Assembly (NCBI RefSeq): GCF_004959775.1
Contig: NZ_SJZG01000009.1
Coordinates: 62,001 to 126,000, forward strand
Reading direction: 5' to 3'
DNA length: 64,000 bases
Source of the DNA: Agromyces sp. H66
GTDB lineage: Bacteria; Actinomycetota; Actinomycetes; Actinomycetales; Microbacteriaceae
Shown here in pieces: positions 1 through 64,000 of this stretch; the stretch's first letter is position 1; each line of letters begins with the position of its first letter. Made by a program: the position numbers and the translations under genes. The notes under the pieces are model-generated. The model searched no databases and was not told the DNA's origin. It saw only the letters and a program-made list of their open reading frames with translations.

Positions 1-692
1 CGTTGGGCCACCTCCGCGGCGGTCCAGGCGCCGATGCCCGGCAGCAGGGTGAGTCGGGCCGCGGCATCCGCCGGGCTCATGCCGACCGCCTCCTCGAGGC
101 GGGCCGCGTACCGCGCCGCGTTCACGATCGTGCGCGCCCGCCGCGGATCCACGCCGGCCGTGTGCCATTCCCACACGGGGATCGACGCCCACGCCTCGGC
201 CGTCGGGGCCACCATCATCCGCCGCGGCGTCGGCCCGGGCGCCGGCTCGCCGAATCGCTGCACGAGCCGGCGCCAGGAGTCGTGCGCCTGCAGCGTGATG
301 ACCTTCTGCTCGAGGATCGCGGGCACCAGCGCCTCGAACACCCGCCCGGTGCGCGGAATGCGGAGCCCGGGGTGCCGTCGGTGCGCGTCGTCGAGCAGCC
401 TGATGCCGGGCTCGAAGTCGGTCGGATCGTCGCGATCGCCGAGGAGCTCAGGGCCCGAGGCGACCGCGACGCCGGCGCCCGGGCCCCAGCCCTCGCAGCG
501 AAGCTCGTCGGGTGCCGGCTGGGTGTACCGGAGGGTCGCGGCCCCTCCGGACGTGCGGGTCGTGCGCCAGACCGCGCCCGCCGCGTCGAGGCGGTACGTG
601 GGATCACCGGGCCCCCGCCGCAGCGACCCGATCGTCTGGTGCAGATCGGTCGGATGCCGCGGGCTCCACGTCAGGGCATGCTCGGCGATCAC
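1..692 (-). CDS. DNA-3-methyladenine glycosylase-like protein (HhH-GPD), 3' part cut off by window edge
   Basis: Reading the minus strand from a GTG at 692 gives an open frame of about 230 residues that runs off the window. The N-terminus (IAEHALTWSPRHPTDLHQTI) and the C-terminal helix-hairpin-helix LLPGIGAWTAAEVAQ fit the AlkA-like glycosylases that excise alkylated bases in base-excision repair. The hairpin sits at the expected distance before the catalytic Asp, which would lie just outside the window. A GTG at 710 is an alternative start; 692 was preferred because TGGAG lies just upstream. The family is clear, the substrate is not. Confidence 0.8.
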   Translation of the reverse strand, partial: MIAEHALTWSPRHPTDLHQTIGSLRRGPGDPTYRLDAAGAVWRTTRTSGGAATLRYTQPAPDELRCEGWGPGAGVAVASGPELLGDRDDPTDFEPGIRLLDDAHRRHPGLRIPRTGRVFEALVPAILEQKVITLQAHDSWRRLVQRFGEPAPGPTPRRMMVAPTAEAWASIPVWEWHTAGVDPRRARTIVNAARYAARLEEAVGMSPADAAARLTLLPGIGAWTAAEVAQ

Positions 693-729
693 CGCTCCAG
701 TGTGCCCCACGCGCCTGACAGCGCGATCG

Positions 730-1056
730 TCACTTCCAGTTGTGGCGCACCGACTCCCGACGCGGGTACTGGGCCTGGATGAACGCCATCACGATTCCCG
801 CCGCGATCAGGGCGGCGCCGAGCGGAACGAGGACCTCGCGGATCACTCGCAGGGACAGCTCGAGCGCGACGCGGATGGTCTGCCCCTGCTCCGTCGAGCC
901 GAGACCGAGCTGATCGAGGAACATGGGAACGAGAACGACGAGCGCCGCCCCGACCAGAGCGACCACGATTCCCCACCACAGCACCTTCGCGGGCGCCCCG
1001 TGCATGGAGAACTGCTTCGGCTTCTCGACGATGACTTCGGTCTCGGTTGCCCCCAT
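730..1056 (-). CDS. Small two-TM membrane protein
   Basis: A 108-residue protein with a short polar N-terminus (GATETEVIVEKPKQFSM) and two hydrophobic segments, about residues 28-47 and 78-96, joined by a loop with charged residues. It ends in a basic tail (YPRRESVRHNWK). It lies 37 bp upstream of the glycosylase gene on the same strand, so the two may be cotranscribed. I recognise no named family. The amphipathic but membrane-compatible composition and good codon usage make it a real gene. Confidence 0.7.
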   Translation of the reverse strand: MGATETEVIVEKPKQFSMHGAPAKVLWWGIVVALVGAALVVLVPMFLDQLGLGSTEQGQTIRVALELSLRVIREVLVPLGAALIAAGIVMAFIQAQYPRRESVRHNWK

Positions 1057-1137
1057 GATCCAGCACCATACCGGGCGAAGGGGGCGCCCGTCACCTGATC
1101 GGGGGGCGCGGCGTCACCGACGCCGCGTCGAAGGGCG

Positions 1138-1461
1138 CTACGACCGCCGATCGAACAGGCCGAGCAGCGGCAGCACCAGGCCGAGCTCCGCGAGGCCGAG
1201 CACGAAGTACACGGCCTGAAGCACGCTGAACGGGACGAAGATCATCTGCACGAAGATCCAGATGAGCAGCGCGAACCCGGCCGCCGCGGCCCAGAACAGT
1301 GCCCGCGGCATCCGTCGCGAGAGCAACGCGAACGCGAGCACGTGGATGCCGCCCAGCACGAGCGCGAGCACGACATGCGGCAGCACGACGGAGCCGAACG
1401 GCGATGCGGTCCCGACATGCAGGCGGGCCCAAGGTCCCACGGCGGCCGCCGCCCGGCCCAT
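1138..1461 (-). CDS. Hypothetical membrane protein, three TM segments
   Basis: A 107-residue protein starting at an ATG at 1461, with hydrophobic stretches around residues 24-45 (VVLPHVVLALVLGGIHVLAF), 50-70 and 75-98. It is divergent from the ABC exporter and only 21 bp separate the two start codons, so the true start could be one of the later in-frame GTG codons. The same frame stays open for about 270 codons upstream as antisense of the ABC gene; that part has no membrane character and was left out. Function unknown. Confidence 0.55.
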   Translation of the reverse strand: MGRAAAAVGPWARLHVGTASPFGSVVLPHVVLALVLGGIHVLAFALLSRRMPRALFWAAAAGFALLIWIFVQMIFVPFSVLQAVYFVLGLAELGLVLPLLGLFDRRS

Positions 1462-1482
1462 AGCCTCACGGCGGGAGGCGGT

Positions 1483-2406
1483 ATGGACGCGATCGAGGTG
1501 CAGGGGCTCACGAAGACCTACGGCGGAGTGGCGGTGGTCGACGGGATCTCGATGAGCATCGGCCAGGGCGAGGTGTTCTCCCTGCTCGGGCCGAACGGCG
1601 CCGGCAAGACGACGACGGTCGAGATGCTGGAGGGCCATCGCCGGCCCGACGGCGGCACGATCTCGGTGCTCGGGTTCGACCCCCGGCGTCGAGAACGCGC
1701 CTTCCGCGAACGCATCAGCGTGGTGCTGCAGGAGGCCGGGTTCGACGACGAGTTCACGGTGCGCGAACTCGTGCGCTACTTCCACGCGTTCTACGCACAT
1801 CCGCTCGACGTCGACGAGGTCATCGACCTGGTGGGACTCGACGAGAAGCACTCGGCGAAGGTGAAGACCCTCTCGGGCGGCCAGCGCCGCCGGCTCGATC
1901 TCGCACTCGGACTGATCGGCGACCCCGACGTGCTGTTCCTCGACGAGCCGACCGTGGGGTTCGACCCCGCCGCCCGGCGCCAGGCCTGGTCCGTCATCGA
2001 GCAGCTCAAGGCCCGGGGCACCACGATCCTGCTCACCACCCACTACCTCGACGAGGCCGAGCACCTGGCCGACCGCGTCGCCGTCATCGTCGCCGGGCGC
2101 CTCGTGGCCGTCGGACCACCCGCCGAGCTCGCCGCCGGCCGGACCGGTGCGACGGTCTCGTTCCGGCTGCCGCCCGCGACCACGGTCGACGAGCTCCCGG
2201 GCCTCGGCGCCCGTCCCGTGGCCGACGGCGCGGGATGGCGGCTCGCGACGGAGCATCCGTCGGCCGTGGTGCACGCCCTGACCGGATGGGCGATCGACCG
2301 CGGCACGGAGCTGCCCGCCCTCGAGGTACGGCGACCGAGCCTCGAAGACGCCTACCTCGACCTCGTGGGCGAGCCCCCGCAGGCGAACATGGGATCGGCA
2401 CCGTGA
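1483..2406 (+). CDS. ABC transporter ATP-binding protein (ABC-2 drug-export type)
   Basis: A 307-residue ATPase of the DrrA/CcmA-like export class. Walker A GPNGAGKTT is at residues 36-44, Q-loop Gln 83, signature LSGGQ 130-134, Walker B VLFLDEP 150-156 and switch His 187 (TTH). After about residue 215 it has the C-terminal extension usual for ABC-2 exporters. GGGAGG precedes the ATG at 1483 with good spacing. It overlaps the permease gene by GTGA, so the two are translationally coupled and should form one exporter. Substrate unknown; drug or lipid export is typical of the family. Confidence 0.9.
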   Translation: MDAIEVQGLTKTYGGVAVVDGISMSIGQGEVFSLLGPNGAGKTTTVEMLEGHRRPDGGTISVLGFDPRRRERAFRERISVVLQEAGFDDEFTVRELVRYFHAFYAHPLDVDEVIDLVGLDEKHSAKVKTLSGGQRRRLDLALGLIGDPDVLFLDEPTVGFDPAARRQAWSVIEQLKARGTTILLTTHYLDEAEHLADRVAVIVAGRLVAVGPPAELAAGRTGATVSFRLPPATTVDELPGLGARPVADGAGWRLATEHPSAVVHALTGWAIDRGTELPALEVRRPSLEDAYLDLVGEPPQANMGSAP

Positions 2407-4046
2407 GCACCGCCGGCGCCTCGACCGCTTCCGGCGGAGGCTGGGTCGCGCAACTCGGCGCCCAGTTCCAGCACGCCGCCGTGTCGCTGTGGCGGTCGCT
2501 CATCGTCCTCATCTTCAGCTTCGGCATGCCGCTCGCCTGGCTCGTGCTCATCGGGCTCGTCGCCGGCAACGCCGTGATCGACGAGTCGACGGGACTGCGG
2601 GTCATGCAGCTCGCCGCACCCAGCGCCATCGCGATGGGCGCCTTCTTCGCGACCATGCCCTCCGTCGCCGTGGCCGTCGGGGAGGCGAAGGACCGCCTCG
2701 TGCTGAAGCGGCTGCGCACGACCCCGATGCCGAGCTGGGCGTACGTCGCGGGGCAGGTGCTCGCGGCCGCGGGCTTCGGCGCCGCGTCGGTGGGCGCGAC
2801 CGTGTTCGTCGCCTGGCTCGCCTACGACGTGCGGCTGCCCGCGGCATCCGTCTGGCCGTTCATCGTGACCGTGCTCGTCGCGCTCGCCTCCTTCTGCGCC
2901 CTCGGCATCGCCGTGGCGTCGGTGGCCCCCTCGGCGCGCATCGCCGAGACGGTCTCGATCGCGACCGCTGTCACGCTCGCGTTCATCTCGGGGGTGTTCG
3001 TCATCGGCGGTGCACTGCCGGCATGGCTGGACGCGCTGGCGAGCGCCCTGCCGCTGAAGCCGTTCCTGACCGCGATGCAGGACCAGTTCGACCCGTCCAA
3101 CGAGGAGCCGCAGTGGGCGCTCCCGCAGCTCGCCGTCATCGCCGCATGGGGCGTGGTGGGCGCGGTCGTCGCGATGGTGGCGTTCCGGTGGCAGCCGACG
3201 ATCCGCCGTGCGCCCTCCGCGGGCATGGCCGCTGCGGAGACCGGGCGCCTCGCGCCCACGACCGCGGCCCCCTCGACGACCCGCCGCAGGCCGTCGACCG
3301 TGCTCTCCCGCGTCGGAGCCCAGTCGGCGGCGGCGCTGCGGGTGGCGGCGCGCCGCCCGGGCGATCTGTTCTTCGCGATCGCGGTGCCGCTCGGCCTCTT
3401 CCTCCTGCTCGTGACGCTGCAGGGCGACGTCATGCGGGCCGACGGCATCCCCGTCGCGACCTTCACGGCCGCGAGCATGGCGACGTGGGGCATCGCCGTC
3501 GTCTCCTTCATGAACACGGCCGAGTCGTTCGCGAGGTCCCGGGAGCGCGGGATGCTGAAGCGACTCGACGGCACCCCGTCGAGCGTGGGCGAGCTCATCG
3601 CCGGCCGGAGCGTGGCCACGGTGGTGCTGGGCGTCCTCGTCACGGCAGCTCTGCTCGCCGTCATGGTCTCCGCCTACGGCACCCCGGTGACGCTCGGCGG
3701 TATCGCCGTCGGGCTCGTGGTCACGACCGTCGGCGTCGCCTCGCTCGTGGCATGCGGCCACCTGCTCGCGGCAGCCCTGCCGAGCGCACGCGCGGTGGGA
3801 TCCGTGGCGCTCATCCTGCTGTTCGTGCTCGCGTTCTTCTCCGAGGTCTTCCTCGTGGAGTCGCCCGAGTGGATGGAACCGGTGGGGGCCGTATTCCCCC
3901 TCGTGCACCTCCAGCACGGGCTCACCGACGCCTGGGATCCGGATGTCGCGACGGTGCCGTGGCTCGACTTGGCCGTGCTCGCGGCGTGGGGCGGCGCGGC
4001 CGGCGCCGCGGCCCTCCTGCTGGAACGGCGACGCGTCAGGCGCTGA
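2403..4046 (+). CDS. ABC-2 type permease, two permease units fused in tandem
   Basis: A 547-residue protein starting at GTG 2403, inside the stop of the ATPase gene. It holds two successive ABC2_membrane-like units: roughly residues 20-270 (from AAVSLWRSLIVLIFSFGMPL to about VVGAVVAMVAFRW) and 305-545. A Pro/Thr/Arg-rich linker (about 275-300) joins them. Each unit repeats the same plan of six hydrophobic helices, and each has a conserved cytoplasmic stretch (LKRLRTTPMPSW in the first, LKRLDGTPSSVGE in the second). Most ABC-2 exporters use two copies of a single permease of about 250 residues, so this is an internal duplication. Its 3' end overlaps the convergent universal stress gene by 11 bp. 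Confidence 0.88.
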   Translation: MSTAGASTASGGGWVAQLGAQFQHAAVSLWRSLIVLIFSFGMPLAWLVLIGLVAGNAVIDESTGLRVMQLAAPSAIAMGAFFATMPSVAVAVGEAKDRLVLKRLRTTPMPSWAYVAGQVLAAAGFGAASVGATVFVAWLAYDVRLPAASVWPFIVTVLVALASFCALGIAVASVAPSARIAETVSIATAVTLAFISGVFVIGGALPAWLDALASALPLKPFLTAMQDQFDPSNEEPQWALPQLAVIAAWGVVGAVVAMVAFRWQPTIRRAPSAGMAAAETGRLAPTTAAPSTTRRRPSTVLSRVGAQSAAALRVAARRPGDLFFAIAVPLGLFLLLVTLQGDVMRADGIPVATFTAASMATWGIAVVSFMNTAESFARSRERGMLKRLDGTPSSVGELIAGRSVATVVLGVLVTAALLAVMVSAYGTPVTLGGIAVGLVVTTVGVASLVACGHLLAAALPSARAVGSVALILLFVLAFFSEVFLVESPEWMEPVGAVFPLVHLQHGLTDAWDPDVATVPWLDLAVLAAWGGAAGAAALLLERRRVRR

Positions 4047-4857
4047 CGGGCGCCGCGGCGCGGAACGGGACGATCATCACCGGTCCGCCGGCGTTCATGA
4101 GCAGGTCGTTGTTCGTGCGCCCGAGCGGCCGGAAGCCCTGCGCATCGGGTGCGGTCGGCCGGCCGCTCACGGTGACCACGGCGCGGCGCGACACCGCGGC
4201 GAGCGCCTCGCCGGGCGACGACGTGGACCGGCGCACCACGATGCCCGCCGCGAGCTCGCTGGTCTCGGGAAGCTCCCGCACGAGGCCGAGGGCCCGCTCG
4301 TCGTCGGTCGCGTCCGGCCCGCCCGACCGGATGAGCATGAGTCGCTCGCCGAGCCGCACGGCCTCGTGCGCGGCGAACCGCACCGGGTCGATCCAACCGG
4401 GCTCGTCGCCGACGCCGACGGCCACGCCGCTCCGACCCGGCGACGCCGAGACGGGAACGATCGTCGTCGGCACGGGCGCCATGGCCGCGAGCTGCAGCCC
4501 CCGGGAGCCTAGTGCGTGGCCGTGGAAGGACCCGACCTTGTGCGTGCCGATCGCGACCGACTCGAACGCGGCCGCCTCGGAGGCCAGCACCAGCATGGGC
4601 GCGCCCACGGCCACGCGAGCGCTCACGGTGACGCCGCCGGCCTGCTCGCGTGCGAACTCGAGCTCGCGCGCGGCGGTCTGCTCGGCCGAATTGCGCAGCT
4701 CCGTCAGGTCACGGTCGCTGATGGTGCCCCACTCGTCGTCGACGACGAACAGCAGCGTGACATCAGCCCCGATGCCCTTTGCCCGTTCGATCGCCCACGA
4801 CACCGCCGCCCGGCTCGCGATCGAACCATCGATGCCGACGAGGATCGACCTTTCCAT
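4036..4857 (-). CDS. Universal stress protein, tandem UspA domains
   Basis: A 273-residue protein. The first UspA domain begins MERSILVGIDGSIASRAAVS. The nucleotide loop of the first half looks degenerate (IGTHKVGSFHGHALGSRG), and the second half (from about residue 148, GVAVGVGDEPG) is a diverged UspA fold lacking the G-x2-G-x9-G-S/T motif. Such proteins accumulate in hypoxia and stationary phase in actinobacteria. Divergent from the sensor kinase at 5071, with a shared 213-bp upstream region holding a GGGCC-N4-GGTCCC-like site. Its stop overlaps the end of the ABC permease by 11 bp. Confidence 0.85.
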   Translation of the reverse strand: MERSILVGIDGSIASRAAVSWAIERAKGIGADVTLLFVVDDEWGTISDRDLTELRNSAEQTAARELEFAREQAGGVTVSARVAVGAPMLVLASEAAAFESVAIGTHKVGSFHGHALGSRGLQLAAMAPVPTTIVPVSASPGRSGVAVGVGDEPGWIDPVRFAAHEAVRLGERLMLIRSGGPDATDDERALGLVRELPETSELAAGIVVRRSTSSPGEALAAVSRRAVVTVSGRPTAPDAQGFRPLGRTNNDLLMNAGGPVMIVPFRAAAPVSA

Positions 4858-4954
4858 GCTGCACCGTCTTCCTGCGACCCGGACGCGGCGAGGGCGCTGC
4901 CGCGACGATTCCGATCGCTTCGTCCCAGCATCACCCGATCGTCGGTCGCGTCTC

Positions 4955-4969
4955 GGGCCATTGGTCCCC
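4955..4969. promoter_or_regulatory. Putative DosR/DevR-like operator
   Basis: GGGCCATTGGTCCCC lies midway between the divergent universal stress gene (start 4857) and the kinase gene (start 5071). It has the arrangement of the sites at 7959, 8541, 8584 and 12294 and resembles the GGGAC-N-GTCCC core known for mycobacterial DosR. Assignment to the regulator at 6786 is inference. Confidence 0.45.
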
Positions 4970-5070
4970 CGGATGCCCCGTCCGGTCGCCGTTGGCCCCC
5001 GCTCCGCCTCGTGCGCGCACCGCGGAACCGGTGATAGCCTGCCGACAACCCGCGATACGGAGGGGGTGCC

Positions 5071-6789
5071 GTGCCGGAGCGGATGCCGCAGCCTTCCGAT
5101 CAGCCGCGGTCGGAGCTGGATCGGGCCCTGCACGACCTCGTCGACCGAGCCGACGACGTGATCGCCACGCAGGGTCGCCTGCGTGCGCTGCTGCACGCGA
5201 CCCAGGCCGTCGTCGAACCCATCGAGCTGCCGATGGTGCTCGAGCGCATCGTGCGTGCCGCGGTCGAGCTCGTCGACGCGCAGTACGGTGCGCTGGGGGT
5301 CGTGGCGCCCGAGGGTGGACTCGAGGAATTCATCCACGTGGGCATGGCTCCCGCTGCGGTCGCGCGGATCGGGCATCTCCCCCAGGGCCACGGCGTGCTC
5401 GGCGCCCTCATCGACGACCCGCGTCCCATCCGGTTGCGGCACATCTCCGACGACCCGCGGTCGGTCGGCTTCCCCGAGGGGCATCCGGCGATGGACGCGT
5501 TCCTCGGCGTGCCCATCCGCGTGCGCGACGAGGTCTTCGGCAACCTCTACCTCTCGAATCCGCGCGCCGGCGAGTTCTCCCATCAGGACGAGGACATGGT
5601 CACCGCCCTCGCGGCGACCGCGGGCTTCGCGATCGCGAACGCCAGGCTGTTCGACGAGTCGCGCATGCGGCAGTCCTGGACCGCCTCGTCGGCGCAGATC
5701 GCCTCGGCGCTCCTCGGCACCGCGAGCGACGCCGCGGTGCCGATGCTCGCCGACGAGCTCATCGCGCGCACCGCGGCCGATCGCATCTGCATCGTCGTCC
5801 CCGGCGTCGACCCGCTCACCGTCCGCGTCGCCGAAGCGCGCGGCACCGGTGCCGAGGCCCTCGCCGGGGCGGTCATCCCGTCGATGCGCACCGCCGCCGC
5901 GGTGGTGTTCGAGAGCGGCGAGTCGCGTGCACGACCCGGTGGACGGGCCGGTGAGACCGCCGATGCCCTGGCCCTCGTCGACGGCGAGGACGCCGGTCCG
6001 ACGATGTTCGTGGCCCTGAAGAATCCGTCCTCGGTGTGGGCCGTGGTGTCCGTGAGCCGGGCGCCGGGCAGGGGGCACTTCACGCCGGCCGAGCTCGACA
6101 TCGCCGACGACCTCGCGAGCCGCGTGGGACTCGCGATCGAGCTGGCGCGCGCCCGCGAGGAACGCCAGCGCGCCCTGCTCGCCGACGACCGCTCCCGGAT
6201 CGCACGCGATCTGCACGACCACGTGATCCAGCAACTGTTCGGCACCGGTCTCGAGCTCCAGGCCGTCGCGGGCACGACCCCCGACTCCGAGCTCGCCCGT
6301 CGCCTCGAGTCGGCGGTCGCGACCCTCGACGACACCATCGCGCAGATCCGCACGATCATCTTCGCGATGTCGCCCCGACCCACGGCCGACAGCTCCCTGC
6401 GTCGCCGCCTCCTCGACATCGCGGCCGAGTCCTCGGCGTCACTGCCCCAGCCGGTCGCGGTGAGCTTCAGCGGCCCCGTCGATCTCGTCGTCACGGGCGA
6501 GGTCGCCGAAGACGTGGCGGCCGTGTCGCGCGAACTGCTCGCCAACGCCGTGCGACACGCCTCGGCCTCGACCGTGCGTCTCTCGATCGTCGCGAACGAC
6601 AGCGCCGTCCGCGTCGCCGTCGACGACGACGGCTCGGGCATCACCGACACGGGGCGGCGCAGCGGTCTCGCGAACCTGGCAGCACGCGCCGAACGCCGCG
6701 GCGGCCGGCTGCGCATCGATTCCGAGCCCGGTCGCACGACGGTGCGCTGGACCGTGCCCGCGGAACGAGGCGAAGGAGAAGACGCATGA
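5071..6789 (+). CDS. DevS/DosT-like GAF-GAF sensor histidine kinase
   Basis: A 572-residue soluble kinase. GAF domain 1 spans about residues 50-195 and contains QYGALGVVAPEG and FLGVPIRVRDEVFGNLYL. GAF 2 spans about 210-355, a HisKA_3 dimerisation domain with phospho-acceptor His 382 (RIARDLHDHVIQQLFG) follows, and the HATPase_c domain has N and G boxes (ELLANAVRHA, DDDGSGI, GLANLAARAERRGG). His 138 in GFPEGHPAMD aligns, from memory, with the haem ligand region of mycobacterial DevS, so gas or redox sensing is possible but unproven. GTG start at 5071, preceded by GGAGGGGG. ATGA overlap with the response regulator gene. Confidence 0.92.
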   Translation: MPERMPQPSDQPRSELDRALHDLVDRADDVIATQGRLRALLHATQAVVEPIELPMVLERIVRAAVELVDAQYGALGVVAPEGGLEEFIHVGMAPAAVARIGHLPQGHGVLGALIDDPRPIRLRHISDDPRSVGFPEGHPAMDAFLGVPIRVRDEVFGNLYLSNPRAGEFSHQDEDMVTALAATAGFAIANARLFDESRMRQSWTASSAQIASALLGTASDAAVPMLADELIARTAADRICIVVPGVDPLTVRVAEARGTGAEALAGAVIPSMRTAAAVVFESGESRARPGGRAGETADALALVDGEDAGPTMFVALKNPSSVWAVVSVSRAPGRGHFTPAELDIADDLASRVGLAIELARAREERQRALLADDRSRIARDLHDHVIQQLFGTGLELQAVAGTTPDSELARRLESAVATLDDTIAQIRTIIFAMSPRPTADSSLRRRLLDIAAESSASLPQPVAVSFSGPVDLVVTGEVAEDVAAVSRELLANAVRHASASTVRLSIVANDSAVRVAVDDDGSGITDTGRRSGLANLAARAERRGGRLRIDSEPGRTTVRWTVPAERGEGEDA

Positions 6790-7424
6790 CGCGCGTGTTC
6801 CTCGTGGACGATCACGAGATCGTGCGGCGGGGCGTCGCCGAGCTGCTGCATCGCGAGGGCGACCTCGAGGTGGTCGGCGAGGCCGGCGACGTCGCACACG
6901 CCCTCCCCCGCATCGATGCCACCCTGCCCGACGTCGCGCTGCTCGACATGCTCCTGCCCGACGGCGACGGCATCGCGCTGTGCCGCGAGATCCGGTCGAG
7001 GCATCCCGAGATCCGATGCCTGATCCTCACGGCGTACGACGACGACGAGGCCGCGATGAGCGCGGTGCTCGCGGGCGCGTCGGGGTACGTGCTGAAGAAC
7101 ATCAACGGCTCGAAGCTCGTCGACCACGTTCGCGCAGCCGCGGCCGGGCGAAACCTGCTGCATGCGGGGGTCACGAGGCAGGTGGCGACGAGGGCCGCGT
7201 CCGAAGACCGCGAGGATCCCCGCTTCGGCTCCCTCAACCTGCGCGAACGGCAGGTGCTCGCCCTCATCGCCGAGGGGCTCACCAACCGGCAGATCGGCGA
7301 GCAGCTCGACCTCGCCGAGAAGACCGTGAAGAACTACGTCTCGGGACTCCTGCGCAAGCTCGGCTTCGAACGTCGCACGCAGGCGGCCGTCTACCAGCTC
7401 GAGCACCGCGACCAGCCGAGATGA
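6786..7424 (+). CDS. LuxR/NarL-family response regulator (DevR/DosR-like)
   Basis: 212 residues. The receiver domain has acidic pocket Asp 8-Asp 9, phospho-acceptor Asp 54 (DVALLDMLLPDGDG), a T/Y switch region (LTAYDDD) and the conserved Lys of YVLKNI. A GerE/LuxR HTH occupies about residues 147-205 (LNLRERQVLALIAEGLTNRQ, then AEKTVKNYVSGLLRKLG). Its start overlaps the kinase stop by 4 bp, making a cognate two-component pair. The domain order and the YVLKxI and TVKNYVSxLLxKLG wording match DevR/DosR of actinobacteria. It probably controls the stress genes on either side through the repeated GGGCC-like sites. Confidence 0.92.
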   Translation: MTRVFLVDDHEIVRRGVAELLHREGDLEVVGEAGDVAHALPRIDATLPDVALLDMLLPDGDGIALCREIRSRHPEIRCLILTAYDDDEAAMSAVLAGASGYVLKNINGSKLVDHVRAAAAGRNLLHAGVTRQVATRAASEDREDPRFGSLNLRERQVLALIAEGLTNRQIGEQLDLAEKTVKNYVSGLLRKLGFERRTQAAVYQLEHRDQPR

Positions 7425-7426
7425 GG

Positions 7427-7453
7427 GATGCCACGGGGCCGGCCCGTGGCATC
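7427..7453. terminator. Hairpin between convergent genes
   Basis: Arms GATGCCACGGG and CCCGTGGCATC form a perfect 11-bp stem with a 5-nt loop, 2 bp after the response-regulator stop and before the stop of the convergent gene at 7473. It has no long T-run, so it acts either as a weak intrinsic terminator or as a transcript-end stabiliser in both directions. Confidence 0.6.
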
Positions 7454-7472
7454 ACTCAGCCGGTTCGCCCGG

Positions 7473-7922
7473 TCAGCCCGCCGGAGCGACCTGCCGTCGC
7501 TGGAACATGCGGCCGCTCACTTCGGTGGGGGTGATCCGCACCCACCGGGTCTTCTCCTCGGGCGCCCACGGGGCGATGCCGAGCTTCTCGGCGGCGTCGA
7601 CCTCGCCGCGGCGGTCGAACTCCTCGGCCGTGCCCTTGACGACCACGCTGAAGGCGTCGGCGTCGGTGAAGCCGTCGACCTCGAACGCGACGGTCTCGTG
7701 GATCGTGAGCTCGAGGAGCTTGGTGCCCGGCGAGGTTCGGAACACGATCGTGCGCGCGTCGGCGCCGTGCGAGTCGACGGCGTGGTTCACCGGGAAGATG
7801 TCGACCTGACCCGCCGCGGCCGCGGCGACGCGCCCGTAGGGTGCGTCGTCGATCCGCTGCCAGCACTCCTCTTCGGTGAGCGCTCGGGTCGGCGGGCGGT
7901 TGTTGACGGCGTCATCGTTCAT
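7473..7922 (-). CDS. Pyridoxamine 5'-phosphate oxidase-fold flavin/F420-binding protein
   Basis: 149 residues with the split-barrel fold of the PNPOx-like family: LTEEECWQRIDDAPYGRVAA, DIFPVNHAVD, IVFRTSPGTKLLEL and VAFEVDGFTDADAFSVVVKG match the usual strands. Many members bind FMN, F420 or haem; small versions recur in DosR-type regulons. The ATG at 7922 was chosen over an upstream in-frame ATG at 7958, because the upstream segment overlaps the putative regulator site at 7959-7971. Convergent with the two-component operon; same strand as hsp20, about 110 bp away. Confidence 0.82.
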   Translation of the reverse strand: MNDDAVNNRPPTRALTEEECWQRIDDAPYGRVAAAAAGQVDIFPVNHAVDSHGADARTIVFRTSPGTKLLELTIHETVAFEVDGFTDADAFSVVVKGTAEEFDRRGEVDAAEKLGIAPWAPEEKTRWVRITPTEVSGRMFQRRQVAPAG

Positions 7923-7958
7923 GCATCGAGTCTGGTCGCCCGCGGCATCCGTCGGCAA

Positions 7959-7971
7959 GTCCGAAGGTCCC
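7959..7971. promoter_or_regulatory. Putative DosR-like operator upstream of the PNPOx gene
   Basis: GTCCGAAGGTCCC, 37 bp upstream of the ATG at 7922 and in the right place for activation by a NarL-family regulator. It shares CCGAAGGTCCC exactly with the site at 8541-8554. Confidence 0.42.
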
Positions 7972-8003
7972 TCGGCCGGGCCGCCCCCGCCCCGGCCCGG
8001 CCC

Positions 8004-8045
8004 CGATCGTCACGACGTCGCGGCGCCGATCGTCACGACGTCGCG
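8004..8045. repeat. Direct repeat of 19 bp across the hsp20 stop codon
   Basis: CGATCGTCACGACGTCGCG occurs at 8004-8022 and again at 8027-8045. The second copy contains the hsp20 stop codon, so the first looks like a duplication of the gene's last codons into the spacer, possibly by replication slippage. Confidence 0.8.
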
Positions 8046-8470
8046 TCGCCGCCGCGCTTGATCTCGACCTTGCGCGGGCTCGGCAGCTCCTTGAACGGCA
8101 CCGTGACGTGCAGCACGCCCTCCTCGAAGGAGGCGCTGACGGCGTCCTGATCGGCCTGCTCGGGAAGCTGGATGCGCCGGTAGTAGCTCGAGCTCGACTC
8201 GCGCACGACGTACTTCTTGCCCTTGTCCTCTTCCTTCTCGTGCCGCTCGGCGCGCACGACCAGCGCACCCTCGTCGACGTTGATCTCGATGTCGTCCTGC
8301 GAGAAGCCGGGCAGGTGCGCTTCGACGGTGAGCTTCGAGTCGTCCTGCGTGTAGATGTCGGTGATCGGCATCTGCCGGCGTGCCTGCCCGAACAGTCCGT
8401 CGGAGAAGAGCTGCTTCTGCAGCGCCGAGAGTTCGGCGAACGGGTCGAAACGGCTGAGTGATCCAGCCAT
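8033..8470 (-). CDS. Hsp20/alpha-crystallin family small heat-shock protein
   Basis: 145 residues. N-terminal SLSRFDPFAELSALQKQLF, then an alpha-crystallin domain at about residues 38-135 (PITDIYTQDDSKLTVEAHLP, GFSQDDIEINVDEGALVVRA), ending with FEEGVLHVTVPFKE and a short basic tail. It is an ATP-independent holdase that forms oligomers in the cytoplasm. It is the counterpart in position and class of HspX/Acr in DosR regulons. Divergent from the universal stress gene at 8633; the 162-bp gap has two putative regulator sites. AGGAGCC precedes the ATG. Confidence 0.93.
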   Translation of the reverse strand: MAGSLSRFDPFAELSALQKQLFSDGLFGQARRQMPITDIYTQDDSKLTVEAHLPGFSQDDIEINVDEGALVVRAERHEKEEDKGKKYVVRESSSSYYRRIQLPEQADQDAVSASFEEGVLHVTVPFKELPSPRKVEIKRGGDATS

Positions 8471-8540
8471 GGTCGGCTCCTTTCATGAATGATCGTCATT
8501 CGATGTGCTTCGACGGTAGGAGCCGGCGGCAGCCGCGGGC

Positions 8541-8598
8541 GGGCCGAAGGTCCCGCGTCCGGCACCCGCCGGGCGAAACCCATGTGACCTTCGACCCC
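8541..8598. promoter_or_regulatory. Two putative DosR-like operators in a divergent promoter region
   Basis: GGGCCGAAGGTCCC at 8541-8554 and, inverted, GTGACCTTCGACCCC at 8584-8598. The first is about 70 bp from the hsp20 start, the second about 35 bp from the USP start at 8633. Read on the minus strand, the second site and its flank (CGAAGGTCACATGGG) match the site at 12294 almost base for base. Confidence 0.5.
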
Positions 8599-8632
8599 AC
8601 GGCGGCCGCGACGGCTGGGGCAGCCTGCCGTC

Positions 8633-9469
8633 ATGTTCACTCGCATCGTCGTCGGCTGGGACGGCACGCCGGAGTCCGAGGCCGCGCTCGAATGGGCGGT
8701 CGCCCGCGGGGTCGGGACGCCGCTGAAGATCGTGCACGCGATCGGCGGCACGCCCACGGCGAGCGAGTACCTGCGGGCGGGCGGCGAGCTGTCGGACGAG
8801 CGGGTGCGACTCATGGACGTCGCTGAAAAGCTGCGCGCCGAGCGACCCGACCTGAACATCACGACCGAGACCGAGCACGGGTCGCCGAGCACGGTGCTCG
8901 CCGAGGAGTTCGGCGCCGACACCCTCGTGGTCGTGGGAGCGCCGGCGACGCATCGCGGCTCCCGTTGGACCACCGGGTCCCGATTGGCCGGCCGTCACGG
9001 AGGGGGAATCGTGGCGGTCATCCCATCGCGTCCGGCGACCGACACGCGACCCGCGGTGGTCGTCGGCGTCGACGGCTCGCCCGCGTCGATGGCGGCGCTG
9101 GAGACGGCCGCCGCCGAAGCCCAGCGCCTCGGCGCGGAGCTCGAGGTCGTGCACGCGTGGAGCATCCCGCCGGGCTGGAACACCGCCTACCCCGAGTACC
9201 TGGCCGACATCGACGCGCTCGAGGACATGCATCGAGGGGTCCTCGAGGAAGCCGTCGAGTTCGCCCGACGCCTGCACACCCGGCCGACCGGACGGCTCGA
9301 GCCCGGACCCGCCGCCGAGGCGCTGCAACGCGTCGCGGACGGCGCGGCGCTGCTGGTCGTCGGCAGCCACGGGCGCGGAACCCTCGCGAGGTTCCTGCTC
9401 GGCTCGGTGAGCCACGAGCTGCTCGTGTCGCTCCCCGCGCCGCTCATGATCGTCGGCCCCCGGGAGTGA
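8633..9469 (+). CDS. Universal stress protein, tandem UspA domains
   Basis: 278 residues with two UspA domains: one from FTRIVVGWDGTPESEAALEW, the second from about residue 137 (PAVVVGVDGSPASMAALETA). The second retains the ATP-binding loop GSHGRGTLARFLLGSVS (G-x2-G-x9-G-S), so nucleotide binding is expected there; the first has a weaker loop (VGAPATHRGSRWTTGSRLAG). Divergent from hsp20 and likely induced with it. The stop codon lies inside the first unit of a 20-bp tandem repeat. Confidence 0.9.
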   Translation: MFTRIVVGWDGTPESEAALEWAVARGVGTPLKIVHAIGGTPTASEYLRAGGELSDERVRLMDVAEKLRAERPDLNITTETEHGSPSTVLAEEFGADTLVVVGAPATHRGSRWTTGSRLAGRHGGGIVAVIPSRPATDTRPAVVVGVDGSPASMAALETAAAEAQRLGAELEVVHAWSIPPGWNTAYPEYLADIDALEDMHRGVLEEAVEFARRLHTRPTGRLEPGPAAEALQRVADGAALLVVGSHGRGTLARFLLGSVSHELLVSLPAPLMIVGPRE

Positions 9470-9536
9470 CCCGTCTCACCCGGGAGTGACCCGTCTCGCC
9501 CGGGACTGACCCGTCTCGTCGAGGTCGGTCAGTCCC
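9459..9536. repeat. Three tandem 20-bp units followed by a hairpin
   Basis: Units CCCGGGAGTGACCCGTCTCA (9459-9478), the same with final G (9479-9498) and CCCGGGACTGACCCGTCTCG (9499-9518) run on from the USP stop codon. GGGACTGACC (9501-9510) then pairs perfectly with GGTCAGTCCC (9527-9536) across a 16-nt loop. Lying between convergent universal stress genes, the hairpin could serve as a bidirectional terminator. Confidence 0.75.
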
Positions 9537-9556
9537 GTCTCCCCGAGGCCGTCGCC

Positions 9557-10387
9557 TCAGATGAGGTCCTCGTCCTCGAGGCCCGGCGACACCTCGATCG
9601 GCTCGGCGGGCACGGGCGCGACGGCGACCGGCACCGACGACCGGGCCAGCACGTGCTCGCTGACCGAACCGATGAGCAGGTCCTCCAGCGGACCGCGGCC
9701 GTGCGACCCGACCACGACGAGGGCCGCGTCGCGCGCGGCCTCGAGGATGGCGTCGGCCGCCGAGCGTTCGTTGGGCACCACGTTCACCGGGGTCTCGGGA
9801 TGGCTCGCGCGGATCCGCTCGGCCGCCACCTCGAGTTCGCGCGGGGGCGCGCCGCCGCCCGCGTGCACGATGGTCAACGCGGATGCCGCGTGCCGCGCCT
9901 CCCGGGCGGCGAACGCCATGGCGGCGTCGCTCGCGGCATCCGGATCCCATCCGACGACCACACCGCTGCCGCCGCCCGACCAGGCGGTCGGCACGACGAC
10001 GAGCACGCCGCCCGTGCGGCCCGCGAGGCGCAGCCCGAGGGGCAGGTGCGCGAGTTCGTCGATGGCGTCGACGTAGGTCATGCCGATCACGAGCAGGTTC
10101 GCCGCCTTCGACGCGTCGAGGAGCTCGTCGACGATGTCGCCCTGGCGCAGCTCGACGTGCACCGAGGCGTCCGGCAGCCGCTCGCGCAGCCGTTCGGCGA
10201 CGCGATCGAGCCGCTCCCGGCGCCGATCGCGCTCGACGTCGGGGTAGCCCGCCGCGAGTGGTACGTGCTCGAGCACGGTCGTCACCTCGACGTCGACGTC
10301 GAAATGCCGGCAGCGTTCGGCCACCCACCGTTCGGCGACCGCGTTGGCGGCGCCGCCGTCGAGGGCGAGGATCACGTGATCGGTCAT
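9557..10387 (-). CDS. Universal stress protein, tandem UspA domains
   Basis: 276 residues. The first half begins MTDHVILALDGGAANAVAER and is diverged. The second, from about residue 145 (SGVVVGWDPDAASDAAMAFA), ends with the intact nucleotide loop GSHGRGPLEDLLIGSVS. It is the last gene of a three-gene operon; its ATG overlaps the stop of the beta-CASP nuclease gene (ATGA), indicating coupled translation. Confidence 0.88.
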   Translation of the reverse strand: MTDHVILALDGGAANAVAERWVAERCRHFDVDVEVTTVLEHVPLAAGYPDVERDRRRERLDRVAERLRERLPDASVHVELRQGDIVDELLDASKAANLLVIGMTYVDAIDELAHLPLGLRLAGRTGGVLVVVPTAWSGGGSGVVVGWDPDAASDAAMAFAAREARHAASALTIVHAGGGAPPRELEVAAERIRASHPETPVNVVPNERSAADAILEAARDAALVVVGSHGRGPLEDLLIGSVSEHVLARSSVPVAVAPVPAEPIEVSPGLEDEDLI

Positions 10388-11775
10388 GATGCGATCTCCT
10401 GTCGTTCGGGTGCGTCCATCCTGACGCGTTCCAGGTGCTCGGGCACGCGCACCGGCCAGTGCAGCTCCCGCTTGATGCGGGCGCGAAGGGTGTCGGACGC
10501 GACGGCCTCGCCGTGCGTCACGTAGACCATGTCGGGCGGCTCGTCGACCGCGCGCATCCATGCCATGAGCTCGTCGGCGTCGGCGTGCGAGGACATGCCG
10601 TCGATCGCGACGACCTCGGCGCGGATCGGCACGTCCTCGCCGAAGATGCGCAGCGAACTCGCCCCGCCGAGCAGCGCGGAGCCGCGCGTGCCGCCCGCCT
10701 GGTAGCCCGTGAGCACGATCGCATTGCGACGGTCGGACCCATAGGCGACGAGGTGGTGCAGGATGCGGCCGCCGGTCAGCATGCCGCTCGCCGAGATGAT
10801 GATCATCGGGCCGCCCCGCAGGTTCAGCAGCTTCGAGTCGTCGACCGTGTGCACGGGCCTCGCGAGACCGTACATGCGGGCGATCTCGTCGGGGTCGAGC
10901 CGGTGCTCCTCGGGGTGGCGCCGGTAGATCGCGGCCGCGTCGACCGCCATCGGGCTGTTCAGGTAGATCGGGATGTCGGGGATCTCGCCGCGGTCGCGGA
11001 GGCGGGAGAGGTGCAGGAGCACGGTCTCGGTGCGCGCGACGGCGAACGCCGGGATGAGCACGACCCCGCCCTGCTTCGCGACCCGGCGCACGACGTCGCC
11101 GAGCACCTCCTCCACGTCGTCCTTGGGATGCAGGCGGTCGCCGTACGTCGACTCGGTGACGAGCACGGAGGCCGGCTCGAGCGGACGCGGCGGGTGCAGG
11201 AGCGGGTCGTTCGGCCGGCCGAGGTCGCCCGTGAAGTGCACGACGCGACCGCCGACCCGCACTCGGACGCCCGCGGCCCCCAGGATGTGGCCGGCGGGCA
11301 CGTGGGTGAACTCGAGGTCGCGCCCGACGCGGTGGGTGGCGTCGAAGTCGACGGGGACGAACCGCTCGAGCGACCGCGCGGCATCCGCTGCCGTGTAGAG
11401 CGGAGTCGGATGGCGGTGCGAGGACCAGCCGCCGGATGCCGCGTGCCTGGCCTCCTCCTCGAGGAGGTACCCGCTGTCGGGGAGGAGCACCCCGCACAGT
11501 TCGGCGGTGCCGGGCGTCGCGTACACGGGCCCCCGGAACCCGTCGCGCACGAGCGCGGGGAGGTAGCCCGTGTGGTCGAGGTGCGCATGGGTCAGCACCA
11601 CCGCGTCGATGGACTCGGGCGGTACCGGGAACGGTGCTCGGTTGCGCTCGCGTAGCACCTTGAAGCCCTGGAAGAGCCCGCAGTCCACGAGCACCCGGGA
11701 GTCACCGGTGTCGACGAGGAACTTCGAGCCCGTGACGGTATCGGCGGCTCCGAGGAACTGGAGGTGTGCGGCCAT
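10384..11775 (-). CDS. Metallo-beta-lactamase/beta-CASP ribonuclease
   Basis: 463 residues, the usual length for the RNA-processing MBL-beta-CASP family (CPSF/RMMBL type). The Zn motif LTHAHLDH is at about residues 61-68, followed by FTGDLG, the beta-CASP segment (ESTYGDRLHP, VLIPAFAVARTETVLLHL, YLNSPMA), the ISASGMLTGGR motif and the terminal SSHADADELMAW with its metal His. It should cut or trim RNA in the cytoplasm. Flanked on both sides by universal stress genes in one operon; homologues recur in actinobacterial dormancy regulons. ATG at 11775 is 4 bp after the upstream stop. Confidence 0.9.
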   Translation of the reverse strand: MAAHLQFLGAADTVTGSKFLVDTGDSRVLVDCGLFQGFKVLRERNRAPFPVPPESIDAVVLTHAHLDHTGYLPALVRDGFRGPVYATPGTAELCGVLLPDSGYLLEEEARHAASGGWSSHRHPTPLYTAADAARSLERFVPVDFDATHRVGRDLEFTHVPAGHILGAAGVRVRVGGRVVHFTGDLGRPNDPLLHPPRPLEPASVLVTESTYGDRLHPKDDVEEVLGDVVRRVAKQGGVVLIPAFAVARTETVLLHLSRLRDRGEIPDIPIYLNSPMAVDAAAIYRRHPEEHRLDPDEIARMYGLARPVHTVDDSKLLNLRGGPMIIISASGMLTGGRILHHLVAYGSDRRNAIVLTGYQAGGTRGSALLGGASSLRIFGEDVPIRAEVVAIDGMSSHADADELMAWMRAVDEPPDMVYVTHGEAVASDTLRARIKRELHWPVRVPEHLERVRMDAPERQEIAS

Positions 11776-11779
11776 CGGA

Positions 11780-12259
11780 TCAGCGCCCGTGTACGACCAG
11801 CACCGGGCAGCGCGCGTGCTCGGCGACCGCGGCACTGACCGATCCCAGGAGCAGGCCGGCGAAGCCGCCGTGACCGCGGCTGCCCACGACGATCATCTCG
11901 GCGTGCCCCGATTCCTCGATGAGCGACTCGGCCGGGCGGCCCTGGCGGGTACGGGTCGCGAACCATTCCGGCACCTCGGTGCCGAACACCTCCTCGGTGG
12001 CCCTGGCGACGATGCGATCGGCGTCGTCCTCGGGCGTCCAGTCCAACTGCGGGTAGTACCCGCCGTAGAAGTACACCGGGTAGTTCCACACCGCGAGGGC
12101 GCGCACGCGGAGTCCCAGCTTGGGGGCCAGGTCGGCGGCGTAACGCAGCGCCGACACCGACGACTCGGAGCCGTCGACGCCGACGACGATGCCGGGAGGC
12201 CCGGGTTCGGGCTCATGGTTCGGCTCGGGTGGATTCGGGTCCTTCACTGCGTCCGCCAT
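11780..12259 (-). CDS. Universal stress protein, single UspA domain
   Basis: 159 residues: an acidic, Pro-rich leader (about 20 residues) then one complete UspA domain, GIVVGVDGSESSVSALRYAA to HARCPVLVVHGR, with the ATP loop GSRGHGGFAGLLLGSVS. The internal WNYPVYFYGGYYPQLDW stretch is Tyr/Trp-rich. First gene of the operon 12259-9557. The ATG at 12259 was preferred because the codons upstream overlap the putative regulator site at 12294. Confidence 0.9.
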   Translation of the reverse strand: MADAVKDPNPPEPNHEPEPGPPGIVVGVDGSESSVSALRYAADLAPKLGLRVRALAVWNYPVYFYGGYYPQLDWTPEDDADRIVARATEEVFGTEVPEWFATRTRQGRPAESLIEESGHAEMIVVGSRGHGGFAGLLLGSVSAAVAEHARCPVLVVHGR

Positions 12260-12293
12260 GCCCGAATCATCGCGGCCCCGGGCGCGCCGCGGC

Positions 12294-12315
12294 GGGCCGA
12301 AGGTCACATGGGGTT
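12294..12315. promoter_or_regulatory. Putative DosR-like operator in a divergent promoter
   Basis: A 22-bp site beginning GGGCCGAAGGTCAC and continuing ATGGGGTT, between the USP operon (start 12259) and the iron-protein gene (start 12388). Its CGAAGGTCACATGGG core recurs on the minus strand at 8581-8594. Confidence 0.5.
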
Positions 12316-12387
12316 GCGGGTCAACCCCTCCCGCGCGAGACTCCGACCTCCGTACGGTGGGCACATGACCGACCGAGGGGGGCAGTC

Positions 12388-13437
12388 ATGACCATCACCG
12401 CCGAGCGTCGACTGACCGACGCGCGAATGCGCCCCATGGCGCTGCCCGAGCCGCGCGGACCGATCACCGCCGCGCTCATCGAGGTCCTCACCGGTCCCGA
12501 GCACGCGTCGGTGGGCGACCTCGCCCTTGCCGCGACCGAGGGGCTCGCGGCATCCGTCGACCCGCTCATCGACGATGACGTGCAGCTCGCGCTCTTCCTC
12601 ATGTACGAGCTGCACTACGGCGGCCTCGAGGGCGTGTCCGACTCGTGGGAGTGGGACCCGCGACTGCTCGCGGTGCGCGGCCCGATCGAGCGCGAGTTCG
12701 AGGAGGCATTGCGCCACTCGGTGCGACAGCCGGTCGCCGTGCGCGACGTGCCGGAGGCCCTGTTCGCGCTCGTGGGCGACGACGACTCGCCGAGCCTGTC
12801 GGGGTTCGTCGAACGGGATGCCACGGCCGACCAGGCGCGCGAGATCCTCGCCTGCCGTTCGATCTACACGCTGAAGGAGGCGGACCCGCACAGCTGGGCG
12901 ATCCCGCGGCTGCACGGGCGCGCGAAGTCGGCGCTCGTCGAGATCCAGGCCGACGAGTACGGCGGCGGCCGACCCGATCGCCTGCACGCGACGATCTTCG
13001 CTCGCGCGATGCGCGGTGCGGGACTCGACGACCGCTACGGCGCCTACGCCGACCACGTGCCGGTCGAGGTGTACACGTCGATGAACCTCATGTCGTTGTT
13101 CGGCCTGCACCGACGCCTTCGCGGTGCGATCGTCGGGCATCTCGCCGCCTACGAGATGACGTCGTCGCTGCCGTGCCGTGCCTACGCGAACGGGCTGCGA
13201 CGGCTCGGTTTCGGCGAGGACGTCGCCGACTACTTCGACGAGCACGTCGAAGCCGACGCGGTGCACGAGCAGCTCGCGGCCCGCGACCTGGCGGGCGCGC
13301 TCGCGGAGGAGGAACCGCAACTCGCCCGCGACATCCTCTTCGGCGCGTCGGCGTGCCTCACGGTCGACGGGCGACTCTGGGGCGGCCTGCGCGAGCGGTT
13401 CGAGCGCGGCGAGTCGGCGCTTCGGAGGCCCCTGTGA
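12388..13437 (+). CDS. Iron-containing redox enzyme family protein (haem-oxygenase fold)
   Basis: 349 residues. Helical region with the likely metal-site pattern of this family: YELHYGGLEGV near residue 75, EIQADEYGGGRPDRLHATIF near 190, and HLAAYEMTSSLPCRAYANGL near 255, supplying Glu/His/Asp ligands for a diiron or iron centre. The substrate is unknown; relatives include TenA/PqqC-like and haem-oxygenase-like diiron oxidases. Translationally coupled (GTGA) to the CDGSH protein, which probably passes or stores electrons or clusters for it. GAGGGGGG is upstream of the ATG. Divergent from the stress operon and likely in the same regulon. Confidence 0.82.
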   Translation: MTITAERRLTDARMRPMALPEPRGPITAALIEVLTGPEHASVGDLALAATEGLAASVDPLIDDDVQLALFLMYELHYGGLEGVSDSWEWDPRLLAVRGPIEREFEEALRHSVRQPVAVRDVPEALFALVGDDDSPSLSGFVERDATADQAREILACRSIYTLKEADPHSWAIPRLHGRAKSALVEIQADEYGGGRPDRLHATIFARAMRGAGLDDRYGAYADHVPVEVYTSMNLMSLFGLHRRLRGAIVGHLAAYEMTSSLPCRAYANGLRRLGFGEDVADYFDEHVEADAVHEQLAARDLAGALAEEEPQLARDILFGASACLTVDGRLWGGLRERFERGESALRRPL

Positions 13438-13706
13438 CGGACGCTGAGGCATCCGCTCGACCGGTCTCGATCACCGCGTGCCCCGACGGCCCGCTGCTCG
13501 TGCGAGGCGATCTCGCGCTGCTCGACGAGCACGGTGCGCCCATCGAGCCGAACCGCCGCACCTTCGCGCTCTGCCGGTGCGGTGCATCTGCCGTGCGCCC
13601 GTTCTGCGACGGGTCGCACAAGCTCGTGGGGTTCCGCACCGGGCCGCCGCCGCGGACGCCGGCGGTGACGTACGAGGATGAGGAGTGGCGCGGCACGACC
13701 GGCTGA
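13434..13706 (+). CDS. CDGSH-type iron-sulfur protein
   Basis: 90 residues containing one zf-CDGSH motif, CRCGASAVRPFCDGSHK, with ligands Cys 47, Cys 49, Cys 58 and His 62 for a [2Fe-2S] cluster. The N-terminal half (ACPDGPLLVRGDLALLDEHG) is the small beta extension usual in bacterial versions. GTG start at 13434 overlaps the stop of the iron-redox gene by four bases; the pair is a common actinobacterial couple. Confidence 0.9.
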   Translation: MTDAEASARPVSITACPDGPLLVRGDLALLDEHGAPIEPNRRTFALCRCGASAVRPFCDGSHKLVGFRTGPPPRTPAVTYEDEEWRGTTG

Positions 13707-13851
13707 TCGTGGGCAGCGGCATCCGGGGTTCGAAGCTGCTCGTCACCGGTGCCTTCCTCGCGTCGCTTCCAAGCGCGGAGGTGCTGCCGATCGCCCAGCC
13801 CGGCTGAATCCGGGCCGTGCGCATGTCGGCGGGCGGGTGCAGACTGGCAGC

Positions 13852-14556
13852 ATGTGCGGACGCTTCGCCAACGACGCCAAGGTCGACGAGATGATCCAGG
13901 AGTTCGTCGCCCAGGGCGGCGACTACCGCGACTGGCGGCCGCAGTACTCGATCGCGCCGACCCAGGTGATCCCGATCGTGCGCGAGCGGCCGAACCGCGA
14001 GACCGGCGAGGTGGTGCGCTCGATCGACGCGGCGGTCTGGAACTTCCACCCCTCCTTCATGAAGGAGTCCAAGCGGCCCCAGTTCAACACCCGCATCGAG
14101 ACCGTGGCGACGAACGGGCTCTGGAAGGGCGCGTTCGCATCGTCGCGCTGCCTCGTGCCGATGCGGGGCTACTACGAGTGGACGGGCGAGCCAGGGCACA
14201 AGCAGGCGTTCTTCCTGCACGGCGAGCGGCCGATGCTCGCCGCGGCCGGCATCTACACGGCGCGCAAGGTGGGCGACGAGTGGGAGGTCTCGACCTCCAT
14301 CATCACGCGTGAGGCTCGGGATGCCTCGGGCGAGGTGCACGACCGCATGCCCGTGTTCCTCGACCGCGACGCGTGGGACGAGTACCTCGCGCCCGTGAAG
14401 CTCGACGACGCCGGCAAGGAGCACATGGTCGCGCTGCTCGACGCCGAGTCGTCGAAGGTGGCATCGACCATCGAGAGCCACGAGGTCGACCGCAAGGTCA
14501 ACAACTCGCGTACCGCCGACCCCGAGGATCCGTCGCTCATCGAGCCGCTCGACTGA
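13852..14556 (+). CDS. SRAP-domain abasic-site protein (YedK/HMCES family)
   Basis: 234 residues starting MCGRFANDAK. Cys 2, exposed after Met removal, forms the thiazolidine crosslink with abasic DNA; the family residues RPQFNTRIET (Asn 79, Arg 81, Glu 83) and the YYEW motif (Glu 109) are present, as is HDRMPVFL with its conserved His. It shields abasic sites in single-stranded DNA during replication. Monocistronic by appearance; 145 bp separate it from the CDGSH gene, with nothing recognisable in the gap. Confidence 0.93.
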   Translation: MCGRFANDAKVDEMIQEFVAQGGDYRDWRPQYSIAPTQVIPIVRERPNRETGEVVRSIDAAVWNFHPSFMKESKRPQFNTRIETVATNGLWKGAFASSRCLVPMRGYYEWTGEPGHKQAFFLHGERPMLAAAGIYTARKVGDEWEVSTSIITREARDASGEVHDRMPVFLDRDAWDEYLAPVKLDDAGKEHMVALLDAESSKVASTIESHEVDRKVNNSRTADPEDPSLIEPLD

Positions 14557-14596
14557 GCACCCGCCGGCGGTCCGGTCTGCTCCTCCCGAATCGACA

Positions 14597-16065
14597 TCAC
14601 CGCTTGAATGGTCCGTCCAATCGATCTGCTGGCAACCAACGGATGGATGGCCCTCGCTGCGGCCCGTCGGGTCTTTCACAACGACATTCGCTGCGCGCAA
14701 GTCGCTGAGTATCTGGTTCGCCTGCTGCAGGTCGAGGTCGAACATGTTGCGAATGGTCTTGTTGGTGATCCATCCGTACTCGTGGAGGTGGGCTTCGACG
14801 CGGGGGCGAGCAGAGTCCGCTCGCGCACGGTGTTGCACGGCAGTCCCGAGCGCCGAAGCGACGGATGAGCGTAGCCGCCAGCGGGTCCCTCGACGGGCGT
14901 CGCCATCTCGCTCGATGATCGCCTCTGCGCCGGCAGCCAGGGCGTCGAGTCGATCCTTCGCCTCGGGTTCACTCAACTGCAGGAGGCGTGCGGCGTCGCT
15001 CAGAGTGAGCGTGGGGCGTTGACAGAGATGCACGAGCGCGAGCATCGCATCAACGTTGTCACGAAGCGCTCGAGGGAGCGTGGCCACGTAGCCGGCGAAC
15101 GCTCGGTTTGGGGCACCGCTTGTGAAGGAGATCTCGACCGAGTACTCGTCTGCCCGGATGCCCGGAATCTGCTGACCGACTCGGACCTGTTCCCGGAACA
15201 TCCTGTCGATACCGCGTGATGCGCGCTCAGCGAGTCCAAGCTGCTGCATCGCGCCCATGAGCGCCGCGTTCCGCGGCGTCGAGACCGTGCTGAGCAGGCG
15301 ATCCTCCGTCACGCCGAATGGCAGGCCACCGGGTGACCATACGCGCAGCGCGTTCGGGGAGTGGTCGATGACCACCCTGTCCGGTCGAGAGTAGTCACGG
15401 TGCACCAACGCGTTGGTGACAGCTTCATCGATCGCGATCGGCGAGAAGTCAGGCAAAGCGATCTCCTGGCCGCCGGCCAGAGCGACATGCGCGACCTCAG
15501 GATCGATGGTGGAGCGAATGGTGTCGAGGGTCCTCGGGAGGAGCAGCACCAGCGGCTCTCGCAACCTGCGAACCGACGGTTCGGCACCCGCTGCGGTCCG
15601 CGCGAGAATGTCGACGCCGTCATGTGCCGGCGTCGTGAAGAGAATCTCTCCGGCGATCAGCAGACGATCCTCCCGGTCGAGCACGTTGAGTGCCCGCAGC
15701 AGGCTCCTGTCATCGAGGTCCGCCATTTGCTGCGGCACGGTCAGCTGCGGCCGGGTGTTGCCGTAGATCCGACTGCGCAGCATCGCTGAATCGACGGATG
15801 TTCCGCTGAACGCCGTTTCACCGGTGGCCTTGTCGTCTACGCCGAGCACGATCCGTCCGCCGCGCGCGTTCGCGAAGCAGACGACGGCGTCGACCAATTC
15901 CTCGATCAGGCGTGCCTGAGGATTGCCAGGCGGGTCAGGGCCAGTGATCGTGTGCGGGTCGCGCTTGAAGTCCAGCACCCCGGTCTCCAGGGATCCCGCC
16001 GATGCGCCGTTCAGCACACGCTGCAACACATCACCCAAGCCGTCGAGTTTCATGAATAGTTTCAT
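14597..16065 (-). pseudogene. Schlafen/AlbA_2-type ATP-binding transcriptional regulator, frameshifted near its C-terminus
   Basis: From ATG 16065 the frame shows an AlbA_2 domain (LETGVLDFKRDPHTI; VVCFANARGGRIVLGVDD), a HATPase_c_4-like middle (IAIDEAVTNALVHRDYSRPD, LRVWSPGGLPFGV) and a winged helix (NQILSDLRAANVV). Around 14660-14678 the frame must shift by one base: the continuing frame has no stop until 13471, running antisense through the SRAP gene, whereas the shifted frame gives GPQRGPSIRWLPADRL and stops at 14597. That RGPS-x-x-W ending is what I expect of the family. Either a real mutation or a sequence error; only the last 20 or so residues are affected. A second ATG lies at 16053. 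Confidence 0.7.
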
Positions 16066-16216
16066 GCACGAGTGCACACGCACGGCACCTAGAAACTCTG
16101 AGGAAACTCGCGGGAGATCTCCTCTGTGCGGCAGCGGACTTCGCCGCAGTCGGGGTCCTCCACGGGACCGCGGCGGGCGGCGCGCGGCTGGGCACGGCAT
16201 CGTGCTATCCTGACGC

Positions 16217-16247
16217 TGTGCGAACAGTCGTTCGTATCACGAACACA
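16217..16247. promoter_or_regulatory. Three-half-site operator upstream of pcaIJF
   Basis: CGAAC-AGTC-GTTCG-TATCA-CGAAC: three alternating half-sites (16221-16225, 16230-16234, 16240-16244). The right pair extends to the perfect palindrome GTTCGTATCACGAAC. It lies just upstream of the GTG of pcaI. IclR-family regulators of beta-ketoadipate genes, such as PcaU, are known to bind three repeats, so the IclR protein at 18794 is the natural candidate. Confidence 0.55.
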
Positions 16248-16260
16248 AGGATGGTGCTCG

Positions 16261-16971
16261 GTGAAATCGAAGGTGCGAGAGAGCGTCGCCACCGCGCTCT
16301 CCGAGATCCCCGACGGCGCGACGATCATGATCGGCGGCTTCGGTCGCGCCGGCCAGCCGGTCGAGCTCATCGACGCGCTGATCGAACAGGGCGCGTCCGA
16401 CCTCACGATCGTGAACAACAACGCGGGCAACGGCGAGACCGGCCTCGCGGCACTGCTCGCCGCGCGCCGGGTGCGCAAGATCGTCTGCTCGTTCCCCCGC
16501 CAGTCCGACTCGCAGGTCTTCGACGGCCTGTACCGCGCCGGCCTCATCGAGCTCGAGCTCGTGCCGCAGGGCAACCTCGCCGAGCGCATCCGCGCCGCGG
16601 GCGCGGGCATCGGCGCGTTCTACACGCCGACGGGCTACGGCACGCTCCTCGCCGAGGGCAAGGAGACGCGCGAGATCGACGGTCGCCAGTACGTGCTCGA
16701 GTATCCGATCCGTGCCGACTTCGCGCTCGTCAGCGCCCTGCACGCCGACCCGTGGGGCAACCTCGTCTACCGCAAGACGGCGCGCAACTTCGGCCCGATC
16801 ATGGCCGCGGCGGCGACCACGACCATCGCGCAGGTCGACTCCGTCGTCGAGCTCGGCGCGCTCGACCCCGAGGTGGTCGTCACCCCGGGCATCTACGTCG
16901 ACCACGTCGTGGAGGTGGGCGAGCGGCCCTGGCTCCGCGACGGCGCGTTCATCGGGGAGGCGGCATCATGA
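16261..16971 (+). CDS. pcaI: 3-oxoadipate CoA-transferase subunit A
   Basis: 236 residues, a CoA-transferase family I alpha subunit with the glycine-rich MIGGFGRAGQPVELIDAL and NNNAGNGETGLAAL segments. With PcaJ it moves CoA from succinyl-CoA to 3-oxoadipate, the penultimate step of the beta-ketoadipate pathway. The GTG at 16261 was chosen because AAGG sits about 10 bases upstream and the operator lies immediately before it. First gene of pcaIJF-IclR, joined to pcaJ by an ATGA overlap. A generic acetoacetate transferase is the alternative, made unlikely by the surrounding pca genes. Confidence 0.92.
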   Translation: MKSKVRESVATALSEIPDGATIMIGGFGRAGQPVELIDALIEQGASDLTIVNNNAGNGETGLAALLAARRVRKIVCSFPRQSDSQVFDGLYRAGLIELELVPQGNLAERIRAAGAGIGAFYTPTGYGTLLAEGKETREIDGRQYVLEYPIRADFALVSALHADPWGNLVYRKTARNFGPIMAAAATTTIAQVDSVVELGALDPEVVVTPGIYVDHVVEVGERPWLRDGAFIGEAAS

Positions 16972-17599
16972 GCATGGGCAGGCAGGAACTCGCGGCGGTC
17001 GTCGCCCGCGACATCCCCGAGGGTTCGTACGTCAACCTCGGCATCGGCATCCCGACGCTCGTCGGCAACTACCTCCCGCCGGGTGACGCCGTCATCCTCC
17101 ACACCGAGAACGGCATGCTCGGCATGGGCCCGGCCCCCGAGCCCGATCAGGTCGACCCCGACCTCATCAACGCCGGCAAGCAGCCCGTGACCGAGCGGCC
17201 CGGCGCCGCGTACTTCCATCACGCCGACTCGTTCGCGATGATGCGCGGCGGCCACCTCGACGTGTGCGTGCTCGGCGCCTTCCAGGTGTCGGCCCGCGGC
17301 GACCTCGCGAACTGGCACACCGGTGCCCCCGACGCGATCCCGGCCGTCGGCGGCGCCATGGACCTCGCCATCGGCGCCAAGCAGGTGTTCGTGATGATGG
17401 ACCTCCTCACCCGCGACGGCACCCCCAAGATCGTCGCCGACTGCACCTACCCGCTCACGGGCGTCGGATGCGTCGACCGCATCTACACCGACCGGGCCGT
17501 GTTCGACATCACCCCCGACGGCCTCGTGGTGCGCGAGACGTTCGGCACCACCGTCGACGAGCTGCGCGAGCTGCTCGGCCTCGACCTGAAGGAGCAGCG

Positions 17600-17603
<4 letters not shown>
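16968..17603 (+). CDS. pcaJ: 3-oxoadipate CoA-transferase subunit B
   Basis: 211 residues, CoA-transferase beta subunit. NLGIGIPTLVGNYLPPGD leads to the catalytic Glu 47 in HTENGMLGMGP, which carries the CoA thioester during catalysis. The end, IYTDRAVFDITPDGLVV, is typical. Overlaps pcaI (ATGA) and pcaF (ATGA), so the three are made together in order. Confidence 0.94.
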
Positions 17604-18769
<1,166 letters not shown>

Positions 18770-18793
18770 CGTGCTCCCGGTAGCGTGACTTCC

Positions 18794-19585
18794 ATGCAGC
18801 CCGAGCCGAGCGACCAGTACGTGCAGTCGTTCGCTCGCGGGCTCGCGGTCATCCGTGCCTTCGACGCGGACCATCCGCGGATGACCCTGAGCGAGGTCGC
18901 CGAACGCACCGGGCTCACCCGGGCGGCCGCCCGCCGGTTCCTGCACACGCTGATCGGCCTCGGGTACGTCTCGGGCGATGGGCGGCTCTTCCAACTCACC
19001 CCGCGCGTGCTCGAGCTCGGGTTCAGCTATCTCTCGGCGCTCACGTTGCCCGAACTCGTCCAGCCGCACCTCGAGGCGCTGTCGCACGAGCTCGGCGAGT
19101 CGACGTCGGCCTCGGTGCTCGACGGCGCCGATATCGTCTACGTCGCTCGCGTGCCCACTCGGCGCATCATGAACGTCGGCATCACGATCGGCACGCGTTT
19201 CCCCGCGCACGCGACCTCGATGGGCCGGGTGCTGCTCGCGGCGCTCCCCGACGACGAGCTCGAGCCGCTGCTGCATTCGCTGCACGCCGAGCACCACACC
19301 GATCGCACGGTGACCGACCCCGCGGAGCTCCGCGCGATCCTCGACGAGGTGCGAGCGCAGGGCTGGGCGCTCGTCGACCAGGAGCTCGAGATCGGGGTGC
19401 GCAGCATCGCCGCACCCGTGCACGCCCGCGACGGAAGCGTCATCGCGGCCGTCAACGTGTCGGGTGCCGCGGCGACGTCGAGCCTCGAGCGCCTCCGCGA
19501 CGAGTACCTGCCCGCCCTCCTCCGCACCGCCGCACAGATCGACGAGGCGCTGCGGCACAGCGGGGCGACGGGGGCGGTGCGGTGA
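18794..19585 (+). CDS. IclR-family regulator, PcaR/PcaU/PobR subgroup
   Basis: 263 residues. HTH at about residues 28-62 (MTLSEVAERTGLTRAAARRF, then LHTLIGLGYV); the effector domain carries the subgroup hallmarks VYVARVPTRRIMNVGITIGT and HATSMGRVLLA. PcaR-type regulators respond to beta-ketoadipate or protocatechuate. It follows pcaF directly and probably controls pcaIJF through the operator at 16217. ATG 18794 was chosen; an in-frame GTG at 18785 is possible, since no clear ribosome binding site separates them. Confidence 0.88.
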   Translation: MQPEPSDQYVQSFARGLAVIRAFDADHPRMTLSEVAERTGLTRAAARRFLHTLIGLGYVSGDGRLFQLTPRVLELGFSYLSALTLPELVQPHLEALSHELGESTSASVLDGADIVYVARVPTRRIMNVGITIGTRFPAHATSMGRVLLAALPDDELEPLLHSLHAEHHTDRTVTDPAELRAILDEVRAQGWALVDQELEIGVRSIAAPVHARDGSVIAAVNVSGAAATSSLERLRDEYLPALLRTAAQIDEALRHSGATGAVR

Positions 19586-19607
19586 GCGCGCCGTCGGCGC
19601 CCGGGGC

Positions 19608-20963
19608 CTACGTGTCCTTCCGGTAGTTCTCGCGCGCGAACGACGAGTACGGCGCCGGCTGCACGGTGGCGCGCATCTCGACCTGCCGGTGCGGCTCGAC
19701 GACGGGCTTGCGCGAGTTCGGCTCTTCACCCCACACCACCGTCACCTCGGTGCCCGGCGCGGCGAAGTCGTTCTCGATGCTTGCGAGCGACGCGAACACC
19801 TGCTCGTTCGTGATGTAGCCCACGTCATGGGAGATGCCGACATCGCGGCCGTCCGCGAGCACACGATCCACCTGGTAGAGGCCGTACCGCGCCTTCGGGA
19901 GGTCGATGTACTTCGCCGGCAGGCCGGGCTTCATGAGGGAGCCGATCGCCGCCGCGACATCCTCGTCGTTCCAGACCAGGGTGACCTTCTGACGACGGGG
20001 GTTCTGCGCGTGCCGCTCGAGGGCCTCGCGACCGATGAAGTCGTGGTCGAACGCGACGCTGCGACCGTAGCCGAGATCGTAGGGCGTGACGTAGTAGTCC
20101 TCGATGCGGTCGGACGTGAAGCTGCCCGCGAGCGACCCGGCAGCGGCGGCCGGGAGCCATCGCCGATACTCCTCGGTTCCGTCGCCGCTGAAGATCGCGG
20201 GAAGCGGCGACGGAACCCACGCCGACTCCAGGTTGGCCGACGAGTACGCCTTCGAGCCCACGAGCACGAGGCCGAACTCGTCGCCGTGGCGCACCAGCGC
20301 CGATCGAACGCGCTCCCCCTGCTCCCAGGGGCCGAAGAGCTCGAAGCCCGGCTGCCCCGCCATGCCGTGCCGCAGCGAGCGCACCGTGAGGCCGTCGATC
20401 GTGAACGTGGCCATGTGGAAGAACTTCGTGGGCGGCACCGGCGCGCCCGTGACCGTCTCCATCAGCGCGAGGGCGTTGGGACCCTGCAGCTCGAAGCGGA
20501 ACAGCTTCGGGTCGCCGGCGCGCACGATGGAATTGCCGTCGCGCTCGAACGTGACGTCGTAGTCGCCGGTCTCGCCGTGGAACTGCACCCAGTCGATCAC
20601 CATCTGGTGCCCGACGAGGTCGAACTCGTTCTCGGCGAGGTAGAACAGGATCGCGTCGCCGATGAGGTACCCCTCGTGGTTCACCGCGATGAACTGCTTG
20701 GCGTTGTCGACCGCGAACTTCGCGAAGCTGTTCACGCCGACGTCGGCGAGCAGTCGCAGCGCGTCGGGCCCCGAGATGAAGAGGTCGGTCATGTGGTGCG
20801 ACTGGTCGAGCAGCGCCACCGTGCTTCGCCAGGACTGCTGCTCGGAGCGCCAGTTGCTGTACTCCGGCGTCACCGGGAAGATCGTCGGCCGTGCGGGTGC
20901 GTTGCGCAGCAACTCGACCGCGCTCCCGGCGCGGGCGATGGCGTCGGCGAGGGACTCGGCCAT
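19608..20963 (-). CDS. ligM: LigM-like tetrahydrofolate-dependent vanillate O-demethylase (GcvT family)
   Basis: 451 residues of the aminomethyltransferase fold. Stretches such as TPEYSNWRSEQQSWR, LLDQSHHMTDLFISGPDAL, LRHGMAGQPGFELFGPWEQG, VGSKAYSSANLESAWVPSPL and EDYYVTPYDLGYGRSVAFDH match, from memory, LigM/DesA of sphingomonads far better than GcvT. LigM moves the methyl group of vanillate (or 3-O-methylgallate) to tetrahydrofolate and yields protocatechuate. The site among protocatechuate genes supports this. A divergent LysR gene with a clear operator in the 138-bp gap is the likely regulator. No metF or folD partners lie in the window. Confidence 0.8.
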   Translation of the reverse strand: MAESLADAIARAGSAVELLRNAPARPTIFPVTPEYSNWRSEQQSWRSTVALLDQSHHMTDLFISGPDALRLLADVGVNSFAKFAVDNAKQFIAVNHEGYLIGDAILFYLAENEFDLVGHQMVIDWVQFHGETGDYDVTFERDGNSIVRAGDPKLFRFELQGPNALALMETVTGAPVPPTKFFHMATFTIDGLTVRSLRHGMAGQPGFELFGPWEQGERVRSALVRHGDEFGLVLVGSKAYSSANLESAWVPSPLPAIFSGDGTEEYRRWLPAAAAGSLAGSFTSDRIEDYYVTPYDLGYGRSVAFDHDFIGREALERHAQNPRRQKVTLVWNDEDVAAAIGSLMKPGLPAKYIDLPKARYGLYQVDRVLADGRDVGISHDVGYITNEQVFASLASIENDFAAPGTEVTVVWGEEPNSRKPVVEPHRQVEMRATVQPAPYSSFARENYRKDT

Positions 20964-21048
20964 GGGGAACTCCTTCGTTCGGGCACGCCCGGCGATGCGC
21001 GGGACGTGCCCATGCTATGCGGATGCCTCAGTCGCGAGAGGGTTCTCC

Positions 21049-21065
21049 GATAAGCAGCGCTTATC
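21049..21065. promoter_or_regulatory. LysR-type operator (T-N11-A palindrome)
   Basis: GATAAGC-AGC-GCTTATC is a perfect 17-bp palindrome containing ATAA-N7-TTAT, i.e. the T-N11-A form of LysR sites. It lies between the divergent ligM-like gene (start 20963) and the lysR gene (start 21102), the standard place for autoregulation plus activation of the neighbour. Confidence 0.7.
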
Positions 21066-21101
21066 CTTGGGGAACGATTCCCGAATGGCTCGGAGCACCC
21101 C

Positions 21102-22022
21102 ATCGACCTCAACCTCCTGCGCGTCTTCGTGGCGGTCTACGAGGCGCGGAGCCTCACGGTCGCGGCCGAGCGCCTCTACGTGACGCAGCCCGCGGTGAGC
21201 CAGTCGCTCGCCCGGCTCCGACGCGAGCTCGGCGACCCGCTGTTCCGCCGGGTGGGTCGCGCGATGGAGCCGACCCCGCTCGCCGACGCGGTCTTCCCCG
21301 GGTTCCGCGACGCCGTGGTGGGCGTCGACCGGACGCTCGACGCCGTGCACTCCTTCGACCCGGGCAGCTCGCGGCGACGGTTCCGCATCGCCCTGTCGGA
21401 GCTCGGCGAGATCGGCTACCTGCCCGCCATCACGCAGATCATCCGCCGCACCGCCCCCGACGTGCGCATCGACGCGGTGGCGCTCGACGTGGCCGCCCTG
21501 CCCGAGTGGCTCGCGACGGGAGCCGTCGACCTCGCGGTCACGTCGTCCCCCGTGCGGGCCGGCCTCGAGCACGTGGTGCTCAAGCAGCAGGCCTACGGGG
21601 TGCTCATGTCGACGCGACATCCCCTGGCCGATGCCGAGCTGACCGCCGCATCGTACGCGGCCGCCACGCACATCGTGGTCGCCGGCGACTCGGGTCTGCC
21701 CAACCTGCGCGCCGCGCTTCGGCGGGCCTCGATCGCGATGGAGGATCCGATCACGGTCAACCACTTCGCGTCCGTGCCGCCGATGCTCGTGGCCGGCCCC
21801 GACCTCATCGCGACCGTGCCCGACACGATCGGCGCGGCGTGGACCACGGCCTGGCCGCTCACGCTGAAGCCGCTTCCGGTCGACATGCACCCGGTCGACG
21901 TGTGCCTCCACCGGCGCACCACGACGCAGCACCTCGCTGCCCTCGACTGGCTGTACGACACGGTCGAGCGTGCGCTCCGCGGCCTGCAGGGCGAGTTCTT
22001 CTCGATCCGCGGCGGCTCGTGA
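21102..22022 (+). CDS. LysR-family regulator, apparently starting at ATC
   Basis: The HTH starts IDLNLLRVFVAVYEARSLTV, where LysR proteins begin MDLNLLRVF. The codon in the Met position is ATC (21102-21104), with CGGAG six bases before it and no in-frame ATG, GTG or TTG at that point. The next in-frame GTG (21129) would remove nine residues of the first helix. So the gene uses a rare ATC start, or carries a G-to-C change. About 306 residues with a normal substrate-binding domain. Divergent from the ligM-like gene; ligand probably vanillate or a related aromatic acid (inference). Confidence 0.8.
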   Translation: MDLNLLRVFVAVYEARSLTVAAERLYVTQPAVSQSLARLRRELGDPLFRRVGRAMEPTPLADAVFPGFRDAVVGVDRTLDAVHSFDPGSSRRRFRIALSELGEIGYLPAITQIIRRTAPDVRIDAVALDVAALPEWLATGAVDLAVTSSPVRAGLEHVVLKQQAYGVLMSTRHPLADAELTAASYAAATHIVVAGDSGLPNLRAALRRASIAMEDPITVNHFASVPPMLVAGPDLIATVPDTIGAAWTTAWPLTLKPLPVDMHPVDVCLHRRTTTQHLAALDWLYDTVERALRGLQGEFFSIRGGS

Positions 22023-22029
22023 CGGGCCG

Positions 22030-22083
22030 GCCCCCGCCCCAGCCCCCGCCCCAGCCCCCGCCCCAGCCCCCAGCCCCCGCCCC
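22030..22083. repeat. C-rich 12-bp tandem repeat
   Basis: About four imperfect copies of a 12-bp unit, CCCCCGCCCCAG, immediately after the lysR stop codon. A simple-sequence tract with no coding sign. Confidence 0.7.
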
Positions 22084-22155
22084 GCCGAGCGCGTGCAGAT
22101 CCGTCGAGCGCAATTGCGTCCGCGTGCGCGCTGGTCGGATCTGCACGCGCTCGGC
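22084..22155. terminator. Long 20-bp inverted repeat between convergent lysR and pcaC
   Basis: GCCGAGCGCGTGCAGATCCG at 22084-22103 and its exact complement at 22136-22155 form a perfect 20-bp stem. The 32-nt loop contains its own small palindrome, GCGCAATTGCG. Position suggests a bidirectional terminator, but the stem is longer than needed and there is no T-run, so a REP-like dispersed element is an alternative. Confidence 0.6.
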
Positions 22156-22200
22156 GAAATGGGCGAGGTGCGGGGGGCGGGGGCGTGAGGGGCGCGGGCG

Positions 22201-22605
22201 CTACGACACCTCGTCGCCGAACACCTCGCCGGCGATCCGGAACGCGGTGTTCGCGGCGGGCACGCCCGAGTAGATCGCCGACTGCAGGATGACCTCTTCG
22301 ATCTCCTCGATCGTGAGCCCGTTGCGCCGCGCCGCGCGCAGGTGCATCGCGAGCTCTTCCTCGTGTCCGTGCGCGATGAGCGAGGTGAGCACGGCGACCG
22401 ATCGCATCCGGCGATCGAGGCCCGGCCGCGACCACACGTCACCCCACGCGACCCGCGTGATGAAGTCCTGGAAGTCCGCGGTCAACGAGGTCGCCGCGGC
22501 GGTCGCACGGTCGACGTGCTCGTTCGAGAGCACCTCGCGCCGAACGGTCATGCCCTGGTCGTACCGTTCGCCGTCGGTCAGGCCGTCGCCCTGCGGTCGC
22601 GTCAT
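22201..22605 (-). CDS. pcaC: 4-carboxymuconolactone decarboxylase
   Basis: 134 residues of the CMD family (TSLTADFQDFITRVAWGDVW, SLIAHGHEEELAMHLRAARR, EEVILQSAIYSGVPAANTAF). It decarboxylates gamma-carboxymuconolactone to 3-oxoadipate enol-lactone. The ATG at 22605 was chosen because GAGGGG lies 9 bases upstream; an in-frame TTG at 22614 overlapping the pcaD stop is possible. Last gene of pcaHGBDC. Here pcaC is separate from pcaD, unlike the pcaL fusion of Rhodococcus and Streptomyces. Confidence 0.93.
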   Translation of the reverse strand: MTRPQGDGLTDGERYDQGMTVRREVLSNEHVDRATAAATSLTADFQDFITRVAWGDVWSRPGLDRRMRSVAVLTSLIAHGHEEELAMHLRAARRNGLTIEEIEEVILQSAIYSGVPAANTAFRIAGEVFGDEVS

Positions 22606-22610
22606 CGCGC

Positions 22611-23381
22611 TCAACCCCTCGTCCCGAAGAAGTCGAGCAGTAGTTCCGCCGTCTCCTGTGCACGCTCGGCGGGCGGGAGGTGCGCGGCACCCGCGATGCG
22701 CTCGAGGCGGCCGTCACGCACGCCGTTCGCGATCTCCGCGGCGGTCGCCTCGGGCGTCGCGGTGTCGTGCTCACCCCACACCGCCAGCACCGGAGCGGTG
22801 ATCTCACCCAGCCGGTCGCGCACGTCGAACTCGGCGAGCGCGTCGCAGCACGCCGCGTAGCTCTCGTCGTCGGCGTCCTGCAGCACATGCAGCAGGCGGC
22901 CGGTGAGCTCGGGCTCGCGTTCGATCGAACCGGGTGCGAACCAGACCTGAGCCGATGGGATGATGCGCACCGACGTGCTCTGCGCCCGCACCTGGTCCGC
23001 CCGCTCGTGCCAGGTCTCGGACTGGCCGATCTTGGCGCCCGAGCAGACGATCGCCGCGGCCTTCACGAGCTCGGGATGCCGCAGCAGCAACTCGAGGCCC
23101 ACGGCGCCGCCGAGCGAAACGCCCGCATAGAACACGGGGCCCGACCCCGAGACGGCCTCGGCGACCGCGTCCGCCAGCTCGGCGATCGTGAACGGCTCGG
23201 TCGCCGGTCGCGCGCGCCCGTGTCCGGGGAGGTCCCACGCGACGACCCGGTACCGGTCGGCGAGGATGGGGATGACCTGCTCCCACAGCACCGAGGAGGT
23301 GCCGATCGAGGAACCCAGCACGACGAGCGGGGCACCCGCGGGGCCGACCTCGTCGGTCAGGGCGATGTGGGGAACGGTCAT
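22611..23381 (-). CDS. pcaD: 3-oxoadipate enol-lactonase
   Basis: 256-residue alpha/beta hydrolase. Nucleophile elbow GVSLGG, oxyanion region VVLGSSIGTSSVLWEQ, acid in LAVWGEHDTATP and the catalytic His in IAGAAHLPPAE. It hydrolyses the enol-lactone to 3-oxoadipate. Overlaps pcaB by ATGA and precedes pcaC closely. Confidence 0.93.
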   Translation of the reverse strand: MTVPHIALTDEVGPAGAPLVVLGSSIGTSSVLWEQVIPILADRYRVVAWDLPGHGRARPATEPFTIAELADAVAEAVSGSGPVFYAGVSLGGAVGLELLLRHPELVKAAAIVCSGAKIGQSETWHERADQVRAQSTSVRIIPSAQVWFAPGSIEREPELTGRLLHVLQDADDESYAACCDALAEFDVRDRLGEITAPVLAVWGEHDTATPEATAAEIANGVRDGRLERIAGAAHLPPAERAQETAELLLDFFGTRG

Positions 23382-24808
23382 GGGGTGTCCTCCGGTCGAG
23401 CCGGCTGCGCACCGGCGTGGGGGCGGGCGACGTCACCGGCGCCGGCGACGGCATCATCGACGAGCCGGGCGGCGAGCCCGGTGTACTTCGCGGGGTCGAG
23501 CAGGGCGTCGACGTCGAGGTCGGCGGCCTCGGGAAGGGCCCGCACGAGCGTGGCGAGGTCGCCGCCGTCGCCACCGCGTGCCGCAGCGATGAGCGCCGCG
23601 AGCCGATCGCGCCCGATGCGCGGGCCGAGCACGAGCGAGAGTCGCTCGGCCACGATGAGCCCGCGGGTGAGCGTGAGGTTGCGCGCGACCGCGTCGCGGT
23701 CGACCGAGAGCCCCTCGACGAGGCGCGCCGCGTGCGCCGTGGCGCCGAGCGCGAGCCGCAGGAGCTCTCGCAGCGTGGGCCACTCGGCGTGCCAGGCGCC
23801 GTCTGGCCGTTCGTCGACCGCGCCTGCCGCGGCGACGTGCAGGGTCGCGCCGAGTTGCGGAGCGCGCAGTGCGGCCGAGCGGATGAGCACGGCGCCCGCC
23901 GGGTTCTGCTTCTGGGGCATGGCGGATGACCCGCCGCCGAGGCCCTCGGCGAGTTCGCCGATCTCGGTGCGGCTGAGGGTCGCGACATCCGCCGCGATCA
24001 CCCCCGGCGCATCGATCGCCGCCACCAGCGCATCGCCGAGTTCGGTGACGGGCCAGCGGGTGGTGTGCCACGGCGCCTCGGGCGCGGCGAGCCCGAGCGA
24101 CGCGGCGAAGCGCTCGGGCATGCGGGGCGCGACATCCGGCCCCGCGATCTCGACGAACGACGCCAGGGTTCCGCCGGCGCCGCCGAGCTGTGCGGGCAAC
24201 CGGTCGATCGCCGCCTCGAGACGGTCGGCGCTGCGGTGCACCGCGCGCAGCCAGGTCGCCGCGCGCAGCCCGACGGTCGTCGGCACCGCGTGCTGGGTGA
24301 GCGTGCGGGCTGCGGCCACCGTGCCGCGGTGCTCCTCCGCGAACGCGGCGAGCGCCGCCTCGGTCGCGCGCAGGTCGGCGACGACGGCACGCGCAGCCCG
24401 GAACGCCATCAGCATGAGTGCCGAGTCGAGGATGTCCTGGCTCGTCGCGCCGCGGTGCACCCACGCACGGGCCTCGGCGGGCACCCGCTCCTTCAGCGTC
24501 GCCACGAGCGGGATCACCGGGTTGCCACCCGAGACGGATGTCCCGGCCAGCGCCACCGGGTCGACGCCGTGTCCGCGGCACGGCTCGCCGACGCCGCGCC
24601 ATCCGAGCGCCGACTCGACGGCGTCGGCCACGGCGCGGGGGGCCGTGCCGACGTCGGCGTACGCGCGCACGAGCGCGACCTCGGCGGCCACGAGTGCGTC
24701 GAGCACCGCGGCATCCGTCACCTCCGCGTCGTGGCCGACGGCCACCGGCGCGAGCAGACCCACGTCGAGCGCGCTGGGCGACTCGTCGGGGAATGCGTCA
24801 GAAGGCAA
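23378..24808 (-). CDS. pcaB: 3-carboxy-cis,cis-muconate cycloisomerase
   Basis: 476 residues, fumarase/aspartase superfamily. The signature GGGSSAMPQKQNPAGAV is intact, and the family segments RGATSQDILDSALM and ARTLTQHAVPTTVGLRAATW are present. It converts 3-carboxymuconate to gamma-carboxymuconolactone. The tail beyond about residue 440 is Ala/Asp-rich. Overlaps pcaG by 11 bp and pcaD by 4 bp. Confidence 0.93.
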   Translation of the reverse strand: MPSDAFPDESPSALDVGLLAPVAVGHDAEVTDAAVLDALVAAEVALVRAYADVGTAPRAVADAVESALGWRGVGEPCRGHGVDPVALAGTSVSGGNPVIPLVATLKERVPAEARAWVHRGATSQDILDSALMLMAFRAARAVVADLRATEAALAAFAEEHRGTVAAARTLTQHAVPTTVGLRAATWLRAVHRSADRLEAAIDRLPAQLGGAGGTLASFVEIAGPDVAPRMPERFAASLGLAAPEAPWHTTRWPVTELGDALVAAIDAPGVIAADVATLSRTEIGELAEGLGGGSSAMPQKQNPAGAVLIRSAALRAPQLGATLHVAAAGAVDERPDGAWHAEWPTLRELLRLALGATAHAARLVEGLSVDRDAVARNLTLTRGLIVAERLSLVLGPRIGRDRLAALIAAARGGDGGDLATLVRALPEAADLDVDALLDPAKYTGLAARLVDDAVAGAGDVARPHAGAQPARPEDTP

Positions 24809-25376
24809 TGAACACGGTCTCCTTCTCGCCCTGCAACCGGATGTCGTGGTGCAGGTTGCCGTCGGGCGTGCGCGTTGCGATGAGCGTAGCGCGCTCGTCC
24901 GGCGTGAGCGAGGAGAGGAACGGGTCGGCGTCGAGGAGGTCCTGGTCGTCGGGCAGGTAGATGCGCGTGTGCAGCTTGTCGGGAAGGCCCCGGGCGAACA
25001 CGATCGCGGCGAAGAACGGCGCGCGGCTGTCGACCTGGCCCGGGTTGAGCGTCCAGAACACGAAGCCGCCCTCGTCGGTCGTGGCGCAGCGGCCGTATCC
25101 CGTGAAGGTGAAGTCGTCGCGACGGCGGGAGCCGCGACCGCGCGGGATGTTGCCCTCGGAGTCCGCGCCCCAGATCTCGACGAGCGCGTCGGGGATCGGC
25201 TGGCCGGCGCCGTCGTACACGGCGCCCGACAGGCGAACCGAGCCGGGGCTGTGCGGGAACACGACCTCGTTCATCTTCGGGTACACGGTGCCGAACGCGA
25301 AGAACGGTCCGACGGTCTGGCCGGGCGTCTTCTCGTGCGTCTTCGGGCCGAGGTCGCGCAGGTTGCGGGCGGTCAT
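24798..25376 (-). CDS. pcaG: Protocatechuate 3,4-dioxygenase alpha subunit
   Basis: 192 residues, intradiol dioxygenase fold: TPGQTVGPFFAFG, VRLSGAVYDGAGQPIPDALV, IWGADSEGNIP, FFAAIVFARGLPDKLHTRIY. It pairs with PcaH and, as usual for alpha subunits, lacks the full iron ligand set. ATG at 25376 overlaps the pcaH stop by one base. Confidence 0.94.
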   Translation of the reverse strand: MTARNLRDLGPKTHEKTPGQTVGPFFAFGTVYPKMNEVVFPHSPGSVRLSGAVYDGAGQPIPDALVEIWGADSEGNIPRGRGSRRRDDFTFTGYGRCATTDEGGFVFWTLNPGQVDSRAPFFAAIVFARGLPDKLHTRIYLPDDQDLLDADPFLSSLTPDERATLIATRTPDGNLHHDIRLQGEKETVFIAF

Positions 25377-26191
25377 CAGTGGTCTCCCTCGGGCTCGAAC
25401 CACGTGGCATCCGGACCGTCGACGACGATGTCCCAGCGGTAGCCCATCGAGAACTCGGGCACCGTGAGGTCATGGTCGTACGTGCCGACCAGCCGGTCGC
25501 GGTCCTTCTGGCGCGGAATGGTGTTGTAGATCGGGTCGAGCGCGAAGAGCGGGTCGCCCGGGAAGTACATCTGCGTCACGATGCGCTGCGTGAATCCCGA
25601 CCCGAAGATCGAGAAGTGGATGTGCGCGGGGCGCCACGCGTTGACGTGGTTCTTCCACGGATACGGCCCCGGCTTGATGGTCGTGAACTTGTACTCGCCG
25701 TTGTCGTTCGTGATGAAGCGGCCCGCGCCCGTGAAGTTCGGGTCGAGCGGCGCCGGGTGCTGGTCGCGCTGGTGGATGTAGCGGCCGGCCGCGTTCGCCT
25801 GCCAGACCTCGATGAGCTGGTTCGCGACGGGGCGGCCCCACGAGTCGAGCAGCCGGCCCTGCACGGTGATGCGCTCGCCCTGCGGCTCGCCCGTGTGCTG
25901 CAGGGTGAGGTCGGACTCGATGGCGGCGACGTCGCGCTGCCCGTACGCGGGCGACCACAGCTCGATCGTCTCGGGGTCGACGAGGCGCGGGTTCTTGGTC
26001 GGGTGGCGCAGGATGCTCGAGCGGTAGGGCGGGAAGTTCCACATCGTCGAGGGCACGGTCTCGCCCTCGGCTTCGCGTCGCGCGACCTCGTCGTGCAGGT
26101 CGCGGATCTCCTGCGTGATCTGGTTCTGCGTCGCCTGGTCGGGCGCCGCGAGCAGCTCCTCGGGCGCCGCCGCCGTCTTGTTGCTGGTCAT
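25376..26191 (-). CDS. pcaH: Protocatechuate 3,4-dioxygenase beta subunit
   Basis: 271 residues. The non-haem Fe(III) ligands are visible: Tyr of AAGRYIHQRDQ, Tyr of KPGPYPWKN, and the two His of WRPAHIHFSIFG. The dioxygenase N-terminus (MWNFPPYRSSILRHPTKNPR) and the long linker are standard. Opens the protocatechuate ring between the hydroxyls to give 3-carboxymuconate. AGGAGACCC precedes the ATG. First gene of pcaHGBDC, with an operator about 75 bp upstream shared with pobA. Confidence 0.95.
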   Translation of the reverse strand: MTSNKTAAAPEELLAAPDQATQNQITQEIRDLHDEVARREAEGETVPSTMWNFPPYRSSILRHPTKNPRLVDPETIELWSPAYGQRDVAAIESDLTLQHTGEPQGERITVQGRLLDSWGRPVANQLIEVWQANAAGRYIHQRDQHPAPLDPNFTGAGRFITNDNGEYKFTTIKPGPYPWKNHVNAWRPAHIHFSIFGSGFTQRIVTQMYFPGDPLFALDPIYNTIPRQKDRDRLVGTYDHDLTVPEFSMGYRWDIVVDGPDATWFEPEGDH

Positions 26192-26267
26192 GGGTCTCCT
26201 TCGACTGTCACCGCGGCTGGTGGCTTCCTTCAAGGGTGACATTCGAAGCATCCGGAGCCCGTGCGGA

Positions 26268-26284
26268 TTCTCACTCAGCGGGAA
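26268..26284. promoter_or_regulatory. Operator upstream of pcaH, same as at pobA
   Basis: TTCTCACTCAGCGGGAA, inside a palindrome GGATTC-N11-GAATCC (26265-26287). It matches the site at 27963-27979 upstream of pobA at 14 of 17 positions, with the common form TTCYCAYTCAKCGGGAA. One of the IclR proteins next door is the likely binder. Confidence 0.62.
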
Positions 26285-26290
26285 TCCTGC

Positions 26291-27103
26291 TCAGGTCGTG
26301 CCCGCGCGCAGAGCCTTGGTGAGCTCTTTCGCCGCCTGCACCACCAGCGGCCCGAGATGCCGCTCGTCGGCACGGCTGAGTCGCGCGACCACGCCGACCG
26401 CCGCGGGCGGGAGGCCGTCGACCCGCCCGAGCGGCGCCGCGACCGACAGGTTCCCGAGGGTCATCTCCTCGCGGGTCGTGGCGTAGCCGCGGGCGCGCGC
26501 CCGCCCGAGGTCGGCCCGGAGCTCCTCCTCCGAGGTGATCGAGTGCGTCGTCTCGCGCTCGAGCGGCACCGAGAAGAATCGGCCGAGCCACGCCTCGTCA
26601 CGGGTCATGAGCAGCGCCTTGCCGACGCCGGTGGTGTGCAGCGGATGCCTCCCGCCCATGCGCCCGAGCGTCGGGATCGATCCCTGCCCCGTGAGCCGGC
26701 CCACGAAGAGGGCGGTCGCCGTCTCGGGCGTCGGCGCATCGAGCACCGCGAGGTGCACGTTCTCGCCCGTCGCCTCGTAGAGGCGCATCATGTGGGGCAG
26801 CGCCGTCTCGCGGAGCCGCAGCGACAGCGGCGAGAGCTCGCCGAGCTCCCACAGTCGCGCGCCGATCGTGTAGGCGTGGCCCGGCACCCGCATGACGAGC
26901 CCGTACTCGACGAGCTGCGCGAGCAGCCGATGCATGGTCGATGTCGGCATGCCGGTGTGCGCGGCGAGCTGCGCGGCCGAGAGTGCCGGCTCCTCCTCGG
27001 TGAAGCAGCTCATCACCCGCATGGCACGGGCCAGCACGCCCTCGGCCGGCTCTCCCGCGGCAGCCTCCGTGCTCGCGTCGCTCTCGTCGCCCACGTCGCT
27101 CAA
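26291..27103 (-). CDS. IclR-family transcriptional regulator
   Basis: 270 residues. N-terminal acidic leader, HTH at about residues 42-80 (ALSAAQLAAHTGMPTSTMHR), then an IclR effector domain (GRHPLHTTGVGKALLMTRDE). Start set at TTG 27103, since AGGAGG stands five bases before it. The in-frame ATG at 27151 would coincide with the ATG of the divergent IclR gene and is rejected. It lies just upstream of pcaH on the same strand and probably controls that operon or pobA. Confidence 0.82.
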   Translation of the reverse strand: MSDVGDESDASTEAAAGEPAEGVLARAMRVMSCFTEEEPALSAAQLAAHTGMPTSTMHRLLAQLVEYGLVMRVPGHAYTIGARLWELGELSPLSLRLRETALPHMMRLYEATGENVHLAVLDAPTPETATALFVGRLTGQGSIPTLGRMGGRHPLHTTGVGKALLMTRDEAWLGRFFSVPLERETTHSITSEEELRADLGRARARGYATTREEMTLGNLSVAAPLGRVDGLPPAAVGVVARLSRADERHLGPLVVQAAKELTKALRAGTT

Positions 27104-27149
27104 GGGTGCCTCCTGAGCCGAGGCTACTCCAGCGTGAGACCCTGAGGGC

Positions 27150-27908
27150 ATGGCGAACTCACCTTCCGGTGACTCCGCGATCGAACGGCTCGTGCGCATC
27201 CTCGAGACCTTCTCCACCGATCGCACCGTGCAGACCGCCGCCGAGATCGGCCGGCGGGCCGGCCTGCCGTCGTCGACCGCGCACCGCATCGTCGACGACC
27301 TCGTCGAGGCGGGCCTGCTCGAGCGCGACGAGCACCATCGGGTCCGCCTCGGCATGCGGTTGTGGGAGCTCGCGCTCCGCGGCTCCCGGGCGCTCCGCCT
27401 GCGCCAGGCGGCCCTGCCGTTCATGGAGCGCGTGCAGGCGCGACTGCGCGAGCACACGCAGCTCGCCGTGCTCGAGCAGGACGAGGCGCTGTTCCTCGAG
27501 CGGCTCTCGTCGCCGACCTCCGGCGCGAACATCACGCGCGTGGCGGGCCGGCTCCCCCTGCACGCGTCGTCGTCGGGACTCGTGCTGCTCGCGTACGCCG
27601 ACGCCGACGTGGTCGAGCGGGTCTTCGCGAAACCGCTTCAGGCGGTGTCGCCTGAGACGATCACGGATGCCGCGGTCCTCCGCCGCGCGCTGGCCGACGT
27701 GCGGCGGCGCGGTCACGTCGTGGCGCCCGGCTCCATCGAGCGCGTCTCCACCGGCGTGGCCGTGCCCGTGCGCGATGAACGCGGACACGTGATCGCCGCG
27801 CTCTCCGTGGTGCTCCCGCGCGACTCCGGGGCGGAGGCCGCGGCGATCGAGGAGCTGACCGCCGCGTCCGCGGGGATCACGCGGACGCTGGGGCGGCGAC
27901 GCGAGTAG
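27150..27908 (+). CDS. IclR-family transcriptional regulator (PobR candidate)
   Basis: 252 residues. HTH QTAAEIGRRAGLPSSTAHRI at about residues 29-48; effector domain with FLERLSSPTSGANITRVAGR and LPLHASSSGLVLLAY. It lies upstream of pobA in the same direction and is divergent from the other IclR gene with only 46 bp between starts. Regulation of pobA through the palindrome at 27961 is the simplest reading, but either IclR protein could bind it. Confidence 0.85.
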   Translation: MANSPSGDSAIERLVRILETFSTDRTVQTAAEIGRRAGLPSSTAHRIVDDLVEAGLLERDEHHRVRLGMRLWELALRGSRALRLRQAALPFMERVQARLREHTQLAVLEQDEALFLERLSSPTSGANITRVAGRLPLHASSSGLVLLAYADADVVERVFAKPLQAVSPETITDAAVLRRALADVRRRGHVVAPGSIERVSTGVAVPVRDERGHVIAALSVVLPRDSGAEAAAIEELTAASAGITRTLGRRRE

Positions 27909-27960
27909 CGGCAGCGCCGGCGTCGGCGTCGGGGTCGGCGTCAGCGTCCGCGTCTGGATG

Positions 27961-27981
27961 GTTTCCCATTCATCGGGAAAC
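27961..27981. promoter_or_regulatory. Palindromic operator upstream of pobA
   Basis: GTTTCCC-ATTCATC-GGGAAAC, perfect 7-bp arms, 79 bp before the pobA ATG. The inner 17 bases match the pcaH upstream site. Confidence 0.68.
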
Positions 27982-28059
27982 AGTCCGCCGAGGTCGTGGT
28001 CGGCATCGCACACTGGGTCGCGACATCCGCACGCCTGCACGTTCGTCGAAGGAGACCGC

Positions 28060-29247
28060 ATGACCGCCACCACCCGCACCCGGGTCGCCATCATCGGGGC
28101 CGGCCCGGCCGGGCTCCTCCTCTCGCACCTGCTCGGGCAGGCCGGCATCGAGTCGATCGTCATCGACCAGCGCACGCGCGAGGAGATCGAGCACACGATC
28201 CGAGCCGGCATCCTCGAGCACGGCACCGCCGAGGTGCTCGCGGCCACCGGGGCATCCGATCGCGTGAAGACCGTCGGTCACCGGCATGACGGCATCGAGC
28301 TCCGCTTCGCCGGCGAGGGGCACCGCATCGACTTCGCCGCGCTGACCGGGCGCGGCGTCTGGCTCTATCCCCAGCACGAGGTGCTCATCGACCTCATCGC
28401 GGTGCGCCTCGCCGCCGGCCAGGACCTGCGGTTCGGCGTCACCGCCGTCGCCGTCGAGGGCGCCGACACCGATCGGCCGGTCGTGCACGCGACCACCGCC
28501 GACGGCGAGCCGCTCGTGATCGAGGCCGACTTCGTCGTCGGCGCCGACGGATCGCGCAGCGTCGCCCGCACCGCCGTGACCGGTTCCACCACTGGGGGTT
28601 ACTTCCGCGAGTATCCGTTCGCGTGGTTCGGGATCCTCTGCGAGGCGCCGCCCAGCGCCCCCGAGCTCATCTACAGCAACTCGCCCAACGGGTTCGCGCT
28701 CATCAGCCAGCGAAGCGCCACCGTGCAGCGCATGTACTTCCAGTGCGACCCGGAGATCGACCCCGAGTCGCTGAGCGAGCGCGAGATCTGGGACGACCTC
28801 CGGTCGCGCGTCGACGGACACGAACTGCTCGAGGGCCCGATCTTCCAGCGCGACGTGCTGCGCTTCCGCAGCTTCGTGGCCCACGAGCTGCGCCGCGGCC
28901 GCGTCGCGCTCGTCGGCGACGCGGCGCACACCGTGCCGCCCACGGGCGCCAAGGGCATGAACCTCGCCGTCGCCGACGTGCTCCTGCTCGACCGCGCACT
29001 GCGCGCGCTGCTGCTCGACGGCGACGAGCGTCCCCTCGACCGCTACGCCGAGACGGCGCTGCGCCGCATCTGGAAGGCGCAGCACTTCTCCTGGTGGATG
29101 ACGAGCATGCTGCACGTCGCGCCGGACGCCTCGGACTTCGACCGCCTGCGCCAGCTCGGCGAGCTCCGCTCGGTGGTCGAGTCGGAGGCGGGCCGTCGCT
29201 ACCTCGCCGAGGCGTACACGGGCTGGCCGTTCGAGACCGAACTCTGA
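28060..29247 (+). CDS. pobA: 4-hydroxybenzoate 3-monooxygenase
   Basis: 395-residue class A flavoprotein hydroxylase. FAD motif AIIGAGPAGLLLSHLLGQAG near residue 11, the PHBH-specific TIRAGILEHGT, FVVGADGSRS, and the second FAD motif VALVGDAAHTVPPTGAKGMN; WLYPQHEVLIDL is also diagnostic. It uses NAD(P)H and O2 to make protocatechuate from 4-hydroxybenzoate. AAGGAGA precedes the ATG at 28060. Its last 139 bp are duplicated, in decayed form, at 31200. Confidence 0.95.
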   Translation: MTATTRTRVAIIGAGPAGLLLSHLLGQAGIESIVIDQRTREEIEHTIRAGILEHGTAEVLAATGASDRVKTVGHRHDGIELRFAGEGHRIDFAALTGRGVWLYPQHEVLIDLIAVRLAAGQDLRFGVTAVAVEGADTDRPVVHATTADGEPLVIEADFVVGADGSRSVARTAVTGSTTGGYFREYPFAWFGILCEAPPSAPELIYSNSPNGFALISQRSATVQRMYFQCDPEIDPESLSEREIWDDLRSRVDGHELLEGPIFQRDVLRFRSFVAHELRRGRVALVGDAAHTVPPTGAKGMNLAVADVLLLDRALRALLLDGDERPLDRYAETALRRIWKAQHFSWWMTSMLHVAPDASDFDRLRQLGELRSVVESEAGRRYLAEAYTGWPFETEL

Positions 29248-29256
29248 GCCGGCCGC

Positions 29257-30129
29257 CTACCCGGCATCCGAGCGCACGGCGCCATCGCCCGTGAGCGACC
29301 AACTTGCGAGCACGCGCAACGCCCGGTCCGACGGCGAGTTCGGCTCCGTCGAATAGAGGAACAGCGTCGTGTCTCCGTCGCCCGGAAGCGTCAGGGTCTC
29401 GTACTCGACCGTGAGATCGCCGACCACTGGATGCCGGAGCCGCTTCGACCCGTACGTGCGCTGGTTCACGTGGTGGGCGTCCCACCACCTGCCGAACTCC
29501 GGGCTGCGTTCACGCAGCCCGGCGAGGAGCTCCGTGGCCGCGCGGTCGCCCGGGTCGTTGCCCACCTGGAGACGCAGGTTCTCGACCGCGGTGCGCGCCT
29601 GGTCCTCCCAGTCGACGAACAGGGACCGCGCCTCCTCGTCGAGGAGCATCCACCGGGCGTAGTTCCGGTGCGCCGCAGGGAATCGCTCGAAGTCGGTGAA
29701 GAGCGCCTTGCCCAGGCGGTTCTGGGCGAGCACGTCGGCACGACGGCCGAGAACGATGGCCGGCACGCCGTCGAGGGCCTCGAGCATCTGGTACACGCCC
29801 GGACGCACGCGTTGGACCGGCAGGACGTGAGGGCGCGCCGTCGCCGTACCGAGTCCGATGAGGTCGGCGAGGTGAGCCCTCCCCGCCTGGTCGAGCCCCA
29901 GGGCGCGACCGATCGCGTCGACCACGGACTGCGACGGCACGATCCGCCGCCCCTGCTCGAGGCGGGCGTAGTAGTCGGTGGACACGCCGGCCAGGAACGC
30001 GACCTCCTCGCGGCGCAGGCCCGGCACTCGCCGCACCCGGCCATCGGCCGGGAGGCCGGCCCGTGAGGGGTCGCACTGACTCCGTGCGCGACGCAGGAAG
30101 TCGGCGAGCTCGAAGTTCTTCTCCGGCAT
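29257..30129 (-). CDS. XRE-family regulator with MmyB-like ligand domain
   Basis: 290 residues. N-terminal FELADFLRRARSQCDPSRAG and VRRVPGLRREEVAFLAGVST lead through the HTH (DYYARLEQGRRIVPS); the remaining 200 residues are the MmyB-like PAS-type domain (PAIVLGRRADVLAQNRLGKA, HHVNQRTYGSKRLRHPVVGD). These proteins regulate a divergent oxidoreductase, often in response to fatty acids or xenobiotics. The divergent SDR gene at 30310 is the likely target. Confidence 0.9.
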   Translation of the reverse strand: MPEKNFELADFLRRARSQCDPSRAGLPADGRVRRVPGLRREEVAFLAGVSTDYYARLEQGRRIVPSQSVVDAIGRALGLDQAGRAHLADLIGLGTATARPHVLPVQRVRPGVYQMLEALDGVPAIVLGRRADVLAQNRLGKALFTDFERFPAAHRNYARWMLLDEEARSLFVDWEDQARTAVENLRLQVGNDPGDRAATELLAGLRERSPEFGRWWDAHHVNQRTYGSKRLRHPVVGDLTVEYETLTLPGDGDTTLFLYSTEPNSPSDRALRVLASWSLTGDGAVRSDAG

Positions 30130-30309
30130 GACTCCATTCTGGCTCCGAGCGGCGCGGCGCGGATCGGCATGGGTGGACCGCCGAGTCCTAGGCCGCCCGG
30201 TCCGCGGTCGGAGAGGGCTCGAGGAGCGGACCCGAACAGCGGCGTACAGCCCGAGTCTGGAAGTGGCCCGCACGCGCGTGCCGGCCACCGACTCGGAAGG
30301 AGCTACATC

Positions 30310-31170
30310 ATGACCCACCCCACTGATCACCCCGCCACCTGGTTCGTCACCGGCGCCTCGCGCGGCCTCGGCCTCGAGCTCGTCACGCAGCTGCTCGACC
30401 GTGGCGACAACGTCGCGGCCACCACGCGCTCCGTCGAACGCCTCACCACCTCACTCGACGGCACCGATACTGCGCGGCTGCTGCCCCTCCAGGTCGACCT
30501 CGCCGATGAGGCGCAGGTATCCGCGGCCGTCACCGCCACCATCGAGCGCTTCGGCGGCATCGACGTGGTGGTCAACAACGCCGGCTACGGGTTCCTCGCC
30601 GCTGTCGAGGAGGTCTCCGACGCCGAAGCGCGCGCCATGTTCGACGTGCAGGTCTTCGGTGTCTGGAACGTGCTGCGTTCGCTACTGCCGAGCTTCCGCG
30701 AGCGCCGCAGCGGCCACATCATCAACGTGTCCTCGATCGTGGGCCTGCTGCCCTTCCCGGGCTGGAGCCTCTACGGCGCCGGCAAGTTCGCGCTCGAGGC
30801 GCTCACCGAGTCACTCGCTGCAGAAGTGGCCGACCACGGCATCAGGGTCAACCTCGTCGAGCCCGGCTACATGCGCACCGACTTCCTGCGACCGGTGTCG
30901 CTGGGTCTCCCGACTTCGACCGTCGACGCCTACCCGGCCATCAGGGAGATGGTGGAGCAGCACCTGCGGATGCCCGGAACCCAGCCCGGCGACCCCGCGA
31001 AGGCCGCATCGGCGATCATCGCGGTCGCGACCACCGATGCGGCGCCGATGCACCAGCTGCTGGGATCGGATGCCCTCGCGCTCGCAGAGGCCCGCGTGCG
31101 CGCACTGACTGCCGACATCGAGGCCGCCCGGGCCTTGGCCGTGACCATCGACATCGCCGACGCGGCCTGA
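30310..31170 (+). CDS. Short-chain dehydrogenase/reductase
   Basis: 286 residues, classical SDR. Cofactor motif TGASRGLG at residues 14-21, NNAG, catalytic Ser (INVSSIVG) and YGAGK (Y-x3-K). The cofactor region carries Arg (TTRSVERL), suggesting NADP. Substrate unknown; the family often accepts short ketones or aldehydes. AAGGAG precedes the ATG. Divergent from the XRE/MmyB regulator; the 180-bp gap holds no clear palindrome. Confidence 0.9.
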   Translation: MTHPTDHPATWFVTGASRGLGLELVTQLLDRGDNVAATTRSVERLTTSLDGTDTARLLPLQVDLADEAQVSAAVTATIERFGGIDVVVNNAGYGFLAAVEEVSDAEARAMFDVQVFGVWNVLRSLLPSFRERRSGHIINVSSIVGLLPFPGWSLYGAGKFALEALTESLAAEVADHGIRVNLVEPGYMRTDFLRPVSLGLPTSTVDAYPAIREMVEQHLRMPGTQPGDPAKAASAIIAVATTDAAPMHQLLGSDALALAEARVRALTADIEAARALAVTIDIADAA

Positions 31171-31199
31171 GTGATCGAGCCGCACGGCCCGTGCCGAAA

Positions 31200-31337
31200 G
31201 CTGCACGTCGCGCCGGACGCCTCGGACTTCGACCGCCTGCGCCAGCTCGGCGAGCTGCGCTCCGTGGTCGAGTCGGAGGCGTCCGCCGCTACCTCGCCGA
31301 GGCGTACACGGGCTGCCCGTTCGAGACCGAGCTCTGA
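31200..31337 (+). pseudogene. Duplicated 3' fragment of pobA
   Basis: Positions 31200-31337 repeat the last 139 bp of pobA (29109-29247) with a handful of substitutions and one deleted base in GAGGCG-TCCGCCGC, which breaks the frame; even the stop codon is kept. The XRE and SDR genes lie between the two copies, so this is a scar of a recombination or insertion event at the end of pobA. Confidence 0.9.
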
Positions 31338-31347
31338 GGTCGCGGCG

Positions 31348-31620
31348 TCACACGACGACCGCCGCACGCTCCTGGGGCCGACGGCGGGCGGGACATCCTC
31401 GTCGCCTGTCTCGCCGGCCTCGCTCACGCCCCGCCCGCCGCTTCGCGCGCTTCTCCCACTGCGACAGCGCGACCGCGAGCAGCAGCGCCAGGCCGTAGAA
31501 GAGGTCGTCGACCCAGCGTGGCGAGCCCGCGAGCTGCAGCCCGTTGATGCCGACGGCGAGCACGTAGAGCGCGACCACCGTGCCGAACACATTGAAGCGT
31601 CCGAGTGCGGCGGCCGTGGG
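31348..31620 (-). pseudogene. C-terminal remnant of a sugar ABC permease (RbsC type)
   Basis: About 90 codons read GRFNVFGTVVALYVLAVGIN, then WVDDLFYGLALLLAVALSQW and a basic tail, the last two helices of a ribose/xylose-type BPD_transp_2 permease. The frame upstream of 31620 no longer resembles a permease and no start is convincing. Together with the pobA fragment it marks a region where an older locus was destroyed. Confidence 0.75.
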
Positions 31621-31694
31621 TCCGCGGCATCGGAACCTGAGAGAGCACCGTCGGCGGTCGTTCGAGATGCCTGCCGGTGCTGCGAGCGAGGGTC

Positions 31695-32330
31695 TCAGTA
31701 CTCCGTCCTGCGGTCGATGCCGAGGGTCGCCACGAGGTCTTCGTGGAGTTGGAACCAGACGCGATGGCAGGAGTCGATGTCGGTCCTGTCTACCCATCCG
31801 TTCTGGCCGACCTGCGCGCGGCGGAGTGCCGCGTCGAAGCGGGCGTCGCATCCGGCGAACCTCGTGAGCACGCCGGCCAGTCGCTCGATCAGTGGAGTGA
31901 GGGCGGCGCTGAGGGCGGCGAGTTCATCGAGGATACGGGCGTCCCAGGCGGGGTCGGTGTGGTCGTTGGGAGCGAGGCGGTCTTCGCTGGTGGGTTTGAC
32001 CTGCCAGTCGGTGCATGCTCGCACGAATCGTGCGTTGATCGGGAGGAAGTCGCGGTAGACCGCCACGATTGCGTCGCCGGGGTCGGCGCTTGAGCGCTCG
32101 TCGGCGAGCTGGCGCTCGTTCTCGATTCTGCCTTCCTCGGTGAGTGACCATCCTTCGAGGCCCGCGAACGAGTTGTATTGCACCCAGCCGTGTTGCTCCG
32201 CATCGTGCAGAATGTCGATCGTCTCCTCGTGACCGACCCCGGCACGCTCGGCGATCGCGGCGTTGTCTGCAAGGCCCAGGAGCCGCACCCCGTGCAGCAC
32301 CAGCAAGGACGGCGGTGAGGGCCGGGTCAT
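31695..32330 (-). CDS. Hypothetical protein, possible winged-helix N-terminus
   Basis: 211 residues. The first 90 resemble a winged helix (LLVLHGVRLLGLADNAAIAE, VGHEETIDILHDAEQHGWVQ, GWSLTEEGRIENERQLADER), and the rest is helical with Asp/Trp-rich segments (RACTDWQVKPT, DHTDPAWDARIL, DSCHRVWFQLHEDLVATLG). I do not recognise the family. It overlaps the small HTH gene upstream by 4 bp (same operon) and is divergent from the PPDK-type gene, so a regulator or partner of that protein is likely. Confidence 0.75.
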   Translation of the reverse strand: MTRPSPPSLLVLHGVRLLGLADNAAIAERAGVGHEETIDILHDAEQHGWVQYNSFAGLEGWSLTEEGRIENERQLADERSSADPGDAIVAVYRDFLPINARFVRACTDWQVKPTSEDRLAPNDHTDPAWDARILDELAALSAALTPLIERLAGVLTRFAGCDARFDAALRRAQVGQNGWVDRTDIDSCHRVWFQLHEDLVATLGIDRRTEY

Positions 32331-32722
32331 GCTCGGTCGCCCTGCCGGGTGGTGAGTCTGCTGAAGTGCTGGTGGCACGCCTGGGGAGAGCGGAAGCCCA
32401 TCGCCTCGGCGATCTGCGCCCACGTCAACCCCGCAGCTCGGGCCGTGAACAGCAACCCGGTCTCCACGCCCTCGACTTCGGCCCGCGCTGCCGGAAGGAG
32501 AGCGAGCGCGTGGAGCAGATCATCGGGAGAGAGGTGAGCGGAGCGCCAGAGCGCGAACTGCGTCAACTCCACGGCCGTGGGCGGTACCGGTTCAGGCCGC
32601 CACGGGCGAGCGCTCAGCCCATCGGCGCCAAGCGTGAGAAGCCGGTCCTGCGCGTCGCGTTCTCGGCGCGCCTGCGCGTGGTCCCTCTCGGCCGACAGGT
32701 CGAATTCGTGCTTGCGTTCCAT
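32327..32722 (-). CDS. Small HTH protein of the phosphohistidine cassette
   Basis: 131 residues, charged N-terminus (MERKHEFDLSAERDHAQARR) and a C-terminal HTH, GLTWAQIAEAMGFRSPQACH, followed by QHFSRLTTRQGD. The pattern T/W-x-x-I-A-x-x-x-G is typical of DNA-binding proteins that use a sigma-like or XRE helix pair. ATG at 32722 has GAGGA upstream; an in-frame ATG at 32746 lies inside the A/T-rich palindromes and is less likely. Probably binds the site at 32741-32760. Confidence 0.75.
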   Translation of the reverse strand: MERKHEFDLSAERDHAQARRERDAQDRLLTLGADGLSARPWRPEPVPPTAVELTQFALWRSAHLSPDDLLHALALLPAARAEVEGVETGLLFTARAAGLTWAQIAEAMGFRSPQACHQHFSRLTTRQGDRA

Positions 32723-32740
32723 GCATCCATCCTCGAGAAT

Positions 32741-32760
32741 CAACATATTGTTGTCAACAA
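32741..32760. promoter_or_regulatory. Overlapping palindromes in a divergent promoter
   Basis: CAACATATTGTTG (32741-32753) and TTGTTGTCAACAA (32748-32760) are both perfect palindromes sharing TTGTTG, an A/T-rich island in a G+C-rich region between the start codons at 32722 and 32768. Good candidate for autoregulation by the HTH protein. Confidence 0.65.
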
Positions 32761-32767
32761 AACGTTG

Positions 32768-33961
32768 ATGGTTGAGGTTGTGGTCACGACTCTACGGAAC
32801 GCGAAAGCGGACACCTGCGGCGGCAAGGCGGCGTCGCTGTCGACCATGCTGCGAGCGGGTCTGCCGGTGCCAGACGGTTTCGTCGTGCCATTTGCCGCCT
32901 ACCGCGCCGCTCGGAGTGACGCCGGCTTCTCGGTGCCCGAGGCGTTGCGGGAGGTGCTCGCGCGGCGCCTTGCCGAGCTGGGCGACCCTCCGGCAGCCGT
33001 GCGCTCATCGGCCGCGGACGAGGACACCGCCGGCGCGTCGGCGGCCGGCCAGTACGAGAGCGTGCTGGCCGTGCACGGCGCGCAAGCGGTCGCGGAGGCG
33101 ATCCGGGTCTGCTGGGCGTCGTCGTCCTCGGCACGCGCCACCGAATACTGGCACCACCGGAACAGCGGCGCCGTGGACGGCGATCGGGACATGGCCGTGC
33201 TCGTCCAACGGATGATCGACGCCGAAGTGTCCGGCGTGATGTTCACTCCAGCCCGGCCCGAGGACGGCATTCGGATCGAGGCATCGTGGGGCCTGGGGGT
33301 CAGCGTCGTCGGGGGCAGCGTCACCCCCGACACCTATGAGGTGGCAACAGACGCAACCATCCGGCGCACCATCGTGCGCAAGACGACACGCCTGGACCGC
33401 GATCGCCGCGGCGGCCTCACCGCCTCCGACGTGCCCGAGCTACAGCAGACACTCCCGACACTGGACGATGCGGCCGTCACGACCCTCACGGCTCTTGGAC
33501 GCAGGATCGCGGGGCTTCTCGGTCAGCCCCAGGACATCGAATGGGCGATCGCAGACGGACAGGCGTGGATTCTCCAGGCGAGGCCGATCACCGCGTCCCT
33601 CCCTTCGCTGCCGGCACAGACCACCCCGACGGAAGGCGCGTCTCTGGCCGGGTCGCCGGGAGCCCACGGCGTCGTCACCGGGATCGCCCGCGTCCTGCGC
33701 GGCCCATCCGACTTCGCCCGCGTCCAGCCCGGAGACATCGTGATCTGCCCCTACACCGACCCCGCATGGACGCCCTTGTTCCGCGTCGTCGCCGCTGTCG
33801 TCACGGAGACCGGCGGGGTGCTCTCACATGCGGCGATCGTGGCCCGTGAGCATGGCATCCCCGCCGTCCTCGGCGTGCCACAGGCCACCGCCCGGATCCA
33901 CGACGGCACCCGAATCACCGTCAACGGCACCGAGGGAACCGTCACCGCTGCACAGGACTGA
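32768..33961 (+). CDS. PPDK-type ATP-grasp plus phosphohistidine-domain protein without a third catalytic domain
   Basis: 397 residues. PPDK_N ATP-grasp from about residue 15 to 280: CGGKAASLSTMLRAGLPVPD, AVRSSAADEDTAGASAAGQY, VLVQRMIDAEVSGVMFTPAR, DIEWAIADGQAWILQARPIT. A PEP-utilizers mobile domain follows, its catalytic His near residue 354 in ETGGVLSHAAIVAREHGIPA. PPDK, PpsA and rifampin phosphotransferase all have a further domain that takes the phosphate from this His; it is absent here. It can be expected to use ATP to phosphorylate its own His; the final acceptor is unknown. ATG at 32768 is immediately after the palindromes. Confidence 0.87.
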   Translation: MVEVVVTTLRNAKADTCGGKAASLSTMLRAGLPVPDGFVVPFAAYRAARSDAGFSVPEALREVLARRLAELGDPPAAVRSSAADEDTAGASAAGQYESVLAVHGAQAVAEAIRVCWASSSSARATEYWHHRNSGAVDGDRDMAVLVQRMIDAEVSGVMFTPARPEDGIRIEASWGLGVSVVGGSVTPDTYEVATDATIRRTIVRKTTRLDRDRRGGLTASDVPELQQTLPTLDDAAVTTLTALGRRIAGLLGQPQDIEWAIADGQAWILQARPITASLPSLPAQTTPTEGASLAGSPGAHGVVTGIARVLRGPSDFARVQPGDIVICPYTDPAWTPLFRVVAAVVTETGGVLSHAAIVAREHGIPAVLGVPQATARIHDGTRITVNGTEGTVTAAQD

Positions 33962-34028
33962 CGCCGACCACGCATTCAACAGAAAGGAAACGGGGCGATG
34001 GCGTAAGGCGCCGAGCTCCTGACAACTC

Positions 34029-34628
34029 ATGGCGACACGACATCTCTACATCGCACGACATGGCGACGCCGACGCATTCGGCGAGCTCACCGACACCGGC
34101 CGCGAGCAGGCAAGACTCCTCGGCCAGCGCCTCGCCCACCTTCCCATCGACGCGGTATGGCACTCCCCGCTGCCGCGCGCCGCCGACACCGCACAGCAGG
34201 TGGTTGCCCAACTCCGGTCAGGAGCGTCTGTCGCTGAAGCTGCGGAGCTTGTCGACCATGTGCCGTATCTGCCGACGCCCGAGGAAACGCCCCGCGCCTG
34301 GGTGCGGTTCTTCGACGGCTACGACCTCGCAGAAGCCGCCGCCGGCAACCGGATCGCGCAGAGCCTGACCGCCCGGTTCGCCTCGCCACCCGAGCAGGCC
34401 GACGATGTGCACGAAGTGCTCATCACGCACACCTACCCGATCGCATGGCTCATCCGCGACGCCCTCGACGCGCCCCCGGCACGGTGGCTCGGCCTCAACA
34501 GCGCCAACACCGCGCTCACCGTCATCGAGTACCGTCCCGGCATTTCTGGCATCACCATGTTCAACGACATGAGCCACCTCCCCGCCGAACTCCGCTGGAC
34601 CGGATTCCCCAACGCCGCCCGGCCCTGA
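34029..34628 (+). CDS. Histidine phosphatase (SixA-like branch)
   Basis: 199 residues. RHG motif IARHGDADAFGEL with catalytic His 11, LTDTGREQARLLGQRL, WHSPLPRAADTAQQV and the second His in VLITHTYPIAWLI. RHGDA with an early Glu/Asp resembles the phosphohistidine phosphatase SixA more than phosphoglycerate mutase. Placed 67 bp after the ATP-grasp/phosphohistidine protein, it could reverse that protein's His phosphorylation. The ribosome binding site is weak; AAAGGAAAC at about 33981 lies too far upstream for this ATG. Confidence 0.85.
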   Translation: MATRHLYIARHGDADAFGELTDTGREQARLLGQRLAHLPIDAVWHSPLPRAADTAQQVVAQLRSGASVAEAAELVDHVPYLPTPEETPRAWVRFFDGYDLAEAAAGNRIAQSLTARFASPPEQADDVHEVLITHTYPIAWLIRDALDAPPARWLGLNSANTALTVIEYRPGISGITMFNDMSHLPAELRWTGFPNAARP

Positions 34629-34711
34629 CCCTCGATCGTCTGCGTTCCCGCGACAACGCCCAACTCGTCCCCACTGCTCGCAGGCCGATCGCCCAGGGGC
34701 CGAATTCACAC

Positions 34712-34798
34712 TGGTGCGCGAGGGGGGACTTGAACCCCCACACCCTTGCGAGTACTGGCACCTGAAGCCAGCGCGTCTGCCAATTCCGCCACTCGCGC
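34712..34798 (-). tRNA. tRNA-Leu (anticodon CAG)
   Basis: On the minus strand, GCGCGAG...CTCGCGC forms the acceptor stem. D-loop AATTGGCAGA, anticodon loop TTCAGGT with stem CTGGC/GCCAG, long variable arm and GGTTCAAGTCC T-loop are all present. The discriminator is A and the 3' CCA is encoded. Reads CUG. Neighbour of fhaA in many actinobacteria; here GH65 genes separate them. Confidence 0.95.
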
Positions 34799-34804
34799 AC
34801 GTGG

Positions 34805-34822
34805 GGCGCACCGAAGTGCGCC
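34805..34822. other. Small hairpin beside tRNA-Leu; rest of the 300-bp gap empty
   Basis: GGCGCAC-CGAA-GTGCGCC, 6 bp upstream of the tRNA on its strand. The remaining stretch to 35098 shows no gene, repeat or RNA that I can recognise; it must carry the promoters of the tRNA (leftward) and of the HAD-GH65 operon (rightward). Confidence 0.4.
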
Positions 34823-35098
34823 AACCAACCGAGGTTATCACCCCGACCCCGGGAATCGCCATTCGGCGGCGGCCGGCGCCGGCTCGCGACATCCACTGCT
34901 CCGGTTGCAGGGCGAATCACGCGACACGCGGTGTCCGCACGGCGCGTCGCGAGGTTCTTCCTTCGACTCGAAGAATGCAGGCCGAGCGACCCTTCGGGAT
35001 TGCTTCGAGTTCCGCTGCCACTTGCGCTCGCCCCGGCGCACGGGAATAGCATCGATCAGCGGGTCCGGTGCCCCGACCGACACGATGAGAGGACGACC

Positions 35099-35971
35099 GT
35101 GACCTCGCCCGACGCCTCCCCAGACATTCCCCCGGAATCCATGACTCCCCCTGCCTCGTCTTCCGACCCCCGCGACGTCGACCTCAGCGGCATCCGCGGC
35201 TACCTCTTCGACCTCGACGGCGTGCTCACGCCGACCGCCGTCGTGCACATGCACGCCTGGTCGCGCCTGTTCACGCCGTACCTCGAAGAGCACGGCGCCG
35301 CGCCGTACACCGACGCCGACTACTTCGCCCACATCGACGGCAAGCCCCGCTACGACGGGGTGCGCAGCCTGCTGGCCAGCCGCGGCATCGTCGTGCCCGA
35401 GGGCGAGGTGACGGATGCCCCGTCCGCCGACACCGTGCACGGACTCGGCAACCGCAAGAACGACGCCTTCAACGCCACGCTCGCCGAGGAGGGCGTCGAG
35501 GCCTACCCGGCGAGTGTCGCGTTCCTCGACGCCGTACAGGCGAGCGGATGCCACGTGGCCGTCGTCTCGAGCTCGAAGAACGCGCCCGCCGTGCTCGAGG
35601 CCGCCGGCCTCGCCGACCGGTTCGAGGTCGTCGTCGACGGGGCCGTGGCCGCGCGGGAGGGCCTGCCCGGCAAGCCCCAGCCCGACACATTCGAGCGCGC
35701 CGCCGAACTGCTGGGGCTGCCGACCACCGTGTGCGCGGTCGTCGAGGACGCCGAGTCCGGCGTGAAGGCGGGAGCCGCGGGCGAGTTCGGCATCGTGATC
35801 GGCGTCGACCGCGGCGTCGGGCGCCACACGCTCGCCGAACTCGGCGCCGACGTGATCGTCGACGAGCTCGATGAGCTCATTCCCGCGGTCGAGCGCGCCG
35901 CGGCAACCGCTTCGACGGGCTCAGCGACCGAGGCCGCATTCCCCAGCACGATCCGGGAGGAACCGGTATGA
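35099..35971 (+). CDS. Beta-phosphoglucomutase-type HAD hydrolase
   Basis: 290 residues. After a Pro/Ser-rich leader of 30 residues, YLFDLDGVLTPTAVVH has the nucleophile Asp 38 and acid/base Asp 40; VAVVSSSKNAPAVLEAAGL (motif II Ser), GKPQPDTFERAAELLG (Lys) and VVEDAESGVKAGAAG (motif IV) follow. The ATGA overlap with a GH65 phosphorylase gene indicates conversion of the released beta-glucose 1-phosphate to glucose 6-phosphate. GTG start at 35099 after GAGAGGA. A plain sugar phosphatase cannot be excluded. Confidence 0.87.
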   Translation: MTSPDASPDIPPESMTPPASSSDPRDVDLSGIRGYLFDLDGVLTPTAVVHMHAWSRLFTPYLEEHGAAPYTDADYFAHIDGKPRYDGVRSLLASRGIVVPEGEVTDAPSADTVHGLGNRKNDAFNATLAEEGVEAYPASVAFLDAVQASGCHVAVVSSSKNAPAVLEAAGLADRFEVVVDGAVAAREGLPGKPQPDTFERAAELLGLPTTVCAVVEDAESGVKAGAAGEFGIVIGVDRGVGRHTLAELGADVIVDELDELIPAVERAAATASTGSATEAAFPSTIREEPV

Positions 35972-38478
35972 GGTTCGCTGATCATGATCCGTTGAATCGG
36001 ACTCGGTTCCCGGTCGATGAGTGGGCGTTGGTCGAGCACGAGTTCGGTGAGGACGACATGGGTCGTACCGAGACGTTGTTCGCGGTGGGTAACGGGTACC
36101 TGGGGTTGCGGGGCAATGTCGAGGAGGGCCGGGACGGTCATTATCACGGCACGTTCGTGAACGGGTTCCACGAGACGTGGCCGATCCGGCATGCGGAGGA
36201 GGCGTTCGGGTTCGCGCGGGTCGGGCAGACGATCGTGAACGTCCCGGACGCGAAGATCATCCGCCTGTACGTCGATGACGAACCGTTGGTGCTGACCGAG
36301 GCCGAGTTGCTGTCGTATGAGCGGCGGCTGGATTTCCGGCTCGGGACGTTGAACCGGTCGATCCAGTGGCGTACCCCGTCGGGCAAGCGGGTGCTGATCA
36401 CGAGCCGGCGGATGGTGTCGTTCACCGACCGTCACCTCGCGGTCCTGGACTACGAGGTCGAGTTGCTCGACGCGGATGCCGCGGTCACGATCACGTCCCA
36501 CATCCTGAACCGGCAGGACGGTCGTGACGAGTACCGGTCCGGGGTGCCCGAGACGGCGGCCGGGTTCGATCCGCGGAAGGCGGAGCAGTTCAACGAGCGG
36601 GTCCTGCAGCCGCGCTATCAGCGCGCCGAGAACGCGAGGTACCTGCTCGGCTACCAGACCACGAACTCGGGCATGGCGATCGCGGTCGGCGCGGAGCACT
36701 CGATCGCGACCGAGAACCCGTACACCGAGACCGGCTCGATCGGCGACGACCTCGCCAAGCACATCTACCGGGTGCACGCCAGCCGCGGCAACCCGATCCG
36801 GATCACGAAGACGATCACGTACCACACCGCCCGCAAGGTGCCCTCCCGGGAGCTCGTCGACCGCGCCGACCGCACCCTGGACCGGGCCGCGGAACTCGGC
36901 GTCGCGGAGGTCTTCGACCAGCAACGCGCCTGGCTCGATGACTTCTGGACCCGCTCCGACGTCGAGATCGCCGACCAGCCCGCGATCCAGCAGGCCACCC
37001 GCTGGAACCTGTTCCAACTCGCGCAGGCCACCGCCCGCACCGACGGCGGCGGCGTCGCCGCGAAAGGGGTCTCCGGCTCCGGATACGGCGGCCACTACTT
37101 CTGGGACAGCGAGATCTACGTCCTCCCGTTCCTCTCCTACACCGCCCCGATCGTGGCCCGCAACGTGCTCCGCTTCCGGCAACGCATGCTCGACGCCGCC
37201 CGCGCCCGCGCGATGGAACTGAACCAGCACGGCGCCCTGTTCCCCTGGCGCACCATCAACGGGCAGGAATCATCCGCGTACTACGCCGCCGGGACCGCGC
37301 AGTACCACATCGACGCGGACATCTCCTACGCCCTCTGCCAATACGTCGCCGCGACCGGCGACGAGGACTTCCTCGCCCGCGGCGCGATCGACATCCTCGT
37401 CGAAACCGCACGCATGTGGGAAGACCTCGGCTTCTGGCGCTCCAACGCCGACGACGTGTTCCACATCCACGGCGTCACCGGACCCGACGAATACACCACC
37501 GTCGTCAACGACAACCTCTACACCAACGTCATGGCCCGCGCGAACCTCGCCGCCGCCGCGGCCGCGGTCGACAACCTCCAGATCCACGACCCCATCGCGT
37601 ACCACAAACTCGTCCAACGCCTCGGCGTCACCCCCGGCGAAGTCGCCGGCTGGCGCCGAGCGGCCGCGCACATGCACATCCCCTACGACCCGCAACTGGG
37701 CATCCACCCCCAGGACTCCGCGTTCCTGCAGAAAGAACTCTGGGACCTCGAGAACACCCCCGAAGACCGCCGCCCCCTGCTCCTGCACTACCACCCCCTC
37801 GTCATCTACCGCTTCCAAGTCCTCAAACAAGCCGACGTCGTCCTGGCCCTCTACCTCCAAGGCGACCGCTTCACAAGCGACGACAAACGCGCGAACTTCG
37901 AGTACTACGACCCCCTGACCACCGGCGATTCCACCCTCTCCGCGGTCGTGCAATCCATCATCGCCGCCGAAGTCGGCTACCACGAACTCGCGATCCGATA
38001 CTTCCGCTCCGCCCTGTTCGTCGACCTCGCCGACCTCCACAACAACACCGCCGACGGCGTCCACGTCGCCTCCACCGGCGGCGTCTGGTCCACCCTCGTC
38101 GCCGGCTTCGGCGGATTCCGCGACCACAACGGCACCATCACCTTCGACCCACGCCTACCCGACGACTGGACCCGCCTCACCTTCCGCATCACCCTCCACG
38201 GCACCCGCATCCGCACCACCCTCGAACCCGACACCATCACCTTCACCATCGAAACCGGCGACCACGCACACGTCCGCGTCCGCGGCACCGACATCCACAT
38301 CACCCCAGACGCACCCGTCACCATCCCCCTCGACGGACAAGGACCACGCCTCTACGGCGCCCCCACCATGCGCGACGTCACCGGCACCCGCCGCGCCGAC
38401 GGCACCCTGCTCACCGCATCGATTCCCACGCTGTCGCTCGACGTGGACGAGGAGGAATTGTCCTTGGGCGTGGACTGA
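35968..38478 (+). CDS. Glycoside hydrolase family 65 disaccharide phosphorylase
   Basis: 836 residues, full family length. N-terminal beta-sandwich (NGYLGLRGNVEEG), linker, (alpha/alpha)6 barrel with GHYFWDSEIYVLPFL, the general acid Glu 508 in HGVTGPDEYTTVVNDN, and LLHYHPLVIYRFQVLKQADV binding phosphate-side residues, then a C-terminal beta-sheet domain. It phosphorolyses an alpha-glucobiose (maltose, trehalose, kojibiose or nigerose) to beta-glucose 1-phosphate and glucose; specificity cannot be told from sequence alone. Cotranscribed with the mutase gene. The coding strand is G-rich in its first quarter but strongly C/A-rich with CAA, AAA and ACA codons after about 37700, an uneven composition. 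Confidence 0.92.
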   Translation: MRFADHDPLNRTRFPVDEWALVEHEFGEDDMGRTETLFAVGNGYLGLRGNVEEGRDGHYHGTFVNGFHETWPIRHAEEAFGFARVGQTIVNVPDAKIIRLYVDDEPLVLTEAELLSYERRLDFRLGTLNRSIQWRTPSGKRVLITSRRMVSFTDRHLAVLDYEVELLDADAAVTITSHILNRQDGRDEYRSGVPETAAGFDPRKAEQFNERVLQPRYQRAENARYLLGYQTTNSGMAIAVGAEHSIATENPYTETGSIGDDLAKHIYRVHASRGNPIRITKTITYHTARKVPSRELVDRADRTLDRAAELGVAEVFDQQRAWLDDFWTRSDVEIADQPAIQQATRWNLFQLAQATARTDGGGVAAKGVSGSGYGGHYFWDSEIYVLPFLSYTAPIVARNVLRFRQRMLDAARARAMELNQHGALFPWRTINGQESSAYYAAGTAQYHIDADISYALCQYVAATGDEDFLARGAIDILVETARMWEDLGFWRSNADDVFHIHGVTGPDEYTTVVNDNLYTNVMARANLAAAAAAVDNLQIHDPIAYHKLVQRLGVTPGEVAGWRRAAAHMHIPYDPQLGIHPQDSAFLQKELWDLENTPEDRRPLLLHYHPLVIYRFQVLKQADVVLALYLQGDRFTSDDKRANFEYYDPLTTGDSTLSAVVQSIIAAEVGYHELAIRYFRSALFVDLADLHNNTADGVHVASTGGVWSTLVAGFGGFRDHNGTITFDPRLPDDWTRLTFRITLHGTRIRTTLEPDTITFTIETGDHAHVRVRGTDIHITPDAPVTIPLDGQGPRLYGAPTMRDVTGTRRADGTLLTASIPTLSLDVDEEELSLGVD

Positions 38479-38544
38479 GCGGGGGCGTTCCCAGCCGCTC
38501 GGGCTACCATGTCACACAATCACGGAAACCGGATCGGGAGACCT

Positions 38545-39288
38545 GTGGGCCTACTGGACAACTTCGAGAAGGGTCTCGAGCGCGCCGTCAACGGCGCATT
38601 CGCGAAGACCTTCCGCTCGGGGCTGCAACCCGTCGAGATCACCGCGGCACTCAAGCGCGAGATCGACACGAAGGCGGCGGTCGTCTCACGCGACCGCGTC
38701 CTCGTGCCGAACACGTTCTCGGTGCGGATGTCGCCGGCCGACCATGACCGCATGGCCGGACTCGGTCCCGCCCTCATCGACGAGCTCACCGATCTCGTGC
38801 AGAAGCACGCCGCGAGCCAGCGCTTCCAGTTCGCGGGCGGCATCTCGATCGCGCTGCAGTCCGACCCCGGCCTCACCGAGGGCATGGTGCAGGTCGACTC
38901 ACGCAACGTGAAGGGGCAGGTCGCCTGGACCCCGGTGCTCGACGTGGGCGGCACCCGCTACCCGATCCTCAAGGGCCGTACCGTCATCGGCCGCGGCAGC
39001 GAGGCCGATGTCACGCTCGACGACTCCGGGGCGTCGCGCCGCCACGCCGAGGTGCAGTGGGACGGCACGCGCGCCCGCGTCCGCGACCTCGGCTCCACGA
39101 ACGGCACCCAGCTGAACGGCGCCCCGGTGAAGGACGCCGTGCTGGAACCCGACTCCGTCATCACCATCGGCCGCTCCCGCATCGTCTTCCGCGTCCTCGC
39201 CCAGGCGTCCGCCCCGGCTCCCGGGGGGCGTTCCGACCCCGCCACCCAACGCCATGACATGGGCGGATTCTGGGGGCCCGGCGAATGA
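38545..39288 (+). CDS. fhaA: FHA-domain protein FhaA (DUF3662 plus FHA)
   Basis: 247 residues, GTG start at 38545 giving the typical VGLLDNFEKGLERAVNGAFA. DUF3662 occupies about 1-125; after a short linker (much shorter than in mycobacteria), the FHA domain carries VIGRGSEADVTLDDSGASRR and RDLGSTNGTQLNG, with the Arg, Ser and Asn that grip phosphothreonine. It is a partner of Ser/Thr kinases in peptidoglycan control. ATGA overlap with fhaB. Confidence 0.93.
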   Translation: MGLLDNFEKGLERAVNGAFAKTFRSGLQPVEITAALKREIDTKAAVVSRDRVLVPNTFSVRMSPADHDRMAGLGPALIDELTDLVQKHAASQRFQFAGGISIALQSDPGLTEGMVQVDSRNVKGQVAWTPVLDVGGTRYPILKGRTVIGRGSEADVTLDDSGASRRHAEVQWDGTRARVRDLGSTNGTQLNGAPVKDAVLEPDSVITIGRSRIVFRVLAQASAPAPGGRSDPATQRHDMGGFWGPGE

Positions 39289-39836
39289 GCGAACTCACCC
39301 TCCTGGTCCTCCAGCTCGGATTCCTCCTGCTGCTCTGGGTCTTCGTCTTCGCGATCGTGTACGCCCTCCGCAGCGACCTCTTCGGCCAACGGGTGCGCAA
39401 GCTCCAGCCCGATGCCGCCGCCGCGGCGCCGGTCGCGGCATCCGCCTTCCCGAGTGCCGGCGGCTCCGCCGGCGTGGCGACCGAGGCCGTCTCCCACCCG
39501 GCCGCACCGGCGTCCGGCCCCGGCGGCGAGACCGCGTCGACCGAGAACGCCGCACGGCTCGTGATCACGAGCGGCCAGAAGGCCGGTGCCGAGTTCCCGC
39601 TCGGCCGCGACGAGATCACGATCGGCCGCTCCAGCGACTCGGCGATCATCATCCGCGACGACTACACCTCCACCCACCACGCCCGACTCATGCTGTGGAA
39701 CGGCCGCTGGATGATCCAGGACCTCGATTCCACGAACGGCACCTTCCTCAACGGCTCCCGAGTGACCGTGCCGACCCCGATCCCGCTCGGAGCCACGGTG
39801 AAGGTCGGAGCGACGACGTTCGAGCTGCGGCGGTAG
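39285..39836 (+). CDS. fhaB: FHA-domain protein FhaB (FipA partner type)
   Basis: 183 residues. An N-terminal TM segment (LLVLQLGFLLLLWVFVFAIV), an Ala/Pro-rich linker (about 45-85) and an FHA domain (ITIGRSSDSAIIIRDDYTST, DSTNGTFLNG). Anchors phosphopeptide recognition at the membrane near the division machinery. Sits between fhaA and pstP in the conserved operon. Confidence 0.92.
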   Translation: MSELTLLVLQLGFLLLLWVFVFAIVYALRSDLFGQRVRKLQPDAAAAAPVAASAFPSAGGSAGVATEAVSHPAAPASGPGGETASTENAARLVITSGQKAGAEFPLGRDEITIGRSSDSAIIIRDDYTSTHHARLMLWNGRWMIQDLDSTNGTFLNGSRVTVPTPIPLGATVKVGATTFELRR

Positions 39837-39839
39837 CCC

Positions 39840-41072
39840 ATGGCGACGGTCAAGGCGAGCGCCGCGGTCTCGCACGTCGGGCGCATCCGCTCGAACAACC
39901 AGGACTCCGGCTACGCCGGACGCCACCTCTTCCTGGTGGCCGACGGCATGGGCGGCCACGCCGGCGGCGATGTGGCGAGCGCGATCGCGACGACCCGCAT
40001 CGCCGACGCCGATCAGGAGTACCCCTCGGCACCGGATGCCGCGGCCGCCCTCGAGGGCGCCCTGGTCGCCGCCAACCGGCAACTCGCCGAGACCGTGGCC
40101 GAGCACTCGGAGCTCACCGGCATGGGAACCACGGTGAGCGCGCTGCTCGTGCAGGGCGACCGGGTCGTGATCTCGCACATCGGCGACTCGCGCATCTACC
40201 TGCTGCGCTCGGGCGAGCTCAGCCAGATCTCCACCGACCACACGTTCGTGCAACGGCTCGTCGACGCCGGGCGCATCACGGCCGAGGAGGCGATGGTGCA
40301 CCCGCGGCGCTCGGTGCTCATGCGCGTGCTCGGCGACGTGGAGAGTTCGCCCGAGATCGACTCGATGGTGCTGGACACGCGCCCCGGCGACCGCTGGATG
40401 CTCTGTTCCGACGGCCTGTCCGGCGTGGTCTCGTTCGAGGACCTGCACGAGTTCCTCTCGGCCGACACCGGGGCGAGGCAGGTCGCCGACCGGCTCGTGA
40501 AGGCCTCCCTCGACGGGGGCGCGCCCGACAACGTCACCGTCGTGGTGGTCGACATCGGCGAGCCCCCCGCGCCGGCGACGCCGCCACTCGTGGTCGGCTC
40601 GGCGGCGGCCCCGCTCGCGTTCGGCGCGGCGGCGGAACCGGTGCGACCCCGGGGCATCCGCCTGGCGCCGTTCCGGCCGCACCCCGTGCAGGAGACGCAC
40701 TTCGAGCCCGACTCCGAGGACTACTTCGACGAGATCATCGAAGAGGACGAACGTCGGCGTCGGCGTCGGCGCTTCATGTGGACCTTCTGGATCGTCCTGC
40801 TCATCGGGGCCATCGTGACGACGTTCGTGCTCGGCTACCAGTGGACGCAGACGCGCTACTATGTGGGCGAATCGAACGGCAGGGTGGCCATCTTCCAGGG
40901 CATCCAGCAGGACCTCGGCCCCATCTCGCTGCACGAGCTCCACACCGAGACCACGATCGACATGGCCGACCTGCGAACCTACGACCAGCAGCGCGTGGAG
41001 CAGACCATCAGTGCGGGCTCATTCGCCGAGGCCTACCGCATCGTGCAGCGACTGGAGGAATCCGTTGACTGA
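39840..41072 (+). CDS. pstP: PP2C-type Ser/Thr phosphatase
   Basis: 410 residues. PP2C metal motifs: SNNQDSGYAG, VADGMGGHAGGD, SHIGDSRIYLLR, LCSDGLSG and GAPDNVTVVVVD, all intact. Then an Ala/Pro-rich region, an acidic stretch (DSEDYFDEIIEEDE) followed by RRRRRR, one TM helix (about residues 315-338) and an extracellular segment of some 70 residues. Reverses PknA/PknB phosphorylation. Its end overlaps the rodA start by 8 bp. Confidence 0.94.
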   Translation: MATVKASAAVSHVGRIRSNNQDSGYAGRHLFLVADGMGGHAGGDVASAIATTRIADADQEYPSAPDAAAALEGALVAANRQLAETVAEHSELTGMGTTVSALLVQGDRVVISHIGDSRIYLLRSGELSQISTDHTFVQRLVDAGRITAEEAMVHPRRSVLMRVLGDVESSPEIDSMVLDTRPGDRWMLCSDGLSGVVSFEDLHEFLSADTGARQVADRLVKASLDGGAPDNVTVVVVDIGEPPAPATPPLVVGSAAAPLAFGAAAEPVRPRGIRLAPFRPHPVQETHFEPDSEDYFDEIIEEDERRRRRRRFMWTFWIVLLIGAIVTTFVLGYQWTQTRYYVGESNGRVAIFQGIQQDLGPISLHELHTETTIDMADLRTYDQQRVEQTISAGSFAEAYRIVQRLEESVD

Positions 41073-42468
41073 CCAGCGAACCGCGGGCGGGGTCTCGACC
41101 GGTACGCCGCCGGGCGGCGTGCGGCGGATCCGGGTCCCCCAGCGACTCCGCAACACCGAGCTGTGGCTCCTGCTCCTCGCATGCCTCATCAATGTCGGCG
41201 CCATCGTGCTCGTGCAGCTCGGCGCCCTCGGCCGCATCGACACGCAGGTCGTGCTCCTCGGCGCCGGCCTGTCGGTGCTCGTGTTCGGCCTGCACGTCGC
41301 GATGCGCTTCGTGGCGCGCGACGCAGACCCGCTCCTGCTTCCCGTGGCCACCCTGCTCAACGGGCTCGGCATCGCGATGATCTACCGCATCGACATCGCC
41401 GATGGCGAATCCGGCTGGGAGAGCGCCTCGGTGCGACAGATCGTGTGGAGCGCGATCGCGATCGTCGCGGCCATCGCGACGATCCTCGCGCTGCGCAACC
41501 ATCGCGTGCTGTTCCGCTACACCTACCTCTCCGGCCTCGTCGCCATCGTGCTGCTGCTGCTGCCGCTCGTGCCCGGCCTCGGCAAGGCGGAAGGCGGCGC
41601 CCAGGTGTGGATCCAGTTCGGGAACGTCGCGTCGTTCCAGCCGGGTGAGATCGCGAAGATCGCCCTCGCCGTGTTCTTCGCGGGGTATCTGGTGCGCAAC
41701 CGCGACTCGCTCTCGATGGTCGGCCGGACCGTGCTCGGCATGCGGTTCCCGCGCGCCCGCGACCTCGGCCCGCTGCTCGTGGTGTGGGCGCTGTCCATGG
41801 CCGTCATCGTGTTCCAACGCGACCTCGGCACCGCCCTGCTCTACTTCGGCCTGTTCCTGGTCATGCTCTACGTGGCGACGAGCCGGCTCTCCTGGGTCGT
41901 GCTCGGGCTCAGCCTCTTCATCGGCGGCGCCATCGTCGCGAGCCAGACGCTCGATTACGTCGGCAACCGGTTCGCGAACTGGCTCGACCCGTTCAATCCC
42001 GAGCGATTCGACCAGGACTTCGGCGGCAGCTACCAACTCGTGCAGGGCCTGTTCGGACTCGCGAACGGCGGATTGATCGGCACGGGCTGGGGCCAGGGCC
42101 GGCCCGACATCACCCCGGTCCCGCAGAGCGACTACATCATCGCGAGCCTCGGCGAAGAGCTCGGCCTCGCGGGCATCTTCGCGATCCTCGCCCTGTACGC
42201 GTTGTTCGTCGCCCGCGGCTTCCGCATCGGGTTCGCCGGACAGGACGACTTCGGCAAGCTCCTCGGCGTCGGCCTCGCCTTCGTCATCGCGCTGCAGGTC
42301 TTCATCGTCGTCGGCGGCGTCACGCGCGTCATCCCGCTCACCGGTCTGACCACGCCGTTCCTCGCGGCCGGCGGCTCGTCGCTCGTGGCGAACTGGATCA
42401 TCGTGGCGCTGCTGCTCCGACTCTCCGATACCGTGCGCAACCATCCGAGGCTGGTGATCGACGGATGA
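41065..42468 (+). CDS. rodA: RodA/FtsW-type SEDS peptidoglycan glycosyltransferase
   Basis: 467 residues with a TTG start at 41065, after GGAGG eight bases upstream. About twelve TM helices; SEDS hallmarks FQRDLGTALLYFGLFLVMLY, WLDPF and NGGLIGTGWGQGRPDITPVP with SDYIIASLGEELGLAGIFAI are complete, including the catalytic-region Asp. With PbpA it polymerises peptidoglycan for elongation. Stop overlaps the pbpA ATG. Confidence 0.93.
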   Translation: MTDQRTAGGVSTGTPPGGVRRIRVPQRLRNTELWLLLLACLINVGAIVLVQLGALGRIDTQVVLLGAGLSVLVFGLHVAMRFVARDADPLLLPVATLLNGLGIAMIYRIDIADGESGWESASVRQIVWSAIAIVAAIATILALRNHRVLFRYTYLSGLVAIVLLLLPLVPGLGKAEGGAQVWIQFGNVASFQPGEIAKIALAVFFAGYLVRNRDSLSMVGRTVLGMRFPRARDLGPLLVVWALSMAVIVFQRDLGTALLYFGLFLVMLYVATSRLSWVVLGLSLFIGGAIVASQTLDYVGNRFANWLDPFNPERFDQDFGGSYQLVQGLFGLANGGLIGTGWGQGRPDITPVPQSDYIIASLGEELGLAGIFAILALYALFVARGFRIGFAGQDDFGKLLGVGLAFVIALQVFIVVGGVTRVIPLTGLTTPFLAAGGSSLVANWIIVALLLRLSDTVRNHPRLVIDG

Positions 42469-43919
42469 ACCGCGAACTCAAGCGCGTGACGATCGTGGCG
42501 CTGCTCATGTTCCTGACCCTGTTCGTCTCGACGACGATCATCCAGTACGTGCAGGCCGACGCCCTCGCGGCGGACCCCCGGAACTCGCGCACGCTCTACG
42601 AGAGCTACTCGGTCGAGCGCGGGCCGATCCTCGTGAACGGCACGCCGGTCGCGTTCTCGCAGGCCTCCGACGATCTCTACAAGTTCCAGCGCGTCTACGC
42701 CAACGGTCCCCTCTATGCGCCCATCACCGGCTACATCCCGGTGAACGGCGAGGCGACCGGCCTCGAGGCGTCGCTCAACTCCTATCTCAGCGGCCAGTCG
42801 TCGAGCCAGTTCTTCGACCAGCTCAATCGCCTCATCTCCGGGCAGGACCCCATGGGGGCTTCCGTCGACGTCACCATCGACCCCGTGCTGCAGCAGGCCG
42901 CGTGGGACGCCCTCGGCGACTACACGGGCGCGGTGATCGTCACGGAGCCGGCCACCGGGCGCATCCTCGCCATGGTGACCAAGCCCACGTTCGACCCGAA
43001 TGCGATGGCCGTACACGACGGGGCCCAGGTGCAGGCCACCTACGAGGGGCTGCTCGCCGATCCGGGCGACCCGCTGTTCAACCGGGCGACCGGCGGCGAC
43101 ATGAACCCGCCCGGTTCGGTGTTCAAGCTGGTCGTCACGGCGGCCGCGCTCGAATCGGGCCGCTACACGCCGCAGTCGACCTTCCCCAACCCCGCGACGC
43201 TCACCCTGCCGGGCACCGACTCGGTGGTGCGCAACTCGGGCGGCGGCACGTGCGGGCCGGGTGCCGAGGTCACGCTCGCCGACGCGCTGCGACTCTCGTG
43301 CAACATCCCGATGGCGGAGCTCGGCATGGAGCTCGGCGATGCCGCGATCCGCGAGCAGGCCGAGAAGTTCGGCTTCAACACCGAGTTCGAGATCCCCAAC
43401 TCCACCGAGGCGAGCACGTACCCCCGGGCGCTCGATGAGCCGCAGACCGGGCTCAGCGCGTTCGGCCAGTACACGGTGCGTGCGACGCCGCTCCAGATGG
43501 CCATGGTGTCGGCCGCCATCGCCAATGGCGGCATCGTCATGAACCCGAACATGGTGGACGCGATCACGGCTCCCGACTTCACGCCGCTGCAGCAGTTCGA
43601 GGGCTCGGAATTCGGCCGGGCGATCAGCCAGGACACGGCCGACACGATGGTGCAGATGATGGTCAACGGCGTCGAGAACGGGGCCGCGAGTAATGCAAGA
43701 ATAGACGGCGTCAGCGTGGCCGGTAAGACGGGTACTGCAGAGAACGGCGAGAGTGACCCCTACACTCTCTGGTTCACGGGTTTTGCCCCCGCCGACAGCC
43801 CTCAGTATGCGATCACGGTACTCGTGGAGGATGGCGGGGGACTTGGTCAGGAGGGGTACGGCAATCTCATCGCCGCACCCGTCGCAAAGCAGGTACTAGA
43901 GGCGGTGCTGAACACATGA
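42465..43919 (+). CDS. pbpA: Class B penicillin-binding protein (transpeptidase)
   Basis: 484 residues. N-terminal TM helix (VTIVALLMFLTLFVSTTIIQ), dimerisation region, then a transpeptidase domain: active Ser in NPPGSVFK (S-x-x-K), SCN and GKTGTAE. Length and place match mycobacterial PbpA, the crosslinking partner of RodA. Linked by ATGA overlaps to rodA and pknA. Confidence 0.94.
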   Translation: MNRELKRVTIVALLMFLTLFVSTTIIQYVQADALAADPRNSRTLYESYSVERGPILVNGTPVAFSQASDDLYKFQRVYANGPLYAPITGYIPVNGEATGLEASLNSYLSGQSSSQFFDQLNRLISGQDPMGASVDVTIDPVLQQAAWDALGDYTGAVIVTEPATGRILAMVTKPTFDPNAMAVHDGAQVQATYEGLLADPGDPLFNRATGGDMNPPGSVFKLVVTAAALESGRYTPQSTFPNPATLTLPGTDSVVRNSGGGTCGPGAEVTLADALRLSCNIPMAELGMELGDAAIREQAEKFGFNTEFEIPNSTEASTYPRALDEPQTGLSAFGQYTVRATPLQMAMVSAAIANGGIVMNPNMVDAITAPDFTPLQQFEGSEFGRAISQDTADTMVQMMVNGVENGAASNARIDGVSVAGKTGTAENGESDPYTLWFTGFAPADSPQYAITVLVEDGGGLGQEGYGNLIAAPVAKQVLEAVLNT

Positions 43920-45625
43920 GACCGAGCGCAGGGCTCACCTTCGGAGGGCGCTACGAACTGCAGTCCCGGATCGCCATCGGCGGCATGGGTGAGGTGTGGC
44001 AGGCCACCGATCTCGTCATCGGCCGTCAGGTCGCGATCAAGATCCTGAAGGACGAGTACCTCGGCGACCCCGGCTTCCTCGAGCGGTTCCGCGCCGAGGC
44101 CCGGCATGCCGCGCTCGTGAACCACGAGGGCATCGCGAACGTCTTCGACTACGGCGAGGAGGAGGGCAGCGCCTACCTCGTCATGGAGCTGGTGCCCGGC
44201 GAGGCGCTCTCGACCATCCTCGAGCGTGAGCACGTACTCTCGACCGACAAGGTGCTCGACATCGTGGCGCAGACCGCGGCCGCGCTGCAGGCCGCGCACG
44301 CCGCGGGCCTCGTGCACCGCGACATCAAGCCCGGCAACCTGCTCATCACGCCCGACGGACGGGTGAAGATCACCGACTTCGGCATCGCCCGCATCGCCGA
44401 CCAGGTACCGCTCACCGCCACCGGCCAGGTCATGGGCACCGTGCAGTACCTCTCGCCCGAGCAGGCGTCGGGCCACCCGGCGTCGCCGACCACCGACATC
44501 TACTCGCTCGGCATCGTCGCCTACGAAGCCCTCGCCGGCCGCCGGCCGTTCACGGGCGAGTCGCAGGTCGCGATCGCCATGGCGCAGATCAACGAGACGC
44601 CGCCCGACCTTCCGGTCACGGTATCCGAGCCGGTGCGCAACCTCGTGTACTCGTCGATCGCGAAGAACCCGGCCGACCGTCCGCAGTCGGCCGCGCACCT
44701 CGCGCGCGCCGCGACGGCGCTCCGTCGCGGCGACGTGCAGGCCGCCGCCGCGGCCGTTCCCGCCGTGCTCGGCGCCGGCGGCATCACCGCGGCGACGATG
44801 CTCATGCCCCAGCCGGGCGCCACGGCCGCGACCACGGTGCTGCCGGCGGCCGCAGGGGGCGGCATGAGCACGACCGAGACGGTCGAGGAGGAGCCGGCCC
44901 AGCGCAAGCGCAGCCCGTGGACCTGGCCGCTCATCGTGCTCATCGCGATCCTCGCGATCGTGCTCATCGGCACCATCATCGCGCTCGCGCTGAACCAGGG
45001 CGACCGGAACCCTCCCGCCTCGACGTCGGCCCGTCCGACGGCGACGGGCACTCCGACCCCGACGGCGACCACGCCGTCCACCACCGAGGCGCCGCAGACG
45101 ATCCAGGTCGACCGCAACTCCTACATCGGCATGCACATCGACGATGCGGCGGCGGCGATCGAGGCGCTCGGCCTGCCCGTCACGCGTCAGGCGGGGGCCC
45201 CGGCCACGGAGCCAGGGCTCGCGAACACCGTCTCCGAGGTGAACCCGAGCGGGCCCGTGCAGCCCGGCACCAACATCACGCTCACCTACCTCACCGACCC
45301 CGTCGCCCCGAGCGCGCCGAGCGACCCGCCGACGACCGACGACAACCCGGTTCCGGCCGACGTCGGGCAGATCACCGTCAGCTGGAACGCCCAGTCGTGC
45401 CCTGCCGGGCAGACCCTCAGCGGATACGAGGTCGCGGTCACGGGTGACGCGTCCGTTCCGAACAACCCGGTCTTCGGACCCGGCACGACGAGTGCGCAGA
45501 TCAACGTCGACAACACCCCCGGCGGATCGTTCGACGTCACCTTCCGCTACTTCTGCGGTCAGCTCGACTCGCCGTTCTCACCGGCCCTGACGGTCCAGAT
45601 CGAGCAGGCCAACGGGAACGGCTGA
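43916..45625 (+). CDS. pknA: Ser/Thr protein kinase PknA, with an added PASTA-like extracellular region
   Basis: 569 residues. Kinase domain 12-275: Gly loop IAIGGMGEVWQA, VAIKILK, catalytic HRDIKPGNLL, DFGIARI, and activation loop Thr in PLTATGQVMGTVQYLSPEQA. One TM helix (about 340-362). Outside are a Thr/Pro-rich stalk, one PASTA-like unit (NSYIGMHIDDAAAAIEALGL) and an Fn3-like beta domain (ISVSWNAQSC-like, with two Cys). Mycobacterial PknA lacks these outer domains, so this kinase may itself sense wall fragments. Confidence 0.92.
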   Translation: MRPSAGLTFGGRYELQSRIAIGGMGEVWQATDLVIGRQVAIKILKDEYLGDPGFLERFRAEARHAALVNHEGIANVFDYGEEEGSAYLVMELVPGEALSTILEREHVLSTDKVLDIVAQTAAALQAAHAAGLVHRDIKPGNLLITPDGRVKITDFGIARIADQVPLTATGQVMGTVQYLSPEQASGHPASPTTDIYSLGIVAYEALAGRRPFTGESQVAIAMAQINETPPDLPVTVSEPVRNLVYSSIAKNPADRPQSAAHLARAATALRRGDVQAAAAAVPAVLGAGGITAATMLMPQPGATAATTVLPAAAGGGMSTTETVEEEPAQRKRSPWTWPLIVLIAILAIVLIGTIIALALNQGDRNPPASTSARPTATGTPTPTATTPSTTEAPQTIQVDRNSYIGMHIDDAAAAIEALGLPVTRQAGAPATEPGLANTVSEVNPSGPVQPGTNITLTYLTDPVAPSAPSDPPTTDDNPVPADVGQITVSWNAQSCPAGQTLSGYEVAVTGDASVPNNPVFGPGTTSAQINVDNTPGGSFDVTFRYFCGQLDSPFSPALTVQIEQANGNG

Positions 45626-45659
45626 CGGACGACGTGGACGTACGGGACGGAGCTGCACG

Positions 45660-47354
45660 GTGAGCGATGAAGGACGCGTGCTCGCGGGACGATACCGCGT
45701 GGGTGCGCTCATCGGGCGCGGCGGCATGTCCGACGTGCACGTCGGCACCGACGCCCGTCTCGGCCGTCAGGTCGCGATCAAGCTCCTGAAGCCGCAGCTC
45801 GCGACCGACCCGGCGTTCCGGATGCGGTTCCGCCAGGAGGCGCAGTCGGCCGCGCGAATGGCGCACCCCACGATCGTCCGCGTGTTCGACGCGGGCGAGG
45901 AGACCGTCGTCGATTCGGCGGGTCACGAGGTGCAGTTGCCCTTCATCGTCATGGAGTACGTCGAGGGGCGGCTCCTGAAGGACATCATCCACGAGGGTCC
46001 GCTCGAGCCGATCGCGGCCGTGCGCGTCATCGACGGCGTGCTCACGGCGCTCGAGTACTCGCACCGTGCGGGTGTGGTGCACCGCGACATCAAGCCCGGC
46101 AACATCATGATCACCTCGACCGGCCAGGTGAAGGTGATGGACTTCGGCATCGCGCGCGCGGTCTCCGATTCGGCGACGACGGTCGCCCAGACGACGGCCA
46201 TCCTCGGCACCGCATCGTACTTCTCGCCCGAACAGGCGAAGGGCGAGACGGTCGACGCCCGCACCGACCTGTACTCGACGGGCGTGGTGCTCTTCGAGAT
46301 GCTCACCGGGCGGCCGCCGTTCCGTGGCGACACGCCGGTGGCCGTCGCCTACCAGCACGTCAGCGAACGGCCGGTCAAGCCGAGCGTCATCAACCCGAAG
46401 GTCTCACCCGCGCTCGACGCGGTCGTCTTGCACGCGCTCACGAAGAACCGTGACGAGCGCTATCAGACGGCCGCCGAGTTCCGCGCCGACGTCGACGTCG
46501 CGGCGACCGGTCGGGTCCCCGTGCACCAGCAACCCGATGAGGCGACCCTGTTGTTCGGCGCGCCGACGGGGGCCCTGTCGACGTCGGAACTCGCACTGCG
46601 CCAGCTCACCGAGGACGAGACGATGACTCGCACCCAGCGTCGTCCCCCCGCGGTCTGGATCTGGTCGGGCATCATCGGGGTCGTCGTGATCGTCGTCGCC
46701 GTCATGTACTGGGCGTTCAACCTGCAACCGACCGACGACCTGCCGTCGAACGCACGCGAGATCCCGGCGCTGGCGGGCGTGACGTACGAGGAGGCGGTGC
46801 GGCAACTCCAGGAACTCGGGCTGCCGGCGAGCCGCATCGACGAGACGAGCGACACCGTCGCGGCCGGCCAGGTCATCCGCACCGACCCGCCCGCCGCCGA
46901 GATCGTCGACGCCGGTACCGCCGTGACCATCTGGGTATCGTCAGGTCGCGAGGCCGTGACGGTGCCCGACCTGCGCAACAAGTCCCTCGAGCAGGCGAAG
47001 ACCGACCTGCAGGCGGTCGGGTTGGTCCCCGGCACCGAGACGCGGGAGAACTCGCCGTCCGTGCCCGCCGACACCGTGCTCGGCACGTCGCCCGAGGCGG
47101 GCAGCTCCGTCGAGGCGGAGTCGACCGTCGACTTCCGCATCTCGAGCGGGATGGTCACGCTCACCGACCTCACGGGGCAGACGCTGTCGGCGGCATCCTC
47201 GTACCTGTCGGCCGAGAACCTGCAGCTGAATCCGATCCCGAAGCCCGACCCGTCGTGCAAGTCGCAGCCCGGCTCGCCCGTGACGCAGCAATCGCTGCCT
47301 CCCGGCGACGTGCCGCAGCGGTCCGACGTCGAGCTCACCTACTGCGCCGGCTGA
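45660..47354 (+). CDS. pknB: Ser/Thr protein kinase PknB with PASTA domains
   Basis: 564 residues, GTG start at 45660. Kinase domain 10-275 with IGRGGMSDVHVGTD, VAIKLLK, HRDIKPGNIM, DFGIARAV and TTAILGTASYFSPEQA (activation loop). A TM helix at about residues 338-360, then three PASTA repeats (from PALAGVTYEEAV, VPDLRNKSLEQA and LTDLTGQTLSAA), the last with a Cys pair. It senses peptidoglycan or lipid II and drives division-protein phosphorylation. Only 34 bp after pknA. Confidence 0.94.
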   Translation: MSDEGRVLAGRYRVGALIGRGGMSDVHVGTDARLGRQVAIKLLKPQLATDPAFRMRFRQEAQSAARMAHPTIVRVFDAGEETVVDSAGHEVQLPFIVMEYVEGRLLKDIIHEGPLEPIAAVRVIDGVLTALEYSHRAGVVHRDIKPGNIMITSTGQVKVMDFGIARAVSDSATTVAQTTAILGTASYFSPEQAKGETVDARTDLYSTGVVLFEMLTGRPPFRGDTPVAVAYQHVSERPVKPSVINPKVSPALDAVVLHALTKNRDERYQTAAEFRADVDVAATGRVPVHQQPDEATLLFGAPTGALSTSELALRQLTEDETMTRTQRRPPAVWIWSGIIGVVVIVVAVMYWAFNLQPTDDLPSNAREIPALAGVTYEEAVRQLQELGLPASRIDETSDTVAAGQVIRTDPPAAEIVDAGTAVTIWVSSGREAVTVPDLRNKSLEQAKTDLQAVGLVPGTETRENSPSVPADTVLGTSPEAGSSVEAESTVDFRISSGMVTLTDLTGQTLSAASSYLSAENLQLNPIPKPDPSCKSQPGSPVTQQSLPPGDVPQRSDVELTYCAG

Positions 47355-47368
47355 CGGCGCGGCGGGCG

Positions 47369-48007
47369 TCAGCTCGCGCGAACCAGGGGATGCAGGTGCA
47401 CCGCGCGTTCGCGGGCTTCGGGCATCCCGGCCTCTGCGAGCCAGTTGCCGAGCATCCGATATCCGCCCTCGGTGAGCACCGACTCGGGGTGGAACTGCAC
47501 GCCGAAGATGGGCGCGGACTCGTGGCGGAGGCCCATGATGACGCCGCCCTGGGTGCGGCTCGTGACCACGAGCTCGGGCGGCACCGTGTCGTCGACGACG
47601 GCGAGGGAGTGATACCTCGTGGCGGTGAACGGCTGCGGCACGCCCGCGTAGAAGTCGCTGTCGTCGTGCGTGATGCTCGACGTCTTGCCGTGCATGAGTT
47701 CCTCGGCGTTCGTCACCACGGCACCGAACGCCTCGGCGATCGCCTGGTGCCCCAGGCAGACGCCGAGGAGGGGCTGGCCCGTGGCGAGCGCTGCCTCGAC
47801 CACCGGGATGGAGACTCCGGCATCAGACGGCTTCCCGGGTCCGGGCGAGATGAGCACGGCGTCGTACTCCGCGATGCGCGCGGGCACGTCCTCGGGCGCG
47901 ATCGCGTCGTTGCGCACCACTTCGGTCTCGGCGCCGAGCTCCTGCAGGTAGCCGTTCAGCGTGTAGACGAAGCTGTCGTAGTTGTCGATGACGAGTACTC
48001 GGGTCAT
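47369..48007 (-). CDS. trpG: Glutamine amidotransferase, anthranilate/aminodeoxychorismate synthase component II
   Basis: 212 residues, class I GATase. IDNYDSFVYTLNGYL, oxyanion GPGKPSDAG, nucleophile Cys in LLGVCLGHQAI and the HPESVLT His/Glu complete the triad. It supplies ammonia from glutamine to a chorismate enzyme. In actinobacteria this origin-linked copy is called trpG or pabA and may serve both pathways. Its 3' end meets that of pknB with 14 bp between; its ATG directly abuts the upstream stop. Confidence 0.9.
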   Translation of the reverse strand: MTRVLVIDNYDSFVYTLNGYLQELGAETEVVRNDAIAPEDVPARIAEYDAVLISPGPGKPSDAGVSIPVVEAALATGQPLLGVCLGHQAIAEAFGAVVTNAEELMHGKTSSITHDDSDFYAGVPQPFTATRYHSLAVVDDTVPPELVVTSRTQGGVIMGLRHESAPIFGVQFHPESVLTEGGYRMLGNWLAEAGMPEARERAVHLHPLVRAS

Positions 48008-48163
48008 TCACTCCACCGTGACTTCGATCGGATTGACGATGCCGTCGACCCATGGGAACACCCATGTGAAGAGCGCGAACACGACGGCCGCGGCGATCAG
48101 CAGGAGCAGGATGATCCGCACCCACACCGGCCCGGGAAGCACCCGCCAGAGTGCAGCGTACAT
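48008..48163 (-). CDS. Small single-TM membrane protein
   Basis: 51 residues: MYAALWRVLPGPVWVRIILL, then a hydrophobic run and an acidic end (GIVNPIEVTVE). One TM helix. It stands between the sortase (one base gap) and the amidotransferase (no gap), a constant companion of the sortase in this family. It may be a sortase accessory; function unknown. Confidence 0.8.
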   Translation of the reverse strand: MYAALWRVLPGPVWVRIILLLLIAAAVVFALFTWVFPWVDGIVNPIEVTVE

Positions 48164-48164
48164 G

Positions 48165-48959
48165 TCAGGACTCCCAGCTCTCGACGATGTCGGCGATCTC
48201 GGCGGGCGCACCGGCGGTGCTCGGCTGCCATGACTCGAGCACGCCGTACGCGATGATGCGTTCCGCCGTCGAGTACAGCGGATTGCAGCTCGTGAGCGTG
48301 ATGATGCGGTCCGACGGCTCCAGGTCGGGGTGGTGCGGCACCGGGGCGAGCACTTCGACGGTCTCGGGCGTCACGTACTCGAGGTCGCGGAACCGGTAGG
48401 TGTACCAGCCGTCGCGGGTCTGGATGTAGATGGCGTCACCGAGTCGGAGTTGCTCGATCTCGTGCATGCCGCCGCCGTACGCGCTGCGATGCGACGCGAT
48501 CGCGAAGTTGCCCACCTCACCCGGCATCTGCGTGTCGGGGTAGTGGCCGACCCCGAGTTCGGTGCTGTTCAGCACGTCGAGTCCGACGCCCTCGGCGATG
48601 CGCCGCTGGGAATCCTCGCCGAAGCGCGGCACGTACATGATCGCGAACGGATCGCCGTTGTCGAACGAGGCGGCCGCGACCACGGGGTCTCCGTAGTCTT
48701 CGGCGGCGGGCGGAGCGTCGTCGGCACGGGCGGCCCGCGCCTCTTCGAGCCATTCCGCGCTGAGACCGGATGCCGCGGTCGACTGCTGGCCGGCCATGAT
48801 CGCGTCGTTCCACCAGAGTTGCCAGCCGAGGAACAGCAGGATCAGCGCGCCGGCCGTGAGCAGGACCTCGCCGAGCACGCCGACGACGCTGACGGGCCGT
48901 CGGCCGCCCGAGGTCGCCGCACCCCGCGCGGGTGACGGTTCGGGCTGCTCGTCGGACAT
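48165..48959 (-). CDS. srtE: Class E sortase
   Basis: 264 residues. Cytoplasmic leader, one N-terminal TM helix (VLLTAGALILLFLGWQLWWN), then the sortase barrel with catalytic His in FAIASHRSAYGG, Cys in TLTSCNPLYST and Arg in AERIIAYG. Class E enzymes anchor LAXTG-type proteins to the wall in high-G+C Gram-positives. First gene of the leftward trio with the small TM protein and trpG. Confidence 0.92.
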   Translation of the reverse strand: MSDEQPEPSPARGAATSGGRRPVSVVGVLGEVLLTAGALILLFLGWQLWWNDAIMAGQQSTAASGLSAEWLEEARAARADDAPPAAEDYGDPVVAAASFDNGDPFAIMYVPRFGEDSQRRIAEGVGLDVLNSTELGVGHYPDTQMPGEVGNFAIASHRSAYGGGMHEIEQLRLGDAIYIQTRDGWYTYRFRDLEYVTPETVEVLAPVPHHPDLEPSDRIITLTSCNPLYSTAERIIAYGVLESWQPSTAGAPAEIADIVESWES

Positions 48960-49031
48960 AGGAGCGATTCTATTCCCGCGTGCACAGAACCCGGCTGGGA
49001 GTCATCGGCCCACTCGGATAGAATCGCCCGC

Positions 49032-49271
49032 ATGGCACGTACGAAACCCCCGAAGCCCGCGCGCGCAGAGCCGGTGAGCGGCGAAGAGGCACCGAACCCC
49101 GTCTGGTTCAAGCCGGTGATGTTCGGATTCATGCTCGTCGGCCTCGCCTGGATCATCGTGTTCTACGTGAGCCAGGGCCGTCTGCCCGTCGCAGACCTCG
49201 GCTCGTGGAACATCCTCATCGGCTTCGGCATCGCCTTCGTCGGCTTCCTCATGACCACACGCTGGCGCTGA
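49032..49271 (+). CDS. crgA: Cell division protein CrgA
   Basis: 79 residues, basic N-terminus and two TM helices (WFKPVMFGFMLVGLAWIIVF and WNILIGFGIAFVGFLMTT) joined by YVSQGRLPVADLGS, the CrgA plan. Recruits wall-synthesis proteins to the FtsZ ring. Divergent from the sortase gene; followed by a strong terminator. Confidence 0.92.
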   Translation: MARTKPPKPARAEPVSGEEAPNPVWFKPVMFGFMLVGLAWIIVFYVSQGRLPVADLGSWNILIGFGIAFVGFLMTTRWR

Positions 49272-49284
49272 ACCGACGGATTCC

Positions 49285-49320
49285 GACGGTGGGCGGATGC
49301 TGCGGCATCCGCCCACCGTC
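49285..49320 (+). terminator. Terminator hairpin after crgA
   Basis: GACGGTGGGCGGATGC, loop TGCG, and its exact complement GCATCCGCCCACCGTC give a perfect 16-bp stem 13 bp after the crgA stop, followed by GCGTTCT. Confidence 0.85.
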
Positions 49321-49323
49321 GCG

Positions 49324-49424
49324 TTCTCCACAGGTTCTCCACATGCCGATCGCCCCACGTCCCCTGAACTGGCGTCAATTACAGGCGTGTAACTCTCCCC
49401 AACTGTGGACGGTGTTGTGGATAA
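49324..49424. promoter_or_regulatory. Cluster of DnaA-box-like sites
   Basis: TTCTCCACA at 49324-49332 and 49335-49343, TGTGGAC at 49404-49410 and a perfect box TGTGGATAA (complement of TTATCCACA) at 49416-49424, in a 140-bp non-coding stretch between crgA and the rhomboid gene. oriC is expected beyond the right end, so this would be a secondary DnaA-binding locus. Confidence 0.5.
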
Positions 49425-49460
49425 CTTCGTCCACCCCCGAGGGCCGCCTCAGCGCCCGCG

Positions 49461-50330
49461 TCAGGCGATGGGCAGGTAGAAGTAGCGCAGACTCAGCACG
49501 ACGAGCACGGCGACGAGTGCGACGAGGAGCCAGACCTGCATCGCCTGCTGCGAGCGCTTGCGGGTCTCGACATAGATCAGGCCGACGAGCGCACCGGCGA
49601 CCAGGCCGCCGAGGTGAGCCTGCCAGGCGATGTTGAAACCGGGGATGAACCCGATCACGAGGTTGATGCCGAGCAGCACGAACAGCTGCGTCGTCTGGCC
49701 GCCGAGCCGGCGCTGGATCACGAGGAACGCGCCCATGAGCCCGAAGACGGCACCGGATGCCCCGACCACGCCGGTGCGCAGGTCCCCGAGCCAGAGCACG
49801 CCGACCGACCCGGCGAATCCGGCGATCAGGTACAGCGCCAGGAACCGCCACCGACCGAGCAGCCCCTCGAGCAGCTGGCCGAAGATCCAGAGGATGTACA
49901 TGTTGAGCAGCACGTGGAAGAGCAGTCGCGTCGAGTGCACGAACACCGACGTGAGCATGCGCCACGGCTCGAAGTTGAACGGCAGCGAGTACACCCCGGC
50001 GTAGAGCAGCCGATCGGTGACCGCGAGACCCGGGATCAGCTGCAGCAGGAAGACCGCGAGCGTGATGCCGATGAGGGTATACGTCACGACCGGCGCGCCA
50101 CGCCCCGCCGCCGAGCGCACGCGCGTGATCACGGCGGGCTTCGTGCGCGGTGCGGACGCGCGCTGCTCGCGCATGCACTCGGGACAGATCACCCCGACGG
50201 GCGCCTGTGTCTGGCATTCGGGGCAGATGGTGCGCCCGCACCGCTGGCAGAGGATGTAGCTCGGGCGGTCGGGGTGCCGATAGCAGAAGCCCGGGCGATC
50301 GGCTCCGGCGTCGGCTCCGGCGTCGCTCAC
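49461..50330 (-). CDS. Rhomboid-family intramembrane serine protease
   Basis: 289 residues. A zinc-finger-like N-terminus (CYRHPDRPSYILCQRCGRTI, CPECQ, CPEC), then six to seven TM helices. Catalytic Ser in GVVGASGAVFGL, His in IAWQAHLGGLVAG, with the FHVLLNMYILWIFG motif. The B-box-like leader is standard for actinobacterial members. Substrates unknown. Next to ppiA, 7 bp away on the same strand. Confidence 0.92.
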   Translation of the reverse strand: MSDAGADAGADRPGFCYRHPDRPSYILCQRCGRTICPECQTQAPVGVICPECMREQRASAPRTKPAVITRVRSAAGRGAPVVTYTLIGITLAVFLLQLIPGLAVTDRLLYAGVYSLPFNFEPWRMLTSVFVHSTRLLFHVLLNMYILWIFGQLLEGLLGRWRFLALYLIAGFAGSVGVLWLGDLRTGVVGASGAVFGLMGAFLVIQRRLGGQTTQLFVLLGINLVIGFIPGFNIAWQAHLGGLVAGALVGLIYVETRKRSQQAMQVWLLVALVAVLVVLSLRYFYLPIA

Positions 50331-50337
50331 CGCGGTG

Positions 50338-50877
50338 TCAGGCCTGCTCGATGGTGATGCTCTCGATCACGACGTCCTCGAGAGGACGGTCGCGTCCGTC
50401 GGTCGGAACCGAGGCGAGCTTGTCGACGACGGCCTGGCTGGCGGCATCCGTCACCTTGCCGAAGATGGTGTGCTTGCCCTGCAGCCACGTGGTCGGGCCG
50501 ACGGTGATGAAGAACTGCGAACCGTTGGTGCCGCGCCCGCCCTGGATGCCGGCGTTGGCCATGGCGAGCATGTACGGCTCGGTGAAGTCGAGCTCGGGGT
50601 TGATCTCGTCGTCGAACTGGTAGCCGGGGCCGCCGATCCCCTGGCCGAGCGGGTCGCCGCCCTGGATCATGAAGCCGGGTATGATGCGATGGAAGACCAC
50701 GCCGTCGTACAGCGGGGCGTTCGACGTGGCACCGGTGCGGGGGTGGGTCCACTCGATCTCACCCGTCGCGAGGCCGACGAAGTTCTTGACGGTCTTCGGC
50801 GCGTGGTGCCCGTAGAGGTCGATCTTGATCGGTCCGTGGTTGGTGTTGAGGGTCGCGACAGCGGTGTGGATCGGCAT
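50338..50877 (-). CDS. ppiA: Cyclophilin-type peptidyl-prolyl isomerase
   Basis: 179 residues, cytosolic cyclophilin. VVFHRIIPGFMIQGGDPLGQ has the catalytic Arg, and TNGSQFFITVGPTTWLQGKH the binding Phe and Trp. Catalyses proline isomerisation during folding. No signal peptide. Same origin-proximal place as in mycobacteria. Confidence 0.95.
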   Translation of the reverse strand: MPIHTAVATLNTNHGPIKIDLYGHHAPKTVKNFVGLATGEIEWTHPRTGATSNAPLYDGVVFHRIIPGFMIQGGDPLGQGIGGPGYQFDDEINPELDFTEPYMLAMANAGIQGGRGTNGSQFFITVGPTTWLQGKHTIFGKVTDAASQAVVDKLASVPTDGRDRPLEDVVIESITIEQA

Positions 50878-50996
50878 TCCCTTATTCTGTCACGCGCTGA
50901 TTCGTCAACCGGCATGCAGGTTTGGGACTCCCACCCCGCTTCCAGCCGTTTCGGTGGCAAGATGGAGGGGTTCGCTGCACAACGATGGAGGTCGAG

Positions 50997-51509
50997 ATGA
51001 GCCTGTCACGCAAGCGTCGGAAGGAACTCAAGCGACTGCGCAGTAGTGCGGAAGAACTCTGGGGGGATCAGCAGCACGTGCTCGCGGAGGCGAATGCCGT
51101 CGCGCGGGAGGCGAGCCGAGTGCTCGGCAACGTCACCCGTGAAGAGGTCGTTCCGCGCGTGCGCACGGGCTACGAGAGCTACGTGCGTCCCGGCGTCGAA
51201 CAGGCCCGGGGTGCGATCGAACGCACGGCCGGCAACGTGCTCGGTTCCGTGCTGTCGATCGGAGACATCGCGAACGACACCCGGGTGCGTCGCGCGATCG
51301 CCCGGGTCTCACCGCGAGCGGCCGCCGTGGCCGAGAAGAATCGCGGTCCGGGCGTCGGCACCTACCTCTTGATCGGCGCCGCCGTGGTCGTGGCGGCCGG
51401 CGTCGCCTACGCGGTATGGCAGACGTTCCGCGCCGACGACGAGCTCTGGGTCGCCGACGACGAGCCGGCGCCGACCACGCCGCCGTCGAGCACGACTCCC
51501 GCCGCCTGA
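50997..51509 (+). CDS. Hypothetical protein with helical N-terminus and one TM segment
   Basis: 170 residues. Basic start (MSLSRKRRKELKRLRSSAEE), a helical amphipathic stretch with VRPGVEQARGAIERTAGNVL, a TM helix (about 122-148, TYLLIGAAVVVAAGVAYAVW) and an acidic, Thr/Pro-rich tail. Resembles the small YtxH-like proteins common in this family. ATG at 50997 chosen because GGAGG is six bases upstream. Followed by a strong terminator. Confidence 0.75.
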   Translation: MSLSRKRRKELKRLRSSAEELWGDQQHVLAEANAVAREASRVLGNVTREEVVPRVRTGYESYVRPGVEQARGAIERTAGNVLGSVLSIGDIANDTRVRRAIARVSPRAAAVAEKNRGPGVGTYLLIGAAVVVAAGVAYAVWQTFRADDELWVADDEPAPTTPPSSTTPAA

Positions 51510-51536
51510 CCCCGGGTTCCTCAGCGCTTCTCGCGA

Positions 51537-51563
51537 GGCCCCGTCCCTCCTCGGGACGGGGCC
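51537..51563 (+). terminator. Rho-independent terminator
   Basis: GGCCCCGTCCC, loop TCCTC, GGGACGGGGCC: perfect 11-bp stem followed by TTCGTGTT, 27 bp after the stop at 51509. Confidence 0.88.
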
Positions 51564-51595
51564 TTCGTGTTGCCCGCGCGGTTGCGGGCACTCAT

Positions 51596-52333
51596 TCAGA
51601 GGGCCCTGGCCGTCGCCTCGCCCGCGGTGAGGAACCGATCGTCACGGCGGAGTCCGAACCGATCCGGCAGGAGGCGGATGTCCCTGATCCTGTCGATCCT
51701 GAAGGTGCGAACGTCGTCGCGCAGTCGATCCCACGCGAGCACGTACCAGACCGGGACGCTGTAGTAGAGGTAGTGAAGCTCGATCTCGCGGTCGGTGATG
51801 CCGGCCCGCTGATCCTGGTACGTGATGACGGCGACCCGTCGGTTGGCGAAGGCGTCGAGCAGCGGCCGGGTGACCGAGTCCGGAGGCGCGGCGTAACTCG
51901 CGAGCACCCCCGCCGACGCGTGAGAGCCGACCAGGATCCGGGATCGGATGGCACGGATGCGTCGCTCCTGCGCGGGCGCGAACGACGTGGCGATCTTGCG
52001 CGCGATCGCATGCGTGTCGCCGAGGAGGATGGGTGATCCGACCTTCTCGGCGATGGTCAGGCTCACCAGCAGGCCGATGGCCTCGAGCTCGCTGAGGTGC
52101 ACCCGGCCGAGCGACCAGCCGTGCTCCAGCCGAAGCCCGCCGCCGCGTCCCCGGTCGCTCTCCACCGGGATCCCCTGTTCGCGAAGGAACGCCAGATCCC
52201 GGTGCAGTGTCCGGGCGCTCACGTCCAACTCGGAGGCCAGCTCGGCGACGGTCGTGTGATCCCGACCGCCGAGCAGGGACTTCAGGGACTCCAGCCGCTC
52301 GGCCCGGCTCGTGCCTCGGCTGCCACCCATCAT
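51596..52333 (-). CDS. YafY/PafC-type regulator with HTH and WYL domains
   Basis: 245 residues. HTH_11 at the N-terminus (TTVAELASELDVSARTLHRD, REQGIPVESDRGRGGG), linker, and a WYL domain containing LHYLYYSVPVWYVLAWDRLR and the basic TFRIDRIRDIRLL. Such proteins often repress a divergent small enzyme gene; that is the case here, with an operator in the short gap. ATG at 52333 or 52330. Confidence 0.9.
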   Translation of the reverse strand: MMGGSRGTSRAERLESLKSLLGGRDHTTVAELASELDVSARTLHRDLAFLREQGIPVESDRGRGGGLRLEHGWSLGRVHLSELEAIGLLVSLTIAEKVGSPILLGDTHAIARKIATSFAPAQERRIRAIRSRILVGSHASAGVLASYAAPPDSVTRPLLDAFANRRVAVITYQDQRAGITDREIELHYLYYSVPVWYVLAWDRLRDDVRTFRIDRIRDIRLLPDRFGLRRDDRFLTAGEATARAL

Positions 52334-52337
52334 TCAA

Positions 52338-52358
52338 ATATGACATTCAGTGGCATAT
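52338..52358. promoter_or_regulatory. Operator of the WYL regulator
   Basis: ATATGACA-TTCAG-TGGCATAT, a 21-bp imperfect palindrome directly before the regulator start and 37 bp upstream of the divergent gene at 52395. Confidence 0.6.
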
Positions 52359-52394
52359 TCGCCAATAGCATCCCTGACGAGGAAAGGAGAGGCC

Positions 52395-52688
52395 ATGCAG
52401 ATCGCACTGGCGCCATTCACGCTCAAACCCGGGATCACCGAGGAGGGGCTGCTCGATGCATCGGACGAGTTCGAGGAGGGATTCGTCCGGCACCAGGACG
52501 GAATCCTGCGACGGATCCTCGTCCGTGACCCCAACGGCGGGTACGCCGACATCGTGTTCTTCGAGAGCCGCGACGCGATGGAACGGGTCATCGCCGCCGA
52601 GGAGGACGACGAGGTGTGCGCACGGTTCATGTCGATGATCGACGACGGTCAGGCGGGCGAGTTCGAGGTCCTCAAGACCTACGAGTAA
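52395..52688 (+). CDS. Dimeric alpha/beta-barrel (antibiotic biosynthesis monooxygenase-like) protein
   Basis: 97 residues. IALAPFTLKPGITEEGLLDA, FVRHQDGILRRILVRDPNGG and YADIVFFESRDAMERVIAAE show the ferredoxin-like ABM fold. AGGAGAGG precedes the ATG. Probably binds a small organic molecule or removes a reactive one; divergent from its likely WYL repressor. Confidence 0.75.
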   Translation: MQIALAPFTLKPGITEEGLLDASDEFEEGFVRHQDGILRRILVRDPNGGYADIVFFESRDAMERVIAAEEDDEVCARFMSMIDDGQAGEFEVLKTYE

Positions 52689-52957
52689 CGGCCCGAGCGG
52701 GGATCGTGTCGGAGGATAGGCCGTTCACCCGCGACGGCAACCCTGATCGCTTCTCGAGTTCGGCGGGCGGTGGGCCACGATCCCGGCTCACCGCCCGCAC
52801 CCCGCGCCCGGCGAGCCATTCAGCACCCTCTGCCGGTATCCGGCGGGCGCCACCGGCGATTTCCACGAATCTGGGAAATCGCCTTGCATTCGCGCTGAGA
52901 TTCCCGCTAGTCTCTTGATTCGGCACTTCACGCCGCGACAGAGAGGAGTTGATACCC

Positions 52958-53026
52958 ATGATGACGAGCCACATCTTCCTTGAGCCGCACACGGGCGTCC
53001 TCCTCGCCTACACGTCGGCCTGCTAG
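52958..53026 (+). CDS. 22-residue peptide ORF with a strong ribosome binding site
   Basis: ATG ATG at 52958, preceded by GAGAGGAG at a good distance, encodes MMTSHIFLEPHTGVLLAYTS then AC and TAG. It ends in Cys. TTGCAT (about 52883) and TAGTCT (about 52909) upstream could be a promoter. About 330 bp without a gene follow before 53356. May be a leader peptide or a free micropeptide; no similar family known to me. Confidence 0.45.
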   Translation: MMTSHIFLEPHTGVLLAYTSAC

Positions 53027-53355
53027 CGGGCTTCGACCTCTCGCGCCTTCGCGCCTGACGTCCCTCCGCCCGCTCGGGCGTGACACCTGCGGCTCCCGCC
53101 GCGACATCCGCCGATCTCGTCGCAACGACTGAGACGATCTCCGGATGCCTCGCCGGCACCGGACCCCGTCGCCACGCACCGGCCCCGCCCGCGGCGCACA
53201 TTCGCGCGCCCTCGCTGCCTCCCCCGCGCACGCTCGCGTTGATCCGTCCGAGCGCACGCTTCCCGCACCAGCGCACCATCACGGATCACTCACCCCGAGC
53301 GGCAACGGCCGATCGGGTCATCCACACCGCAACATCCGAATCAGAAGGAATTATC
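53027..53355. other. Non-coding gap with no recognisable gene
   Basis: C-rich sequence with short inverted stretches (for example CGCGCCTTCGCGC near 53040) but no ORF with coding character. It could be the 5' untranslated leader of the gene at 53356 or part of a regulated leader linked to the peptide ORF. The 269-bp gap to its left (52689-52957) is likewise empty except for the possible promoter. Confidence 0.4.
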
Positions 53356-53607
53356 GTGAACGCGAATCCCCTCGCCGCCGGCACGACCCGCCAGGGTCAG
53401 ACCGTCGAACTCAGTACCCAGGCACGCCGGCTGCGCCAGCGCGTGGCACGTCGCGCCGGCCTGGCGCTGCTCGCCTGGAGCCAGCGCCAGGACGAGCGCC
53501 GTACCTCCAGCGCCGTGCAACTGCGTCGGCAGGCCGAGCGCGCAGGCAACCTCGCCCGTGACGACCAGTTCCAGCGGCTCGCCCTGCTGGGCAGCCCGAT
53601 GGCGTGA
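53356..53607 (+). CDS. Small basic hypothetical protein
   Basis: 83 residues from GTG 53356, AAGGAA six bases upstream. Arg/Gln-rich: VELSTQARRLRQRVARRAGL, LALLAWSQRQDERRTSSAVQ. One amphipathic or weakly hydrophobic helix (GLALLAWS). No family recognised; common style of small cytosolic or nucleic-acid-binding actinobacterial proteins. Confidence 0.6.
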   Translation: MNANPLAAGTTRQGQTVELSTQARRLRQRVARRAGLALLAWSQRQDERRTSSAVQLRRQAERAGNLARDDQFQRLALLGSPMA

Positions 53608-53633
53608 CGAGCATGGGTACCGAACACACCGAA

Positions 53634-53751
53634 CCCCCGCGGATCGCGACTCCATGGACGATGGGGATGCGAGCCGCGGGGGATCCGGCTGCGCACGGCG
53701 GCGGCGAGAGCGCACCGACCATCGGGTCGCTGCGTTGTCGCCGCCGCCGTG
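53634..53751. terminator. Two hairpins between convergent genes
   Basis: CCCCCGCGG (53634-53642) pairs with CCGCGGGGG (53674-53682); CACGGCGGCGGCGA (53694-53707) pairs with TCGCCGCCGCCGTG (53738-53751), a perfect 14-bp stem. Placed between the small basic protein gene and the convergent Nudix gene. Confidence 0.6.
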
Positions 53752-53796
53752 CGGCGTTCAGGCCGTCGCGACCGTCGGGGAAGCCGGGGACTTCGC

Positions 53797-54243
53797 TCAG
53801 GGCTCCGCGCGCGGCACACCGTCGGCCGGCTCCTCGGCGTTGAGCCGAAGCGCGATGTCGAGCAGGCTTACCCGCTTCAGGCCGGGCACCTGATCGAGCG
53901 GGAACCACCGGGCCTCGTCGCTCGATCCGCCGATCTCGTTGCGCAACTCACCGCTGACGACGCTCGCGCGGTAGACGATGCGCATCGCGTACAGGGGCAC
54001 CCGACCCGTGTGCCGCTTCGCGGCGGGCACCACCATGGTGTCGATGCCGAGCAGCCGGTCGATGGATGCCTCGTAGCCGGTCTCCTCGAGGATTTCGCGT
54101 GCCGCGGCCTGCACCGGATGCTCCGCGCCGTCGACGCCACCGCCGGGCAGCGTCCATCCGGAGCGACCGTGCTCGTTCCAATGCGCCAGCAGGATCTGCC
54201 CGTCGCGGATGATCACCCCGTACGCGGCGATGCGGATGTCCAT
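53797..54243 (-). CDS. Nudix hydrolase
   Basis: 148 residues. Complete Nudix box GGGVDGAEHPVQAAAREILE followed by ETGYE (G-x5-E-x7-R-E-U-x-E-E-x-G-U), preceded by AHWNEHGRSGWTLPGG. Hydrolyses a nucleoside diphosphate-X compound; substrate not predictable. Stands alone, head-to-tail with the MarR gene 48 bp upstream. Confidence 0.92.
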   Translation of the reverse strand: MDIRIAAYGVIIRDGQILLAHWNEHGRSGWTLPGGGVDGAEHPVQAAAREILEETGYEASIDRLLGIDTMVVPAAKRHTGRVPLYAMRIVYRASVVSGELRNEIGGSSDEARWFPLDQVPGLKRVSLLDIALRLNAEEPADGVPRAEP

Positions 54244-54291
54244 CCCGTCACTGTACCTCTCGGACCGGGCCGGCCCCGGGTGACGACGGCG

Positions 54292-54768
54292 TCACCAGCC
54301 TCGCGTGGGCGTGGGGCCGGGGAGCCGCTCGAGGATGCGGCGGCTGAGGCGTTCGAGCATCTCCGCCTCGCCGGGCTCGAGCACATCGGCGAAGTACTCT
54401 CGTACGGCGCGGAGGTGGTCGCCGGTGGCCGCTCTGATCGCCGCGAACCCGTGATCGGTGGCGATGACGTCGGTGCCCGACCTCTCATCGGCCGGCGTGC
54501 GGCCGACGAGTCCGCGAGATTCCATCCGACTCACGTGGTGCGAGAGTCGCGAATAGGACCACTGCAGGTGCAGCATCAGATCCTTCATCGGCATCCGACG
54601 ATCAGGACTCGCTGCCACGGAGGAGAGCACGTCGTAGTCCTGCATCGAGAGTGGGCTCGATGCGGCGAGCCGCCGCGCGAGCTGCGCATCGATCTGTCGG
54701 GACATCAGTCGCATCGACGCCCAGGCCCGCAGATCCTGCTCGGCGAGCCGTCGTTCATCCGTGCTCAT
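54292..54768 (-). CDS. MarR-family regulator
   Basis: 158 residues. Winged helix PMKDLMLHLQWSYSRLSHHV then SRMESRGLVGR, flanked by dimerisation helices. The QWSYSRLSHHVSRME motif is that of MarR proteins controlling a divergent oxidoreductase. A perfect palindrome lies 18 bp before its start; the divergent FMN reductase gene is the likely target. Confidence 0.92.
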   Translation of the reverse strand: MSTDERRLAEQDLRAWASMRLMSRQIDAQLARRLAASSPLSMQDYDVLSSVAASPDRRMPMKDLMLHLQWSYSRLSHHVSRMESRGLVGRTPADERSGTDVIATDHGFAAIRAATGDHLRAVREYFADVLEPGEAEMLERLSRRILERLPGPTPTRGW

Positions 54769-54785
54769 GCAGTCACCGTACCACG

Positions 54786-54801
54786 ACTTGACATGTCAAG
54801 T
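54786..54801. promoter_or_regulatory. MarR operator
   Basis: ACTTGACATGTCAAGT, a perfect 16-bp palindrome between the divergent marR (start 54768) and reductase (start 54836) genes. It also contains a TTGACA box, so binding would block a -35 element. Confidence 0.75.
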
Positions 54802-54835
54802 TCTCGCCTGCATGCTCGACGTGGAGGTCATCACC

Positions 54836-55459
54836 ATGACGAGAATCGGCATCATCATCGGAAGCACCCGCCCAGAGCGGGTCGGCGGAACGGTCGGGCG
54901 GTGGGTCGCGGACACGGTTCGGCGGCTCGGCACCGACGCGATCGACCTCATCGACCTGGCCGCGGTGGGTCTGCCGTTCCTCGACGAGCCGAGCGAAGCG
55001 TCGACCGGCGTCTACGTCCATGAGCACACCCGCGCCTGGGCACGGCGGATCGACGCGCTCGACGCCGTCGTGATCGTGACCGCGGAGTACAACGGGTCGT
55101 TCCCCGCCCCGCTGAAGAACGCATTGGACTTCCTCGGTCCCGAGTGGGCCGATCTGCCGGCGGCGATCGTCGCGTACGGCAACACCTCGTCGGGATCGCG
55201 CGCCGCCACGGCGCTTCTGCCGGTGCTGTCCGGTCTCGCGATGGTGCACGCGGGCTCGCTCCTCCTCGGACTCCGCGAGCGGCGCACGGATGCCGGCCTG
55301 ACGCTCATGCAGCGGGACGAGGAGATGCTGGGGTCGCTGATCGATCGACTGCGTCGACTCACGCACGCACGAGAGTCGCGTCGCACTGAGCTCCCCGCGG
55401 ATCGGGTCCTCTCCGCCGCAGGGCGCCGGACCGACATCGCCGTGGGTGCCGTGAAGTGA
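54836..55459 (+). CDS. NADPH-dependent FMN reductase-like flavoprotein
   Basis: 207 residues, flavodoxin-like fold: phosphate loop GIIIGSTRPERVGGTVGRWV, then TAEYNGSFPAPLKNALDFLG, the FMN-binding signature of the FMN_red/azoreductase group. Probably reduces quinones or nitro/azo compounds. ATG 54836 chosen because GGAGG is nine bases upstream. Controlled by the divergent MarR protein. Confidence 0.9.
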   Translation: MTRIGIIIGSTRPERVGGTVGRWVADTVRRLGTDAIDLIDLAAVGLPFLDEPSEASTGVYVHEHTRAWARRIDALDAVVIVTAEYNGSFPAPLKNALDFLGPEWADLPAAIVAYGNTSSGSRAATALLPVLSGLAMVHAGSLLLGLRERRTDAGLTLMQRDEEMLGSLIDRLRRLTHARESRRTELPADRVLSAAGRRTDIAVGAVK

Positions 55460-55530
55460 TCAGCCGGTAGGTACCGGTCGCATCCCCGCGAGCTCACGTC
55501 GGGCGTTCCCGCAAGACCACCGGGGTGGAG

Positions 55531-55555
55531 CCTGACATCCTGCTTGCAAAGCAGG
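55531..55555. repeat. Left attachment site (partial tRNA-Ala copy)
   Basis: A 25-bp exact copy of the anticodon-arm/variable region of tRNA-Ala. The adjacent TGGAGCCT is also shared with the tRNA 3' end, but about 17 bases between the two parts are missing here. Confidence 0.82.
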
Positions 55556-55640
55556 GCTACAGCATCCACGATGGGCCCGGATTCCCGCAGAATCAAGCGA
55601 GGGCGGGCACCTCTTCGTGTCATCCCGTGATCGTGAGTTA

Positions 55641-55678
55641 TGGCACGTAGCGGCCCCTAATGGCACGACTCTGGCACG
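55641..55678. promoter_or_regulatory. Arm-type integrase-site repeats
   Basis: TGGCACG at 55641, 55661 and 55672, and again at 58365 and 58376 near the other end. Short direct repeats flanking the core on both sides are what tyrosine integrases bind as arm sites. The rest of 55460-55854 shows no gene. Confidence 0.45.
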
Positions 55679-55854
55679 AAAGGAGCCGTCCACGAGCGGC
55701 CTAACGTGAGCGACCGAAGGGCGAGGAGGCTCCGCTCGGCCGCCGCTCACGCTAGTCAGGGATGCCCCGCTTGGCGTAGATCGTCTCGCCGAGCCGGGGT
55801 GCCGTATGCGCGCGGCGCGAAATCAGGGGATCGGACGACCAGTAGGGTGTGCGA

Positions 55855-56073
55855 GTGGCGATTAAACCCCTGCCAGAGAACTACCACCGACACATCGTCG
55901 GCGAGTTCCGCGAAGCGGGGTGGACGGTGTCGGGGGTCCGCCCCATACTGAAGGCAGTCTGCGGATGCGCTGATCGCCACGTCACCTACATCCGCTCGGG
56001 GAATCTAACGCTCGAATACGCCAACTACAAATTGCATTGGCTGTTCAACGAGTCCTGCTACAGTCGCGAATAA
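55855..56073 (+). CDS. Small hypothetical protein of the tRNA-Ala element
   Basis: 72 residues from GTG 55855 (GTAGGG eight bases upstream; a GTG at 55849 is also in frame). Sequence includes LPENYHRHIVGEFREAGWTV, AVCGCADRHVTYIRSGNLTL and KLHWLFNESCYSRE. The Cys-x-Cys plus His could bind metal. Codon use (AAA, TTA, ATT) is unlike the chromosome. No family recognised. Confidence 0.6.
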   Translation: MAIKPLPENYHRHIVGEFREAGWTVSGVRPILKAVCGCADRHVTYIRSGNLTLEYANYKLHWLFNESCYSRE

Positions 56074-56081
56074 GGACGGGG

Positions 56082-56423
56082 ATGAGAACCATGAAGATTC
56101 GAGTTACCTCCCGATACAATGTGCGCGCGCATGACGACCTCGCGAGCCACCTTGATGATCTGATGAGCGCGCTTCATCGCATCGAGCAGCAGGCTCGTGA
56201 CGTCGAGGGTGCGGATGTCGCGGCGGCACTCACAACTGGGATTGTCGACATCAGCGCAGTGGTCACCGCTGACTCGTGGGAAGAGGCAGATCACCGAGCC
56301 GCGAAGGTGTTTGCCGACGCCATCCAATCAGCCGGTGGGCGCGTCGCGTCGGATGCGCCCGCGCCTGGCGATGACGAGTCTCTGACTGCGGACATCCGCA
56401 GCACCGAGATGGTTCCCGCCTGA
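56082..56423 (+). CDS. Hypothetical protein of the tRNA-Ala element
   Basis: 113 residues; AAGGACGGGG precedes the ATG. It opens MRTMKIRVTSRYNVRAHDDL, has a helical centre (DDLMSALHRIEQQARDVEGA), a strand-like ISAVVTADSWEEADHRAAKV and an acidic C-terminus. Overall an alpha/beta protein of unknown fold. One base separates its stop from the start of the membrane GAF gene, so the two should act together. Confidence 0.65.
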   Translation: MRTMKIRVTSRYNVRAHDDLASHLDDLMSALHRIEQQARDVEGADVAAALTTGIVDISAVVTADSWEEADHRAAKVFADAIQSAGGRVASDAPAPGDDESLTADIRSTEMVPA

Positions 56424-56424
56424 A

Positions 56425-57339
56425 TTGGCGGCGAAAGGACCGGCCCGCAAGGAGCGCATCGGCGTCCGCGTCGAGGGATGGTTTCACGACCACTGGCCTG
56501 CAATCACCAACTACGCGGGAACGCTGGCGCTCGCGCTGGCGGGCGTGGCTGGCTTCCTCGTCGCCGACCAACCTAGCAAGTCAAGTACGGCGTTCATTCC
56601 GTGGTGGCCGTGGTCCGCTGCGACCACCACGGCGGCGCTGCTCGCCGTCGGTGCCGTACTTGTGGGCGCTGGGCTCCTAGGTAGCATCGCCGCGGCGAAG
56701 GCGACGAACCGCCTACAGGCTGATCTTGATACCGCCTCCGAAAACTTGCTAGTACATGCGACGGGCATCGAGGCAGTTCTGCGGGCGATCTTGGTGCGAA
56801 TCTGCACCGATCTGAGCATGTACCGCGACGACACCCGCGCGAGCATCTATGCCCTCGACGGTGCGGAGTTCGTGCTTCTCGCTCGGGTATCGAAGAGTCC
56901 GACGCTAAAGATCGGCGGTCGCCCGACCTATCCGTCAGACCAGGGAATCATAGGCCTCGCGTGGAGGCACGGCCGATACAGCATTACGGGCCTGGAGGAA
57001 GAGCGTGATGCCTGGGAACGCCAGGCAGTCAGCGAGTACGGGATCCCGCCGGAGATCGCCGCCACCCTTCGTATGCAGTGTCGAAGCATCGTCGGTATTC
57101 GCGTCGACGGTGCAGAGCCAGAACTCCACCCACTCGCGATCGTGATCTTCGAAAGCGAGGCGCCGCGCGGAGTCAACGGGAAGACGATCGACCAGATTCT
57201 CGCGGCTCGTGCGTGGGAGACGCTCGCCGCCGCGGTCAAAAACATGCAGGCTGAGATAGAGGGCATCGCCCGCGTGCGCGGCGTCCTGCGAACTCCCTCT
57301 CTGGGTGCGTCCCAGGATCGCGCCCGGGCCCGCTCCTGA
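56425..57339 (+). CDS. Two-TM protein with C-terminal GAF-like domain
   Basis: 304 residues from TTG 56425, coupled to the preceding stop. Basic N-terminus, TM helices at about 33-50 (NYAGTLALALAGVAGFLVAD) and 68-93, a short coiled region (KATNRLQADLDTASENLLVH), then about 180 residues resembling GAF: FVLLARVSKSPTLKIGGRPT, SDQGIIGLAWRHGRYSITGL, LRMQCRSIVGIRVDG and LHPLAIVIFESEAPRG. A membrane sensor or effector is likely; the ligand is unknown. Lower G+C than flanking genes and found on a mobile element, so an accessory or defence role is possible. Confidence 0.65.
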   Translation: MAAKGPARKERIGVRVEGWFHDHWPAITNYAGTLALALAGVAGFLVADQPSKSSTAFIPWWPWSAATTTAALLAVGAVLVGAGLLGSIAAAKATNRLQADLDTASENLLVHATGIEAVLRAILVRICTDLSMYRDDTRASIYALDGAEFVLLARVSKSPTLKIGGRPTYPSDQGIIGLAWRHGRYSITGLEEERDAWERQAVSEYGIPPEIAATLRMQCRSIVGIRVDGAEPELHPLAIVIFESEAPRGVNGKTIDQILAARAWETLAAAVKNMQAEIEGIARVRGVLRTPSLGASQDRARARS

Positions 57340-58470
57340 CAGACCGCGTCCGATGCGACGCCACCGACTGGATCGCGAACGGCGGCACCCGTGGGAAGTT
57401 CGCGCCGAAGACGAAGGCGAACAACGAGGAGTTGCTCGCAGGCCTCCTCCTCCCGTTTCACGACCGTGCACTCTCCACCATCACCCCGGCCGACGTGCGC
57501 TCCTGGTACAGCCGCGCGCGCAAGTACCTCCACGACGCAGGCAGGAAGCGAGCCGCCGCCGCCCACGCACGCGCCATCGAAGCCGCGAAGCGCCGAGGGC
57601 TTCCGGCCCCTACCGCGCCCGTGGTTCAGACCGGGGAGTCTCGACTCCGGCAGGGGTACACGCTTCTGCGCTCGATCCTCGCCACGGCGGTGCGTCATGG
57701 GCTGATCGGCTCGAACCCGTGCCAGATCACGGGGGCCGGTGCGGTGGCTCACCCGGAGCTGACGGCGCTCACTGAAATTCCCCACGTCCGCCCTCATCGA
57801 AATTCCCCACCCCGGGTCGCTTCCGCTCATGAGGGCGGGCCTCCTTCGTTGCTGATGGTGTTCGACGCGCACCTGCGCCCTGGTGAACTCGTGGCCCTTC
57901 AGCGAGGCGGCGACGGGGACGGTGTGCTGAGGGTGGAGCGACAGACGACCCTCGTCAACGGCAAGCCGGTGACCACCCCCACGAAGACAGGGACCGCGCG
58001 GACGGTGGTGCTCCCTCCAAGCGTCGCCGCTGAAGGGGACGCACTTGTCGCGGTCACGCGGGTTCGCGAAGTCGCCCCTATTCCTGCGCACCGATGGGGA
58101 GCCGATCATCAATCACGCCCTCGGGCAGGTGTGGAGGAGGGCGGCGCGGAAGGTCGGGCTCGGGCAGTTCCACGTTCACGACGTTCGCCACGCAGGTCTG
58201 ACGATGGCGGCGCAGGTGGGGGCGACGACGCGCGAACTCATGCCGCGCGCAGGACACCGAACGGCGCGGGCATCGCTCATCTACCAGCACGCGGCGGAGG
58301 AGCGGAACGCGACCATTGCGGCGGCGCTCGATGCGCTCTCCTGGGGTGCCATCGGCGGCGCTACTGGCACGGGGATGGCACGAGAGACGATCGGAGGCAC
58401 GAAAAAGTCCCCCGAGCAGTGGGCTGAGATGCCGTCTGATCAGGGGGAACTTGTGGGGTGTGGAGCCTAG
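57340..58470 (+). pseudogene. Tyrosine recombinase/integrase, broken
   Basis: First part (57352 on) reads TDWIANGGTRGKFAPKTKAN, core-binding LSTITPADVRSWYSRARKYL, and box I Arg in LRPGELVALQRG. Near 58035 the frame changes, continuing SRSRGFAKSPLFLRTDGEPI, HDVRHAGLTMAAQVG (Arg), GHRT (His) and the nucleophile region LIYQHAAEERNATI, stop at 58470. The N-terminus is missing and about 80 bp of foreign sequence sit in the middle. All catalytic boxes remain, but a single product cannot be made. It adjoins its attachment site in tRNA-Ala. Confidence 0.85.
57772..57850. mobile_element. Possible insertion-sequence end scar inside the integrase
   Basis: Two copies of GAAATTCCCCAC, about 25 bp apart, interrupt the integrase between TALT and LLMVFDAHLRPGEL. 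On the minus strand GTGGGGAATTTC repeats resemble, from memory, the multiple terminal repeats of IS21-family elements. No transposase is present, so it would be a leftover end. Confidence 0.35.
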
Positions 58471-58533
58471 GAGAATCGAACTCCTGACATCCTGCTTGCA
58501 AAGCAGGCGCTCTACCAACTGAGCTAAGGCCCC
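58461..58533 (-). tRNA. tRNA-Ala (anticodon TGC)
   Basis: 73 nt: acceptor GGGGCCT/AGGCTCC, D-arm TTAGCTCAGTTGGTAGAGC, anticodon loop TTTGCAA, T-loop GTTCGATTC, discriminator A, no encoded CCA. Paired with tRNA-Ile after gyrA as in other actinobacteria. Its anticodon-arm region is the attachment core of the integrated element, and the gene is intact. Confidence 0.96.
58483..58507. repeat. Right attachment site within tRNA-Ala
   Basis: Exact 25-bp partner of 55531-55555, spanning the anticodon stem-loop and variable region of the tRNA. Confidence 0.82.
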
Positions 58534-58576
58534 GGAGACGGACGCCGCGACATCCGTCGGTGTGGAATTTTCGGAG

Positions 58577-58650
58577 TGGGGATACGAGGACTTGAACCTC
58601 GGACCTCTTCGTTATCAGCGAAGCGCTCTAACCGCCTGAGCTATATCCCC
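58577..58650 (-). tRNA. tRNA-Ile (anticodon GAT)
   Basis: 74 nt: acceptor GGGGATA/TATCCCC, D-arm TAGCTCAGGCGGTTAGAGC, anticodon loop CTGATAA, T-loop GTTCAAGTC, no encoded CCA. Standard partner of tRNA-Ala downstream of gyrA. Confidence 0.96.
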
Positions 58651-58716
58651 GAATTCGGCCGAAGGACAGACTACCCGACCGCCGGGCAATCTCCGAATCG
58701 AGCCGAAGGCCGGCGC

Positions 58717-59121
58717 TCAGTTGTTCGTGAAGCCGACGAGCAGGCCGCCCGTGATCTTCACGCTGAGGTTGTACAGCACCGCCACGATGGCGCCGAGCGC
58801 AGTGGTGACGACCAGGTTGAGGAGCGCCGCCACGATCGCGAAGCCCATCACGTTGCCGAGGGAGAGCACCGACGTGAGGTCGCCGCTCGAGCCGGCCACG
58901 TCCTGAACGAGCGAGTTGACCTGCTCGAAGATGCCCGTGGAGCTCAGCACCGTGTGCACGAGGAAGGTGACGACGATGCTGATCACCGCCAGGGCCACCG
59001 CGACGAGGAACGACAACTTCACCGCCGACCAGAAGTCGATGTAGACGAGGCGCAACCGCACCTGCTTCGCCGGGGGTCGGCGGTTCGACTTGCGGGCCAG
59101 CTTCTCGGCGACGCTACTCAT
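58717..59121 (-). CDS. DUF3566 membrane protein
   Basis: 134 residues. Basic N-terminus, two TM helices (KLSFLVAVALAVISIVVTFL and about 92-120), and the family stretches VYIDFWSAVKLSF and YNLSVKITGGLLVGF. It always follows gyrA in actinobacteria; function not established, though links to wall or division have been proposed. Six bp after the gyrA stop. Confidence 0.92.
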   Translation of the reverse strand: MSSVAEKLARKSNRRPPAKQVRLRLVYIDFWSAVKLSFLVAVALAVISIVVTFLVHTVLSSTGIFEQVNSLVQDVAGSSGDLTSVLSLGNVMGFAIVAALLNLVVTTALGAIVAVLYNLSVKITGGLLVGFTNN

Positions 59122-59127
59122 GGACGG

Positions 59128-63841
<4,714 letters not shown>

Positions 63842-63868
63842 TCAGGCTCAGTGACCGAATTTGCCGTC

Positions 63869-64000
63869 TCAGCCGTAGGTATCGCGTGGACCACGCCCTG
63901 GAACCGATCTGGGACCCCTTTTCCAGGTGGGGGCATCCGGTCCTTGGAACCGAATGGTCTCGACTCCCGCATCGGGGCTACGGTCGAGGATGCGCGTGAC
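63869..64000 (-). CDS. C-terminal end of a DciA-like (DUF721) protein, cut by window edge
   Basis: Reading the minus strand from 64000 gives [20 protein letters not shown], then [23 protein letters not shown] and a stop at 63869. The W[17 protein letters not shown] ending is the signature of the DUF721/DciA proteins encoded between recF and gyrB in actinobacteria. DciA loads the replicative helicase. The 123-bp gap to gyrB contains its promoter region; no terminator is obvious. Confidence 0.88.

What the first reader, a model, noticed from the sequence alone, without database searches (positions are those of the whole stretch)
31695..34628. Divergent cassette pairing a two-domain phosphohistidine protein with a SixA-like phosphatase
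Seen: a 397-residue PPDK_N ATP-grasp plus PEP-utilizers mobile His domain with no third catalytic domain; 67 bp later a histidine phosphatase starting ARHGDAD; divergently, an HTH protein and an unrecognised 211-residue protein; between them two overlapping A/T-rich palindromes. Known: in PPDK, PpsA and rifampin phosphotransferase the His domain passes phosphate to a third domain, and SixA removes phosphate from His. Inference: the cassette forms an ATP-driven, reversible phosphohistidine switch whose acceptor may be one of the divergent gene products. Short PPDK-like proteins are known in mycobacteria, so the novelty lies in the set of four.
Basis: partly seen in the sequence, partly recalled or inferred. 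Interest (0 to 1): 0.68.

Follow-up and report, generated by a model that had tools for sequence, protein, structure and literature searches.

The report
Four-gene phosphohistidine relay cassette
A mobile four-gene set in actinobacteria pairs a self-phosphorylating type of enzyme that lacks its usual target domain with an unnamed partner protein carrying two strictly conserved histidines, a phosphatase and a local gene regulator, and may be an unstudied way of passing phosphate from ATP to a protein.

Summary
In detail: all four genes and the palindromes are there. The set is not chance: in 296 genomes of the class, strong relatives of the HTH protein (11 matches) and of the two-domain dikinase (11) lie in the same 11 genomes, each within 1 kb of the 211-residue protein ("W211"). 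The palindromes form one operator, kept (at least 18 of 19 fixed bases) in 58 of 63 loci with the HTH gene and in none of 78 without it, and unique in the host genome.

W211 is a MarR-like winged helix plus a four-helix bundle with two invariant histidines (58 of 58 readable rows of an unbiased sample). It sits within 3 kb of a swivel-histidine protein in 53 of 60 sampled loci, whether the donor module is an RPH-type ATP-grasp, a PPDK-type ATP-grasp (as in M. tuberculosis VadK/Rv1127c, whose operon partner Rv1126c I take to be W211), a PEP barrel with a ruined ATP site, or absent. What stays constant is swivel histidine plus W211. Best reading: W211 is the receiving side and the phosphatase resets it. 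That transfer is untested. "SixA-like" is not supported. New variant of a known kind (VadK-like dikinases).

The parts
31695..32330 (-). W211, 211-aa partner: winged helix (1-85) + four-helix bundle (87-203); invariant H189 (codon 31764-31766) and H196 (31743-31745)
32327..32722 (-). 131-aa HTH protein, probable autoregulator of the cassette
32740..32768 (.).
32768..33961 (+). Two-domain dikinase (RPH/PEP-synthase-type ATP-grasp + swivel His domain); catalytic His codon 33827-33829; start perhaps GTG 32780
34029..34628 (+). Histidine phosphatase, branch 1, PGAM5-like; RHG at residues 10-12, H134
34712..34798 (-). tRNA-Leu(CAG), right boundary: listed homology with same-genus genomes starts about here

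Best explanation
The cassette is a self-contained phosphohistidine relay. The ATP-grasp domain of the dikinase phosphorylates the swivel histidine of the same protein (residue 360 in the frame from 32750), as in rifampin phosphotransferase and PEP synthase. With no substrate domain of its own, the swivel domain docks on W211, whose four-helix bundle is the receiving side; the most likely acceptor is one of its two invariant histidines (H189, H196). The phosphatase removes the phosphate and resets the switch. The HTH protein binds the single operator between the divergent genes and sets cassette expression. Shown: the gene set, its co-inheritance, conserved active-site residues, the operator, the invariant W211 histidines, W211's pairing with several kinds of swivel-His protein, and fusions. 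From the literature: autophosphorylation of the VadK relative and its association with its operon partner Rv1126c. Inferred: transfer to W211, its site, the phosphatase's substrate, operator binding by the HTH protein, and what W211 then does.
For: Co-inheritance in 296 genomes: 11 strong HTH and 11 strong dikinase matches in the same 11 genomes, all within 1 kb of W211. W211 with a swivel-His protein within 3 kb in 53 of 60 sampled loci and 60 of 80 named loci. Donor modules differ while swivel His + W211 stay: six checked ATP-site and His residues all kept in 64 of 70 RPH-like and 23 of 23 PPDK-like partners; the five ATP-site residues lost in 9 of 9 PEP-barrel partners, all of which keep the His (one of the nine, L171, has no N-terminal part in its frame). 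Six stand-alone His domains beside W211 keep the His. Fusions: His domain + W211 (L173, L177), dikinase + phosphatase (L063). H189 and H196: 58 of 58 readable rows of the sampled set and 78 of 78 of the named set. Confident models of W211 and its bundle. VadK autophosphorylates on His422; its operon partner Rv1126c improved its solubility and was separated by a 2 M NaCl wash (PMC13400623).
Against: No transfer to any W211-type protein is reported in what I read. W211 has no swivel-His neighbour within 3 kb in 20 of 80 named and 7 of 60 sampled loci, with the histidines kept. The dense set of other near-invariant residues (F95, N99, W109, Q110, N122, H124, D126, D130) looks more like a binding pocket than a bare phosphotransfer histidine. 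The bundle matched no solved HPt-like fold (inconclusive). The named set was found with a pattern that contains H196, so its conservation there is built in. The VadK paper proposes metabolic enzymes, not Rv1126c, as partners and found no change in methylcitrate-cycle gene expression. No phosphatase was seen in 17 of the 60 partner-bearing named loci (in three, L121, L127 and L132, the contig ends first), so it is not obligatory.
Confidence: 0.48

Rival explanations
1. Split small-molecule dikinase: W211's helical bundle binds an unknown small molecule and presents it to the swivel histidine, as HpeH/PpsA and the rifampin-binding domain do; the phosphatase reverses or completes the pathway.
For: The nearest relatives of the window's ATP-grasp + His domains include PEP synthase, PigC and rifampin phosphotransferase, all acting on small molecules. 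Two-component small-molecule dikinases exist (HpeHI, PMC12167813, abstract and passages). The many near-invariant polar residues of W211 fit a pocket.
Against: The bundle has about 125 residues and showed no resemblance to the large substrate domains; no catabolic or biosynthetic family recurs specifically beside the cassette; a winged helix is unusual for a substrate-binding subunit (general knowledge).
Confidence: 0.25
2. VadK-like regulation: the self-phosphorylated dikinase binds and tunes metabolic enzymes; W211 is a stabilising or regulatory subunit and not an acceptor.
For: VadK (type B relative) autophosphorylates, pulls down methylcitrate synthase and dehydratase, and needs His422 for growth on propionate; Rv1126c improves its solubility (PMC13400623).
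Against: The window's enzyme is not VadK-type (83.8 bits against a cut-off of 456). It does not explain invariant histidines in W211, nor W211 beside His-only proteins.
Confidence: 0.2
3. Chance or hitch-hiking neighbours: four unrelated genes on a mobile segment.
For: Patchy distribution; position beside tRNA-Leu; lower third-position G+C.
Against: Same families together in many genera; shared operator; fusions; no fifth recurring family specific to the set.
Confidence: 0.02

Closest known systems
VadK (Rv1127c) with operon partner Rv1126c, M. tuberculosis (PMC13400623: abstract, passages and sections 11, 16, 17, 18 seen)
   Same: Two domains (ATP-grasp + swivel His), no pyruvate domain, adjacent W211-type gene. 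That Rv1126c is a W211 protein rests on gene order and the active-site motif in unnamed mycobacterial loci (gene names from memory); its own sequence was not fetched.
   Different: VadK is PPDK-derived; the window's enzyme is RPH/PEP-synthase-like and fails the NCBIfam short-PPDK model. 'Phosphatase' has no hit in the VadK text, and the parts seen propose metabolic enzymes as partners.
Rifampin phosphotransferase (RPH)
   Same: Closest solved relatives of both domains (5fbs, 5hv1; their identity as RPH from PMC12167813, and recall); same catalytic motifs.
   Different: RPH has a large rifampin-binding domain between ATP-grasp and His domain; absent here.
HpeHI / CreHI / PpsAB two-component dikinases (PMC12167813: abstract and passages seen)
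   Same: RPH-type modules split over separate proteins.
   Different: There the ATP-grasp stands alone and the His domain is fused to the substrate domain; here ATP-grasp and His domain are fused and a small helical protein is separate.
PTS enzyme I - HPr, and NPr with SixA (PMC7948535: passages seen)
   Same: A swivel-type His domain hands phosphate to a partner protein; a histidine phosphatase can reverse it. The PEP-barrel partners of W211 with ruined ATP sites resemble enzyme I in logic.
   Different: W211 is predicted helical with a winged helix, unlike HPr (recall); the window's donor is ATP; the phosphatase is not SixA.

Membership tests
Rifampin phosphotransferase (RIF_Ptrans_rph) | whole-protein NCBIfam cut-off | tested here: not met
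   284.9 bits against 999
Rifampin phosphotransferase (RIF_Ptrans_rph) | rifampin-binding domain between ATP-grasp and His domain | tested here: not met
   alignment jumps from chain residue 322 to 764 in 5fbs
VadK-type short PPDK (NF004531) | NCBIfam cut-off 456 bits | tested here: not met
   P0003 83.8 bits. Type B partners: L070 908.3, L052 492.8, L067 469.6, L063 455.7. The cut-off is also passed by long-frame PPDKs, so passing it is weak evidence
VadK-type short PPDK (NF004531) | two domains only, autophosphorylating His | tested here: inconclusive
   two domains and conserved His met; activity not testable
PEP synthase / PPDK | PEP-utilizers_C barrel | tested here: not met
   no Pfam match in P0003
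SixA | NCBIfam TIGR00249 cut-off | tested here: not met
   34.7 against 74.5 bits
Histidine phosphatase superfamily, branch 1 | Pfam His_Phos_1 and catalytic RHG ... H | tested here: met
   76.9 bits over 21.7; R10, H11, G12, H134 kept in at least 90% of 15 rows; activity not tested
MarR-like winged helix (W211 N-terminal part) | winged-helix fold | tested here: met
   predicted model only: Z about 11-13 over about 73-84 residues to MarR-type and AspA winged helices
HPt / DHp phosphotransfer bundle (W211 C-terminal part) | helical bundle with surface His, structural match | tested here: inconclusive
   bundle predicted with confidence, no significant solved relative; surface position of the histidines not measured
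HpeHI-type two-component dikinase | separate ATP-grasp protein; His domain fused to substrate domain | tested here: not met
   ATP-grasp and His domain in one protein, no substrate domain found

The most novel reading that the evidence does not exclude
W211 founds a family of phosphohistidine receivers unrelated to HPr, HPt and response regulators. Swivel-His enzymes with interchangeable donors feed it: two separate ATP-grasp lineages, or PEP in PPDKs whose ATP site has died and which would then work like enzyme I. Histidine phosphatases reset it. It would be an actinobacterial phosphorelay outside both two-component systems and the PTS, with VadK-Rv1126c as its M. tuberculosis member.
Probability: 0.33. 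Interest if true: 0.87.

Novelty: new variant of a known kind. Interest (0 to 1): 0.68.

Why it matters
VadK shows that a dikinase without its target domain can be a regulatory histidine kinase, but its acceptor is open. The comparison here points to one constant partner family across differently sourced enzymes, names two histidines to test, and supplies a compact four-gene system from actinomycetes such as Occultella and Nonomuraea, with phosphatase and operator, in which the acceptor question can be answered in vitro. If phosphate does go to W211, this would be a phosphohistidine signalling logic separate from two-component systems and the PTS.

Tried and rejected
SixA identity: rejected. 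Defence or phage origin: one weak match of the winged-helix part in PADLOC (MkoB, 22 bits); in PHROGs the dikinase matches a phage 'kinase' family over its His domain (54.7 bits) and the rest only weakly; one scan of viral contigs with P0003 confirmed no relative. An RNA element in the intergenic region: Rfam finds only the tRNA in 31000-35200; no sigma-70-like promoter or terminator by simple scan of 31600-34720. W211 as the operator binder: disfavoured, because loci with W211 but no HTH gene lack the operator. A fifth cassette gene: other recurring neighbours were broad families such as ABC transporters and SDRs, or shared by few loci. A known fold for the W211 bundle: best Z 10.1 to a talin helical bundle, a level common among helical bundles; an unlisted family is not excluded. 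Partners elsewhere in lone-W211 genomes: P0003-like proteins absent at 1e-10 in 7 of 11; 9 of the 11 have a short-PPDK-model match over the cut-off, all in frames of 932-1285 aa that look like full-length PPDK; unresolved. In the four genomes with His-only partners that I searched, matches to that model exist elsewhere (two with frames of 610-840 aa), so an ATP-grasp could act in trans. A tRNA-derived att repeat: the tRNA-end pattern occurs once in the window.

Mended on checking. I had counted nine W211 rows as lacking the winged helix; that was partly an effect of how my scripts cut the rows. A recheck shows only L163 with no room for it in the frame (plus the broken L162). In 12 of the 63 W211 places the match covers the bundle only, so the N-terminal part is diverged there, not absent. 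The sampled and named sets share two places (L037 = L090, L045 = L138), and many named loci are close relatives, so their counts are not independent. My ORF step missed partners in L161, L165, L167 and L176; corrected by tblastn and motifs. Its 'RPH-like' class holds L128 (really His-only by sequence) and three doubtful rows (L051, L174, L179); its His-only class holds L175, a 535-aa protein 1.9 kb away. Two of the 62 other W211 places (G090:C175, G085:C101) were not fetched. The dikinase search scored at most 6 candidates per genome and used E 1e-40. None of these changes my odds.
Full report
OBSERVATION. W211 (211 aa, 31695-32330, minus) has no Pfam family over its cut-off and no NCBIfam match; the 131-aa HTH protein (32327-32722, minus) overlaps it by 4 bases; the dikinase (32768-33961, plus) carries PPDK_N and PEP-utilizers only; the phosphatase (34029-34628, plus) is His_Phos_1. 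The nearest solved relatives of the dikinase are chains deposited as PEP synthases (5fbs, 5hv1), which are rifampin phosphotransferases (named so for 5FBT and 5HV1 in PMC12167813; 5fbs from recall); residues 64-290 and 298-398 match, with the whole middle domain skipped. The phosphatase is closest to PGAM5 among solved structures and far below the SixA cut-off. The SixA paper (passages) lists PGAM5 among four phosphohistidine phosphatases with proposed in vivo targets, so a phosphohistidine substrate stays possible.

CO-OCCURRENCE. In 296 genomes of the class, W211 matches occur in 55 genomes. Strong HTH matches (E below 1e-20) number 11 and strong dikinase matches (E below 1e-80) number 11; they lie in the same 11 genomes, window included, each within 1 kb of W211 (one search scored at most 6 candidates per genome). 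Weaker HTH matches (from 2.3e-13) are elsewhere. Of 17 phosphatase matches with at least 58% identity, 15 lie within about 2 kb of W211, one of them in one frame with its dikinase; two (G018, G144) do not; more distant phosphatases (40-52%) occur elsewhere, also in genomes without W211. In 80 named W211 loci, 37 have all four families, 14 lack only the phosphatase (in L121, L127 and L132 the contig ends first), 6 lack only the HTH, 3 have W211 and dikinase or His domain only, 1 has W211 and HTH, 19 have W211 alone. These 80 are the best of 572 confirmed relatives, ranked by likeness to the window's protein, so they lean towards the window's type. They include Occultella, Nonomuraea, Kocuria, Nocardiopsis, Kribbella, Rhodococcus, Corynebacterium and Streptomyces. 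No fifth family specific to the set recurs.

OPERATOR. The two palindromes are one element, TCAAC-N5-GTTGTCAAY-N5-GTTGA. Of 63 loci with the HTH gene (window included) 58 keep at least 18 of the 19 fixed bases; the other five score 15-17. Of 78 W211 loci without the HTH gene none exceeds 16, and 75 score 12-14. One place is counted twice in each group (L037 = L090, L045 = L138). In the host genome the element occurs once, at window 32740-32768, with no other place within three mismatches. It therefore goes with the 131-aa protein, which is probably a dedicated autoregulator (inference). The first scan used a wrong spacing and is superseded.

W211. The AlphaFold2 model has mean pLDDT 95.6: residues 1-85 form a MarR-like winged helix (Z about 11-13), and 87-203 a four-helix bundle, which predicted alone gives pLDDT 94.8 and no significant solved relative (best Foldseek E 3.1; best Z 10.1). 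In the sampled set, found by tblastn without any motif, H189 and H196 are histidine in 58 of 58 rows that reach them (59 rows; L048 has a broken frame, L162 is broken and has no row), while F95 is kept in 59 of 59, N99, W109 and R207 in 58, Q110 in 57 and H124 in 54. In the named set both are histidine in 78 of 78 readable rows, but the scan pattern itself contained H196, W192 and L195, so only H189 is a free test there. All 60 sampled loci encode the H-x-x-W-x-x-L-H type motif in some frame (the script's pattern allowed a few variants). The winged helix is less constant: in 12 of 63 places only residues from 76-89 onwards match, and L163 has no room for it in its frame.

WHAT W211 PAIRS WITH. 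Classified by script (corrected), 53 of 60 sampled loci have a swivel-His protein within 3 kb, and 60 of 80 named loci. The host genome has about four such loci in 4.2 Mb, so chance adjacency would be near 1% (my estimate). The partners differ. (A) RPH/PEP-synthase-like two-domain proteins, as in the window. (B) PPDK-like two-domain proteins. (C) long PPDKs with a PEP barrel (Pfam PEP-utilizers_C, 238-241 bits in the three scanned), whose ATP site has lost the lysine, arginines, glutamate and glutamine that A and B keep: 0 of 9 keep any of the five and 9 of 9 keep the catalytic His; L171 among them has no N-terminal part in its frame. Two more, L161 and L176, were judged by motifs only; both keep barrel motifs and His, and L176 still has a glutamate at one of the lost places. 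(D) six stand-alone His domains with the His kept: L046, L124, L126, L128, L154, L155. (F) single frames with an N-terminal His domain and a C-terminal W211 (L173, L177). In L063 a type B dikinase and a phosphatase form one 827-aa frame. In A, 64 of 70 rows keep all six checked residues; the other six are cut by contig ends (L127, L132), broken (L047), misclassified (L128) or doubtful (L174, L179). In B, 23 of 23 keep them. Since donor modules change or vanish while swivel His and W211 remain, W211 most likely sits on the receiving side. This is an inference from architecture, not a measurement.

RELATION TO VADK. A 2026 paper (PMC13400623; abstract, passages and sections 11, 16, 17, 18 seen) shows that M. 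tuberculosis Rv1127c, a PPDK lacking its pyruvate domain, autophosphorylates on His422 with ATP and Mg, is needed for growth on propionate, and pulls down methylcitrate enzymes. Its methods state that co-expression with the operon partner Rv1126c improved solubility and that a 2 M NaCl wash was used to separate the two. Four unnamed loci of one genus (L061, L065, L066, L070) carry a type B dikinase followed by a W211 gene; three of the four share the exact active-site motif spelled by that paper's primers and L066 differs by one residue, and L065 shows the gene order that I recall for zwf1-gnd2-bpoB-ephC-Rv1125-Rv1126c-Rv1127c (names from memory). I therefore take Rv1126c to be a W211 protein; I did not fetch its sequence. 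In the parts I saw, Rv1126c is not discussed as an acceptor, and 'phosphatase' has no hit in the text. Searches for Rv1126c found 3 papers (listing seen) and for VadK 5, of which three are unrelated.

MOBILITY. Homology with 40 other same-genus genomes covers tRNA-Leu and the genes right of it; in the listed matches (the list is cut) none starts left of query base 59 (window 34698), so the cassette side does not appear to be shared. One of the five other same-genus genomes in the class sample (G289) has W211, in a different arrangement: HTH-W211-phosphatase-dikinase in one direction, with the operator just before the HTH gene. Third-position G+C of the four genes is 0.80-0.84 against 0.89-0.95 for five neighbours. 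The cassette was probably acquired horizontally beside the tRNA gene (inference).

MECHANISM. Committed reading: ATP loads the swivel His; the swivel docks on W211; one of H189/H196 (or, in the main rival, a small molecule held by W211) takes the phosphate; the phosphatase resets the system; the 131-aa protein regulates expression from the single operator. The first step is supported by a relative's biochemistry and the kept residues; the rest is inferred. What phosphorylated W211 does is open: the winged helix suggests DNA binding, but it is the less conserved half, and the vadK mutant showed no change in methylcitrate-cycle genes.

VERDICT. It is a variant of the newly described VadK kind, with a different enzyme lineage, a phosphatase and an autoregulator; the constant W211 partner is the new and testable element.

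Noticed in passing
window 29109-29248 and 31200-31338: The 3' end of a FAD-dependent monooxygenase gene (about 138 nt, 95-98% identical) is duplicated left of the cassette, in a stretch of debris before W211.
   Followed up: partly
window 31348-31590 (-): An 80-aa frame that looks (by eye) like the end of an ABC-type permease; no Pfam match.
   Followed up: partly
L069, L073, L161, L166, L168, L169, L170, L172, L176, L178: Full-length PPDK-like proteins with a ruined ATP site but conserved PEP-barrel motifs beside W211: possibly enzyme-I-like PEP-dependent kinases.
   Followed up: partly
L160:6179-8278: A W211 domain in one frame after an acyl-CoA-synthetase-like protein (AMP-binding), with swivel-His proteins some kilobases away.
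   Followed up: no
L173, L177: About 480 residues between the His domain and W211 in the fusion proteins; a 333-aa piece of L173 matches no Pfam family.
   Followed up: no
G000:C31:233448-234029: A second phosphatase of the same family (45% identity) in the host; similar ones occur in all five other same-genus genomes of the class sample, four of which have no W211.
   Followed up: no
NCBIfam NF004531: The short-PPDK model's cut-off is passed by long frames (932-1285 aa) that look like full-length PPDKs, so it does not single out VadK-type proteins.
   Followed up: no
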